From a virus: a stretch of 36,097 nt of DNA. This document shows positions 1 through 36,097 of this stretch, piece after piece; position 1 is the first letter of the stretch; each line of letters opens with the position of its first letter. The translations under genes were made by a program, and so were the position numbers. The notes beneath the pieces were generated by a model. The model made no database searches. It was given only the letters and a program-made list of their open reading frames with translations, and had not been told where the DNA came from. The DNA lies in IMG/VR virus record IMGVR_UViG_3300032897_000016, positions 1 through 36,097 of that record. One strand, given 5' to 3'.

Positions 1-289
1 CGAACGCCCTCACCGCCTCCGGATCCGCCGCCCTCATCATCGCGCTCGGAGTCCTCGCGGGCGTCTTCTGATCGTCGTACGCCGCGAGCGTTTCCTTCGC
101 GTGCGCTTCGAGGAGCCCGTTCACGATGCGCACCCGCGCATGGAAAGCACGGAGGGCGTCGCTCGCTACCGTCGGCAAGACCCCGCCCGCTTCGAGGTAC
201 TCACGTTCGCTCTCCGCGATCTCCGCCTCGGCCGCTGCGAGCGCGCGACGGATGCGCGAGATGGCTCGAACTTGGTTCTGAGCACTCAT
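1..289 (-). CDS. Partial hypothetical protein, C-terminus beyond left edge
   Basis: Seen: an open minus-strand frame from an ATG at 289 to the first base of the window, 96 codons without a stop and with GC-rich third positions. The protein begins MSAQNQVRAISRIRRALAAA and is alanine-, arginine- and glutamate-rich, with heptad-like spacing that suggests long helices. No family is recognised. It is transcribed divergently from the exported protein at 345. No Shine-Dalgarno sequence precedes the ATG, but a TAGAAT box lies 6 nt upstream, so the transcript may be almost leaderless. A plus-strand frame overlaps it but is arginine-rich and looks like a shadow. Confidence 0.6.
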   Translation of the reverse strand, partial: MSAQNQVRAISRIRRALAAAEAEIAESEREYLEAGGVLPTVASDALRAFHARVRIVNGLLEAHAKETLAAYDDQKTPARTPSAMMRAADPEAVRAF

Positions 290-295
290 TTTTCA

Positions 296-301
296 ATTCT
301 A
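296..301 (-). promoter_or_regulatory. Candidate -10 box of the left-edge gene
   Basis: TAGAAT on the minus strand (5 of 6 to TATAAT) ends 6 nt before the ATG at 289. No good -35 is visible at 16-18 nt, so this is only a -10 call. The short leader matches other promoters in the window. Confidence 0.3.
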
Positions 302-308
302 ACTGAAT

Positions 309-337
309 TTGACGAATCCCGCGCCTCTGACTAGGGT
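309..337 (+). promoter_or_regulatory. Near-leaderless promoter of the transglycosylase-like gene
   Basis: TTGACG (309-314), a 17-nt spacer, TAGGGT (332-337), then 7 nt to the ATG at 345. The geometry is that of a housekeeping-sigma promoter whose transcript would start at or next to the start codon. The TAGGGT -10 resembles TAGGCT, TAGCGT and TAGTAT boxes elsewhere in the window. Confidence 0.5.
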
Positions 338-344
338 GCGTGTC

Positions 345-1214
345 ATGTCGACCGCATACCGTGTGCGTGGGGGACTATTTGCGGCGTTGTTGGCCGTGCT
401 GCTCGTCAGCACGACCGCCTACGCCATCAAAACCAGCGTCGTAACAGCGTGGCTCGGGCACGAGCTCGTGAAGCTCCCGGGCTCGCACGCCCCCGGAGAA
501 ACGCGGGAGGACTACGAAAAGCGCGTCGGTGTCGATGTTGCGACGGCGATCGTGGAAGAAGCGACACCGTACGCGAACGGCACGGGATGGAGCTCGACAG
601 AGATCGCCGCCTCAGCCGCGATCATCTGGTACGGCGAGTCCCTCTTCGACCTACGCGTACACGCCGGTCAGGAGCATCCGCTGTGGCACGGTGATCACGG
701 GCTCGCACACTGTCCGATGCAGCTCCATCAATCGAAGCTCGTGCCTCCGGACATCTGGGCGCGTCTCGCCGGTGTCGACGCGGACGCCACTCACCTGTGC
801 GCGCGCTACGGGATCCGCGTGATGATCGCGCAGGCGCGGCAGTGCGGCGTGTTCGTCGGCGTGCGTGCGGATCGAAACCGCGTCGCACAGACGTTCGCGG
901 GCTACGCTTCCGGTGGCAAATGCAAACCTACCGAACGTGACTGGCAACGCGCTGACCTCTGGCTGAAAATGATGGCGAATCGTCCAGACAACGAGAAGAG
1001 AGTGCTCCCGGGCTATCGGCGGGCACGACCAGGCGAGATCCCGCCTCGCATCGTCGACTCGGCGCGCGGGATCGCCTCCGAGATCGGCAAGGAGCCGGAG
1101 ATCGTCCCCGGCTTCAAGCGCACGGAGTACGGCCCCGACGGCCGCGTGTTCGTCTCCCTCGTCGAGAAGCACGCCGAGGGCAAGATCGGCGTCTCCGTCT
1201 TCGTTCAGGAGTAG
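345..1214 (+). CDS. Exported lysozyme/transglycosylase-like protein
   Basis: A 289-residue protein with an N-terminal hydrophobic segment (about residues 9-27, ending AYA) that looks like a signal peptide or signal anchor. The middle resembles a goose-lysozyme/soluble lytic transglycosylase core: a Glu in WYGESLF (E98, candidate acid), a CPMQL segment (123-127) in the place of the usual G-L-M-Q motif, and GYASGG (186-191). Such enzymes cleave peptidoglycan glycan strands, so a role in phage lysis or cell-wall passage is likely. The C-terminal third matches no domain I know. ATG 345 is preferred over an in-frame TTG at 309 because that TTG lies inside the -35 box. The gene stands alone, with no obvious holin beside it. 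Confidence 0.6.
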   Translation: MSTAYRVRGGLFAALLAVLLVSTTAYAIKTSVVTAWLGHELVKLPGSHAPGETREDYEKRVGVDVATAIVEEATPYANGTGWSSTEIAASAAIIWYGESLFDLRVHAGQEHPLWHGDHGLAHCPMQLHQSKLVPPDIWARLAGVDADATHLCARYGIRVMIAQARQCGVFVGVRADRNRVAQTFAGYASGGKCKPTERDWQRADLWLKMMANRPDNEKRVLPGYRRARPGEIPPRIVDSARGIASEIGKEPEIVPGFKRTEYGPDGRVFVSLVEKHAEGKIGVSVFVQE

Positions 1215-1216
1215 CC

Positions 1217-1342
1217 TCAACGATCGGCCAGTGCCTCGAACACGGTAGCGTATTCTTCGAAGCACTCTGCCATCGCGGTCTCGAAAGAAACGTCCTCGAT
1301 CTCAGTTTCTTCCGTCTCTTCGGTATTCTCTTCAGAGGCCAT
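1217..1342 (-). CDS. 41-residue acidic protein, third gene of the toxin-antitoxin operon
   Basis: ATG at 1342 lies 2 nt after the antitoxin stop and is preceded by a GGAG-type ribosome-binding site. The product starts MASEENTEETEETEIEDVSF and is about one third Glu/Asp. No family is recognised. Its tight spacing to the antitoxin and its strong acidity suggest co-expression; a nucleic-acid-mimic or binding role is only a guess. Confidence 0.45.
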   Translation of the reverse strand: MASEENTEETEETEIEDVSFETAMAECFEEYATVFEALADR

Positions 1343-1344
1343 GA

Positions 1345-1620
1345 TTAGCGTCTCCGCTGGGCGGCACGACGCGCTCGCGCCATTTCTGCCGGAGAGATCC
1401 CGAGCGCGTCGGCGACCTCATCCCCCGTCAGCATCACCTCTCGGGTCATCCGGCGGCGGTGCACCTCTGCCAGCACTGCGTCGCTCGGATCCGTACCTTC
1501 GATCCCGATCACCATCGCGATCGGACGCCCGTGGTTCATTACCATGACGCTCTCGCGCTGCGAATCGCTCAGCACTCCGCTGAGATGTTCCTTCAAATCA
1601 CGAACGCCTACGGCTTTCAT
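1345..1620 (-). CDS. Phd/YefM-like antitoxin
   Basis: A 91-residue protein. Its N-terminal half has the Phd/YefM pattern (VRDLKEHLSGVL, then a VMVMNHGRPIAMVI strand), which forms the DNA-binding dimer and represses the operon in known members. The C-terminal part (MTGDEVADALGISPAEMARA region) is basic and helical and would neutralise the toxin. The start is ATG 1620, which overlaps the toxin stop by ATGA; the longer frame to 1659 only adds residues from inside the toxin gene. The order is unusual: Phd-type antitoxins normally precede the toxin. Confidence 0.7.
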   Translation of the reverse strand: MKAVGVRDLKEHLSGVLSDSQRESVMVMNHGRPIAMVIGIEGTDPSDAVLAEVHRRRMTREVMLTGDEVADALGISPAEMARARRAAQRRR

Positions 1621-1937
1621 GGTCTTTCCCTTCCTTCTTCGAACTTCGCTCCGAGCCAATGCTTCAAGGAGTTCAACGTCGTGGCGTGTGCCAATTTTTC
1701 AAAAATCACAATGACGTCGACCGCATTGTGGGTGGAGATGTACAGCACGCGGTACGGATCGACTTCGAGCTGCTCGAACCTCCCCCACGGCTCCGGGAGC
1801 GTGATCACTTTCGGCGAGCATCCGGCGGGGATCTGACTGAGACATTTCTCTGTTTCGGCGACGATGCGTGCCCGCTGATACGCAGGGACGCTTTTCAAGT
1901 CTTCGAGAGAGCCGGGATGAAAAACGACCGGACGCAT
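1617..1937 (-). CDS. RelE/ParE-superfamily-like toxin
   Basis: A 106-residue protein of the size and pattern of RelE/Gp49/HigB-like toxins: VVFHPGSLEDLKSVP, a central GRFEQLEVDPYRVLYI strand and a C-terminal KHWLGAKF helix. Family members cleave mRNA on the ribosome or inhibit gyrase; which applies here cannot be told. It is encoded first, directly behind a promoter, with the antitoxin overlapping by 4 nt, as in higBA-type operons. As part of a mobile element it could stabilise the element or act in superinfection exclusion. Confidence 0.6.
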   Translation of the reverse strand: MRPVVFHPGSLEDLKSVPAYQRARIVAETEKCLSQIPAGCSPKVITLPEPWGRFEQLEVDPYRVLYISTHNAVDVIVIFEKLAHATTLNSLKHWLGAKFEEGRERP

Positions 1938-1946
1938 GAGGCTTCA

Positions 1947-1974
1947 ATTGTGACCTCATTTCGAGACAAGTCAA
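1947..1974 (-). promoter_or_regulatory. Promoter of the toxin-antitoxin operon
   Basis: Minus strand: TTGACT (1974-1969), a 16-nt spacer, CACAAT (1952-1947), then 9 nt to the toxin ATG. The 8-mer GACTTGTC over the -35 also occurs at the -35 of both RHH genes, but the second half of their palindrome is missing here. Confidence 0.45.
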
Positions 1975-2005
1975 GCGCTCGTCGCGGCGAAGTGAGGGGC
2001 CAACG

Positions 2006-2054
2006 GGGCACCGGACCCGGAGGTAGCGGTGCCCTCTGCTCATCGGGGGATGAG
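2006..2054. other. Two adjacent GC-rich hairpins between operons
   Basis: GGGCACCG (2006-2013) pairs with CGGTGCCC (2027-2034), and CTCATC (2039-2044) pairs with GATGAG (2049-2054) across a GGGG loop. They lie after the stop of the minus-strand operon ending at 2104 and before the toxin promoter. No T-tract follows on either strand, so a Rho-independent terminator is unproven; structured 3' end or protein site are alternatives. Confidence 0.35.
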
Positions 2055-2103
2055 TGGCGGCCGGGCTAGTAGCTCGGGAGCGGCGAACGGGTCAAGACTA
2101 GTT

Positions 2104-2427
2104 TCACCGGCGTGCCTGCTCTTGCTCAGACATCACGATCAGCGCCACAGCGATTTCTCTCGCCTCGCCTGGAGAAAACATCCCCGGGCTCTCGTTGCTG
2201 TTGAACCCAGCCCAGAACGAAACCCACCCGTTCTGCGTAGAGTTGACTTGCCACTGTCCTGGCGCGGCCGGATGCATCCCTCCGGTCTTCCGTCGCACGC
2301 GCTCTAGGTGTTCGGCGTCACCTTTCGGGATGACCGAGAACCCGAGAGCACCCAGCAACGCTGCGAACTGTTCCGGATCGCTCGTGCCGGACATGAGCAC
2401 CCGATCGATAGCTTCGGTATTTTTCAC
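2104..2427 (-). CDS. Hypothetical protein
   Basis: A 107-residue protein starting at GTG 2427, overlapping the upstream stop by GTGA. It has a helical first half (EAIDRVLMSG to ALLGALGFSV) and a second half with many aromatic and small residues (GWVSFWAGFNSNESPGMF). No family is recognised. It is the last gene of a seven-gene minus-strand operon. Confidence 0.6.
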   Translation of the reverse strand: MKNTEAIDRVLMSGTSDPEQFAALLGALGFSVIPKGDAEHLERVRRKTGGMHPAAPGQWQVNSTQNGWVSFWAGFNSNESPGMFSPGEAREIAVALIVMSEQEQARR

Positions 2428-2858
2428 GCCCTCCTCGCCTTCTCCCGCCGAAACTCGAGCACGTCCTGAACGCTGATGTCGAACGCCCGGCTCGCGTCCA
2501 TGGCGAGCTGGAAGTTCGGCGAGAGCAGCGCGAGGCCGTTCTGCATGACGGCTGCGACGAACGCCACGGCTTCGGCTTTGTTGTGGATGTCGATCAGGTC
2601 CATTTCTTTCTCCCCTTTTCCGTCGTCGGCCGGAGCCGCGACTCGAATCGTTCCGTAGAGCTTTTCTCTGTACGTTCTTCTGTCCGTAGGCGTCGGGTCG
2701 ACAGCGAGCGCAGTGTCGAAGAACCATTTCGGCGCGTTGTATGGATGGTCGACCCTGACGTGCGGTTCTTGGATCTCAACGACCGGAAAGCTAAACCCGT
2801 CCCTGTCGAAGAAAACGTAGGAGCCTACCGTGATCTCGCGGTGAAAACGGTCCCTCAC
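2424..2858 (-). CDS. Hypothetical two-part protein
   Basis: A 144-residue protein from GTG 2858 (GTGA overlap with the transglutaminase-like gene). The N-terminal part, with a SYVFFDRDGFSFPVVEIQEP segment, looks like a small beta barrel. The C-terminal 59 residues (MDLIDIHNKAEAVAF onward) are helical. That Met is preceded by a strong GGGGAG site, so the C-terminal part may also be made separately. Function unknown. Confidence 0.6.
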   Translation of the reverse strand: MRDRFHREITVGSYVFFDRDGFSFPVVEIQEPHVRVDHPYNAPKWFFDTALAVDPTPTDRRTYREKLYGTIRVAAPADDGKGEKEMDLIDIHNKAEAVAFVAAVMQNGLALLSPNFQLAMDASRAFDISVQDVLEFRREKARRA

Positions 2859-3298
2859 GGTTTCGTAATCCTCTCGCTGAACACGAGCTCCTCGAGCCGC
2901 TGCGTCGTCTTCTGCCGAAGAGGATCGACGCCGATCCATCGCCCTTCCTCGTCCTCGTAGGCGAGAAAGACCGTCCAGGCGCGTTCTCGATAGCGCGCCA
3001 AGACGAAGCGGCACGGGATCTCGGCCTCCTTGGCGAGCGAGGCTACGAAGAGGCATGCGTCGTCGACGTCGATCAACGCTCCGGGCTCCCAAGGGACTCG
3101 TAGGAATAGAAACTCCGCCATCGTGGGGTCCGGCGCGTACACGAACCGGCGGTGCAGCTCGTCGACGAAGGCGTGCATCGTGGCGCCGCGGTTCGGGCCT
3201 ATCAGGCTGCGCGCTAGCCGGCGAAACGAGTCGTTCGTGCGCGCAGCGGCTACGGCGAGCCCGCCGAGTTGGCGGCCGGCCCAAGCGCCGCGGGTCAT
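2855..3298 (-). CDS. Transglutaminase-like cysteine protein
   Basis: A 147-residue protein with the sequence pattern of the transglutaminase-like fold: DVDDACLFVASLAKEAEIP (the Cys is the candidate nucleophile), CRFVLARY, then a strand and GRWIGVDPLRQ, where families of this type carry the third catalytic Asp. The His normally found before that strand is not obvious (the segment reads RAWTVFLAY), so catalysis is uncertain. Small proteins of this fold occur in phages, sometimes near head or tail genes. Start ATG 3298 overlaps the upstream stop by ATGA. Confidence 0.6.
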   Translation of the reverse strand: MTRGAWAGRQLGGLAVAAARTNDSFRRLARSLIGPNRGATMHAFVDELHRRFVYAPDPTMAEFLFLRVPWEPGALIDVDDACLFVASLAKEAEIPCRFVLARYRERAWTVFLAYEDEEGRWIGVDPLRQKTTQRLEELVFSERITKP

Positions 3299-3684
3299 GG
3301 CTTCTCCTTCGGGTTCAAGTGCACGTAGAGCTCTCCAGCTCCACGAAGCGCCTGAAGCGATTCCGCGTACCGGACGACGGACATGATTCCGTGCGCGGCG
3401 TCGCGCATCTCGTCGCCGTTCATGCGGTTCTCGGTGTAGAGACGCTTCGCGACGGTCTTGAGGCGTTCGAGGTGCTCCGCCTCGATGGCGTAGAAGAGCA
3501 CCTCGTCCTTCGGAGCGTCGTTCACCGGCTCGATTTCGCCGTAGGTGACGACACTCGCTTCGGCGTTCAGCCTGGGGCTCACATGGCTGAGCACGAAGTA
3601 GGCAGCGTCTCGATGGAGGTAGGCGCGGCCGTCGAAAGGTTGCGTTTCATTCAGGAAAACGACGTAGACGTTCGGGTGCTTCAC
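3295..3684 (-). CDS. Hypothetical protein
   Basis: A 129-residue protein. GTG 3684 is chosen because it forms a GTGA overlap with the upstream stop; a longer frame starts inside the neighbour. It is a mix of strands (VYVVFLN, YFVLSHVS, VLFYAIEAEH) and a helical C-terminus. No family recognised. Confidence 0.55.
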   Translation of the reverse strand: MKHPNVYVVFLNETQPFDGRAYLHRDAAYFVLSHVSPRLNAEASVVTYGEIEPVNDAPKDEVLFYAIEAEHLERLKTVAKRLYTENRMNGDEMRDAAHGIMSVVRYAESLQALRGAGELYVHLNPKEKP

Positions 3685-3890
3685 GCAAAATGTCTCACTT
3701 TCTCGAGACGCCAAGCCCGGTTTCGAACAAACGATTCGAGCTTCTTCATCGAGTCGAACATCGAGACCTTCGCCGCATAGGGACCGAGCGGGATCCGCAC
3801 GTAGAATCCTCCGCCGGCCTGCTCGAAGACCAGCCCGCGCACCCTTCGGCGAACGCGAGTCACGATGCGGTAAGATTCCCAGTCACCCAT
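3681..3890 (-). CDS. Small hypothetical protein
   Basis: A 69-residue basic protein, starting ATG 3890, overlapping the upstream gene by 8 nt. Alternating strands (YRIVTRVRRRVRGLVFEQAG, FYVRIPLG) suggest a small beta sheet. Unknown function. Confidence 0.55.
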   Translation of the reverse strand: MGDWESYRIVTRVRRRVRGLVFEQAGGGFYVRIPLGPYAAKVSMFDSMKKLESFVRNRAWRLEKVRHFA

Positions 3891-4113
3891 TCGTTCTCTG
3901 CGCCTCGTCGATCATGCATCCCGCGCGCTCGGCTGCACGCTCCGCTTCGATGAGTTCCCTGAGTGCTCGATCGAAGATTTTGCGAGCCTCCGCAGCGACA
4001 GACGAGAGCACCTGGTACTTCTGAACCAGGTCGAGTTCATCAAAATTGACGGGACACGGTTCGAGCATCGAATGGTGATTTCCGCACTCGGGGCACTGCT
4101 TCGAGATGCTCAT
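3883..4113 (-). CDS. Small zinc-ribbon and helix protein
   Basis: A 76-residue protein. Residues 7-19 (CPECGNHHSMLEP then C) give a C-x2-C, H, C set suited to one zinc ion. The remainder is a long charged helix (ARKIFDRALRELIEAERAAERA). ATG 4113 overlaps the preceding stop by ATGA. Probably a nucleic-acid- or protein-binding accessory protein; the partner is unknown. Confidence 0.6.
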   Translation of the reverse strand: MSISKQCPECGNHHSMLEPCPVNFDELDLVQKYQVLSSVAAEARKIFDRALRELIEAERAAERAGCMIDEAQRTNG

Positions 4114-4292
4114 CGCTTCGTCCTCCGCGCCGCCGACAAGAACTCCACCGCCCTCGCCAAAACAGCCTCCGCCTCGTCCCCGTAATGCCGCACGAGCACG
4201 CGAGCGATGGCCTCAGCGTCGAGGTCGTAGCTCTTCCCGGCGGCCTCCGTGTTCTTGCGGAGGGCGCGGTCGATGGCGGGGAAGGAGCTCAT
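4110..4292 (-). CDS. Small helical hypothetical protein, first gene of the left operon
   Basis: A 60-residue protein (MSSFPAIDRALRKNTEAAGK and onward), predicted all-helical. It is the first gene of the minus-strand operon reaching 2104. No Shine-Dalgarno sequence is seen; its 5' leader shares a 13-nt sequence with the leader of the divergent rhomboid gene. The frame stays open much further upstream, but that extension is a shadow of the rhomboid gene. Confidence 0.55.
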   Translation of the reverse strand: MSSFPAIDRALRKNTEAAGKSYDLDAEAIARVLVRHYGDEAEAVLARAVEFLSAARRTKR

Positions 4293-4306
4293 GGGAAGGC
4301 TGACGG

Positions 4307-4336
4307 AGCCTACCCCGCCGGTATTCACCAGGCCAA
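4307..4336 (-). promoter_or_regulatory. Promoter of the 4292-2104 operon
   Basis: Minus strand: TTGGCC (4336-4331), 18-nt spacer, TAGGCT (4312-4307), then 14 nt to ATG 4292. The -10 lies in the inverted repeat shared with the divergent promoter. Confidence 0.4.
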
Positions 4337-4367
4337 CGCTTTTGTACACACAACCGGGGTGGAAAAG

Positions 4368-4396
4368 TTGCAAATTGAATGGTTCTCCGGTAGGCT
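4368..4396 (+). promoter_or_regulatory. Promoter of the rhomboid operon
   Basis: TTGCAA (4368-4373), 17-nt spacer, TAGGCT (4391-4396), then 13 nt to ATG 4410. No Shine-Dalgarno site fits in the short leader. Confidence 0.4.
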
Positions 4397-4409
4397 CCGT
4401 CCTACTCGC

Positions 4410-4982
4410 ATGACCCGCCGTTCCGCCCCCGTCGTAACCCTCCTCCTGGTCCTCGCGAACCTCGCAGCCTACGCCCTGGAGCTTGCCAGCGGTGGCCAGG
4501 CGACTTGCGACGCCTACGGCCTGGTCCCGGCCCGGTTCATGCGGACGGGCGCCGTGGAGCCCCTCTTCTCGAGCCTCTTTCTCCACGACCCGGCGAGCCT
4601 CCTCCACATCGCCGGCAACATGATTTTCCTGGTCGTCTTCGGCGTCATCGTCGAAAAGGCCCTGGGCCACCTCGGCTTCCTGGGCCTTTATGTCGCTGCG
4701 GGCGTCGCCGGCTGCCTCTTTCACGTCTTCGTAGGCCCCGCGTCGACCGAACCCCTCGTCGGCGCTTCGGGGGCGATTTTCGGCGTCATCGCCGTCGCGG
4801 CCGTCATCCGCCCGCGCCTGCTCGGCTTCGCGAGCGCCTTCGTGCTCCTCAACGTCTTCCACGCGTTCTTCGGGGGCGAGGAAAACGTGAGTTTTGGATG
4901 CCACATCGGCGGCTTCGTGGCGGGCTTCCTCGTCGTTCTCTTGTTGAAGGCGTGCGACAGCGAAGTTTTGGAGGCCACGTGA
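4410..4982 (+). CDS. Rhomboid-family intramembrane serine protease
   Basis: A 190-residue polytopic membrane protein, close to the minimal six-helix rhomboid length. Diagnostic residues are all present: H66-x3-N70 (HIAGN) in the second helix, the nucleophile S120 in GASGAIFG, and the partner H165 in CHIGGFVAGF. Rhomboids cut transmembrane segments within the membrane. Only the N-terminal TM run and five further hydrophobic stretches are present, with no cytosolic extra domain. It leads a plus-strand operon of small, mostly unknown genes. A rhomboid in a phage-like element is uncommon; it may process a host or phage membrane protein, but no substrate is evident nearby. Confidence 0.85.
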   Translation: MTRRSAPVVTLLLVLANLAAYALELASGGQATCDAYGLVPARFMRTGAVEPLFSSLFLHDPASLLHIAGNMIFLVVFGVIVEKALGHLGFLGLYVAAGVAGCLFHVFVGPASTEPLVGASGAIFGVIAVAAVIRPRLLGFASAFVLLNVFHAFFGGEENVSFGCHIGGFVAGFLVVLLLKACDSEVLEAT

Positions 4983-5004
4983 GTTCGAGCCAAGAAAGAA
5001 CACG

Positions 5005-5415
5005 ATGAATACCGACCAAGCCCCCGCCCCCCTCAACGAAACGACCCAAGCGCTTGCCGCCGTGCTCTGCGAACTCATCCGCGAGGCGGACGACTCCTAC
5101 ATCAAGGACGATCCCGAGGACGCCTTCGTCGATCTCGCCGCGAAGCTCGTGCTGCGGCTCTCGCAGCGGCAGCTCACCGTCGTGCCGGCGATCCAGGCCG
5201 CGCAAGCGGACGCCGCGAAGCGGATTTTCAACATCTTCTCGACGTGGCTCCAGATGCAGCCAGACCGTTCCTTCGTCACGCGGATCGACAAGGACAAATT
5301 CGAGGTGCTCACCGTGAGCCCGAACGGGATCCAGGCGTACTTCCAAGGCGCCGACGTCCAGGACGCGTACGCGCAGATGGCGCAGGTCATCCATTTCGGA
5401 GGAGGAACGCTGTGA
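5005..5415 (+). CDS. Hypothetical protein
   Basis: A 136-residue, mainly helical acidic protein (MNTDQAPAPLNETTQALAAV and onward) ending IHFGGGTL. It is the second gene of the rhomboid operon, 22 nt after the protease, with only a weak ribosome-binding site. No family recognised. Confidence 0.55.
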   Translation: MNTDQAPAPLNETTQALAAVLCELIREADDSYIKDDPEDAFVDLAAKLVLRLSQRQLTVVPAIQAAQADAAKRIFNIFSTWLQMQPDRSFVTRIDKDKFEVLTVSPNGIQAYFQGADVQDAYAQMAQVIHFGGGTL

Positions 5416-5597
5416 GCAAGCCGAAAAAGAACGTGAAGGAGCCGAAGGAAGAGGTCGTCAACGTGCGGCTCACGACGTCACAGAAAAACGAGCTCAGTGC
5501 CGCCGCCGCCAGCGAAGGGCTCGGTCTCAGCACCTGGCTGCTTCAAGCGGGACTCGTGAAGGCGCGAGAGCAACGCGCAGGAAGCGACAGACGGTGA
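5412..5597 (+). CDS. Ribbon-helix-helix-like DNA-binding protein
   Basis: A 61-residue protein from GTG 5412, with GGAGGA upstream and a GTGA overlap with the previous stop. After a lysine-rich arm (residues 1-15), the segment VVNVRLTTSQKNELSAAA, then GLGLSTWLLQAGL, matches the strand-helix-helix plan of CopG/MobC-type proteins. It could be a local transcription regulator or a relaxosome-like accessory protein. It is not closely similar to the two RHH paralogues at 11.6 and 15.7 kb. Confidence 0.6.
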   Translation: MSKPKKNVKEPKEEVVNVRLTTSQKNELSAAAASEGLGLSTWLLQAGLVKAREQRAGSDRR

Positions 5598-5878
5598 CCG
5601 TCTTCGACAAGTACGAGAACTACCGCCAGGCCGCGCTCGCCGGTGGCGCACACATCGCGGAAGTCGATCGCGCCATCGAGGACATGCGCGCCGAAGACGC
5701 GAAGATCGACGCGGGCCTCTGCCCGAAACGTGACAGCTCGCCAAACGCACGGCATGTGCTCACGCGAACGCTCGACTCTCGTCAGGCGGGGCCGACCGAG
5801 ATCGCCGGAAAGTGGTTCAACTATCGGTGCACCTGCGGCTGGTTCTCGGACCGGTGTGAGCCGGTAGGAGAAAACTGA
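5594..5878 (+). CDS. Small cysteine-containing hypothetical protein
   Basis: A 94-residue protein from GTG 5594 (GTGA overlap). A helical N-terminus is followed by a region with C44, H54 and a C-x-C-x6-C set (YRCTCGWFSDRC), compatible with zinc binding. Unknown function. Confidence 0.5.
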   Translation: MTVFDKYENYRQAALAGGAHIAEVDRAIEDMRAEDAKIDAGLCPKRDSSPNARHVLTRTLDSRQAGPTEIAGKWFNYRCTCGWFSDRCEPVGEN

Positions 5879-6303
5879 TGTCGAAAGATCGAAAAGACGA
5901 CCCACACCTGATGTTCGACAGAAACTTCAACCCGAAGATCACTGGTGGGGTGCTGAAACCCGGGACGTACATCGTTCATCCGGACGGATCATTGACCCAG
6001 ACGAGCCCAACCAGGAGCACCCCCATGAAGCGCCTCCGCAAAAACCCGTTGGAAGGCCACCCGCGCGCCGCCGAGACGCGCCGCATGATGCTTGAGGCGC
6101 GCATCGACGATGAGCAAGAGGTCATGGACCTTCAGGCGAGTGAGCTTGCGTGCGACATCGCAGACACGTGGGCTCGCGCGCGTCCGACTCTTCTTTGCGG
6201 GGACTACCCCGATCTGGATAGCTATGCTCCGGGGCTCGAAAAGGCGCTCAACCGTCTCGAGCTCATCACGCGCCCGAGCGCGATGCGGAAGGTGCGGCCG
6301 TGA
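5878..6303 (+). CDS. Hypothetical protein
   Basis: A 141-residue protein, ATG 5878 sharing one base with the previous stop. The N-terminal 45 residues look extended (KPGTYIVHPDGSLTQT), then a charged helical part follows (MLEARIDDEQEVMDLQASEL). An internal Met at residue 50 could be a second start. No family recognised. Confidence 0.5.
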   Translation: MSKDRKDDPHLMFDRNFNPKITGGVLKPGTYIVHPDGSLTQTSPTRSTPMKRLRKNPLEGHPRAAETRRMMLEARIDDEQEVMDLQASELACDIADTWARARPTLLCGDYPDLDSYAPGLEKALNRLELITRPSAMRKVRP

Positions 6304-6983
6304 GCGACGACTTTGCCCCCGACTTCCGCTGCCCCTGGGGCCACAGCGTCGGAGCCCAGAAAAAGGACGGAGTCGCCGTCGCTGCCGGCGTCGACATCAA
6401 GAAGGCGTTCGCGGCGTACCGGAAGCTCCCGCCGTTCGTCGGGAACCTCGGCCACGTGAAACTCGTCGTGGGGCACCGCGCCGAAGCGAAGTGGTCAGGT
6501 CACGCGAAGACGTACCGGCGTCAGATCCGGGTCGCCTACGGCCCCTCTGCAACCAAGGCAGAGGTTTTGGAGGTCCTGATGCACGAGATGGTGCATCTCG
6601 CCTGCCCGCGGCGTGAGGGGCACGGAGAGCGATTCAAACTGACGCTCCGCCGGGCCGCTCGGGAGCTCTGGGGCATCGAGGTTCCGATCATCCAGGGCAA
6701 GGATCGAGGCGACAGGCACAACGCGGCCTACGCCATGGACCGCCTCATCATGACGGCGCTCGAGGGGCTCATCGCCGATGGGAAGGCGGAGACGTTTCCC
6801 TACGAGCCTGAGACGAAGACGAAGAGGCCACCCGTGAACCTCGTCGAGAAACGCGCTGCGCACGCCGTGAAGATGCTTGCGAGGGCGGAGAAACGTGCGA
6901 AGGCGGCTCAGCGTACGCTCACCAAGTGGCGGACGAAGGTGAGGTACTACGAAAAGCAGGCGGCGAAGCGAGGTTCCGGGTGA
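6300..6983 (+). CDS. SprT-like zinc metalloprotease
   Basis: A 227-residue protein from GTG 6300 (GTGA overlap). The HExxH motif HEMVH (H95, E96, H99) followed by GHGERF (H108) matches the SprT/Spartan zinc-protease core, with H108 as third ligand. Eukaryotic Spartan degrades proteins crosslinked to DNA; prokaryotic and phage SprT-like proteins are poorly known. The C-terminal 60 residues are a basic coiled-coil (VEKRAAHAVKMLARAEKRAK) that could bind DNA. In the operon it follows small unknown genes; a role in clearing proteins from phage DNA is inference. Confidence 0.75.
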   Translation: MSDDFAPDFRCPWGHSVGAQKKDGVAVAAGVDIKKAFAAYRKLPPFVGNLGHVKLVVGHRAEAKWSGHAKTYRRQIRVAYGPSATKAEVLEVLMHEMVHLACPRREGHGERFKLTLRRAARELWGIEVPIIQGKDRGDRHNAAYAMDRLIMTALEGLIADGKAETFPYEPETKTKRPPVNLVEKRAAHAVKMLARAEKRAKAAQRTLTKWRTKVRYYEKQAAKRGSG

Positions 6984-7002
6984 CCGACGTTTCAGGCGAT
7001 TG

Positions 7003-7010
7003 AAGGAGGT
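7003..7010 (+). promoter_or_regulatory. Strong Shine-Dalgarno site
   Basis: AAGGAGGT, 5 nt before ATG 7016. It is one of the few near-perfect sites in the window and fixes this start where no gene overlap exists. Confidence 0.6.
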
Positions 7011-7015
7011 CGAAA

Positions 7016-7336
7016 ATGAAAAAGAAGAAGACACGTAGCCCCAAAGCGCGCCACCCGATGCAGCCCGTCGTTGTCGACGAACACGGCATTCATCGTTTCA
7101 AGGCGAACAAGATCGTACGATACATGCTCGACGAGGGTACGAAGACCAGGTTGTTCGACCTGAATAAGTTCGCGATCCTCGATTTCGACAACACGGATCA
7201 TGAGCAACTTGCGCAGCTCATCGGATACTCGGTGAGCGGCGCGTGCGAGCTCTCGTACATGAGCGACGCCGTCTGCAACGCGGCGCTCGCGGAGTCCGCG
7301 AAGCTCGCCGGTTCTAAGAAGAAAAAGGCACGATGA
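7016..7336 (+). CDS. Hypothetical protein with lysine-rich ends
   Basis: A 106-residue protein with KKKK at both ends. The centre (DEHGIHRFKANKIVRYMLDEGTK and HEQLAQLIGYSVSGACELSYM) resembles proteins described as small phage-encoded acidic/helical proteins, but I cannot assign a family. The strong ribosome-binding site implies higher expression than its neighbours. Confidence 0.6.
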   Translation: MKKKKTRSPKARHPMQPVVVDEHGIHRFKANKIVRYMLDEGTKTRLFDLNKFAILDFDNTDHEQLAQLIGYSVSGACELSYMSDAVCNAALAESAKLAGSKKKKAR

Positions 7337-7530
7337 CCGCCCCCCGCGGCCTCCCCGACCGGATCTGGCTCGTCATCTGGCCCAACGGCGAGCGCCACGT
7401 GTTCCACAAAGAGCCGCTCGAAGGCATGGCCGAGTGGTCGAAGGGCGTGCCGGCGACGATCGTGGAGTATCGGTTCGAGAAGGTCACGCACGTGGCGCCG
7501 CCTGCGAAGAAGAAAGCAGGAGCGAAGTGA
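7333..7530 (+). CDS. Small hypothetical protein
   Basis: A 65-residue protein, ATGA overlap at 7333. Short strands (RIWLVIWPNGERHVFHK, ATIVEYRFEKVTHV) suggest a small beta-sheet protein with a lysine-rich tail. Unknown. Confidence 0.55.
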   Translation: MTAPRGLPDRIWLVIWPNGERHVFHKEPLEGMAEWSKGVPATIVEYRFEKVTHVAPPAKKKAGAK

Positions 7531-7718
7531 AGAACAACGACTTGGTCAAGCTGCTGATCGACGACAAACGGCGCGAGAACCGAGCACTACGGGACAAGAC
7601 ACCAACGCACCTACGCCCGCCTCCGCGCCCTTCCTGCCCCCGCTGCGGCGCCTACATGGCCTGGGGCACCGACGCTAAGCCGGAGTGCCCGTTCTGCGAC
7701 GGGGGCGTCGAGGGGTAG
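7527..7718 (+). CDS. Small zinc-ribbon protein
   Basis: A 63-residue protein from GTG 7527 (GTGA overlap). The C-terminus has two knuckles, CPRCGAY and CPFCDGG, 18 residues apart: a classic four-Cys zinc ribbon. Its 3' end overlaps the convergent gene ending at 7675 by 44 nt. Confidence 0.6.
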   Translation: MKNNDLVKLLIDDKRRENRALRDKTPTHLRPPPRPSCPRCGAYMAWGTDAKPECPFCDGGVEG

Positions 7719-7989
7719 CCGGCGTCGTAACGTCGCTCCGCACTGCCTCGTCCACCTTGTCCAAGAAGTCGTGCAACCGACTCCAGTGGAGATCGGCTTG
7801 CTTGATCAAAGAGGCGGCTTCGGGCCCACGGAGCCGACCGTTCAGGAACTCTCGCTGGATCTCGCGCGTGAGCTGCATCAAAACGCAATGCTGAATCGTC
7901 GCGATGTTCGCAATCCAGTGCTTGGGCTCGCGAGGACGCGCAATCACAGCGCCCTTTCGCCTCGATCTGCGTCGGCGGCTACTCGCCAC
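7675..7989 (-). CDS. Basic helical hypothetical protein
   Basis: A 104-residue protein from GTG 7989, last gene of the 11-gene minus operon, overlapping its upstream neighbour by 11 nt. The arginine-rich ends flank a helical core (IATIQHCVLMQLTREIQREF). Likely nucleic-acid-binding by charge only. Convergent overlap with the zinc-ribbon gene is seen. Confidence 0.5.
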   Translation of the reverse strand: MASSRRRRSRRKGAVIARPREPKHWIANIATIQHCVLMQLTREIQREFLNGRLRGPEAASLIKQADLHWSRLHDFLDKVDEAVRSDVTTPATPRRPRRRTGTPA

Positions 7990-8557
7990 GCCGCCCGTCC
8001 TCCGTCCAGTACCCGAGGAGCCCCACGACCATGTTCTGCACCATCGCGTCGGGGTCGAAATCCTTCTCCTTGCCGTTCATCGTGCTCGCGCGGATCGCGT
8101 AGCGGGCCGCGTCGCGGATCTGAGCCGCGCACTGATTCCGAAACGGACTCACGCCCATACGCATCGGCATCGGAGGCTCGTTGCGCCCTTCGGCATAGAG
8201 CCAGTGCGTCTTCGGGAGCGGATACGAAGCAACGAATGCGCCGCTACCGTCTGGGAGACGCACCCCAGGGCCGTTCGGCGAGAGCGGCTCACATCCAGGA
8301 CCTAGCTCGACCTTCGCGGTGTAGCGCGGCACATCGGCTGGACAATAGGCTTCCCACTGCTTGGCGACGCGCGCTCTCTCCGCTTCCAGTTCGTGCGACG
8401 TCCAGACGGTCTTCCCGTCAAGCATCACCTCGATGCCGGCGTCGCGCTGAGCGATCCCGAAGAGGCCCATGTCGGTCTCGATACCGACGCCAGAGAAGAC
8501 ATCCGAGAGCGTGATCGCGGGCTCGCCGTCCGAGTCGCGGACCGCTTTGATCTTCAC
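7979..8557 (-). CDS. Hypothetical protein
   Basis: A 192-residue protein from GTG 8557 (GTGA overlap). N-terminal strands (GIETDMGLFGIAQRDAGIEVML), a central Pro/Gly-rich part, and a helical C-terminus (FRNQCAAQIRDAARYAIRAS). No family recognised. Confidence 0.6.
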   Translation of the reverse strand: MKIKAVRDSDGEPAITLSDVFSGVGIETDMGLFGIAQRDAGIEVMLDGKTVWTSHELEAERARVAKQWEAYCPADVPRYTAKVELGPGCEPLSPNGPGVRLPDGSGAFVASYPLPKTHWLYAEGRNEPPMPMRMGVSPFRNQCAAQIRDAARYAIRASTMNGKEKDFDPDAMVQNMVVGLLGYWTEDGRRGE

Positions 8558-8835
8558 GGAGGCACCATGAAATCGCCGCCAAAGGGCGCGGACTGCCGGC
8601 TAAACCCACGGGGACCGAGTTTCATCAGCATCCACATAAGCAACTCCGCATCCTCGCCTTCGATGCGGATCGGCTGGCCACCGCCCGGCGGCGTGATGAT
8701 CAAGTAGGCCGGAAGAACCGGAGGCTCGAATCCGGGAGGCAGCGGTGGACCGCCGATCCGTTTCGCCATCGGCGCCGGCTCGCTCACGAGCGTCACCGAC
8801 ATCCGTTCGGTCTGGATTGTCCACTGATCTCTCAT
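8554..8835 (-). CDS. Hypothetical protein
   Basis: A 93-residue protein; ATG 8835 is chosen for its ATGA overlap with the upstream stop. The proline-rich middle (GGPPLPPGFEPPVLP) is followed by a strand (AYLIITPP) and a helix (EDAELLMWMLMKLG). Unknown function. Confidence 0.5.
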   Translation of the reverse strand: MRDQWTIQTERMSVTLVSEPAPMAKRIGGPPLPPGFEPPVLPAYLIITPPGGGQPIRIEGEDAELLMWMLMKLGPRGFSRQSAPFGGDFMVPP

Positions 8836-9128
8836 CCCCGCCTCCGCCGCCTCGACTCCGCCACCGCCGCCGTTCCTTGCTCCCACAAGATTTTGAGCCC
8901 GTCCTTGAGCGACGGATCTGCGAGCTTGTCGGCGACGGTCTTCACCGCGCGCACGGTGGGGTGGTCGAGCACGCCGTCGAGCGGCGTGAGCTCGAGAAGA
9001 TCGTACTTTCGGATGACCTTGATCGCCCGGAGCGCGAACGTATTCCGCTCCTCGGCCTCCACGCCGTCATCGAGCGCTTGATCGATGAGGCGCTTCGCGA
9101 GCGCGCGCTTCTCTTCCTTCACGCTCAT
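8832..9128 (-). CDS. Small helical protein, DUF2786-like pattern
   Basis: A 98-residue protein. LAKRLIDQALDDGVEAEERNTF followed by ALRAIKVIRKYDLLEL recalls the DUF2786 helix pair found in phage and bacterial proteins, but the match is by eye. ATG 9128 forms an ATGA overlap. Basic tail RRRRRG. Confidence 0.5.
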   Translation of the reverse strand: MSVKEEKRALAKRLIDQALDDGVEAEERNTFALRAIKVIRKYDLLELTPLDGVLDHPTVRAVKTVADKLADPSLKDGLKILWEQGTAAVAESRRRRRG

Positions 9129-9277
9129 CTCGCCGGCCTCCCGAACGGGAGGATCGCCTTCGCGTTGTGCCCGCGCCGCGTGCTCGGCTTCACCGCCTTT
9201 GCGGGCTGCTCCAGCTTCACGGGCTTCTTCAGAGAACGCCCGGGGGGCGTCTTCTTCATGACCCGGTACGCGGTCAT
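9125..9277 (-). CDS. 50-residue basic protein
   Basis: ATG 9277 overlaps the stop of the zinc-knuckle gene by ATGA. The product is Lys/Arg/Pro-rich (MKKTPPGRSLKKPVKLEQPA) and probably disordered. A longer upstream frame would run through the zinc-knuckle gene and is not favoured. Confidence 0.45.
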   Translation of the reverse strand: MTAYRVMKKTPPGRSLKKPVKLEQPAKAVKPSTRRGHNAKAILPFGRPAR

Positions 9278-9369
9278 CCGGGGCACGTGCGCGCGTTGTG
9301 ACCGCTCTTGCGGCACACGGAGCACGCCTTCTTGGTCTTCTTCGCCTTCTTCTTTTTCTTCTTCGCCAT
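9274..9369 (-). CDS. 31-residue CCHC zinc-knuckle microprotein
   Basis: ATG 9369 is preceded by GGAGAAG at a good distance, 12 nt after the previous stop. A 14-residue lysine arm (MAKKKKKKAKKTKK) is followed by CSVCRKSGHNARTC: C-x2-C-x4-H-x4-C, the exact spacing of retroviral-type nucleic-acid-binding zinc knuckles. The whole protein is thus one knuckle on a polycation. Binding of single-stranded DNA or RNA is the likely property; the purpose is unknown. ATGA overlap links it to the next gene. Confidence 0.6.
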   Translation of the reverse strand: MAKKKKKKAKKTKKACSVCRKSGHNARTCPG

Positions 9370-9381
9370 CGTGCTTCTCCT

Positions 9382-9627
9382 TCAGTCGTTGTCGGGATCG
9401 TCTTCTGGATCTTCGGACTCTTCGCGCCGCTTGCCCCTCCGGCGAGCCTTCCCGCCCTCGAAGCGCTCTTCGTACTCCTGGAGCATCGCGTCGGCGAAGC
9501 CGGTCGCCAAGTCCGTCATGTCGTCGAGAAGATCGTCGTCCGTCTTGATGTCGTCGGGGATCACGTACCGCGCCATCGCGTCGTGCGTCCAGCCGACCCA
9601 GAGCGTCCTCTTCTCATCTTCTTTCAC
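9382..9627 (-). CDS. Acidic hypothetical protein
   Basis: An 81-residue protein from GTG 9627 (GTGA overlap). RTLWVGWTHDAMARYVIPDD is followed by very acidic helices and a tail ending EDPEDDPDND. No family recognised. Confidence 0.5.
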   Translation of the reverse strand: MKEDEKRTLWVGWTHDAMARYVIPDDIKTDDDLLDDMTDLATGFADAMLQEYEERFEGGKARRRGKRREESEDPEDDPDND

Positions 9628-9905
9628 GTCCGATTCCTCCTCGCCCCCGGCGACACATCGAACCGCGCGCTGTGCGACGTGCGCTTCGCGCCGTGGCAGA
9701 ACTCGCCGCGCCCCGCGCCGCAGATCGGGCACTCGACGTCGAGGGGGAAGAGCGGTGCGAGCCCAATCGCGTTCTCGATCTCGGCGAGACGCATCGCCTG
9801 CTCGTCGAGACGCTTCCGGACGTTGCGCTCGATGACGGAGAGCAAGAAGCAATTTGCGGCGCTCATGAAAGTCGCGAGGAGCGCCACCTTCTCGAAGGGG
9901 CTCAT
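9624..9905 (-). CDS. Small protein with phage-type zinc motif
   Basis: A 93-residue protein, ATG 9905 (ATGA overlap). A hydrophobic helix (LLATFMSAANCFLLSV) and a coiled-coil precede CPICGAGRGEFCHGAKRTSH, a C-x2-C-x6-C-x6-H pattern common in small phage proteins whose function is unknown. Confidence 0.6.
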   Translation of the reverse strand: MSPFEKVALLATFMSAANCFLLSVIERNVRKRLDEQAMRLAEIENAIGLAPLFPLDVECPICGAGRGEFCHGAKRTSHSARFDVSPGARRNRT

Positions 9906-11182
9906 GCTCGCGCCCTCTTCGCGAGCTTCTGCTCCAATTTTCGAGCGCGCTTCCGAAACCTGACAGCACGGCGCGCGTACTGCGCTGCGAGTGAACGGAG
10001 CTCCTTCACGGTCTCCTTACGACGCAGAAAACGCCGTCGACGTCGCCCGTTGTAAGGACCGCCGATGAGCGAGTCGTACACCACCGCGATCCCCTCGCGC
10101 TCCGCCACGCGCCGAATCGAGTCGGTGTCGACACGCCGACGCCGCAGCCCCTTGACGAGCGCTTCGCGCGCCTCGGCGGGCGTGTTCGGATGGATCACCA
10201 TCGCGGACAGCACGTCGCGCATCAGCTCTCCCCTAGAGTCACGTCGGTGCCGCTTGAGCCCCTTCGCCTTCAACCGCGACACGCGCCGACGGATTTCCTC
10301 CAGCACCACCCACGGCGCGGCGTCGTTGCAGCAGACCGCTCTCAACGCCCGCGCCATCGCGTAGGGGTTCTTCTTGGCGTTCTTGACGATGATTGGAAGA
10401 GCGGACTCGATCTGTTCTCGAGTCGCGTCACCCGCGTGGATCCGCGACATGGCGGAGCCGGGATACTTCTCGCTGCGCTCGTAGATCTCACGGAAGATGT
10501 CGAAGACACGCGCGCCGTACGCTTTGGCGAGCGCGAGCAGATCGGTGCGGTGATCGTTCGACGTGAAGACCTCGAGCCCGTTGTAGGCGTCCGCGCAGCG
10601 CGGCACCATGAGCGCGACCTTGTCGAACTCGTCGGCCTTCGGCCTCTTGCGTTCGAAGAAGAAAAAGATCGCGTTCTGCGTCTCGTAGTCCTCGAAGTAG
10701 CCTTCGCGGAGCATCGCGATACACCACTGCGTGCCGAGACCGTAGTGCCCGCTCGCCTGCTTGTTCTTGATGTGCCGGACGATGAGATCGTCCGAGTCGT
10801 AGACGACGTCGGCTTCGATCGCGCCCTCGATCCGGTAGAGCTTCTCGCGTTTTCGACGCTTGCGATCGGACGCGCGCTGGAGCTTGAGCAAGTTGTCGCG
10901 CAGCTTCGCGAGATCCTGCGGGCGGTACGTGTAGATATCGGGATCGATCCGCGGCTGCCGCTGACGTCGACGACGAGCGCCAGGTAGCGGGTGCCCGCTG
11001 AACCGATGGAAGAGATCGAGGACGTCCGCGATCTCGGGCGCGAGCGCTTGCCCGGACTCGAGCATCTTCGCGCCCCAGTCAAGGTACTTGAGCTTCCTCG
11101 ACGGGTCGCGCGAGGCGAGCAGACGGATCCCTTCCTCGTGTTCGGGATGTTTCTGGAGAGCGGCGTCGAGGCGAGTGCTCAT
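9902..11182 (-). CDS. Large uncharacterised protein with G-T-x-W-C motif
   Basis: A 426-residue protein, the largest in its operon. ATG 11182 is chosen by the ATGA overlap. Order: helical N-terminus (KYLDWGAKMLES), a region with the segment DIYTYRPQDLAKLRDNL, then strands with ASGHYGLGTQWCIAM and YFEDYETQNAIFFFFERKR, then helical repeats and a highly basic C-terminus. The AS-x-YG-x-GT-x-WC pattern recalls uncharacterised proteins I associate with large phages, in which a conserved Trp-Cys follows a Gly-Thr turn; no biochemical role is known to me. The C-terminal 80 residues are rich in Arg and may bind nucleic acid. Possible enzyme, given conserved Cys; unproven. Confidence 0.6.
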   Translation of the reverse strand: MSTRLDAALQKHPEHEEGIRLLASRDPSRKLKYLDWGAKMLESGQALAPEIADVLDLFHRFSGHPLPGARRRRQRQPRIDPDIYTYRPQDLAKLRDNLLKLQRASDRKRRKREKLYRIEGAIEADVVYDSDDLIVRHIKNKQASGHYGLGTQWCIAMLREGYFEDYETQNAIFFFFERKRPKADEFDKVALMVPRCADAYNGLEVFTSNDHRTDLLALAKAYGARVFDIFREIYERSEKYPGSAMSRIHAGDATREQIESALPIIVKNAKKNPYAMARALRAVCCNDAAPWVVLEEIRRRVSRLKAKGLKRHRRDSRGELMRDVLSAMVIHPNTPAEAREALVKGLRRRRVDTDSIRRVAEREGIAVVYDSLIGGPYNGRRRRRFLRRKETVKELRSLAAQYARRAVRFRKRARKLEQKLAKRARA

Positions 11183-11511
11183 TGCGGGTGCTCTTCGCCG
11201 ACGAACTTCACGACGCGCGAATCCAAACACACGACGCGCATACCGAAACCGAGCGTGGGCGTACCGTGCAGCTCGGCGCACTTGTCGAACTCCAGGTCGC
11301 GCCTGCGCAGCCACGCGTCTTGCGCATCCTGGTTCCGAAGGCGCTCTTCGATTGGTTGAGGTGCAGGGAACGCTACCTGCGTCGACGCCGAAGCACGCGC
11401 GTTGGGCGCAGCGATCAGCGCGGGCTTACGGCGTGAAGACAATCCCACGAAGAGGCCGAGCACAACGAGCACTCCGATTGCTGCGGTCTCTAACCAGTGC
11501 CAGTTCCTCAT
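11179..11511 (-). CDS. Single-pass membrane-anchored hypothetical protein
   Basis: A 110-residue protein: one N-terminal transmembrane helix (ETAAIGVLVVLGLFVGL), a basic stop (SSRRK), a low-complexity linker and a small domain with two cysteines (CAELHGTPTLGFGMRVVC) that could form a disulfide outside the cytoplasm. Topology resembles small phage spanin or inhibitor subunits, but no family is assigned. ATGA overlaps at both ends. Confidence 0.55.
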   Translation of the reverse strand: MRNWHWLETAAIGVLVVLGLFVGLSSRRKPALIAAPNARASASTQVAFPAPQPIEERLRNQDAQDAWLRRRDLEFDKCAELHGTPTLGFGMRVVCLDSRVVKFVGEEHPQ

Positions 11512-11681
11512 GCCGCGCGAGCGCTCCGTTTTGACATCAACTTCTCCGCGAGGATCGCTCGGATGACCGCGCTCGTCTTCACCTCCGCACCAGCCCGCTT
11601 GCTCATGCGTTTCCGTTCGAGTTCGACTGCATTCCGCAGCTCGGGCGGAAGCCGAAGATCGACCTTTTCGGTGTGCTTCAC
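11508..11681 (-). CDS. Ribbon-helix-helix regulator A
   Basis: A 57-residue protein from GTG 11681. The strand KVDLRLP, helices PELRNAVELERKRMSK and EVKTSAVIRAILAEKL fit the Arc/CopG ribbon-helix-helix fold, which binds DNA as a dimer through the paired strands. It is a clear paralogue of the protein at 15654-15827: same length and about half the residues identical. The start is fixed by a TATAGT -10 box 7 nt upstream and by the equal length of the paralogue; the longer open frame upstream would cover both promoters. It heads the 11-gene minus operon and probably represses its own promoter through the palindrome TTGTCSGACAA. Confidence 0.75.
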   Translation of the reverse strand: MKHTEKVDLRLPPELRNAVELERKRMSKRAGAEVKTSAVIRAILAEKLMSKRSARAA

Positions 11682-11688
11682 GAAGCCG

Positions 11689-11717
11689 ACTATATCCGAG
11701 TCGGATTTGTCCGACAA
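11689..11717 (-). promoter_or_regulatory. Promoter of RHH gene A
   Basis: Minus strand: TTGTCG (11717-11712), 17-nt spacer, TATAGT (11694-11689), 7 nt to GTG 11681. The -35 is the right half of the operator palindrome. Confidence 0.6.
11707..11717. promoter_or_regulatory. Operator palindrome A
   Basis: TTGTCCGACAA: perfect 5-bp half sites around one central base, overlapping the RHH gene A -35. The same palindrome (central base G) occurs at the same place beside RHH gene B. Arc/CopG-type dimers typically bind such sites. Confidence 0.6.
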
Positions 11718-11722
11718 GTCTC

Positions 11723-11752
11723 TTGACGTCGATCCCGACGCGGGAGTAGCGT
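11723..11752 (+). promoter_or_regulatory. Divergent promoter for the 11835-14204 operon
   Basis: TTGACG (11723-11728), 18-nt spacer, TAGCGT (11747-11752). It starts 5 nt from the operator palindrome. The copy beside RHH gene B has the same -35 and the same 18-nt spacer. Confidence 0.5.
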
Positions 11753-11790
11753 CGTCTTTCTCGTCATCATCGTCGAAAAGGAGTCCCCGC

Positions 11791-11838
11791 TTGGCGAAAG
11801 CTGGTTGGATCACGTGTCTGCTCGTGAGGTGGTCGTGA
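11791..11838 (+). CDS. Possible 15-codon leader ORF
   Basis: TTG 11791 follows an AAAAGGAG site at 6-7 nt and encodes about 15 residues (AKAGWITCLLVRWS after the start). Its TGA overlaps GTG 11835 by GTGA. This is the only good ribosome-binding site in this leader, so the short ORF could deliver ribosomes to the next gene. Too short to judge by composition. Confidence 0.25.
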   Translation: MAKAGWITCLLVRWS

Positions 11839-12176
11839 GCTACGCCGCCATCGATCTTCGGATCGGGATCCTCGAACTTTTCGTCGACGCGGCACGCGTC
11901 AACCCGCCGCCCGTCTGGTTTCCCATCAAGTTGTGGCGCGCACGCGAGCATCCTCAGCCGCGTCCCAAGCTGCCGGTCGTAGAGGTTCGTCGGCGCGCGA
12001 AGGATCGCAGAAAACGAGTAGAAGCCACCGTGCGCGCGCAGCGCATCGCGGAGCGAGAGAGGAACTACATCATGTTCGTGCGTAGGCCGGAAGCGCCGAA
12101 GCCAGTCGCGTCGTTCCCCAACTACTTCTGCTCGAAGTGCCGATCGACGGCGCCGACGCATCGGTGCCCGGGATGA
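11835..12176 (+). CDS. Basic protein with C-terminal zinc motif
   Basis: A 113-residue protein. GTG 11835 is chosen for the GTGA junction with the leader ORF; an in-frame TTG at 11805 is an alternative. After a short N-terminal domain (AAIDLRIGILELFVDAARV) comes a basic helix (RRRAKDRRKRVEATVRAQRI) and a C-terminal FCSKCRSTAPTHRCPG, giving C-x2-C, H, C for zinc. First gene of the operon controlled by the RHH A region. Confidence 0.55.
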   Translation: MSYAAIDLRIGILELFVDAARVNPPPVWFPIKLWRAREHPQPRPKLPVVEVRRRAKDRRKRVEATVRAQRIAERERNYIMFVRRPEAPKPVASFPNYFCSKCRSTAPTHRCPG

Positions 12177-12451
12177 AAACGAAAGACCAGATGCGCCTCG
12201 GCCACGGCGCCGCGATCCGTCGACAAGACGGAAAGCTCAGCGTCGGCACCTTCGTCGAAGTGAAGGAGGGGCAACCGATCCCGGAGGGCTACGAACTCAT
12301 CCGCGTCGGCGCCGAAGGCGAAGACGGCTGGCGCGATGTCACGTCGATCTACGGCGGCGAGCGGAGCGGACCCGCGCAGGTTGCGACGCCCGCGTACCGC
12401 GAGGGCTACGACAGAATTTTCGGAAAGAAGCCCGTCATCGGAGAAGCATGA
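12173..12451 (+). CDS. Hypothetical protein
   Basis: A 92-residue protein, ATGA overlap at 12173. Contains GAAIRRQDGKLSVGTFVEVK and EGYELIRVGAEG strands, suggesting a small beta domain. No family recognised. Confidence 0.5.
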   Translation: MKTKDQMRLGHGAAIRRQDGKLSVGTFVEVKEGQPIPEGYELIRVGAEGEDGWRDVTSIYGGERSGPAQVATPAYREGYDRIFGKKPVIGEA

Positions 12452-12741
12452 TGAAACCAGAGAAGGTCCGGTACCGATTCTTTTTCTTCCGTCCCTCGTC
12501 GGACATACCGAACTTCGAACTCGAAGCAGGCCCCTTCACGCCGCTCGAAGCGTCCGCGTTCGGACAGATGGAGACGGCCAAGAAAACGATGGCGACCGGC
12601 GAAACGTGGGGATGTCACTACCAGGAGATCGTCGCCTACGACACCGGGCGCCGACCACTCTGGATCGGCGTCGTCATCGCGATCTGCTCCATCGTCATCG
12701 GGCTCATCCTCGGTGATTTTTTGGCGAGGACGCTTCGATGA
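12448..12741 (+). CDS. C-terminally membrane-anchored hypothetical protein
   Basis: A 97-residue protein, ATG 12448 (ATGA overlap; a second ATG follows directly). The N-terminal domain starts YRFFFFRPSS; a single hydrophobic helix (WIGVVIAICSIVIGLILGDF) lies at the C-terminus, as in tail-anchored proteins. Unknown role. Confidence 0.55.
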   Translation: MMKPEKVRYRFFFFRPSSDIPNFELEAGPFTPLEASAFGQMETAKKTMATGETWGCHYQEIVAYDTGRRPLWIGVVIAICSIVIGLILGDFLARTLR

Positions 12742-12932
12742 CCACGTGCGTGTCTTGCGGTAAGTCGGCCGACGTAGAAATCGAAACGATCGTCCACCCG
12801 CTCACTGCGCGCGGAGAACAAATGTTCGAAATGATGCGCAAGGTGCCAAACATCGTACCCATGTGCATAGATTGCACGAAGCGTGCTGGCGCTGCGGTCG
12901 AGCGGGGCGACTTCGCCGAGGAAGAACCATGA
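12738..12932 (+). CDS. Small zinc-binding protein
   Basis: A 64-residue protein, ATGA overlap. Two C-x2-C pairs (CVSCGK near residue 4 and CIDCTK near residue 43) flank a helical middle, a zinc-ribbon arrangement. Unknown function. Confidence 0.6.
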   Translation: MTTCVSCGKSADVEIETIVHPLTARGEQMFEMMRKVPNIVPMCIDCTKRAGAAVERGDFAEEEP

Positions 12933-13621
12933 CTCCGAATCAAATCCGCCACACCCTCGATCGCCTCGACACTGTCATCAACCTTCTCCACAAACGTCTT
13001 CCTGGTGGCGGCCTGCTGGTCGACACGGCCACATTGAACGATCTCGTCGCGGACTCGGATTCGCTGCGTTCTTTCTTCCAACACTTCTTCCAACATCATT
13101 TTGGCTTTTCCTCGAACCAATCCCGCATCGTCGCTTGGGTCCGCAAAGTGTTCGACGAAGCTACCGCCACGAACGCCCCCGAACGCGCTCTTCGGCTCGT
13201 CGAGGAAGCCATCGAGCTCGCACAGGTGTGCGGCGTCGACGCCGCGGCGCTCCACCGCCTCGTGGACTACGTTTTCAATCGTCCCGTCGGCGAGCCCTCG
13301 CAGGAGATCGCGGGCTGCATGGTGACGCTCTACTCAGCAGCGCACGCGCTCGGTGTGGACGCCGACGAGGCGTTCGAGCGAGAGCTCTCGCGGATCCAGC
13401 AGCCGGAGGTCATCGACCGGGTGCGGCGGAGGCAGAAGGAGAAGAGGGAGGCGCTCGTGGCGACGATGGAACTTCCAGGAGGTTGGAGGACACGGGCGCC
13501 GGAACCGGATCGTGTGCCGATCGATCCGATGTTCGATCCGGTGGTGAGGCCCATCGAAGAGCTCCCGGGCGCGCGGCCCTCGCCGTCGGGGCTCGAGGGA
13601 CCGAAACGAGGCTCGCCGTGA
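12929..13621 (+). CDS. MazG-like nucleotide pyrophosphohydrolase (first)
   Basis: A 230-residue protein, ATG 12929 (ATGA overlap). Residues about 85-150 carry the all-alpha NTP-PPase pattern: RLVEEAIELAQVCG (EExxE metal-binding helix), then NRPVGEPSQEIAGCMVTLYSAAHALGVDADEAFERELSRI. In the classical motif the second helix reads ExxD; here it is EIAG, so one metal ligand seems replaced, a variant that I recall in phage/plasmid homologues. Members hydrolyse (d)NTPs to monophosphates. The N-terminal 80 residues are unassigned and the C-terminus is proline-rich and probably disordered. Confidence 0.6.
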   Translation: MTPNQIRHTLDRLDTVINLLHKRLPGGGLLVDTATLNDLVADSDSLRSFFQHFFQHHFGFSSNQSRIVAWVRKVFDEATATNAPERALRLVEEAIELAQVCGVDAAALHRLVDYVFNRPVGEPSQEIAGCMVTLYSAAHALGVDADEAFERELSRIQQPEVIDRVRRRQKEKREALVATMELPGGWRTRAPEPDRVPIDPMFDPVVRPIEELPGARPSPSGLEGPKRGSP

Positions 13622-13974
13622 AGCCGCTGCGTTGGCACGCCCAAGGATCCTTCACGGCCTTCATACGCGAAGGATCGAAAAAGCTCGTCTTCGTCGTCTC
13701 GCAAACCGACAAGTGGGCGGTGATAGCTCTCGAAACCGACGGAGACGACGTCGCTGCGGTCCTCGCCTCGCACGCGCATCAAAACTTGGGCGACTTCGAC
13801 ACGGTGTCCGAAGCTTTCGCCGTGTGCGAAACCTACGCCGCGAATTGGCGTGCGGGGAAGCGTACCGACCCGTGTGAGTGCGAAGAGATCGAGGCACCCG
13901 CCAAGTCCATCGAGATCGACGCGGAGTTCGAGGAGCCCGTCGCCGCGCACGTCGAAGGCAAGACAGATCAATGA
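13618..13974 (+). CDS. Hypothetical protein
   Basis: A 118-residue protein from GTG 13618 (GTGA overlap). The first 80 residues form an apparent alpha/beta domain (KLVFVVSQTDKWAVIALETD); the tail is acidic. No family recognised. Confidence 0.55.
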   Translation: MKPLRWHAQGSFTAFIREGSKKLVFVVSQTDKWAVIALETDGDDVAAVLASHAHQNLGDFDTVSEAFAVCETYAANWRAGKRTDPCECEEIEAPAKSIEIDAEFEEPVAAHVEGKTDQ

Positions 13975-14204
13975 CCCCCGACCCCTACGAAATCTGCCGC
14001 CACATCCGGCACTACCACCAGAAGAACAGCTACGCGCCGAAGCGCGTCGAGGTCGAGCACTGGTGCGGCGGCGCGGAGTTCTTCGAGCAGCTCGTCAAAA
14101 ACGACGTCATCGAAGTCTTGCCGATCGCGGAGCACGGCGAGCCCGTTGCGGTCGTGCTCACGGAGAAGGGGTATCGGATGGCGACGGTGGAGCGGAGGCG
14201 GTGA
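13971..14204 (+). CDS. Small winged-helix-like protein
   Basis: A 77-residue protein, ATGA overlap at 13971. ICRHIRHYHQKNSYAPKRVE, EFFEQLVKNDVIEVL and a beta hairpin ending VVLTEKGYRM fit the plan of a small winged helix. It ends 3 nt before the convergent primase stop. DNA binding is an inference from the fold pattern. Confidence 0.5.
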   Translation: MTPDPYEICRHIRHYHQKNSYAPKRVEVEHWCGGAEFFEQLVKNDVIEVLPIAEHGEPVAVVLTEKGYRMATVERRR

Positions 14205-14207
14205 ACC

Positions 14208-15617
14208 TCAGCTCTTCCCTGAAAACCCGACACACGAACCATCAACACGCACGACCTCGAAGCCCGAGCGCCCCTCTCGCACTCGGATCCGCCGCACACC
14301 CGAACCGATAATCTCCTCGAAGCGAGGATGCCGCCGCACTAGCGCGAAGAGAAAGTCGAAGTCGACGCCAGCGACCGAGTCACCCGGCTCGTACGCGTTC
14401 AAGATCGACGCGAAGCGTGTCCGCTGCTCCGCCTTTGGCGTTTCAAGCGCGTCGATCACGAGGCGCGCAGCCTTCACCTTGCGATCCTCCATCGCGACGT
14501 CGATACGCCGACCGATCAGCAACGGCAACGACAGCGCATCGAGATACTCTACGTGGAGCGTGCTTCCAATCTTCACCGTCATCGTGAAGATCGCGCCGTC
14601 CTCACGCGGGCGACACTTCAAGATGAATCGGTCGAGCGCCGGAAACTCTGGCAGAGCTTCCAGGCGCTGAAACCAACCGTCGATCACACGCGCGCGCAAC
14701 ATGCCTCGACCGTGCTCTCGGCGAGCCGACTCCAGTGCCGCAACAGGAAGCACATCGAGAAGATCCCCCGTTGTACGCCTCGCGCAGTGCGCGTGAGAGC
14801 AATGGAATAGCCCCCACGCCGCGTCGGTCGTCGGAGGGAAGATCACCGTCGACGAGTCGCCATCGGTGCCGCTCGTGTGCTCGCGTGCCCACGGACAAAC
14901 GACAGAGAGCGCACCGTTACTCAAAGTCTCGAACGCCATGCCGGCGAACGCGAACGCTCGCCCAAAAAACGTTTGATCGGCGTCGGAAAGATCGGCACAC
15001 ACACGCCCTTTTCCTGGTGGTGCCGCTGGTTTCCGTTCGCCCATCGGAGCCCCCACAGGAAAAGGACGGAGGTGTGTGGCCGTCTCGCTCAGCGCTTTCT
15101 CCACGTCGAGCGGCCGTCCTTCGAGCTCGTGCCACTCGTACGCTCCTCCAGGCGGGTGGCTCGGCAAATACCAGAACCGGCTCGCGTCGCGCGTCGACTC
15201 GTCGAGCACCCGTTTCGCTCGCGCGATCTTGTCGGCGACCCAGACCCAAACGCGCGAGTATTCGTCGGCGTCGACGGGGCGACTGAGTGTGAAGATGACG
15301 CGCAGCTTCGGATGCTCGGGGGTGTGCCTAAACGTCGTGTACGTCACGCCGCGCACACCGGGAAGCAAGTTCGCCGCTTGTCGAATCGTCGTGTCTCCCT
15401 CGTCGAAGTCGAGGATGAGCGCGTGCACTTGCTCGACCCGGGGGAGCGCTCGTCGGTTGTCGACGAAGGACGCGAGCGAGAAGCCGGCGACCTTCCGCTT
15501 GTCGCGTACGACCTCGGGGTCGCGCACGAACGTGTCGATGAACGAGGCCCAGGTGTGCTTCTCGCGTCGACCTCGAGAGAACGAACGCCAGAGCGTCAAG
15601 TAGAAGGTCGAGCTCAT
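14208..15617 (-). CDS. DNA primase-like protein (AEP-type with zinc motif)
   Basis: A 469-residue protein. Residues 66-72 (ALILDFD) give the D-x-D of an archaeo-eukaryotic-type primase; RHTPEHPKLRVIFTLSRP (97-114) and STRDASRFWYLPSHP (141-155) match the metal/nucleotide-binding pattern seen in phage and plasmid AEP primases. A CPW...EH...FHCSHAHCARRTTGDLLDVL region later resembles the zinc ribbon that recognises template. Such proteins make primers and usually partner a VapE- or D5-like helicase; here that partner is divergently encoded at 15938. ATG 15617 has GGAG directly adjacent, too close for normal spacing, so translation may be coupled to the ORF starting at GTG 15657. Confidence 0.7.
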   Translation of the reverse strand: MSSTFYLTLWRSFSRGRREKHTWASFIDTFVRDPEVVRDKRKVAGFSLASFVDNRRALPRVEQVHALILDFDEGDTTIRQAANLLPGVRGVTYTTFRHTPEHPKLRVIFTLSRPVDADEYSRVWVWVADKIARAKRVLDESTRDASRFWYLPSHPPGGAYEWHELEGRPLDVEKALSETATHLRPFPVGAPMGERKPAAPPGKGRVCADLSDADQTFFGRAFAFAGMAFETLSNGALSVVCPWAREHTSGTDGDSSTVIFPPTTDAAWGLFHCSHAHCARRTTGDLLDVLPVAALESARREHGRGMLRARVIDGWFQRLEALPEFPALDRFILKCRPREDGAIFTMTVKIGSTLHVEYLDALSLPLLIGRRIDVAMEDRKVKAARLVIDALETPKAEQRTRFASILNAYEPGDSVAGVDFDFLFALVRRHPRFEEIIGSGVRRIRVREGRSGFEVVRVDGSCVGFSGKS

Positions 15618-15653
15618 CTCCGGTGAGGTAGACGTTCGCTGCGCGTGCGGTGT

Positions 15654-15827
15654 TCACGCCGCGCGTTCGTTCGTGGCAGGTCTTTGCTTCAGCGCTCGTT
15701 CGAGAAGCGCTCGAATGGCGACGCTCGTTTTCACTTCGGTGCCGAGTGCCTTGCTCATGCGGCGGCGCTCACGTTCGACTGCGCTCCGCAGTTTGATCGG
15801 CAGCCGGACGTCGACCTTTGCTTCCAT
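15654..15827 (-). CDS. Ribbon-helix-helix regulator B
   Basis: A 57-residue protein from ATG 15827 (MEAKVDVRLPIKLRSAVERE and onward). Same RHH plan as regulator A, with matching KVD-RLP strand, MSK turn and EVKTS helix start. The ATG lies 7 nt after a TATAGT box. Being placed between the primase (same strand) and the divergent replication operon, it is the best candidate for the regulator of replication genes, and for autorepression through TTGTCSGACAA. Confidence 0.75.
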   Translation of the reverse strand: MEAKVDVRLPIKLRSAVERERRRMSKALGTEVKTSVAIRALLERALKQRPATNERAA

Positions 15828-15834
15828 AGAAACG

Positions 15835-15864
15835 ACTATAGCGCGCGCAGACGTTGTCGGACAA
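15835..15864 (-). promoter_or_regulatory. Promoter of RHH gene B and primase
   Basis: Minus strand: TTGTCC (15864-15859), 18-nt spacer, TATAGT (15840-15835), 7 nt to ATG 15827. Confidence 0.6.
15854..15864. promoter_or_regulatory. Operator palindrome B
   Basis: TTGTCGGACAA, overlapping the -35 of RHH gene B. It differs from operator A only in which G or C is central, which is the strand complement of the same site. Confidence 0.6.
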
Positions 15865-15871
15865 GTCTTTC

Positions 15872-15901
15872 TTGACGGGAGGCGGCGCGCAGGATTAGTA
15901 T
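15872..15901 (+). promoter_or_regulatory. Promoter of the replication operon
   Basis: TTGACG (15872-15877), 18-nt spacer, TAGTAT (15896-15901), giving a leader of about 30 nt before TTG 15938. Lies 7 nt from operator B. Confidence 0.5.
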
Positions 15902-15937
15902 CGGCTCTCAACCGTCGAAACTGAAGGAAGCACGCCG

Positions 15938-17257
15938 TTGGCGACAGCTAGCTGGGACACCTATCTCCTGAAGAACAAGCAGGGCGCGTACCTGCCGTGC
16001 CTGGCCAACGCCGTCAAGATCCTCACGCACCGCAAGGAATGGTATCGCGTCGTCGCCTACGACGAGTTCTCCGGTTCGATCGTCAAGAGGAGCCCACCGC
16101 CGTGGGATCCGGATCTCAAGCCTGACGAGGACGATGTTGGTGATTGGACGCAGAGCGATTCGGGGCGCGCCGCCGTGTGGCTCTCGGACGAGTATCAGTG
16201 CTCGTTCTATTCGTCCGTCGCCGACGAGGCGGTGAGGCTCGTCGCAGAGCGGTGGAGGTATCATCCGGTGCGCGACTACTTGAACGAAGTGCGCCCTAAG
16301 TGGGATAACAAGCCACGCATGGACGATCTGCTCGTCCGAGTCGCGGGGGCACCCGATACACCCTACACACGCGCCATCACCAAGAACTTCTTTCTCGGTG
16401 CTGTCGCACGCATCATGCGACCGGGCGCGCAGGTCGACACCGTACTCATCCTCGAAGGCCCGCAAGGGGCGCACAAGTCGACGTTCTTCCGCATCCTCGC
16501 GAGCGATGACTGGTTCGTCGACACGCTTTTCAACATCGGCGGCAAGGACGGCTACCAAGCGCTCCGACGAAAATGGATCGTCGAGTTCAGTGAGCTCGAT
16601 GCTCTCAGCACCGCCGATCTCGCGCGGGTCAAGGCGTTCATCTCGTCCGTGAAAGACAGCTATCGTCCCTCGTACGGCAGGGCGACGATCGACTTCCCGC
16701 GGCAGTGCGTGTTCGCCGGAACAGTCAACCCGAACGGCGCGGGATACTTGAACGACACGACGGGCGCTCGACGCTTCTGTCCAGTAGTCGTGACCGAAAT
16801 AGATCTCAAGACGGTGCGCGAAGAGCGCGATCAGCTTTGGGCTGAAGCGTTCGCGCGTTATCAACGCGCCGAGAAGTGGTACCTACGCGACAAGGAAATC
16901 CTCGCGATAGCCGCACGTGAAGCCGAAGAGCGTCGCGAGCCGGAAGCGTGGGAGACGCACTTCAAGGAGTACCTACACTTGAACCGCGCCCTCTACCGGA
17001 AGGGCGGCGTGACAATCACAGAACTGCTCACCAACGCTGTGGACGTCCCGAAGGAGCGCCAGAACCGCGCTGCACAGATCCTCGCCGGCAAGTCGCTGCG
17101 GGCGATCGGCTGGACGAAGGTCGTACGAGGCAGCGACGACATTCGCCGCTACTTTCCCGCTGACGGGCCTCTAAGAGTAGTTCCTTCTTCCTCCAATCCT
17201 CCAATAGACAAAGGGAGTTCTAGAGGGGGTAGTAAGAAGAAGGGATCCGGTACGTGA
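15938..17257 (+). CDS. VapE-like P-loop ATPase/helicase
   Basis: A 439-residue protein of the virulence-associated-E type. Domains: N-terminal wing (residues 1-120, ending in the family signature VRDYLNEVRPKWDNKPRMDD), then the ATPase core with Walker A GPQGAHKST (174-182) and Walker B WIVEFSELDAL (213-223), followed by FAGTVNPNGAGYLND near the sensor position. VapE proteins are thought to act as replicative helicases next to AEP primases in phages and satellites. Start TTG 15938 has AAGGAAG about 8 nt upstream; no in-frame ATG lies near. The Ser/Lys/Gly-rich C-terminus is probably disordered. Confidence 0.8.
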   Translation: MATASWDTYLLKNKQGAYLPCLANAVKILTHRKEWYRVVAYDEFSGSIVKRSPPPWDPDLKPDEDDVGDWTQSDSGRAAVWLSDEYQCSFYSSVADEAVRLVAERWRYHPVRDYLNEVRPKWDNKPRMDDLLVRVAGAPDTPYTRAITKNFFLGAVARIMRPGAQVDTVLILEGPQGAHKSTFFRILASDDWFVDTLFNIGGKDGYQALRRKWIVEFSELDALSTADLARVKAFISSVKDSYRPSYGRATIDFPRQCVFAGTVNPNGAGYLNDTTGARRFCPVVVTEIDLKTVREERDQLWAEAFARYQRAEKWYLRDKEILAIAAREAEERREPEAWETHFKEYLHLNRALYRKGGVTITELLTNAVDVPKERQNRAAQILAGKSLRAIGWTKVVRGSDDIRRYFPADGPLRVVPSSSNPPIDKGSSRGGSKKKGSGT

Positions 17258-17297
17258 GGGGGTACCAAACGCCAAATCTCAATCGGAGGTTTGGAGG
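17190..17297 (+). other. Possible alternative RNA structures before the nuclease gene
   Basis: Local hairpin: CCAAATCTC (17272-17280) pairs with GAGGTTTGG (17286-17294), one T-G wobble, 5-nt loop. The same right arm, within GGAGGTTTGGAGG (17285-17297), is complementary at 12 of 13 positions to CCTCCAATCCTCC (17190-17202) in the end of the VapE-like gene. The two pairings exclude each other. Confidence 0.35.
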
Positions 17298-17335
17298 ACG
17301 CCCTCTTCGGATTTTGCGCCCCAACGGCTTAGAAC

Positions 17336-17341
17336 AAGGAG
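17336..17341 (+). promoter_or_regulatory. Shine-Dalgarno site fixing the nuclease start
   Basis: AAGGAG, 5 nt before ATG 17347. It supports this ATG over the GTG at 17254 that overlaps the VapE-like stop. Confidence 0.55.
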
Positions 17342-17346
17342 AAATC

Positions 17347-18546
17347 ATGGGTCTTCAACCGTCCGCTTCTCGTACCGCGCTGCTTCTCGCCTGCCCCCGT
17401 CCGTTCGATCCGGAGCTCGAGGAGGACCCGGATCCCTCTCGCGAGCCGGCGCGGTACGGGACCGCGTTTCACGCCGTGCTCGCCTCGTGCTTGCGCTCGC
17501 CCGCGAAGAAGCCGCTTGAGAGAAGCGACTCGTACGCGAAGGAGGTCGACCGAGCCGCCGCGAAGAACGACGTCAAGCGCGCGGCGCAGGAGCTTGCGGG
17601 GCACGTGAAGAGCAGCGCGAAGGTGCTTCGGAACTGGCTCACGCGCGAGAAGCTCGAGGTCGCCGTGGTCGAACAAGCCTACGCGGTTTGGCCTCGCGAG
17701 AATGGCCTCGTGACAACCCGCGCCATCGAACCGCACGACGAGGATCATCGCTACAAGATCGCGCCGGGGGAAGTGCCCGGGACCGTCGATCTCGTCGCGC
17801 TGAGCTCGAACCGAGAGCGCGCTGTAGTGCTCGATCACAAGACTGGTAGCGGCGACGAAGACAAGTTCGCGCAGCCGGCGGAGATCCCGCAGATGCGCAC
17901 GCTCGGGCTAGTCGCTACCGAGATCGCGTCTCTGCGCGGCGGAGTGAACGTAGAGGTTGGGATCTTCCACGCCGACCGTCGAGGGCTTCCGATCGTGTAC
18001 GCCGAACCGTACGATCGCGACGAGCAAGGGCGCCATGCCGTGCGACTCCATCGCGCTCTCTCGCAGATCGGAAGCGGGTTCTTACGCCCTGGGGCGCAGT
18101 GCAAGTATTGCCCGGCGAAGATCACGTGCCCGGCGTGGGCGGCAGACTTGCTCGCCGAGAGCACGGTGGCGCTCGTCTCGTCGGCGAACACGCTCGCCTG
18201 CGAACCGATCAATCCGAAGGCGCTCCTCGCGCTTCCCGATGAGATGGCGTCGAGCGCCGTCTCCCTAGAGGCTCGGGCGGGCGCGCTCTACGAGCTCCTC
18301 AAGAAGTTCCGCGCGCTCGACAAGGCGGGCTCCGAGGAGATCAAGCGGCTCGTGCGCGGCGGTGCGGTCATCGAGACGCGTGACGGCAAAGTGCTCGCGC
18401 TTCAGACGCAAACCTACGAGATGCTGTCGAAAAAGAGCGTGATCGAGGCGCTCGGCAAAGTCGCAGGCGAAAAAGAGCTCGCGCGGCTGCGCGAGAAGGG
18501 CGCGACCAAAGAGGTGACGCGCGAAGTGCTTGTGGGCGAGAAATGA
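17347..18546 (+). CDS. Cas4/RecB-like PD-(D/E)XK nuclease with Fe-S cysteines
   Basis: A 399-residue protein. The N-terminal SASRTALLLACPRPF holds C16; YGTAFH gives H42; GTVDLVAL gives D148 and LDHKTG gives D163 and K165, completing the RecB-family nuclease core. A C-terminal cluster C252-x2-C255-x5-C261 plus C16 is the arrangement that binds a 4Fe-4S cluster in Cas4, AddB and phage RecB-like exonucleases. The remaining 140 residues are helical. In a phage replication operon it probably makes 3' single strands for annealing by the Sak4-like and ssDNA-binding proteins just downstream. Confidence 0.8.
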   Translation: MGLQPSASRTALLLACPRPFDPELEEDPDPSREPARYGTAFHAVLASCLRSPAKKPLERSDSYAKEVDRAAAKNDVKRAAQELAGHVKSSAKVLRNWLTREKLEVAVVEQAYAVWPRENGLVTTRAIEPHDEDHRYKIAPGEVPGTVDLVALSSNRERAVVLDHKTGSGDEDKFAQPAEIPQMRTLGLVATEIASLRGGVNVEVGIFHADRRGLPIVYAEPYDRDEQGRHAVRLHRALSQIGSGFLRPGAQCKYCPAKITCPAWAADLLAESTVALVSSANTLACEPINPKALLALPDEMASSAVSLEARAGALYELLKKFRALDKAGSEEIKRLVRGGAVIETRDGKVLALQTQTYEMLSKKSVIEALGKVAGEKELARLREKGATKEVTREVLVGEK

Positions 18547-18617
18547 CGCCTCCTCGACAAGATGGCCGACCGCTGTTATGTTTCCGTTCCGAGCAGACCC
18601 TCTGCGTCAGCTCTTCG

Positions 18618-18657
18618 ACGGCAGCCTCTTTCGACGGGGGCTGCCGTTTTCTTTTTT
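18618..18657 (+). terminator. Rho-independent terminator
   Basis: ACGGCAGCC (18618-18626) pairs perfectly with GGCTGCCGT (18639-18647) across a 12-nt loop, followed by a T-rich run to 18657. It ends the VapE-nuclease transcript and separates it from the recombination/polymerase genes. It is the only canonical terminator I found in the window. Confidence 0.8.
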
Positions 18658-18661
18658 GTTG

Positions 18662-18690
18662 ATCTTTCGATCGAGGTTCTGTAGACATCT
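18662..18690 (+). promoter_or_regulatory. Weak candidate promoter after the terminator
   Basis: TTGATC, about 17 nt, TAGACA, just after the terminator and about 65 nt before ATG 18755. The -10 matches poorly. A promoter is expected here because of the terminator, so the call rests largely on context. Confidence 0.25.
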
Positions 18691-18754
18691 TCTTCCCTAG
18701 CCCAACGTCGAAGGGTCACTCCTCGGAAGTGACAGCGGGCAGAAAGAGAGCGGC

Positions 18755-19528
18755 ATGCCGCAGGATGCGTCTGCGCTAGAGCGCGACCCATACGACCGTG
18801 TTTTGATTCTCGGCGAACCCCACGCGGGCAAGTCGACAAGTGTGGTGGCCAGCGCCGCTGCCGCGTTCGGTACGGGGTACGTGATCAACTGCGGCAAGAA
18901 GACGGGGCTCACCGATGCCGCGCGTCGCAACGACAAGTTCAAGTGGGATCTCGTGCGCGACGAGGCGCAGATGGAAGATGCGCTCAAGGAAGCGCGACGA
19001 GGCGCCAAGGAGGGTAACTACAGGTGGATCGTCATCGACGACTACAACCTCTACGCATCTTGGCTCGAGGTCGCGCTCGAAGATCAAACTCGTAACAGCA
19101 AAGGCGAAGCCGACGGCCGACGCTTCTGGCGCGAGTACCGCAAGCGTCTGATCAACATCCTGATCCGCTGCTTCGACTTCAAAGCCCACGTCTACGTGAT
19201 CTCGCACTACATCGAGACTGGCGGCGGGCTCATCGAAGGGCAGACGGAGAAGACCGGCGTCGGTATCGCGCCACTGTTTGCCGGAGCCGCGCGCAAGGAG
19301 ATCCCCGGCATGTTCGGCGACGTCATCTACATGGCACCGAGCTCCAAAGATCCGGCGAAGCGGAGCTTTTTCATCAATCCCGTCGGCGTCTACGGGCCGA
19401 GCTGCCTCTCCGTTTCAGGCACCCGCGAGATCGATGCCGACGTCGGTCTCCTCCACGAAGCATTCAAGAAGGGGGGCAAGTCGTCTCCCGAGATTGTGTC
19501 CAAACGTCCGAACCAGCAGAGAAAGTGA
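18755..19528 (+). CDS. Sak4/RecA-like P-loop ATPase
   Basis: A 257-residue single-domain ATPase: Walker A GEPHAGKST (20-28), Walker B WIVIDDYN at about residue 90, then an ISHYIE segment. Size, motifs and an ssDNA-binding-type gene immediately downstream (GTGA overlap) fit the Sak4 group of phage RecA/Rad51-like annealing proteins. These assist strand annealing or exchange together with their SSB partner. Other P-loop ATPases of phages cannot be excluded by eye. Confidence 0.65.
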   Translation: MPQDASALERDPYDRVLILGEPHAGKSTSVVASAAAAFGTGYVINCGKKTGLTDAARRNDKFKWDLVRDEAQMEDALKEARRGAKEGNYRWIVIDDYNLYASWLEVALEDQTRNSKGEADGRRFWREYRKRLINILIRCFDFKAHVYVISHYIETGGGLIEGQTEKTGVGIAPLFAGAARKEIPGMFGDVIYMAPSSKDPAKRSFFINPVGVYGPSCLSVSGTREIDADVGLLHEAFKKGGKSSPEIVSKRPNQQRK

Positions 19529-20145
19529 GCCACATGGCCAAGTCCGAACAGCAGAGCAACCAGGGTAAGAAGATGGAGTACAAGCGCGTCTCCTTCGACA
19601 TCAACGAGATCGCGCCCGACGCGCCTGCGGGCGAGTGGAAGGCGTCGATCCCACGCGGCAAGTGCAAGGTGCAGCCGACGAAAGATGATCACTTCCCAAT
19701 GATCATCGTCCCGATTCGCCTCGACAGCACGCAAGAGGAAGGCGAAGCGTTCGAGAGAGCGCTCGGCACCGAGCTCTCCGTGTTCTTGGTTTTCGGGGCC
19801 AAAACTCCACGCGGTGAGCGCTTGGGCAAGCTTCGCATCCGTCAAGTTTGCGAAGCCACCGACGTCGACCTAGACGTCATCCCCAAGGAGATCAACGACG
19901 GCGACGATCTCCAACCGCTCGTCCGAGCACTCGAGGGCAAGAAGTTCACGGTGTGGACTCGGCTCCAAACGCGGAAGGACACCGGCGAGGTGACCTCCGA
20001 GGTTCTGTTCCAGGATCCGAACAGGACGCTCAGCGCGGCGAGCGACGATGACGACGACGACGACGGGGACGACGACGAGCCGCAGTCAGAACCCGCGCCG
20101 AAAAAGAAGCCGGCGGCGTCGAAGAGCAACGGCAAGAAGCGATGA
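19525..20145 (+). CDS. ssDNA-binding-like protein with acidic tail
   Basis: A 206-residue protein. GTG 19525 overlaps the previous stop by GTGA; ATG 19534 is an alternative. Residues about 20-165 look like an OB-type domain of the kind encoded beside Sak4 proteins (DUF669-like): VSFDINEIAPDAPAGEWKA, FPMIIVPIRL and so on. The C-terminus has an acidic run of 12 Asp/Gly/Glu residues followed by a Lys-rich end. Acidic tails in SSBs recruit partners; a basic end after it is unusual. Confidence 0.6.
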   Translation: MSHMAKSEQQSNQGKKMEYKRVSFDINEIAPDAPAGEWKASIPRGKCKVQPTKDDHFPMIIVPIRLDSTQEEGEAFERALGTELSVFLVFGAKTPRGERLGKLRIRQVCEATDVDLDVIPKEINDGDDLQPLVRALEGKKFTVWTRLQTRKDTGEVTSEVLFQDPNRTLSAASDDDDDDDGDDDEPQSEPAPKKKPAASKSNGKKR

Positions 20146-20309
20146 CACCGCGTCGTAGACGGTCGCTGCTCGAAGACGACGAGCTCTCCGAAATCGGAGA
20201 GCGCGATGAATCTTCGAGCGGCGACGTCTGCGAGGCGTGCGGCTGCACGCGCGGGAAGCACGACGAGGACGGCTGCGCGTGTGGCAGGTGCGAGGAGTTC
20301 GTCGAGTAG
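20142..20309 (+). CDS. 55-residue cysteine-rich zinc protein
   Basis: ATG 20142 overlaps the previous stop by ATGA. After a basic start (MTPRRRRSLLEDDELSEIGE) the C-terminal half has CEACGCTRGKH and CACGRC: six Cys and one His in 21 residues, enough for one or two zinc ions. The pattern resembles small phage zinc proteins with H and C spaced near a final CGRC. Unknown function. Confidence 0.6.
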   Translation: MTPRRRRSLLEDDELSEIGERDESSSGDVCEACGCTRGKHDEDGCACGRCEEFVE

Positions 20310-20323
20310 CAAAAGGGCATTTG

Positions 20324-21226
20324 ATGAGTCCGCCGATCGATTGGTCAAAACTGGTCCCGCAGCCGGAGTTTGCGGGGCTTGCCCGCAGCACAAAAATCTA
20401 CATGGCAGGAAAGGTTGACGAAACCCAATGGCGTCAAGACATTGTCGGCGCTCATCTATCCGAGGCCGACCCAGAAGACGAATGGGTCGAAAGGCGGGTT
20501 TCGTTTTGGGGGCAACGCTACGAGTACGTTGGTCCGTTTTTCAGCGGATCTAGACACGCTAGCGACATGGGCGAACACGGTGACGACGACTGCGCCGACG
20601 AGCACTGCGGCCGATCCGAATGCAACCGCACGGCCATCTTTAGCCGAGCTCTAAATGACTGTGACGCCGTTTTCGTCTGGCTAGATGACCGGACTGCGTT
20701 CGGTACTATTTGGGAAATGGGGTACGCGACCGCACTCGGAAAGAAAGTCGCGGTTGGCGTGTTTCACGATTTCTTCGGCGAAGCTAACGACGAGCTGTGG
20801 TTCCCTCTTATGGGCGTCGATTTCAACAACATCGCCAGCACCTACTCGGCTCGCGAAGCGTTCGAGAAGCTTTTCGGGCCGCCTTCTGCGAAGTCGCAGA
20901 GCGAATCTCCAATCGAGGAGAAGATGTTGGTGGCGCTGCGGGCCGTCCTCCCTTCCCATGTCACTATTCGACAGCAAGTGAATGACATTTGTGGCGGCAG
21001 ATACCGCGCCGACTTTACTGTGACAACCGCCGAAGGCGCCAAAGTCGTTGTGGAATGCGACGGGCACGATTTCCACGAAAAGACGAAAGAGCAAGCGGCG
21101 AGAGACAAAAAGCGGGATCGCGACATGCAGCTTGATGGGTGGAAAGTGCTCCGTTTTACAGGATCGGAAATTTGGCGCGGAGCGGAGGGCTGCGCGAAAG
21201 ACGTCGCGCGAGCGCTCAAAACATGA
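20324..21226 (+). CDS. Nucleoside 2-deoxyribosyltransferase-like/DUF559-like nuclease fusion
   Basis: A 300-residue two-domain protein. Residues 22-185: TKIYMAGKVDETQW, then a Cys/His-rich insert (HGDDDCADEHCGRSEC, 85-100), DCDAVFVWLDDRTAFGTIWEMGYATALGKKVAV (112-144). This is the nucleoside deoxyribosyltransferase plan, with E131 in the position of the catalytic Glu. Residues 195-300: SPIEEKML, GRYRADF (D230), VVVECDG (E244, D246), GWKVLRFTGSEIW, the DUF559/Vsr-like PD-(D/E)XK nuclease plan. The gene is less GC-rich than its neighbours, suggesting separate acquisition. It lies between an SSB-type module and the UDG-polymerase, ATGA-coupled to the latter. ATG 20324 has AAAGGG upstream. Confidence 0.7.
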   Translation: MSPPIDWSKLVPQPEFAGLARSTKIYMAGKVDETQWRQDIVGAHLSEADPEDEWVERRVSFWGQRYEYVGPFFSGSRHASDMGEHGDDDCADEHCGRSECNRTAIFSRALNDCDAVFVWLDDRTAFGTIWEMGYATALGKKVAVGVFHDFFGEANDELWFPLMGVDFNNIASTYSAREAFEKLFGPPSAKSQSESPIEEKMLVALRAVLPSHVTIRQQVNDICGGRYRADFTVTTAEGAKVVVECDGHDFHEKTKEQAARDKKRDRDMQLDGWKVLRFTGSEIWRGAEGCAKDVARALKT

Positions 21227-23811
21227 TGCGCGCGTTGCAGATGGCGGGCGAGTACGACCCCGTCAAGGCCGGTGCTCGCTGTGATCTCTGCCCTCTCAAG
21301 GGGAACACTGTCGTTCCCCCAAAAGTTTCGCCGCTCCCTACGAAGGTCATCTTCGTCGGCGAGGCGCCGGGCAGGAAAGAAGAGATCTTCGGGACTCCGT
21401 TCATCGGCCAGACCGGCGTTTTTCTCAAGGGCCTCTGCCGAGAAGTCGACGTCGACATCCTCGAAGCGCACTTGTCCAACGCCGCGCTTTGTAGGTCGAA
21501 CATCGACAAGGAGAACGAGCTCGCCGCGACCTTCTGCGCTCCTCGACTTTTGAAAGAGCTCGCCGCGTTCGATCCGAAGATCCCCATCGTCACGTTCGGG
21601 AAGACGAGCACGCTTTCCGTGCTCGGCGTCCGGAGCATCATGCACTCGCGCGGGTTCGTCTGGACGGCGCGCGAGATCGATCCCGCGCCTGCCTGGAGCA
21701 AAGCGAAGAAGGCGAAGCTCCGCGGCGCTCCAAAGTGGAAAGAGATTTGGTTGAAAGCGCAGATCGCCGAGGGGCGCAGCAAGCTCGCTGGCAGGACGGT
21801 GCTCCCGACCGTGCACCCTGCGTTCGTGCTCCGCTCCGACACGTGGCTTCCGGTCCTAAAGATCGATCTCGACCGGATCGCTCGCTGGATGCGCGGCGAG
21901 CTGACGCATGAGCTACTACTCGAGAACGGCCCCTACGTCGTCGTATCGAAGCGAGAGCACGTCAAGCGCGAGCTCCGAAAGCTGGGGGACGTCATCAGCG
22001 TCGACGTCGAAACCGGCGCAAGCACGGAAGGAGGGAAAGACGGAGCAGATCCGATCCGCAACCGGCTCCTCTGCGTCGGGATCTCCGACGGCGATCACAC
22101 GGTCGTCATCTGGCCATGGCGAAAGACGCATGCGCCGCTCGTGAACGCGCTCTTCAAGCGCGTGAAGAAGATCGGCATGCACAACGGTTACAACTTCGAC
22201 CAGATCGTACTCGATCGCTTCGACGTCCCGTTCGAGCCGATCGAAGACAAGCTCGAAGACACGCTCGTCGCGCACCACACGTTCGCGAGCCACATGCCGC
22301 AACGCCTCTCTCACGTCGCGAGCGTGTTCGTCGACGCTGGGCCGTGGAAGGTGACGTTCAAGCAAGGCACTGGCGGCGCGACCGAGAAAGGGCTTCCTCC
22401 TGAGAAGCTCTCCGGCGAAGAGCTGACCTTGTACAACGCCGCGGACGCCAGGATCCAAGCGCAGATTTGGCTCAAGATGCAAGCCGACCTAGAAGACGAG
22501 CAGGCAGTCTACGAGGTCGACAAGTCCAACGCGAGATTGTGCCGTTCGATGATCATCAACGGCATCGGCGTCGACATGGAGCGCAGAACGCAGCTCTTGG
22601 AGGCGATGGATCGGAAAGAAACCGATCTTCTCTGGAAGATGCGCAAGCTACTCCGCCGGGCGAAGTTTCACCCGATGCAGCTCGCCGAGGTCCGGAAGGC
22701 GCTCTTCACGATCTTGAAGGCACCGATCGCGTCGGCCGATCCGACGGAGTCTGGCCTTCCGTCGACGTCGCAGACGACGCTCGAACGGTTGAAGACAAGC
22801 TCGACGCGCGCGGGGAGATTCGCCGATCTGCTCTTGCAGTGGCGCGGCGTCGTCAAGATCAAGAGCACCTACCTGATCAGCCAGATCCTCGACAAGCCGT
22901 CGAAAAAGACGCCGCTCGTTTCTCGAACGCACTTCAACTGGCGCAGCTACGGCGCAGCATCGGGGCGTTACTCGTGCCGTTTGCAGTCGTGCCCGCGCGC
23001 GGAGTACCTGAAGGACAAGAGCATCGTGCTCGAGACACGCGTGCGCGAAGTCTACGTCGCGCGTCCGGGGCACAAGCTCATCTACTTCGACCTCAGCCAA
23101 GCCGAGCTCCGGTTCGCGGCTTACCTCTCAGGAGATCAACGCTTCATTGCTGCGTGCGAATCCGGAGACGTGCACACTGCGACGGCGAAGCTGCTCTTCC
23201 CCGCCGAAGCCGAACTCATCGGGCGCGATCCGAAGGGTGCCGGAAAGCCGTTCCGAGACGTCGAGAAGAACTGCATCTTCGGTTTCATCTACTACGCGCA
23301 GCCGGATACGATCTTCGGCTTCGTGCGCAGCAAAGGGCTCCCAGTCCAGATGCGCGACGTGGTCTCGATGCACGACATGGTGCGCGACGTGTTCGCGGGG
23401 TACTTCAGATACGTCGAACAGAACAAGCGGTGGGTCGACAAGCACGGCCATCTCCGCGACGCGCTCTCGGGGAGAATCTCGTGGCTCGGATGGCACGCGG
23501 GGTACCCGGACGTCGCGAACCGACCGATTCAGGGGGGCATCGCATCGCTGATGAACGTACGCCTCCCGTTCATTTCCAGTCGGCTTCCGCAGAGCGCTAG
23601 CGTCGTCGCGCAGATCCACGACGCGGCGATCATGGAGGTCCCGGATCGTCATGTCGATCTCGTGAAAGCGCTCGTCAAGACGACGTGGGAGGAGCCAGTC
23701 ATCATTCCAGCGAACGGGTGGGGGACGAGCACGCGCGTCGAGGACGGCGCTCGACAGTTCGTGATGCCGATCGATCTGAAAGTGGGCGAACGGTGGAGCG
23801 ATTTCGGGTGA
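21223..23811 (+). CDS. UDG-3'-5' exonuclease-family A DNA polymerase fusion
   Basis: An 862-residue protein. Residues 1-220: family-4-like uracil-DNA glycosylase, with GEAPGRKEE (46-54), PFIGQTG, HPA (198-200) and cysteines 20, 23, 90 and 105 for a 4Fe-4S cluster. About 240-430: 3'-5' exonuclease with VDVET (D261, E263), NGYNFD and YNAAD. 430-862: polymerase with motif A DLSQAELR (D623, E628), motif B R678, K682, F686, Y690, and motif C H799-D800-A801, where Glu is usual. PolA-type polymerases with UDG-like domains are known in SPO1-like phages. This would be the replicative polymerase, able to link uracil recognition to synthesis. ATG 21223 is set by ATGA overlap. Confidence 0.85.
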   Translation: MMRALQMAGEYDPVKAGARCDLCPLKGNTVVPPKVSPLPTKVIFVGEAPGRKEEIFGTPFIGQTGVFLKGLCREVDVDILEAHLSNAALCRSNIDKENELAATFCAPRLLKELAAFDPKIPIVTFGKTSTLSVLGVRSIMHSRGFVWTAREIDPAPAWSKAKKAKLRGAPKWKEIWLKAQIAEGRSKLAGRTVLPTVHPAFVLRSDTWLPVLKIDLDRIARWMRGELTHELLLENGPYVVVSKREHVKRELRKLGDVISVDVETGASTEGGKDGADPIRNRLLCVGISDGDHTVVIWPWRKTHAPLVNALFKRVKKIGMHNGYNFDQIVLDRFDVPFEPIEDKLEDTLVAHHTFASHMPQRLSHVASVFVDAGPWKVTFKQGTGGATEKGLPPEKLSGEELTLYNAADARIQAQIWLKMQADLEDEQAVYEVDKSNARLCRSMIINGIGVDMERRTQLLEAMDRKETDLLWKMRKLLRRAKFHPMQLAEVRKALFTILKAPIASADPTESGLPSTSQTTLERLKTSSTRAGRFADLLLQWRGVVKIKSTYLISQILDKPSKKTPLVSRTHFNWRSYGAASGRYSCRLQSCPRAEYLKDKSIVLETRVREVYVARPGHKLIYFDLSQAELRFAAYLSGDQRFIAACESGDVHTATAKLLFPAEAELIGRDPKGAGKPFRDVEKNCIFGFIYYAQPDTIFGFVRSKGLPVQMRDVVSMHDMVRDVFAGYFRYVEQNKRWVDKHGHLRDALSGRISWLGWHAGYPDVANRPIQGGIASLMNVRLPFISSRLPQSASVVAQIHDAAIMEVPDRHVDLVKALVKTTWEEPVIIPANGWGTSTRVEDGARQFVMPIDLKVGERWSDFG

Positions 23812-23841
23812 CGCCCCCGAAGGTGTATGGATAGTGAATAG

Positions 23842-24363
23842 ATGGCGCCCCCCGCTCGTCCTAGTCCCAACATGCAAGATAGCCTCTCTTTTACAGCCAT
23901 GATGGACGACTCCCCCGGCCCTCGCGCCGAGCTCATCGACCCTACCGCTACGGTCGCTTTCATGCTGGCTGGGCACGCCTACGTGACGTTCCAGAGCCGC
24001 CGGACGAGCACTCGATTCACCTACCGAATCGTCCAGGCTGAGCGCCGTGCAGGCGACACCGGCGAGCCGCCGCACTTCGTGGCCGTGCTGACGGGTTCCG
24101 ACAACGACAGCAGCTACGACTACCTCGGGTGCATCTACCGCCGGCTCGCGTACGCGCACGGGCGGAAGAGCCGCATCGCGCCGGACGCTCCGAGCGCCGT
24201 CGCCTTCGCGTGGGTTTGGAAGCGACTCTCGGCGGGGCAGATGCACCCGGAGCTTGGGGTATGGCACGAAGGGCGCTGTGGGCGCTGTGGAAGACGGCTC
24301 ACGGACCCTTTGTCGATTTCGCGAGGGATGGGTTCTTTTTGCTGGGAGCGCTTCGGTGTTTGA
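23842..24363 (+). CDS. Protein with DUF6011-like zinc motif
   Basis: A 173-residue protein. The C-terminal CGRCGRRLTDPLSISRGMGSFCWERFG has the DUF6011-type pattern (CGxCGRxLTDPxSIxRGxGxxC), a four-Cys or three-Cys zinc site common in actinophage and other phage proteins. The N-terminal 130 residues contain a strand-rich segment (AYVTFQSRRTSTRFTYRIVQ) of unknown fold. ATG 23842 lacks a clear Shine-Dalgarno sequence; Met at 23899 could be the true start. Its last 65 nt overlap the antisense endonuclease gene. Confidence 0.6.
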   Translation: MAPPARPSPNMQDSLSFTAMMDDSPGPRAELIDPTATVAFMLAGHAYVTFQSRRTSTRFTYRIVQAERRAGDTGEPPHFVAVLTGSDNDSSYDYLGCIYRRLAYAHGRKSRIAPDAPSAVAFAWVWKRLSAGQMHPELGVWHEGRCGRCGRRLTDPLSISRGMGSFCWERFGV

Positions 24364-24916
24364 GCAAGTAGTCGGCGGCGCGTCGCAGTCTCTTCGGATC
24401 GTCTCCGAATTGGCCGAGACCGACGTTGCAGGGGCCGCAGATCAACCCGCGGAACGTGCGCCGACGGTGATCGTGGTCGATGTGAAGGCTCTTCTTTCCG
24501 TTTCCGGCTTGTCGCGCTGTCCTCCCACAAATAGTGCATCGTTTTCGTCGGCGTACAGCACGAACGACGTCTTCCAGTTGGTGTCCGAGCCCCAACTGTC
24601 GCACACGCCGATGGAGACGGTGCACCGCATGCTTCTTCGGGTTGGCGCGCTTCAACCCACCGCAACCTCCAGGGCATCGGTTGTAGCCGACCCAATGGCG
24701 GTCACCTTTCTTGCGCCATCGAGTGATGCGGCGTGTTCGGAAACGGCACTCGAAACACTTCTTCGCAGTGATACGTTTGCGGCGCCCGCAGCAGGAGCAT
24801 TTGTCGTAGAGGTGCCAGTGGCGGTCAGGGTGCAAGCCCAACCATCGGCCACGCGACGCGCGGCGCCATCGAAGCGGTTTTATAGGCGGTCTGGGGCCAG
24901 TGCGCACGTCGGGCAT
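24299..24916 (-). CDS. Endonuclease VII-like (HNH/His-Me) nuclease, antisense
   Basis: A 205-residue protein on the opposite strand to the replication operon. Residues 125-190, CTICGR...SLHIDHDHRRRTFRGLICGPCNVGLGQFGDDP..LRRAADYL, match the recombination endonuclease VII domain: DH-D-H metal/catalytic core, zinc cysteines and the L-CxxCN-xLG turn. Upstream of it are more Cys pairs (CSCCGRRKRITAKKCFEC, CPGGCGG), perhaps extra zinc modules for DNA binding. T4 Endo VII resolves branched DNA; stand-alone relatives can be homing endonucleases. Its orientation, basic extra modules and position between two operon genes favour a mobile (homing) insertion. ATG 24916. Confidence 0.75.
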   Translation of the reverse strand: MPDVRTGPRPPIKPLRWRRASRGRWLGLHPDRHWHLYDKCSCCGRRKRITAKKCFECRFRTRRITRWRKKGDRHWVGYNRCPGGCGGLKRANPKKHAVHRLHRRVRQLGLGHQLEDVVRAVRRRKRCTICGRTARQAGNGKKSLHIDHDHRRRTFRGLICGPCNVGLGQFGDDPKRLRRAADYLLKHRSAPSKKNPSLAKSTKGP

Positions 24917-24950
24917 TCTGCCTTAGACGCGGCAGGCCCGGTTTGTATTC

Positions 24951-24955
24951 GGAGG
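24951..24955 (+). promoter_or_regulatory. Shine-Dalgarno site deciding the helicase start
   Basis: GGAGG, 5 nt before GTG 24961. An in-frame TTG at 24943 has no such site. A promoter for this gene may lie within the antisense endonuclease gene; none was clear. Confidence 0.6.
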
Positions 24956-24960
24956 CAATC

Positions 24961-26457
24961 GTGAGCGTCGCCGTCAAAGATCTTTCGGCCGATCAACTTT
25001 CGGCATACAACACCATCGTCAGTTGGATTAATGATCGGACACGACAACCTCTGTTGTCACTTGGGGGTTATGCTGGAAGTGGAAAGAGCACGCTCGTTTC
25101 TCTCGTTGCCGAGCAGGTCGACCTCCCCGCGTTCTGCGCGTACACCGGCAAGGCGACCTCCGTTCTTCGTCGAAAACTCAGAGCCGCCGGCACCGAGACT
25201 GTCGGCGCGCAGAAGAAGAGCCGCGAGGGCGTAATGTCGTCGGACTCGCGCCCCTACTGCGGCACGATCCACTCGCTCATCTATCGGCCATGTGACTGCC
25301 GCGAGCCGAAGACGGTCGAGATCCAGAAGCCGTGCCCTGAGGAGGGCTGCGACGGCGAGACGAGCTGGGAGCGCAGCCTTCCGGTCCGAAGCGTTTGTAC
25401 GAAAGGACACGTCGGGCTGATTAAGTCGGAGGCGGCGTTCGACGCTCTCAAGGCGGCGACGAAGTTCGTCTACGTCGAGAAGGTTGACGGCAGGTGCAAG
25501 CTCTGTGGCGGCAAGGAGTGGCTCCGCCGAGAGGCGCTCGACAGGCACTACGGGCTGATCATCATCGACGAGGCGTCGATGGTCGACGACATGATGCTTC
25601 GCGACCTTCAAAGCTACGGCGTGCCGATCCTTGCGGTCGGTGACCACGGGCAGCTCCCGCCGGTCGGAGGTGTCGGTTCGATCATGAAAAATCCAATCCT
25701 CCGGCTCGAGAAGATTCATCGCCAGGCTGAAGGGAATCCGATCATCGCACTCTCGAAGATCATCCGTGAGACCGGCAAGTTTCCCGAGAGCATGGACGGT
25801 GACGCCGTGACGTTCGGCAAGCTGCGGTTCATCGAGCAGCTTATCGAGGAACGCTACGAGAACGCTTCGCCAGCGCGTCTTTTGGAGATGAGCCTCGTCT
25901 GTTACACCAACAAGCGCCGAGTCGGGTTGAACTCTACCGTCCGACGTGTTCGCGGGATCTCTCGCGACGGGCGAGACTTGCCGATCGAGGGCGAGCACGT
26001 CGTGTGCCTGCGCAACATCAAGGAGCAGTCGGGACGCCCGCCAGTCGCCAACGGGATGCGCGGCGTGCTCCAGAACGACGTGAAGTGGAAGACGGTCAGG
26101 AACAACCGCGGCGAAAAGATCAGTGAGAGCGAAACGCAACTCATCGGATCGATCGCGTTTCCAGAAGACGAGATCGACGCGCTCGAATACGAGATGTTCG
26201 CCCCCCAGTTTCAGCGCGAGAAAACGTACAACTCGTCCGAGGAGCTTGCGAAGGAGACTGGTGTTCACTCCTTCTCCGCGGCGGGCTCGCTGTTCGACTT
26301 TGGCTACGCGATGACCGCGCACAAAATGCAAGGTAGCCAGGTGGACGATCTCGTCGTCGTCGCCGAGCGGCCTGGGCCAGTGTCGAACGAGGATTGGGCG
26401 CGCTGGGCGTACACCGCAGCGACTAGAGCTGTGAAAAAACTACTGATCCTCAAATGA
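24961..26457 (+). CDS. RecD/Dda-like SF1B helicase with cysteine insert
   Basis: A 498-residue helicase. Walker A GYAGSGKST (36-44), motif Ia YTGKAT, Walker B IIIDEASMVD (200-209), motif III ILAVGDHGQLPP, motif V TAHKMQGSQVDD, motif VI YTAATRAVKKL. These are the RecD/Dda set. Between motifs Ia and II lies an 85-residue insert with cysteines 111, 113, 125, 130, 146, 179 and 182, probably one or two zinc ribbons, which standard Dda lacks. In phages Dda helps initiate replication and recombination. GTG 24961 is fixed by GGAGG. Confidence 0.85.
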   Translation: MSVAVKDLSADQLSAYNTIVSWINDRTRQPLLSLGGYAGSGKSTLVSLVAEQVDLPAFCAYTGKATSVLRRKLRAAGTETVGAQKKSREGVMSSDSRPYCGTIHSLIYRPCDCREPKTVEIQKPCPEEGCDGETSWERSLPVRSVCTKGHVGLIKSEAAFDALKAATKFVYVEKVDGRCKLCGGKEWLRREALDRHYGLIIIDEASMVDDMMLRDLQSYGVPILAVGDHGQLPPVGGVGSIMKNPILRLEKIHRQAEGNPIIALSKIIRETGKFPESMDGDAVTFGKLRFIEQLIEERYENASPARLLEMSLVCYTNKRRVGLNSTVRRVRGISRDGRDLPIEGEHVVCLRNIKEQSGRPPVANGMRGVLQNDVKWKTVRNNRGEKISESETQLIGSIAFPEDEIDALEYEMFAPQFQREKTYNSSEELAKETGVHSFSAAGSLFDFGYAMTAHKMQGSQVDDLVVVAERPGPVSNEDWARWAYTAATRAVKKLLILK

Positions 26458-26543
26458 GCGTATCTTCAACTTCCATTCGCGAGTGCTCTGGCTGCAGTCA
26501 GATCAAGCCCGTCGTCGCCTTACTTGGGAGGACTTGGCAATGA
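26454..26543 (+). CDS. Possible 29-residue microprotein
   Basis: ATG 26454 and stop 26543 are joined to both helicase genes by ATGA overlaps, the pattern of real genes here. The product (MSVSSTSIRECSGCSQIKPV and 9 more) has a single C-x2-C. It could be a translational bridge between helicases rather than a functional protein. Confidence 0.35.
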   Translation: MSVSSTSIRECSGCSQIKPVVALLGRTWQ

Positions 26544-28189
26544 GCGGCTTTCACCTCCGTCAACTTCCCGGCTCGCCGCTCTGGGCGATCAGCGTCGGCT
26601 ACTACTCGCCGAAGCTGAACCAGGCTTCGCGCAACACCCCAGGCATGAAATGGGACTCGGAGCGCAAAGCGCACGTTGGCTACGTCGATGCGATCGAGCA
26701 GATCATCGCACGTTTGAAGGAGCTCGGGCTCAAAGCGCCAGAACCTCCGGTGAACAGCCGCAAGTGGAAGCACAACTTGCCGGTGTCGTACGATAGCGCG
26801 CGTGATTACCAGAAGGAGGGCATCGATTTTCTCATCAACCAGGCGGGTTCGGGCGCGCTGCTCGCGGATGACATGGGCGTCGGAAAATCTTTCCAGACGG
26901 TCAAGGCGGTCCGCGCTCTTCGCCGGAAGACGATCATCGTGTGTGAGGCCCACGTCCGCGGCGTGTGGGAACGTGAGCCGGAGCTCGACGACAAGGGCGG
27001 CGAGATCGCGAAGTGGTGGCCGAAAGCGCGCGTTTTCAAACCGTACGGCGTCACACCGGAGCCGGTGCCGGCGAACACCGACGTCGTCGTGATCCACTAC
27101 GACATCATCTACGCATGGGTCGATGTGCTTTTGAAGTGGGCGGAGGGGGATCTGACGATCGTCTTCGACGAGGCGCAGATGCTCCTCAACCCGGACAGCC
27201 GTCGATCGACGGCATGCCGCACTCTCGCGCATGCGGCAAAGGGCCGCATCGCGCTCACCGGCACGCCGCCAGTCGACAAGGTGAAGGATCTGCACAACGT
27301 CGTCGATACAATCAGCCCCGGACGATTCGGCGACTTTTTCCCGTTCGGGATGCGTTACGCGGGCGCTGTGCAAAAAGAAGTAGACGGCCCCGAGAAGACG
27401 AAGAAGCTCATCTGGGATTTCTCCGGGCGATCAAATGTGAAGGAGCTTCGACAACGGCTCGACTGGTTCTGTCTTCGGCGCACGAAGCGGGAGGTGCTCA
27501 AGGAGATCCCAGCGCTCCAGCGACAGATCGTCGACGTTCAAGTGCCTCCCAAGTACCGTACCGTGATGAACGCTCGTCTCGTCGAGGACAAGAAGAAAAT
27601 GCGCATGGCGCTCGACAGCGCCGCCGACGGGAAGTTCAAGTATGTGATCGAACTGGTTCGATCGCATCTCGAAGCAGGACAGCGCGTCGTTGTCGGCACC
27701 CACCGCCGCGCTGTGTGTGAGAAGATCGCGGATCTCGTCGGTGAGACAGCCCCGACCAAGTTCATCCACGGCGGCGTGCCTCTCACGAGGCGCAACAAAA
27801 TCATCTCTGAGCTCCGTCGCGTCGAAGGTCCTGTCTGTCTAGTTACTACTATCGACAGTACAGCGACGGGCATCGACTTGACGTTCGCGAACGTCGGCGT
27901 CATCGCCGAGCTCGTATGGGAGCCGCGTGATCTCGCCCAGTGGGAAGCACGTACGCACCGGTTCGGCGCCTCCACGACGGACCCCGTGCTCATTCAGTAC
28001 GTCATTGCGCGCGGTACTGGAGACGAGCTCATCCTCCACGCTGTCATCAACAAGCTCGACAACTTCCTAGACCTCGTCGAGACGGACAAGGGTGACGGGT
28101 TCAAGGAGACACTCAAGGGCGAGGACGATGGGCTCTCAAGGCTCGCCGCGGCGCTCAAGAAGATGGGCTCGAAGGAGAAGAGCCGATGA
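26540..28189 (+). CDS. SNF2/SMARCAL1-like SF2 helicase
   Basis: A 549-residue protein. The N-terminus (WAISVGYYSPKLNQASRN, KWDSERKAHVGY) resembles the HARP-like lead-in. Core motifs: Walker A DDMGVGKSFQT (110-120), DEAQ (210-213), ALTGTPP (238-244), motif IV region VVVGTHRRAV, motif V TIDSTATGIDL, motif VI QWEARTHRFG. SNF2-type proteins translocate on double-stranded DNA; phage versions are thought to assist replication restart or recombination. ATG 26540 has GGGAGG 6-8 nt upstream and an ATGA overlap. Confidence 0.85.
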   Translation: MSGFHLRQLPGSPLWAISVGYYSPKLNQASRNTPGMKWDSERKAHVGYVDAIEQIIARLKELGLKAPEPPVNSRKWKHNLPVSYDSARDYQKEGIDFLINQAGSGALLADDMGVGKSFQTVKAVRALRRKTIIVCEAHVRGVWEREPELDDKGGEIAKWWPKARVFKPYGVTPEPVPANTDVVVIHYDIIYAWVDVLLKWAEGDLTIVFDEAQMLLNPDSRRSTACRTLAHAAKGRIALTGTPPVDKVKDLHNVVDTISPGRFGDFFPFGMRYAGAVQKEVDGPEKTKKLIWDFSGRSNVKELRQRLDWFCLRRTKREVLKEIPALQRQIVDVQVPPKYRTVMNARLVEDKKKMRMALDSAADGKFKYVIELVRSHLEAGQRVVVGTHRRAVCEKIADLVGETAPTKFIHGGVPLTRRNKIISELRRVEGPVCLVTTIDSTATGIDLTFANVGVIAELVWEPRDLAQWEARTHRFGASTTDPVLIQYVIARGTGDELILHAVINKLDNFLDLVETDKGDGFKETLKGEDDGLSRLAAALKKMGSKEKSR

Positions 28190-28410
28190 GCACCGCCCGC
28201 GTCCGAAAAGGCACCTATTCCCCCTCCGACACCCGCAGGGCCAACATGCTCGCGCGCCTCGTCGACGAGCAGGGCGTGGCGCACACGGCGAAGCTCTTTG
28301 CGCGGGTGCTCCAGGAGAGGTTCAAGTCCGAGCCGATGGCGGCCGTGGTGGCGAGCCATCTGCTGACGGGTGTCGTGCGTGCGGAAAGAGGAACCGATGA
28401 GAACAGATAG
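28186..28410 (+). CDS. Small helical hypothetical protein
   Basis: A 74-residue basic protein, ATGA overlap. TRRANMLARLVDEQGVAHTA and MAAVVASHLLTGVVRAERG look helical. Unknown; perhaps DNA-binding by charge. Confidence 0.5.
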   Translation: MSTARVRKGTYSPSDTRRANMLARLVDEQGVAHTAKLFARVLQERFKSEPMAAVVASHLLTGVVRAERGTDENR

Positions 28411-28516
28411 GCGAAGGCGGAATCGTGCAACGGGGCGCTCGGCGAGAAGGAAGCGGGCGGCGACGCCGCGGGTTCAGGCGAGGAAGGAGAAGAAAAATGC
28501 GCGTCGACATGCGTGA
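28397..28516 (+). CDS. Possible 39-residue arginine-rich protein
   Basis: ATG 28397 lies in the end of the previous gene; the product (MRTDRRRRNRATGRSARRKR, then KEKKNARRHA) is over half basic. It overlaps the next gene by 20 nt. It fills a gap that would otherwise be the only non-overlapping step of this part of the operon, but composition alone cannot prove coding. Confidence 0.3.
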   Translation: MRTDRRRRNRATGRSARRKRAATPRVQARKEKKNARRHA

Positions 28517-28865
28517 GCACAAACAAATTCGAGAGCAGGTGCACGCCGGCCTCTCGGCACTCCGAGTGCAGGGGCGGCAGATTTGGGGCACCGATCGGCT
28601 GCCGCTATCGAAGATTTTGATTCGGTTGATGGTCGGCGTCGGCGACCTTGCGCGTCTCGAACGAGATGGAGGTGGAGTACGCGATCCCGATCACATTGAC
28701 GACGTCGAGTGGGCGCACGGCTGCCGCGAACTCAAGAAAGAGCTCGGCAACATCATCTTCTCGACGATCCGCTGGGTCGACGACCTCGGCCTCGACGTGC
28801 TCGAGTGTCTCGATCTCGCGATCGAGGCGCAGGAGAAGTTCGCGAAGTCAGGGAGGCAGCGATGA
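28497..28865 (+). CDS. MazG-like nucleotide pyrophosphohydrolase (second)
   Basis: A 122-residue protein from ATG 28497, preceded by AAGGAG. The C-terminus, ELKKELGNIIFSTIRWVDDLGLDVLECLDLAIEAQEKFAKS, has the phage MazG-like pattern (ELGxxIFSxxRxxDDLGLDxxECLxLAIxAQ). Metal ligands would be in the ExxELG helix and DDLG loop. Likely hydrolyses noncanonical or excess dNTPs. It is not closely similar to the first MazG-like gene. Confidence 0.6.
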   Translation: MRVDMREHKQIREQVHAGLSALRVQGRQIWGTDRLPLSKILIRLMVGVGDLARLERDGGGVRDPDHIDDVEWAHGCRELKKELGNIIFSTIRWVDDLGLDVLECLDLAIEAQEKFAKSGRQR

Positions 28866-29140
28866 CTGAAGAGAAGGTCGGTGTCGTGGACATCTTGACA
28901 GAAGCCGACGGTCTGGTCGGTGACGTGCTGGCGCTCATAGAACGCATAACAGATGGGGCGCCGCTCGTCGCTATAGCTGCGCTTGAGAGAGCAGCAGGAG
29001 TTATTCAGCGCGCAACGGAACACGCCCTGGATCACTCGTACGAGGAAGTGGAAGAGTTTCGACGTGAAGCGGCCGTCGTGAAAGCGCTGGCCGCGTTGCC
29101 GCCCTCCACGCCCGCGATCGAGAAATCGAAGCCACAATGA
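28862..29140 (+). CDS. Small helical hypothetical protein
   Basis: A 92-residue acidic helical protein, ATGA overlap at 28862 (TEADGLVGDVLALIERITDG; ALERAAGVIQRATEHALDHS). Pattern hints at a helical bundle with its MazG-like neighbour, but no family assigned. Confidence 0.5.
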   Translation: MTEEKVGVVDILTEADGLVGDVLALIERITDGAPLVAIAALERAAGVIQRATEHALDHSYEEVEEFRREAAVVKALAALPPSTPAIEKSKPQ

Positions 29141-29340
29141 TCGCTCGCCTCAAAGAGTGGTTCGCGCGCCGACGTCGAATCCGCGCAGCGGAGCGCATGG
29201 ATCTACTGTGGAGGTGCTGGTACTTGTTTTTTCGACATCTGCACAAGGACGCGCCTTCGGAGGAGCCGCCGGCCATGTTGGAAAGACGCTTCTCGGAGCT
29301 CGTCTACTGGCACAAGCTCATGGTGAGCCGATGGTGGTGA
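29137..29340 (+). CDS. Small basic/aromatic hypothetical protein
   Basis: A 67-residue protein, ATGA overlap. Arg-rich N-terminus then an aromatic helix (MDLLWRCWYLFFRHLH) and a C-terminal RWW. Could be peripheral to membranes. Unknown. Confidence 0.5.
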   Translation: MIARLKEWFARRRRIRAAERMDLLWRCWYLFFRHLHKDAPSEEPPAMLERRFSELVYWHKLMVSRWW

Positions 29341-29642
29341 AGGTCCGCGCCGGCAACCGCTACGTTGACCGTCCGCTGCGCGAGCTGATCGCCGAAGCGA
29401 TCGGTGCCGCCGTCGCTCGCGCGCTCGAGGCGGAACGCCTTTCGATGAAGAGCGAGTTCGACCGCGTCACCGCCGAGTTCGAGCGCGAGAAGCAACGCCT
29501 GCAAGAGCAAGCAGCTCTCGATCGGAAAGAGGCGTATCTGCGCGGGTTCTGTGATGGAACCGATGCGATGGCGAACGACATCGCGCGGCGCCTAGAACGG
29601 CGGACCGCGTTGCTGCCGAGGCGGACGGAGGAGGTCATATGA
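29331..29642 (+). CDS. Coiled-coil hypothetical protein
   Basis: A 103-residue protein from ATG 29331; GTG 29337 (GTGA overlap) is equally possible. Long heptad-rich helix (ALEAERLSMKSEFDRVTAEF, EREKQRLQEQAALDRKEAYL) suggests a coiled coil. No family recognised. Confidence 0.55.
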   Translation: MVVKVRAGNRYVDRPLRELIAEAIGAAVARALEAERLSMKSEFDRVTAEFEREKQRLQEQAALDRKEAYLRGFCDGTDAMANDIARRLERRTALLPRRTEEVI

Positions 29643-30346
29643 TCATCGGAATTTCTGGGCTCGCCGGCAGCGGCAAGGACACGTGTGCCGACTTCCTCGT
29701 GCGCGACCACGGCTTCGTGAAGGTCGCGCTCGCGGACCCGATCAAGCGCATGACCGCTGAGGCGTTTGGCTTCTCGTACGAGCAGCTTTGGGGAGCGAGC
29801 TCCGAGCGCAACAAGCCTGACGAACGGTATCCGAGATCTCATGGACCTATTTACAAAGACGGCAGGTGCGCGTGTTGCGGGCACTCTCTTGTGGGCGCGT
29901 TCGAGCGCGAGATGCAGTGTTACCTCACCCCTCGCTTCGCTCTCCAACGACTCGGTACGGAGTGGGGACGCGGCTGCTACGACAACGTTTGGGTCGAGTA
30001 CGCGGTCAGGGTAGCTGAAGTGCTATCCGACGGGCGCCATTACTACGATCCGTCTCATCGTTGCAACATGCTCTACGAGGTGAATCACTCGACACCGTCG
30101 AGCGTCGTCATCCCCGACGTCCGCTTCAAAAACGAGATCGACGGCCTCCGCGCGCACGGAGCGAAGCTGATCCGCGTCGTGCGACCGAGTGCTGGACTCG
30201 CGGGCGCGGCGGGGCAGCACACGAGCGAGACGGAGCAGGCGTCGATCCCGGACTCTGTTTTCGATACGGTGATTCAGAACGCGGGAACCGTCGCTGATCT
30301 TGGGGAGGCAGTGAATCGCGCGTTGTTCTTCATCGCAGAGAAGTAA
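29639..30346 (+). CDS. Deoxynucleoside monophosphate kinase-like
   Basis: A 235-residue protein. The P-loop GLAGSGKDT (7-15) directly after the N-terminal strand, with VALADPIKRMTAEAFG and a late VIPDVRFKNEIDGLRAHGAKLIRVVRP, is the pattern of phage dNMP kinases (T4 gp1 type), which phosphorylate several dNMPs to dNDPs. Insert CACCGH (near 79) is unusual and might bind zinc. It is next to ThyX, giving a dTTP-supply pair. Confidence 0.75.
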   Translation: MIIGISGLAGSGKDTCADFLVRDHGFVKVALADPIKRMTAEAFGFSYEQLWGASSERNKPDERYPRSHGPIYKDGRCACCGHSLVGAFEREMQCYLTPRFALQRLGTEWGRGCYDNVWVEYAVRVAEVLSDGRHYYDPSHRCNMLYEVNHSTPSSVVIPDVRFKNEIDGLRAHGAKLIRVVRPSAGLAGAAGQHTSETEQASIPDSVFDTVIQNAGTVADLGEAVNRALFFIAEK

Positions 30347-30348
30347 CC

Positions 30349-31404
30349 GTGGGCGCCATCGAAGAAAAAACCGGCAACGTCGTCGCGGGCCCCGCCATCA
30401 TGGGCGAGCCGTGGTGGTTGATCCGCGACGCGAGCGGGAGGGGGATCTGCTGTCACATGGCGTCGAGCTGGTTTTCGGCGCGTGAGATCGGGCGAAGGCT
30501 TGTCGAGACGGACGTCTCGGCGGAATTGGTCAACAGGAAGAAGGAAGAGAAGAAGATGGTCAAGATCTTGAAGGAAGAACCCGTCGTCACCGTCATGGCC
30601 GACATGCAACTCGACCCGAACGGCATCAACGAGATGGCGGAGTGGGTGCGCTCGCGGAGTCCGGAGTGCATCCCGGACGAGTACGATCAGGGCGCTCCGA
30701 GCGCCTACCTCGCGCTCTTTCCGCGTGACCTCACCACCGAAACAGACAACGAGCTCCTCGTCGAGCTCGCCGGTCGCAAATGCTACAACAGCTTCGGGCT
30801 CAAGGCGGGGCGCAAGTCCAACGCAGAGTACATCGCGAACACGCAGCAAGGCGACGTCCCGCACGCGAGCATCATGTACCACGCGAAGATGACGTTCTTC
30901 ATCGCGGGCGTCTCGCGTCGCGTCTCACACGAGCTCATCCGTCACTACGTCGGCGCGGACCGCACCGAAGAGGGCTCGCCGTCGCAGGAGTCGACGAGGT
31001 ACGTCGAGCACTCGGGCTGCTATGTCGCGCACCCGGCAATCCTCGACAATCCGGAAGAGTTGGCTCTGTTCGCGGGCGCTATGGGACGGAACTACTCCGA
31101 GTATCGCGACTACATCCAACGCCGGATAGAGGCATATCGACGCGACCACGCTGGCGCGAACCCGATCGGTATGGACAAGAAGCGCATCTTCGAGAGCGCG
31201 AGCCCGTACCTCTCGCACGCCTGCGAGACGTCGTTCGTGTGGACGACGAACCCGATCGCCCTCGCGAAAATGTTCCGTGAGCGTGACCACGAAGCGGCCG
31301 ATCTCGAGTACCTGCGCCTCGCGCGGAAGTGGAAGAAGATCTGCATCGAGCGGTGGCCGGGGTTGTTTCCGCAGCCGTGGATGAAAACCGGAGATGGCAA
31401 GTGA
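30349..31404 (+). CDS. thyX: ThyX flavin-dependent thymidylate synthase, extended and variant
   Basis: Residues 70-351 are ThyX: GRKCYNSF near 144, FFIAGVSRRVSHELIRH, SQESTRYVEH. ThyX makes dTMP from dUMP using FAD and methylene-tetrahydrofolate. The signature (RHR-x7-S) is altered here: R198-H199-Y200 is followed by about 7 extra residues before SPSQESTRY. The first 69 residues (from GTG 30349) hold a small unknown domain with ICCHMASSWFSAREIG. A GAAGGAAGAGAAGAAG stretch precedes Met 70 (ATG 30556), which could give a second, ThyX-only product. Confidence 0.75.
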   Translation: MGAIEEKTGNVVAGPAIMGEPWWLIRDASGRGICCHMASSWFSAREIGRRLVETDVSAELVNRKKEEKKMVKILKEEPVVTVMADMQLDPNGINEMAEWVRSRSPECIPDEYDQGAPSAYLALFPRDLTTETDNELLVELAGRKCYNSFGLKAGRKSNAEYIANTQQGDVPHASIMYHAKMTFFIAGVSRRVSHELIRHYVGADRTEEGSPSQESTRYVEHSGCYVAHPAILDNPEELALFAGAMGRNYSEYRDYIQRRIEAYRRDHAGANPIGMDKKRIFESASPYLSHACETSFVWTTNPIALAKMFRERDHEAADLEYLRLARKWKKICIERWPGLFPQPWMKTGDGK

Positions 31405-31514
31405 AGAAAAAGTTCCCGTGGGACAAGTCGAGCTACCGTGCGCTCGAACCAAACGATCTTGCACCGCATCCGGCTCCGACTCCTGAGCAGCGTCTGCGGC
31501 GCTCGCCACGATGA
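31401..31514 (+). CDS. 37-residue hypothetical protein
   Basis: GTG 31401 with GTGA overlap. Product VKKKFPWDKSSYRALEPNDL and a Pro/Arg-rich tail. ATGA links it to the next gene. Weakly supported, but the coupling at both ends fits the operon style. Confidence 0.4.
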   Translation: MKKKFPWDKSSYRALEPNDLAPHPAPTPEQRLRRSPR

Positions 31515-31714
31515 TCCGTGACGGGCAAATCTCAGGAAAACCGTCTTGGGAGTTGCCGAACTCGGAAACGATCCGGGCGATTATCATCATGAGCGCTGAA
31601 GAATGGGCTGACCAGATCGGAGGTCTTCAGCCTTTTCTGCGCGACTACGACGCTGAAGAGCCGAAGGTACGGTTCGAGCAGATCAAGAAGATAGCGGCGG
31701 GGGTGATGTCGTGA
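31511..31714 (+). CDS. Small acidic hypothetical protein
   Basis: A 67-residue protein, ATG 31511. IRAIIIMSAEEWADQIGGLQ then a charged helix. Unknown. Confidence 0.5.
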   Translation: MIRDGQISGKPSWELPNSETIRAIIIMSAEEWADQIGGLQPFLRDYDAEEPKVRFEQIKKIAAGVMS

Positions 31715-32370
31715 AAAACAAGATGCCTCTCCGTCGCCATCACGATGACGACTACTGGGACAAGGTCACGATCCAGGCTGCCACTGGCGCGAACTTCGTC
31801 TCGTTCATTCGTCCGAGATACAAGACGAGCGGGCTCTCCGGAGACGAATGGCGGATCAGTGCTGTCGTCGAGGTTCGCCGGCACCCACGGAACGAACCGA
31901 TTGCGACGCGAACGTTCCATCGCATGCGCAACGTTCTGGAGTACGCTGCGTACTTCGTGTTCTCGAACGCTCCTGAACTCTTCTCGTCGTCGTCGGCTGC
32001 TGTGTTGACCGTCGAACGCAAGGGACACGTGCTCATGTGCGAAGAGCGTGGGACGTTCGGCGACGCGATGATTGGGCTCGGATGGCACATCCTCACCGCC
32101 AACGAAGGGCGCGACGGAGTCGAGTGGCATCACCTCACCCCCGAGCAGGAGAGAGAGCACTGCCAGCAGGTCGGGTGCTCGGCTCCGCCGGTTGTCGCGT
32201 ACCGGTTGAAGAAGCTTCAGATCGGAGTCGATCATCACATGATCGAGCCGGAGTACGATTTCGTCGGCCAGTACGCTTGGTACTGCGCTCAGCACGCGGA
32301 ACGTGGCGACTGCGGGCTCGAGGATTGCGACACGAATCTGGAGACGGTTCCGCTAGAGAGCGCATCGTGA
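31711..32370 (+). CDS. Hypothetical protein with C-terminal Cys/His cluster
   Basis: A 219-residue protein from GTG 31711 (GTGA overlap). An N-terminal alpha/beta domain (DKVTIQAATGANFVSFIRPR; RISAVVEVRRHPRN) and a C-terminus with HCQQVGC, HH, YCAQHAERGDCGLEDC suited to bind two metal ions. No family recognised. Confidence 0.6.
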   Translation: MKNKMPLRRHHDDDYWDKVTIQAATGANFVSFIRPRYKTSGLSGDEWRISAVVEVRRHPRNEPIATRTFHRMRNVLEYAAYFVFSNAPELFSSSSAAVLTVERKGHVLMCEERGTFGDAMIGLGWHILTANEGRDGVEWHHLTPEQEREHCQQVGCSAPPVVAYRLKKLQIGVDHHMIEPEYDFVGQYAWYCAQHAERGDCGLEDCDTNLETVPLESAS

Positions 32371-32594
32371 CGTCGCTTTCGCTCACGGAAGAGGAACGGC
32401 AAATGGTGCTGCTTGCCCTCGCTCACCTCGCGAACGAGCGTCCAGGATGGGACGACGCGTTACACCGGATTGCGGTGCGCATCGACGCCGCGCGCGACGG
32501 TCGCGCCATCACGTACGACAATTTCAAGTCGCTGGAAACTAGTCGGGAGATGCCAGCCGACGTGCTCGGCATGCGGCACGAACGAGAGACATGA
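32367..32594 (+). CDS. Small helical hypothetical protein
   Basis: A 75-residue protein from GTG 32367 (GTGA overlap). SLTEEERQMVLLALAHLANE and HRIAVRIDAARD form two likely helices. Unknown. Confidence 0.5.
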   Translation: MTSLSLTEEERQMVLLALAHLANERPGWDDALHRIAVRIDAARDGRAITYDNFKSLETSREMPADVLGMRHERET

Positions 32595-32893
32595 CCTCCG
32601 AGGACGAAGAAGCTCCCCCTCCAACGGTCCGCTCCGCGCGCTCCGAAGAGCTCGCGGTCCCGAAGCAGCGTCGCGGCTACCGTCCGAAGAAGCCGGCGTC
32701 GTCGACCGCCGACATCGATCGGATGGTTGACGAGATCGAGAAGAAGGAGGGGAAGGTCGAGCACGTGTTCGTGATGGTGCTGCTCCGCGCGTACCGGAGC
32801 CTCCAGTCGACGAACAGGGCGCAGAAGGAGATCATTCAGAGGATTGGGCGGGACTTGGCGGCGCTCCGGATGAAGAAGCGCGCGGTGAAATGA
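32591..32893 (+). CDS. Small basic hypothetical protein, last gene of the operon
   Basis: A 100-residue protein, ATGA overlap at 32591. A disordered N-terminus then helices (IDRMVDEIEKKEGKVEHVFV; RAQKEIIQRIGRDLAALRMK). Its stop abuts the stop of the convergent virion-like gene, with no terminator between. Confidence 0.55.
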   Translation: MTSEDEEAPPPTVRSARSEELAVPKQRRGYRPKKPASSTADIDRMVDEIEKKEGKVEHVFVMVLLRAYRSLQSTNRAQKEIIQRIGRDLAALRMKKRAVK

Positions 32894-34372
32894 TCAGATG
32901 AACGTGATCGTCGCCGACACGATCGGCGCGCCCGCGAGCGCGAGCTGAAGCGTCTGCGTGAAGAACCCGCTCAAGAACGTTGGCGCCGGCACGGTCGCTG
33001 GATCGAGCGGAGGGTTCGGCGGAGGCGCCGCGACCTCGGTCTGAATGAACTGCGCGAGCGGCCCGCTCAACTGAGCGCTGCTCGGCGGCTGCGCGAGGGC
33101 GACGGAGAACGCGCCTGACGGCTTCTTGTTGATCGCCGCGCCGAGGTTTCCCTTCGTTTGCGCGTTGCTGTTCGTGCCTTCCTGGTTCGTCCCGGTGTTG
33201 TTGTTGTCGATCCCGGTGAACGGCGCCGTGAGCGTGATCTCCTTCGGCGTCACGGTCGCGACGGTGTAGAAGACCTTCGACGTTCCGGTCGCGGTGTCGA
33301 GCGTCATCTGCTCGGCGAACTGGAGCACGTCGCCCGGCGAGACGACGCCCGTTTGGTCGACCGTCGTGGGCACGCTCGTCGAGCCGGTGGTGAGGAGGAA
33401 GTCGCCCGAGAGCGCCGGGTAGCTCCGCCCTTGCTGCGCGAGCGCGAAGTACGACGGTGGTAGGTACGCGAGCGCGTTGTCGATCAGCATCTGCGCCTCG
33501 TCGGTGAGCCGCGCGAAGTCGGTCGGCGTCGCGTTCGACGGGATCGGCGGCAGCGCTTCGGAGAGTTCGACGAGCGTGATCTCGCCGACGCTGTTGCCGA
33601 AGCTACCGGTGCTCGCGATGAAGAACTCTTCGATCACGGCGATGTCTTTGCTCATCGGATCCAATGTGATGGCGGCGGGGCGCTTTCCAGTGAGCTGAAC
33701 GGTCGCGAAGAACACTCCGGCGCCGGTCGAGTCGAGGTACGCGATTTCGACCGTCTGCGCGCCAGGGCCTGCGGGGATCGCGGGCGTCGTCGCAACGCCG
33801 TCGGTGTCGAGATCGGAGCTCGAGTAGAGCGCGGCGATCGTTACGGGCGCCGCGACTTCTTTGAACGCGCCGGTGTTCTCCGTCGTGCCCGTGTACGGAG
33901 CCGTCAGGTTGATCGACGTGGGGCCCACGGACGCGACCGTGTAGAAGACGCCCTCTTGCGAGAGAAACTGCACGCTGTCGCCGATCGAGAGCGATGGGAT
34001 CTGACTCATCGTCGTCGGCACGTTCATGAGCCCTTGTTGCGGAAAGAACGAGCCGGTGAGCGTGACCGACTTGCGAAGTACGAGCGGGATTGTGGGAGAC
34101 GGCTTCGACGTACGCGGATGGCAGGGAAAGGGCGGAGGTGCGCCGCCGCCCGCCGTGGTCATGCCGAGTATCAGCGTGCGCGTCGCCGTGTTTGGTCCCG
34201 CCGCGACGGAGACGTCGCTCGCGACGATGAGGCCGAAGTTTTGCCCGAGCACGGGGTCGAAGTTCATGTCTTCGTAGAGCTGCACGTTCCCGAGCAGCGT
34301 CGCGGCCTCTGCGGGCCCGATCGGGGTGTTCGTGACGTCGACGGTCCACTCGAGAACGATCTGATCGGCCAT
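32894..34372 (-). CDS. Virion-like protein with internal duplicated beta domain
   Basis: A 492-residue protein from ATG 34372, with a low-charge, Thr/Ser/Gly/Pro/Ala-rich composition typical of phage structural or host-recognition proteins. Residues about 100-163 and 323-387 are repeats: VPTTM/VPTTV, a -GD-V/LQF- strand, VFYTVASV/VFYTVATV, -INLTAPYTG / -ITLTAPFTG. Between them are further strand-rich stretches. No collagen or known fibre motif is seen. It has no signal peptide. It is encoded alone, convergent to the replication operon and divergent from the integrase, so a morphon or adhesion gene expressed separately is possible. The first 66 codons of the longer frame are arginine-rich and excluded. 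Confidence 0.6.
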   Translation of the reverse strand: MADQIVLEWTVDVTNTPIGPAEAATLLGNVQLYEDMNFDPVLGQNFGLIVASDVSVAAGPNTATRTLILGMTTAGGGAPPPFPCHPRTSKPSPTIPLVLRKSVTLTGSFFPQQGLMNVPTTMSQIPSLSIGDSVQFLSQEGVFYTVASVGPTSINLTAPYTGTTENTGAFKEVAAPVTIAALYSSSDLDTDGVATTPAIPAGPGAQTVEIAYLDSTGAGVFFATVQLTGKRPAAITLDPMSKDIAVIEEFFIASTGSFGNSVGEITLVELSEALPPIPSNATPTDFARLTDEAQMLIDNALAYLPPSYFALAQQGRSYPALSGDFLLTTGSTSVPTTVDQTGVVSPGDVLQFAEQMTLDTATGTSKVFYTVATVTPKEITLTAPFTGIDNNNTGTNQEGTNSNAQTKGNLGAAINKKPSGAFSVALAQPPSSAQLSGPLAQFIQTEVAAPPPNPPLDPATVPAPTFLSGFFTQTLQLALAGAPIVSATITFI

Positions 34373-34527
34373 GCCCCGAGGGTACTTGGTCGAAGGCACG
34401 CGTGGGAGACGTCCAGGGGGTGCGCCACACAAAAGCCGTTTTGGAGCCGTACAAGAGCCGGGGGTCGAGCCGAAGGTTTTGGGAGCGCGCGGCTGCGGGA
34501 GTGGGCGATCGAGGGCCAAAATGAACC

Positions 34528-34544
34528 CTCTGGACGGCCCAGAG
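34528..34544. repeat. Short palindrome before the integrase
   Basis: CTCTGG-ACGGC-CCAGAG, a perfect 6-bp inverted repeat with 5-nt centre, 32 nt before the integrase ATG. Possible operator or part of an attachment region. No attP core can be named without the host site. Confidence 0.35.
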
Positions 34545-34559
34545 CGTGCGTGATAAGGT
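34531..34559 (+). promoter_or_regulatory. Candidate integrase promoter
   Basis: TGGACG (34531-34536), 17-nt spacer, TAAGGT (34554-34559), 16 nt before ATG 34576. It overlaps the palindrome. No Shine-Dalgarno site is seen before the ATG. Confidence 0.3.
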
Positions 34560-34575
34560 ACCGTTCTCACGCTAG

Positions 34576-35691
34576 ATGGCCACCGACCGAGATAACCAAA
34601 AAACCGATTCGGCCGTGATCGTGCATGAAGAGCATGCCCTTGCGCGTGCGCAGGGGGAGCTCGTGGCGCTCGACCGGAAGGCGGACGCTGCCGCCGACGC
34701 CGCTGTCCCCGCGAACACGCGGCGGGCCTACGAGTTCGAATTGGCCTGTTTCGTCTCCTGGTGTGCGCGCCATGGCTTGGAGCCGATGCCAGCAGCTCCC
34801 AAGGCCATCCGTGCTTATCTCTTCGAGCTAGGCGAGCGTGGGCGCGATCCGATCGATGTTCCGAGCGGCAAACCGAAGGGGCCGATGGGGTACAGCTCCT
34901 TGATGCGCGCGCTCGCGGCGATCTGTCGTGGGCACCGGAAAGCGCAGCACAGAAGTCCCTGGAATGAACCGCTTATCATCGAGGCGCGGGACACTCTGGC
35001 ACGGCTGAAGGGGACGGCGCCGAAGAAGCAGAAACGTGATCTCGGCGTCACTGGCGAAGCGTTGCTTCTTCGCGTGTGCGACGTGATAGGCGACGATGTC
35101 AGGGGGATCAGGGATCGCGCGATGATCCTCGTCGGGTGGCAGGGTGGTGGGCGCCGACGCAGCGAAATCGCTGCTGCGCTCGTGGAACACTTCCAACCCG
35201 TCGAAGGGGGCATCCGGTGGACGATCCCTCGCAGCAAAGCCGATCAGACCGGGAAAGCGTTGCACGTGGCGCTCACGCCGGCTGCCGATGAGCGGTACTG
35301 TCCCGTGCGCGCGCTGCGCCGTTGGCTTGAGATCTCGAAGATCGAACACGGTCCCGTGTTCCGTGGCGTCGACAGTGTGACGGGGAAAGTGCATCCGACC
35401 GCAGGGCTTGCGCCAGAAGGCGTCGCGCGACGCGTCCAACACTATGTGAAGGCGATCGGGCTCGACCCTACACAGTTCGGCGGCCATTCGCTTCGAAGCG
35501 GCTTCGTCACGAGCGCGTACAAGATGGGGCGGAAGATCCCCGACATCATGGAAGCTACTGGGCACCACAATCAGAAGGAGGTGCTCGGTTACGTTCGCCG
35601 CGCCGGTCTCGTTGATGAATCGGCTGCCCGAGGGTTGGTCGACGAAGCGCTCGCGAAACGCGAGACGTCGGATCCGGAGAAAAAGGAATGA
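34576..35691 (+). CDS. Tyrosine recombinase/integrase
   Basis: A 371-residue integrase. An N-terminal core-binding domain (NTRRAYEFELACFVSWCARH, about 47-66) precedes a catalytic domain with RRRSEI (R195), SKADQ (K221), HSLRSGF (H304, R307), a GHHNQKEVLGY block (H330 or H331) and Y339 as nucleophile: the full R-K-H-R-H-Y set. It would integrate or excise the element at an att site, or resolve dimers. The flanking 203-nt intergenic region is a likely att location. It begins a new plus-strand unit. Confidence 0.9.
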   Translation: MATDRDNQKTDSAVIVHEEHALARAQGELVALDRKADAAADAAVPANTRRAYEFELACFVSWCARHGLEPMPAAPKAIRAYLFELGERGRDPIDVPSGKPKGPMGYSSLMRALAAICRGHRKAQHRSPWNEPLIIEARDTLARLKGTAPKKQKRDLGVTGEALLLRVCDVIGDDVRGIRDRAMILVGWQGGGRRRSEIAAALVEHFQPVEGGIRWTIPRSKADQTGKALHVALTPAADERYCPVRALRRWLEISKIEHGPVFRGVDSVTGKVHPTAGLAPEGVARRVQHYVKAIGLDPTQFGGHSLRSGFVTSAYKMGRKIPDIMEATGHHNQKEVLGYVRRAGLVDESAARGLVDEALAKRETSDPEKKE

Positions 35692-35936
35692 TCGACCGCA
35701 CCCGCTGCATGAAGAGCAACGCCTCGCTCCGCACGTTCTTGGGTAGCGAGCCGCTCAAGTTCTGCCAGGAGCCCGCGACGCACGAGTCGCCACTGAGCGG
35801 CCGGCTCTGCGCGCACCACGCTGAGGAGCTCCGCGCCTCGCTCCGAAACCCGCACACGCTCGGCAACGTGCTCGCAGGCGGTAAGGCGCGCACTGAGGAG
35901 CAAATCGCGCTGCTCGTGAGGGAGCTGCCGTCGTGA
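35688..35936 (+). CDS. Small cysteine/histidine-containing protein
   Basis: An 82-residue protein, ATGA overlap with the integrase. FCQEPATHESPLSGRLCAHHAEELR gives C, H, C, HH for metal binding. Placement directly after the integrase suggests an excisionase-like or accessory role, but the sequence does not show this. Confidence 0.5.
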   Translation: MIDRTRCMKSNASLRTFLGSEPLKFCQEPATHESPLSGRLCAHHAEELRASLRNPHTLGNVLAGGKARTEEQIALLVRELPS

Positions 35937-36097
35937 GCCGCGCAAAACGAGTCCGAAAAGCGAGAAGCGCTGCACGTCGCGCGAGACGTGACGCGAAGAC
36001 GATCATTCGCGCGCACGAGTTTTTTGTCGAGGCAAGGGAGCGCGCAGCCGCACGTAAAACAATCAACGAGAGCGACGCGCCCGATGCGGTGAAGAAG
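35933..36097 (+). CDS. Partial basic hypothetical protein, runs off right edge
   Basis: GTG 35933 (GTGA overlap) opens a frame without a stop for 55 codons to the window end. N-terminus VSRAKRVRKARSAARRARRD is highly basic, followed by a helical stretch. Unknown function. Confidence 0.45.
   Translation, partial: MSRAKRVRKARSAARRARRDAKTIIRAHEFFVEARERAAARKTINESDAPDAVKK

Follow-up and report, generated by a model that had tools for sequence, protein, structure and literature searches.

Duplicated putative RHH repressor-operator cassettes at two early operons of a phage and their turnover among related phages

The viral contig IMGVR_UViG_3300032897_000016 (36,097 nt; the window, whose phage is designated W) carries two copies of a divergent control module. 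The two modules are probably autoregulatory RHH repressor-operator cassettes that were duplicated, and whose shared specificity would tie both downstream operons into one negatively autoregulated regulon. In the relatives of W, the operator core changes together with two residues of the predicted DNA-binding strand, and a short stub of the vapE gene marks the duplication.

Architecture of the two modules

The original prediction had described a shared architecture, in which an RHH gene has TATAGT 7 nt before its start codon and a palindrome covering its -35, next to a TTGACG-18-TAG promoter that points the other way, and this was confirmed base by base in both copies (Table 1). The minus strand of the window contains just two copies of TATAGT, both exactly 7 nt ahead of an RHH start codon; the corresponding gap between the RHH -10 and the start codon is 6–11 nt in the relatives. 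The RHH-A mRNA is predicted to be leaderless. The exact palindrome TTGTCSGACAA occurs in the window only at operators A and B (about 0.02 expected by simple base count). When up to two mismatches were allowed, five sites were found against eight expected, and because this is no enrichment, just the two exact sites were counted. Between the palindrome and the rightward -35 lie 5 or 7 nt. Three promoters of the form TTGACN-N17/18-TAnnnT were found in the window, while 0.3 were expected in shuffled sequences.

Table 1. Coordinates of the features of the two modules and their operons in the window
Feature	Position	Strand	Evidence or detail
Membrane protein, downstream of RHH-A	11179..11511	-	similar small protein follows the G006 RHH and the G002 A-position RHH genes
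RHH-A, 57-aa RHH-like putative repressor	11508..11681	-	GTG start at 11681; strand residues KVDLRLP
RHH-A promoter -10, TATAGT	11689..11694	-	7 nt before GTG
Operator A (predicted), TTGTCCGACAA	11707..11717	.	covers leftward -35 (TTGTCG 11717-11712)
Rightward promoter A, TTGACG-18-TAGCGT	11723..11752	+	TTGACG 11723-11728, TAGCGT 11747-11752
vapE 5' stub/leader ORF, LAKAGWITCLLVRWS*	11791..11838	+	15 codons; stop overlaps GTG of X
Gene X, first gene of operon A	11835..12176	+	directly after vapE in the single-module relative G006
Operon A small-gene block	12137..14204	+	synteny
Primase-like protein, downstream of RHH-B	14208..15617	-	PHROG DNA primase, 7.5e-24
RHH-B, 57-aa RHH-like putative repressor	15654..15827	-	ATG start at 15827; strand residues KVDVRLP
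RHH-B promoter -10, TATAGT	15835..15840	-	7 nt before start codon
Operator B (predicted), TTGTCGGACAA	15854..15864	.	covers leftward -35
Rightward promoter B, TTGACG-18-TAGTAT	15872..15901	+	TTGACG 15872-15877, TAGTAT 15896-15901
vapE-like replication helicase, first gene of operon B	15938..17257	+	Pfam VapE, 1.4e-73
PD-(D/E)XK exonuclease, second gene of operon B	17254..18546	+	part of the replication block

As had been proposed, the two copies precede two early operons, namely X with the small genes (operon A) and the replication block encoding VapE, the exonuclease and a Sak4-like ATPase (operon B). A search of viral contigs with X gave no match, but targeted searches of individual records did. 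No tRNA genes were detected in the window.

Each cassette would stand between back-to-back promoters, and the RHH mRNA made from the leftward one would have no leader or almost none. As the operator encloses the leftward -35, an RHH dimer on this site would shut off its own gene; such occlusion of the own promoter is common among RHH proteins (PMC5569661). Since the rightward -35 is only 5–7 bp away, the same bound protein would also affect the early operon, and obstruction of RNA polymerase would be the simplest mechanism.

RHH proteins and their predicted operator specificity

Two paralogous RHH genes with 57-residue, about half-identical products had been predicted, and both were found at the base level. 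The proteins are 61% identical over 49 amino acids and 53–57% overall. Their assignment to the RHH family is suggested by the sequence pattern, by weak profile hits and by a predicted extended strand followed by two helices. In the AlphaFold monomer model (pLDDT 78.7), residues 1–10 are extended and residues 11–28 and 34–47 form helices, and pairing of the strands requires a dimer. A fold search of the PDB with this model gave nothing significant, and a sequence search of the PDB detected no RHH relative and no Arc or Mnt chain up to E=10. None of the curated RHH profiles scored above the cut-off, the best of the RHH type being RHH_1 (E=0.038) in 1 of 11 members, and the Arc family was not matched in the Pfam scan. 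Other weak profile matches among the members were to TraM, YlcI/YnfO and BrnA. Relatives of the RHH proteins were reached only with an alignment as the query; a single sequence was insufficient, and RHH-B used in this way gave no match in viral contigs and phage records.

The alternating residues of the strand correspond to the pattern expected for DNA contacts. Arc contacts DNA through Gln9, Asn11 and Arg13 (PMC12645479), and the specificity of Arc and Mnt maps to N-terminal residues according to Knight and Sauer (1989), as cited in PMC3325190. In the family described here, the two positions that align with Arc Gln9 and Asn11 are variable and covary with the operator core. No variation is seen at the third, an Arg, and hydrophobic residues lie between these positions. 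Base-reading strand residues, a trait of the RHH superfamily, therefore appear to be present, as judged indirectly from this pattern.

Across the 11 type I cassettes, the operator core correlated with the two variable strand residues (r=0.50, p=2e-4). The correlation held when overall identity was controlled (partial Mantel p=5e-5), and the core did not track overall protein identity (r=-0.08); the operator is correlated just as strongly with certain other columns of the protein alignment. The cassettes with Lys and Asp (both of W and that of G003) have one shared core, and those with Ile and Tyr (G002-B, whose operator is TTGTCAGACAA, and G009) share another. The TTG of the operator doubles as the leftward -35, and part of its conservation may come from the promoter; the operator registers of G006, G008, G010 and G012 were placed by eye on this TTG. 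As modules A and B share Lys, Asp and the operator TTGTCSGACAA, RHH-A and RHH-B are both predicted to bind both operators, which would make the two operons one regulon.

Duplication and turnover of the cassettes

The divergent RHH-operator cassette is conserved at early or replication operons in 13 related IMG/VR contigs, and 16/16 rightward promoters read TTGAC-N1-18-TAG. Scans of genome contigs with VapE and PolA, aimed at the host, gave no close relative. The DNA similarity between A and B runs beyond the region first described, into the leader and the first vapE codons. A profile of the vapE start scored 30.4 at the stub at 11791, as compared with 10.2 at the next unrelated place. The stub is also present in the sister phage G002 (L083:1661), and W and G002 share a gene order unlike that of the single-module relatives. 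The stub at promoter A, common to both phages, marks the promoter segment as a true duplication and is the scar of that event, by which a single early operon (vapE-X-exo-small genes) became two. Both cassettes probably derive from this duplication of the promoter and the vapE start in the common ancestor of W and G002. Many cassettes have the motif CCGTCGAAA in their leaders; it is present in coding sequence of the window too, and hence no function is claimed for it.

The RHH genes themselves may have a different history. RHH-A and RHH-B are not an especially close pair: in a mostly unresolved tree, RHH-B groups with the protein of G003 (support 82/84), and RHH-A is as close to that of G007 as to RHH-B. 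The RHH genes may therefore have been exchanged since the promoter duplication. At position A of G002, both the RHH protein and the operator are unrelated to those of W. The downstream genes also vary by cassette, encoding a membrane protein, a primase, a deoxyribosyltransferase-like protein, an HNH nuclease and others.

Frequent occurrence of the palindrome outside promoters would have spoken against an operator. In about 250 kb of relatives, sites with at most one mismatch lie at the RHH promoters of G002, G003, G005 and G007, as do the two of W, and a single stray site was found in G003. Among the relatives scanned, a different motif (type II) is located solely at the type II cassettes. The type II scan also matched unrelated coding sequences (L176, L178-L182), and therefore the motif alone is not diagnostic. 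A separate scan of IMG/VR DNA for the palindrome plus TTGACG returned 79 loci, none with the architecture, and these were discarded as chance matches.

Direction of control and comparison with known systems

The operators lie at about -42 to -54 relative to the rightward promoters, from where a bound protein could instead activate them. The RHH protein would then repress the leftward promoter only and favour the rightward operon, either because it removes a competing polymerase or because it touches polymerase while on the operator, a reading that we consider rather unlikely. In accordance with it, the operator covers the leftward -35 yet sits upstream of the rightward one, and the operator-to--35 gaps form two groups about 10 bp apart in type I (4–7 and 14–16; R=0.75, p=0.004) and type II cassettes (17–18 and 26–28; R=0.88, p=0.018), although these statistics are post hoc, come from few and partly related cassettes and are uncorrected for kinship. 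With such spacing, the protein may play an active part in rightward transcription. In G005, G006 and G007, however, the extra 10 bp holds half-sites resembling GACA/CAAC, as identified by eye, and the step could then reflect operators in tandem, with no need for activation.

The original prediction had offered cross-regulation or a two-state switch. Cross-regulation is likely from the shared predicted contact residues and core, whereas a phage locked in one of two expression states by antagonistic RHH proteins is very improbable. Two paralogous regulators at two operons, and an integrase suggesting a temperate phage, are compatible with a switch. On the other hand, both genes are oriented alike towards operator and operon, and their products share the predicted contacts and the operator, so that the two proteins would have effects of the same sign at identical sites, in parallel negative feedback and not in mutual antagonism, and relatives with a single cassette exist (G003, 84 kb, one RHH match). 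RHH antitoxins of the CopG, ParD and BrnA types also autoregulate, and one member has a weak BrnA-antitoxin match. Nevertheless, the downstream genes include no constant partner that could be an adjacent toxin, and every cassette sits on an early-operon promoter; a toxin-antitoxin identity was dropped for lack of such a partner and has hardly any probability left. Equally improbable is a replication or segregation site of the CopG/ParG kind. RHH proteins do act in plasmid copy control and partition, and module B adjoins the vapE and primase genes, but the second copy controls a small-gene operon without a recognised replication gene, the sites are single with no iteron array, and the predicted operator overlaps a -35 in nearly every relative.

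Autoregulatory repressor-operator cassettes, the preferred reading, belong to an already known kind of system, of which Arc and Mnt of P22 immI are the closest example. There too, two small RHH paralogues occur within one phage, Arc is under autogenous control (PMC2629481), and a short N-terminal segment sets the specificity (Knight and Sauer 1989, cited in PMC3325190). Sequence searches did not link P22 Arc or Mnt to RHH-A or RHH-B. In P22, arc and mnt are adjacent and control ant, whereas the two cassettes of W serve two separate early operons, beginning with X and small genes and with vapE, through one operator type, and cassettes of this group have been exchanged between phages and positions. 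The archaeal viruses SSV1 and SIRV1 encode small RHH regulators, F55 and SvtR, with binding sites in the regulators' own promoters and in early ones (PMC5569661); in them, one regulator acts at several sites on archaeal promoters without duplicated divergent cassettes. The travelling repressor-operator units and the predicted leaderless repressor mRNA resemble lambdoid immunity. There, cI and its operators travel together, specificity differs among related phages, and the cI mRNA from PRM is leaderless. Lambdoid immunity differs in the fold, in multiple operators and in a lysogeny switch that involves Cro, of which W showed no antagonist-like counterpart.

RHH proteins are very common regulators of phages and plasmids, few of which have been studied together with their operators, and arguments on how repressor specificity diverges once a gene is duplicated usually draw on few cases. 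The phage group described here offers 11 natural pairs of repressor and operator, all in one kind of promoter setting, whose predicted contacts and cores change together. We tentatively suggest that RHH-operator cassettes serve this group as interchangeable, standard controllers of early operons. In this view, two strand residues mainly set specificity as a natural recognition code, duplication and replacement rewire the same two-operon layout into coordinated or insulated control, and an RHH protein on its operator may influence the rightward polymerase from one fixed face of the helix. Both the code and this evolution can be tested directly on proteins of 57 residues and sites of 11 bp. The sister phages represent the two outcomes, as the same two operons carry one shared specificity in W and two separate, unrelated ones in G002.

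Two divergent cassettes in the window

The window, a virus record of IMG/VR (36,097 bases, GC 0.63), encodes an integrase in addition to replication and nucleotide genes, and since no capsid or terminase gene was recognised among its genes, it is probably a fragment of a virus genome. The original prediction that two regions share one complete divergent control architecture was confirmed, every element being present at both, and its interpretation was partly supported. Each cassette contains a ribbon-helix-helix (RHH)-like gene, RHH-A or RHH-B, with TATAGT exactly 7 nt ahead of the start codon, and the palindrome TTGTCSGACAA covers the leftward (RHH-side) -35. The opposing, rightward promoters are TTGACG-18-TAGCGT in cassette A, facing operon A (gene X and small genes), and TTGACG-18-TAGTAT in cassette B, facing operon B (vapE, an exonuclease and replication genes); they lie 5 and 7 nt from the palindrome, respectively. 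Two exact copies of TTGTCSGACAA were found in the window against about 0.02 expected from the base count, and looser matches in the window were not enriched. Rightward-type promoters numbered three versus 0.3 in shuffles, two of them being those of A and B.

Locations of the RHH genes and of further features in the window or, where a contig is named, in its relatives
Feature	Position	Strand	Remarks
RHH-A	11681-11508	minus	57 aa
RHH-B	15827-15654	minus	57 aa
Promoter-like site TTGACG-18-TAGGGT	309-337	plus	left end; without palindrome
Third small RHH-type gene	5430-5597	plus	NikA-like mobilization protein (Pfam NikA-like 8.6e-07); unrelated to RHH-A and RHH-B
DNA polymerase A with fused N-terminal uracil-DNA-glycosylase-like domain	21139-23811	plus	Pfam UDG 1.7e-14, DNA_pol_A 4.9e-32; relatives 80-85% identical
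Phage-encoded rhomboid family protein	4185-4982	plus	Pfam Rhomboid 5.9e-22; kept in G002, G005, G006, G007
Phd/YefM antitoxin-like and ParE toxin-like gene pair	1345-1937	minus	weak, under curated cut-offs
Nucleoside 2-deoxyribosyltransferase-like and DUF559/MTES_1575 nuclease-like domains, joined	20318-21226	plus
Fusion gene directly 3' of type II RHH	L083:898-1341	minus	C-terminal part matched as type I RHH-like
Same fusion	L187 (G011:14483-14635 region)		as above
In-frame TAG, vapE serine position	L087:7001-8326
In-frame TAG, gene X of G006	G006:12346-12693
Leader motif (A)CCGTCGAAA	15911-15920

Relatives and the origin of the two cassettes

Querying with VapE identified L082-L088 (G001-G007), seven closely related viral contigs. 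L154 (G013) came from an alignment query, and five more (L165, L167, L168, L172 and L175; G008-G012, respectively) from an RHH alignment query. VapE and PolA scans of genome contigs found no host. In every contig of the set that reaches far enough, a small RHH-like gene is divergent from an early operon, and the rightward promoter TTGAC-N1-18-TAG was present in 16 of 16 compared. The first operon gene is a large primase-helicase-like gene in G010, G011 and G012, and the G009 operon holds a homologue of the window small gene at 12137-12451.

At the DNA level, the likeness between A and B extends from the RHH gene, where it is 71% across 119 bp, through the palindrome and leader to the first vapE codons. 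With a vapE-start profile built from six phages (background -36, SD 10), the true start scored 60, position 11791 ahead of operon A 30.4, and the next unrelated place 10.2. The stop codon of the vapE stub at 11791, LAKAGWITCLLVRWS, shares bases with the GTG at which gene X starts; the sister phage G002 bears the same stub. The single-module G006 has the order membrane protein, RHH, then, divergently, vapE, X, exonuclease and small genes, versus membrane protein, RHH-A, then, divergently, stub, X, small genes, primase, RHH-B and, again divergently, vapE in the window and G002; the window exonuclease directly follows vapE. The stub and gene order show that the promoter and vapE start were duplicated in the window/G002 common ancestor, splitting one early operon into two. 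Either nonsense mutation or sequencing error could account for the in-frame TAGs of G006, seen in vapE and in gene X.

The predicted duplication thus holds for the promoter region, but is unproven for the present RHH genes, because G002 has at position A an RHH of an unrelated kind (type II, MVATRVDKPLYAKLLKRQ) with a differing operator, GTAACAGATGTTTACCGACGAAAC, and because RHH-B groups with G003 (82/84) in the RHH tree while RHH-A is as near G007 as anything. At position B, G002 has a type I RHH, the kind of RHH-A and RHH-B, with operator TTGTCTGACAA. At the vapE position, G013 holds a type II RHH and G001 and G004 a type II operator. The RHH genes appear, from these comparisons, to have been relocated after the promoter duplication. 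At least two cassettes per contig also occur in G002, G008, G010, G011 and G012, with operators unlike one another wherever inspected, which sets the window apart, its two cassettes having a common specificity. The N-terminal part of the fusion found beside type II RHH genes is GIY-YIG/T5orf172-like in appearance.

Operator specificity and strand residues

Across about 290 kb of the window and relatives, several records being fragments, TTGTCSGACAA with at most one mismatch was located at RHH promoters of the window, G002, G003, G005 and G007 and at a single stray site, G003:22234. In these records the palindrome is thus not frequent outside the RHH promoters, a finding that would have told against the original prediction. 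The type II motif occurred only at type II cassettes.

Strand residues and operators of type I cassettes
Residues	Operator	Cassette
Lys-Asp	TTGTCGGACAA	window A
Lys-Asp	TTGTCCGACAA	window B
Lys-Asp	TTGTCGGACAT	G003
Ile-Tyr	TTGTCAGACAA	G002-B, G009
Thr/Ile-Gly	TTGTCGAACAA	G007, G005
Lys-Glu	TTGTCCTACGC	G006
Ala-Asn	TTGCAATACAA	G008
Phe-Gly	TTGCTAAACAG	G010
Tyr-Asn	TTGTAAAACAC	G012

Arc contacts bases through Gln9, Asn11 and Arg13 (PMC12645479). The two variable strand residues line up, by eye, with Gln9 and Asn11, and Arg is invariant at the Arg13 position among type I RHHs. In 11 cassettes, with four operator registers set by eye, operator-core similarity correlated with strand-residue identity (r=0.50, p=2e-4; p=1.3e-3 with G003 left out), as did a few other protein columns about equally. 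Overall protein identity showed no correlation with core similarity (r=-0.08; partial Mantel for residues p=5e-5). Operator core and strand residues thus appear to change together, and the comparative data turn a sequence curiosity into a testable set of predicted natural repressor-operator pairs.

Predicted regulation

No type I RHH-like protein passed any cut-off of the curated profiles, and a PDB fold search with the predicted monomer gave no significant match. The monomer model (pLDDT 78.7), with an extended N-terminus and helices at 11-28 and 34-47, fits the RHH pattern. Their working mode would be like that of P22 Arc/Mnt, although sequence searches gave no link to these proteins, and the system is a variation on a type of phage regulation already known. 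A toxin-antitoxin reading was rejected, as no constant partner lies downstream across cassettes.

In most cassettes 6-11 nt separate the leftward -10 from the start codon, suggesting a leaderless or nearly leaderless RHH mRNA. Since the window operators cover the leftward -35, an RHH dimer bound there is expected to silence the gene that encodes it; promoter occlusion is a common mode of RHH proteins (PMC5569661). Relative to the rightward promoter, the operator lies at about -42 to -54 in the window. Across cassettes, its gap to the -35 is 4-7 or 14-16 bp in those of type I and 17-18 or 26-28 bp in those of type II. Within each type the gaps differ by roughly one turn of the helix (p=0.004 for type I and p=0.018 for type II, against a uniform null that ignores kinship). 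This might arise because bound RHH touches polymerase or, alternatively, because the longer spacings hold an extra half-site. The main rival is that bound RHH activates the rightward operon or frees it from a competing polymerase; repression in both directions, of the RHH gene and of the rightward operon, is favoured. With such repression, RHH-A and RHH-B, which share predicted contact residues and operator, would cross-repress both operons in parallel, so that the cross-regulation originally proposed is retained as a prediction and the bistability of a two-state switch is not. The (A)CCGTCGAAA motif of the cassette B leader recurs in leaders of the relatives; many cassettes have one or two copies of it between the promoter and the first gene.

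Follow-up and report, generated by a model that had tools for sequence, protein, structure and literature searches.

Known roles of enzymes with the nucleoside deoxyribosyltransferase (NDT) fold lie in nucleotide salvage and pool cleaning, and no nuclease fusion is known for the N-hydrolases DNPH1/Rcl or MilB/BcmB. These share with the family described here both the fold and a GTxxExG motif with its Glu, while the CMP N-glycosidase 4jen and MilB, unlike that family, keep the catalytic Asp in the alignment. DNPH1/Rcl and MilB/BcmB act on free nucleotides (PMC12884076, partial text). DmtZ (phages Ghobes and Wayne) is likewise a phage member of the NDT superfamily, fused in Wayne to a second catalytic domain (DmtZ-DutZ), and the Tyr and Glu of its triad are common to the present family (PMC12884076, partial text). 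In contrast, the partner in Wayne is a dUTPase-like enzyme instead of a nuclease, DmtZ keeps Asn77 where the present family has Cys, Val, Ile or other residues, and the accessible part of its description mentions no His insert of the kind found here (PMC12884076).

Two further groups come near the fusion in concept. The AbiJ-NTD1-NDT proteins also combine an NDT domain with a conflict-system domain and have been proposed to do to DNA what ricin does to RNA, but there the NDT domain is paired with a helical Abi domain instead of a nuclease, and the proposal is a prediction only (PMC3710099, partial text); the same source names MTES_1575 as a Vsr nuclease. Base-excising restriction enzymes exist, and the PabI-type restriction glycosylases would share with the fusion the combination of base loss and backbone breakage as restriction, though they have a HALFPIPE fold and their own AP lyase activity, so that the likeness is one of mechanistic idea only (PMC10273834, excerpted). 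An MTES_1575 domain is present in a putative endonuclease of a Geobacillus phage (PMC10459684, in part), and phage homing nucleases pair HNH with a DNA-binding domain (PMC10448857, in part). The literature searched held no paper joining NDT with DUF559 and none naming Nuc_deoxyri_tr2, and for NDT with an HNH, Vsr or nuclease-domain fusion only PMC3710099 (partial text) was retrieved, in line with the remark in the first-pass annotation that it knew of no described function for the fusion.

The stretch analysed (the window) is a complete virus record of 36,097 bases and carries on its plus strand an NDT-like/DUF559 fusion gene for a protein of 300 amino acids (20324-21226), delimited by ORF calling, Pfam and AlphaFold2. 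The gene is a single uninterrupted frame of 300 codons from an ATG at 20324 to a TGA ending at 21226 (stop codon 21224-21226), with a weak AAAGGG-like ribosome site read upstream of its start. On the upstream side lie a VapE-like helicase/primase, a PD-(D/E)XK exonuclease, a Sak4-like annealing protein, a 206-aa protein and a 55-aa ORF with CxxC pairs (20142-20309, plus strand). The next gene downstream encodes a UDG fused to a family A DNA polymerase (21223-23811, plus strand), whose start codon overlaps the fusion stop in an ATGA at 21223-21226, and is followed by endonuclease VII, Dda-like and SNF2 helicases, dNMP kinase, ThyX and integrase genes. The surroundings of the fusion gene are a phage replication and recombination region, in which the endonuclease VII-like gene (24299-24916, minus strand) runs opposite to the replication genes and the deoxynucleotide monophosphate kinase and ThyX genes adjoin directly, in that order (together 29639-31404). 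The small CxxC ORF is zinc-finger-like and had no match in a PHROG search; it is 100% identical in the sister locus L001 and 79% identical over 34 residues in L002. The fusion gene has a GC content of 0.567, against a window mean of 0.625 (SD, 0.019), a value reached or undercut by only 0.14% of 903-base windows, and a GC3 of 0.638 against 0.75-0.85 for nine other listed genes. Both the lower GC and the coupling to the UDG-polymerase gene in the window had been remarked on in the first-pass annotation, and both are confirmed.

The N-terminal half has the NDT fold over residues about 23-188 (20390-20887, plus strand), as placed by Pfam PF15891, AlphaFold2 and VIA-align. The window protein scored 31.8 bits for PF15891 (Nuc_deoxyri_tr2; cut-off, 30) over residues 107-150 and 26.4 bits for PF05014, under its cut-off of 28.8; PF05014 was matched at E<=0.01 by 46 of 47 family members. 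An AlphaFold2 model of the fusion protein (68 sequences) contains two folded domains (mean pLDDT, 81.7; pTM, 0.64). With VIA-align, the N-terminal half of this model matched the NDT-superfamily structure 7m5h (Z 11.7) and DNPH1 (8rpt, Z 11.1), with unrelated GTPases also near Z 10, and GTPases ranked high in a Foldseek search of the whole model. The GTPase likeness reflects a shared Rossmann-like layout, a point settled by modelling a family domain alone: for the domain of L083, which has no nuclease (pLDDT, 81.2; pTM, 0.80), all 50 of the 50 matches listed belong to the NDT superfamily (YtoQ, 2'-deoxyribosyltransferases, DNPH1 and MilB; Z 10.7-12.6). No HALFPIPE entry was among the structure matches listed for the window and L083 models, an absence that does not amount to exclusion. 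When searched against proteins of solved structure, the family profile came closest in sequence to the CMP N-glycosidase 4jen (2.7e-6), followed by a T. brucei deoxyribosyltransferase (7.9e-5) and MilB (about 3e-4).

Judged by its residues, this domain is a distinct NDT-like family, marked by a loop insert with two His that hardly vary and by GK, WR, GP and GTxxExG motifs. Twelve positions never vary in the 39 rows of the NDT alignment (Gly29, Lys30, Trp36, Arg37, Gly70, Pro71, His85, Gly127, Thr128, Glu131, Gly133 and Trp159), and the Tyr of a YxAG motif is kept in 46 of 48 rows of the larger set described below. E131, at the position of the NDT nucleophile Glu (codon 20714-20716, plus strand; placed by alignment and sequence), is conserved in all 39 rows, partly by construction because this Glu was a requirement of one of the two search patterns. 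The Cys/His-rich loop insert (residues about 71-98; 20534-20617, plus strand) is of low confidence and without regular structure in the AlphaFold2 model; its constant part is the two His (H78 in 38 of 39 rows, H85 in 39 of 39), and the window carries a degraded version of the family motif, the best form of which is CDHGCxHG...HG. The NDT-like domain, its conserved E131 and its Cys/His-rich insert had all been proposed from the window alone and hold up, the insert in its degraded form and E131 with the reservation on the search pattern.

The third position of the NDT triad, fixed by alignment to 4jen and MilB, is a different matter. Where catalytic NDTs and dNMP N-hydrolases have Asp or Asn, the family has predominantly other residues (Cys in 26 of the 48 rows, Val in 7, Ser in 4, Ile in 4, Asn in 3, others in 4 and Asp in none), with Phe in the window protein, and since the catalytic Asp/Asn is absent, enzymatic activity cannot be assumed. 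Of the earlier label 'deoxyribosyltransferase-like', the fold therefore stands and the enzyme name was overstated: the family is an NDT-fold one with a conserved but different pocket, for which a catalytic deoxyribosyltransferase label is not yet warranted. The window copy itself departs from its 93% identical sister L001, which has three extra residues, including a Cys at the catalytic-Asp position; in pairwise and family comparison, the corresponding nine bases are absent in frame from the window (site at 20643-20646, plus strand). A second difference is a 33-base gap near the N-terminus; the window copy may be a weakened one, or the discrepancy may stem from assembly. A missing catalytic Asp in an otherwise conserved pocket would fit a ligand switch, in which the NDT-like domain would bind, but not convert, a nucleotide produced during infection and so activate or silence the nuclease, and NDT-like genes do occur in retron operons, going by a gene label (PMC12548924, partial text). 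We consider such a switch distinctly unlikely, as the nucleophile Glu is kept in all counted rows (though one search pattern required it) and no partner synthase gene came to notice.

The C-terminal half is a predicted DUF559/MTES_1575 Vsr-like nuclease domain (residues 193-300; 20900-21223, plus strand), as indicated by Pfam, structure matches and conservation. Within residues 197-298, it exceeded the Pfam cut-offs of both PF18741 (MTES_1575; 41.7 bits, cut-off 38.2) and PF04480 (DUF559; 38.2 bits, cut-off 20.6), and its closest structural parallels included 3hrl (Z 12.5; rmsd 1.9 over 90 residues) and the EDxHD enzyme I-Bth0305I (3r3p_A; Z 11.5; rmsd 2.8 over 94 residues). Six residues are invariant in 38 of 38 nuclease rows (E198, Q218, D230, E244, D246 and H251), and the predicted active-site residues are intact. 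The PD-(D/E)XK, DUF559/Vsr-like nuclease with D230, E244 and D246 read by the first-pass annotation is borne out by these matches, and the profile and structure checks it had suggested upheld the stated families for both domains. The DUF559 domain nearest to that of the window after L001 (65% identity; L003, 7593-8333) is preceded by an unrelated-looking, Cys-rich N-terminal region and so gives a further case of partner exchange.

A search of viral contigs with the complete protein gave 69 loci. Both halves are covered in just two of them, L001 (93%) and L002 (54%). In the remaining 67, only the C-terminal part is matched, and these DUF559/MTES_1575 relatives, though like the C-terminal domain of the fusion in profile, fold and invariant acidic and His residues, differ from it in being mostly short proteins without an NDT-like domain. 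Removal of L029, in which no motif was found, and of eight near-copies reduced the 67 nuclease loci to 58, 29 of which were used in the model alignment. The impression from this search that the fusion is confined to the lineage of the window was ruled out by searches with profiles of the N-terminal domain only, which gave three more family loci, one of them (L078) with the same fusion, and then 50 loci. The same NDT-DUF559 fusion is encoded on a Streptomyces canus plasmid (L072, NZ_CP108301.1), the sole cellular record with it, where genes for an HNH-helicase protein and a hypothetical protein precede it (2451-6903), possibly forming a defence-type operon with it. Searches of the phage collection and of genome contigs with the N-terminal domain returned no result, leaving bacterial chromosomes essentially unsurveyed. 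The family loci were collected with NDT-domain patterns alone, a choice that does not favour nucleases; the final set of 48 rows includes the window and the plasmid protein and excludes four near-copies (L093, L106, L112 and L121).

Across these 48 rows, a nuclease is attached to the NDT-like domain in 39, in six arrangements: an N-terminal HNH (22), a C-terminal DUF559 (9), an N-terminal PD-(D/E)XK-like domain (3), an N-terminal (2) or C-terminal (1) GIY-YIG domain and a C-terminal HNH (2). In eight rows the domain stands alone and in one (L128, 2413-3423) an AlpA-type helix-turn-helix precedes it. The GIY-YIG partners, on either side of the NDT-like domain, are of the MUG113/T5orf172 type, and the PD-(D/E)XK-like partner matched phage endonuclease I and a Holliday junction resolvase PHROG weakly, with the label of L127 resting on likeness to L099 and L123. 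Several of the HNH labels derive from PHROG matches and not from a Pfam cut-off, and those of L090, L109, L114, L115, L117 and L119 from a CxxC-HH-CxxCH pattern together with likeness to scanned rows. On a tree of the 48 rows (only 17 of 45 inner branches starred), the partner label changes at least 15 times. As the minimum possible is 7 and shuffled labels average 23.9, partners cluster and yet have been exchanged repeatedly; the DUF559 label alone requires four changes, with starred branches forcing two. One NDT-like family is thus, on the evidence of domain annotation, recurrently joined to unrelated nucleases in phages.

A chance fusion by a promiscuous nuclease is argued against by the other ORFs of the same loci. 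With nuclease profiles built from the domains of the family itself, only 3 of the 393 other ORFs (each 150 aa or longer) combined a nuclease domain with at least 110 aa of other sequence, and the proportions (39:8 against 3:390, the AlpA row left out) were compared by a Fisher test, the value of which ignores relatedness. In loci selected by their nuclease, 20 of 813 ORFs combined such a domain with other sequence, 17 of these being the DUF559 domain by which the loci had been chosen. A control with ordinary phage NDTs comprised only two loci and was left out of the comparison.

The repeated union of an NDT-like domain with nucleases points to a role on or beside DNA itself, and the reading given the most weight, tentatively and at less than even confidence, is a base- or nucleotide-directed attack on DNA by a phage two-domain protein. 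The architecture and its recurrence are read from sequence, and the mechanism would run as follows. Since the NDT-like domain stays constant while what is exchanged around it is almost always a nuclease, the NDT-like domain would provide the specificity or begin the chemistry on a nucleobase, by binding the base or breaking its N-glycosidic bond via the Glu, with a base in DNA or at a DNA end as its target, and the nuclease domain would cut the backbone. The most likely use would be the selective breakdown of non-self DNA, whether of the host, a competing phage or a plasmid. Consistent with this are a conserved, non-canonical pocket (Tyr, GK, WR, GP, the two His, GTxxExG and Trp), intact nuclease active-site residues and, in the window, replication and recombination genes as neighbours. 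Against it, glycosidic cleavage may not occur, given the absence of the catalytic Asp/Asn (no Asp and three Asn among 48 rows), DmtZ, the phage member of the NDT superfamily that has been characterised, uses free nucleotides as substrates, and the nuclease is not obligatory, with eight of 48 rows alone and one with the AlpA-type domain.

A possible but doubtful alternative is nucleotide breakdown or sanitation, in which the nuclease would degrade DNA and the NDT-like domain would split certain dNMPs into base and deoxyribose phosphate, as DNPH1 does with hmdUMP and DmtZ with dAMP, so that unwanted nucleotides would not enter phage DNA. DNPH1 and MilB are among the structures nearest to the family domain and the CMP N-glycosidase is its closest sequence match, a known phage dAMP hydrolase/transferase is fused to a nucleotide enzyme in DmtZ-DutZ (PMC12884076, partial text), and the window also encodes ThyX, a dNMP kinase (DNMK) and the UDG-polymerase. 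Yet the catalytic Asp/Asn is absent, the partners are nucleases and not nucleotide enzymes, and across 30 family records ThyX is present in only four, the window included, and a UDG match in one, the window itself. With no UDG match in the other 29, the polymerase link is a feature of the lineage of the window, and a functional partnership with the UDG-polymerase as a general rule is rejected. Even if the domain acts on free nucleotides only, linking the degradation of DNA to the release of bases would add a new step to phage metabolism.

Conservation also separates the fusion gene from its neighbours. In L002, the corresponding module is 67% identical to that of the window in the exonuclease, 86% in Sak4, 72% in the 206-aa protein and 81% in the UDG-polymerase (96% in L001), against 54% in the fusion. 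The zinc-finger ORF of L002 runs directly into the polymerase, downstream of which comes the fusion gene (ATGA overlap, 5946-5949), whereas in the window the fusion gene is upstream of the polymerase. This difference in position, together with the low GC, indicates a gene that travels independently of those around it, as the suggestion of a separate acquisition had anticipated. Low GC, opposite sides of the polymerase with an ATGA overlap in both (suggestive only) and the match of the C-terminal domain to I-Bth0305I would all suit a homing-type mobile nuclease, in which the nuclease mobilises the gene and the NDT-like domain is carried along or serves as a targeting part. This we regard as unlikely: the NDT-like pocket residues are conserved across partners beyond what a passenger would need, and no Rfam family, group I and II introns included, exceeded its cut-off in the window, L002, L078, L081 or L084.

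Returning to an attack on DNA, its relation to known defence was explored through gene company and system profiles. Company with DNA methylases was rejected (N6/N4 methylases in 8 of 25 NDT-family records and 10 of 25 controls), and a self-marking scheme is not favoured because there is no such enrichment. The window protein matched no family of PADLOC-DB 2.0.0 at E<=0.01, for which reason a defence classification was dropped, and in ten relatives PADLOC matches fell almost only within the nuclease parts. In its most far-reaching form, which we hold to be improbable, the DNA-attack reading describes a new class of base-directed nuclease, in which an NDT-fold module would recognise or excise a particular deoxynucleobase while swappable Vsr-like, HNH, GIY-YIG and PD-(D/E)XK nucleases cut alongside, so that phages would sort foreign from own DNA by base identity. 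Were the domain to act on bases in DNA, it would represent a second base-directed restriction chemistry beside the PabI family, a possible tool for modified bases and a testable explanation for a group of phage genes that at present bear no annotation beyond DUF559, HNH or nucleoside deoxyribosyltransferase. The surprise is that nucleases of several kinds are exchanged around an NDT-like domain that stays the same, and this makes the question directly testable.

Two other loci extend the range of contexts. In L085 (7986-9206), about 100 extra C-terminal residues follow the nuclease domain. On a Citrobacter plasmid (L129, NZ_CP056202.1; 3185-6469), an ORF annotated as a PfkB kinase matches the NDT query and adjoins annotated 7-cyano-7-deazaguanine synthase, dehydrogenase and 8-oxoguanine glycosylase genes, with a DNA adenine methylase and a dGTPase also nearby.
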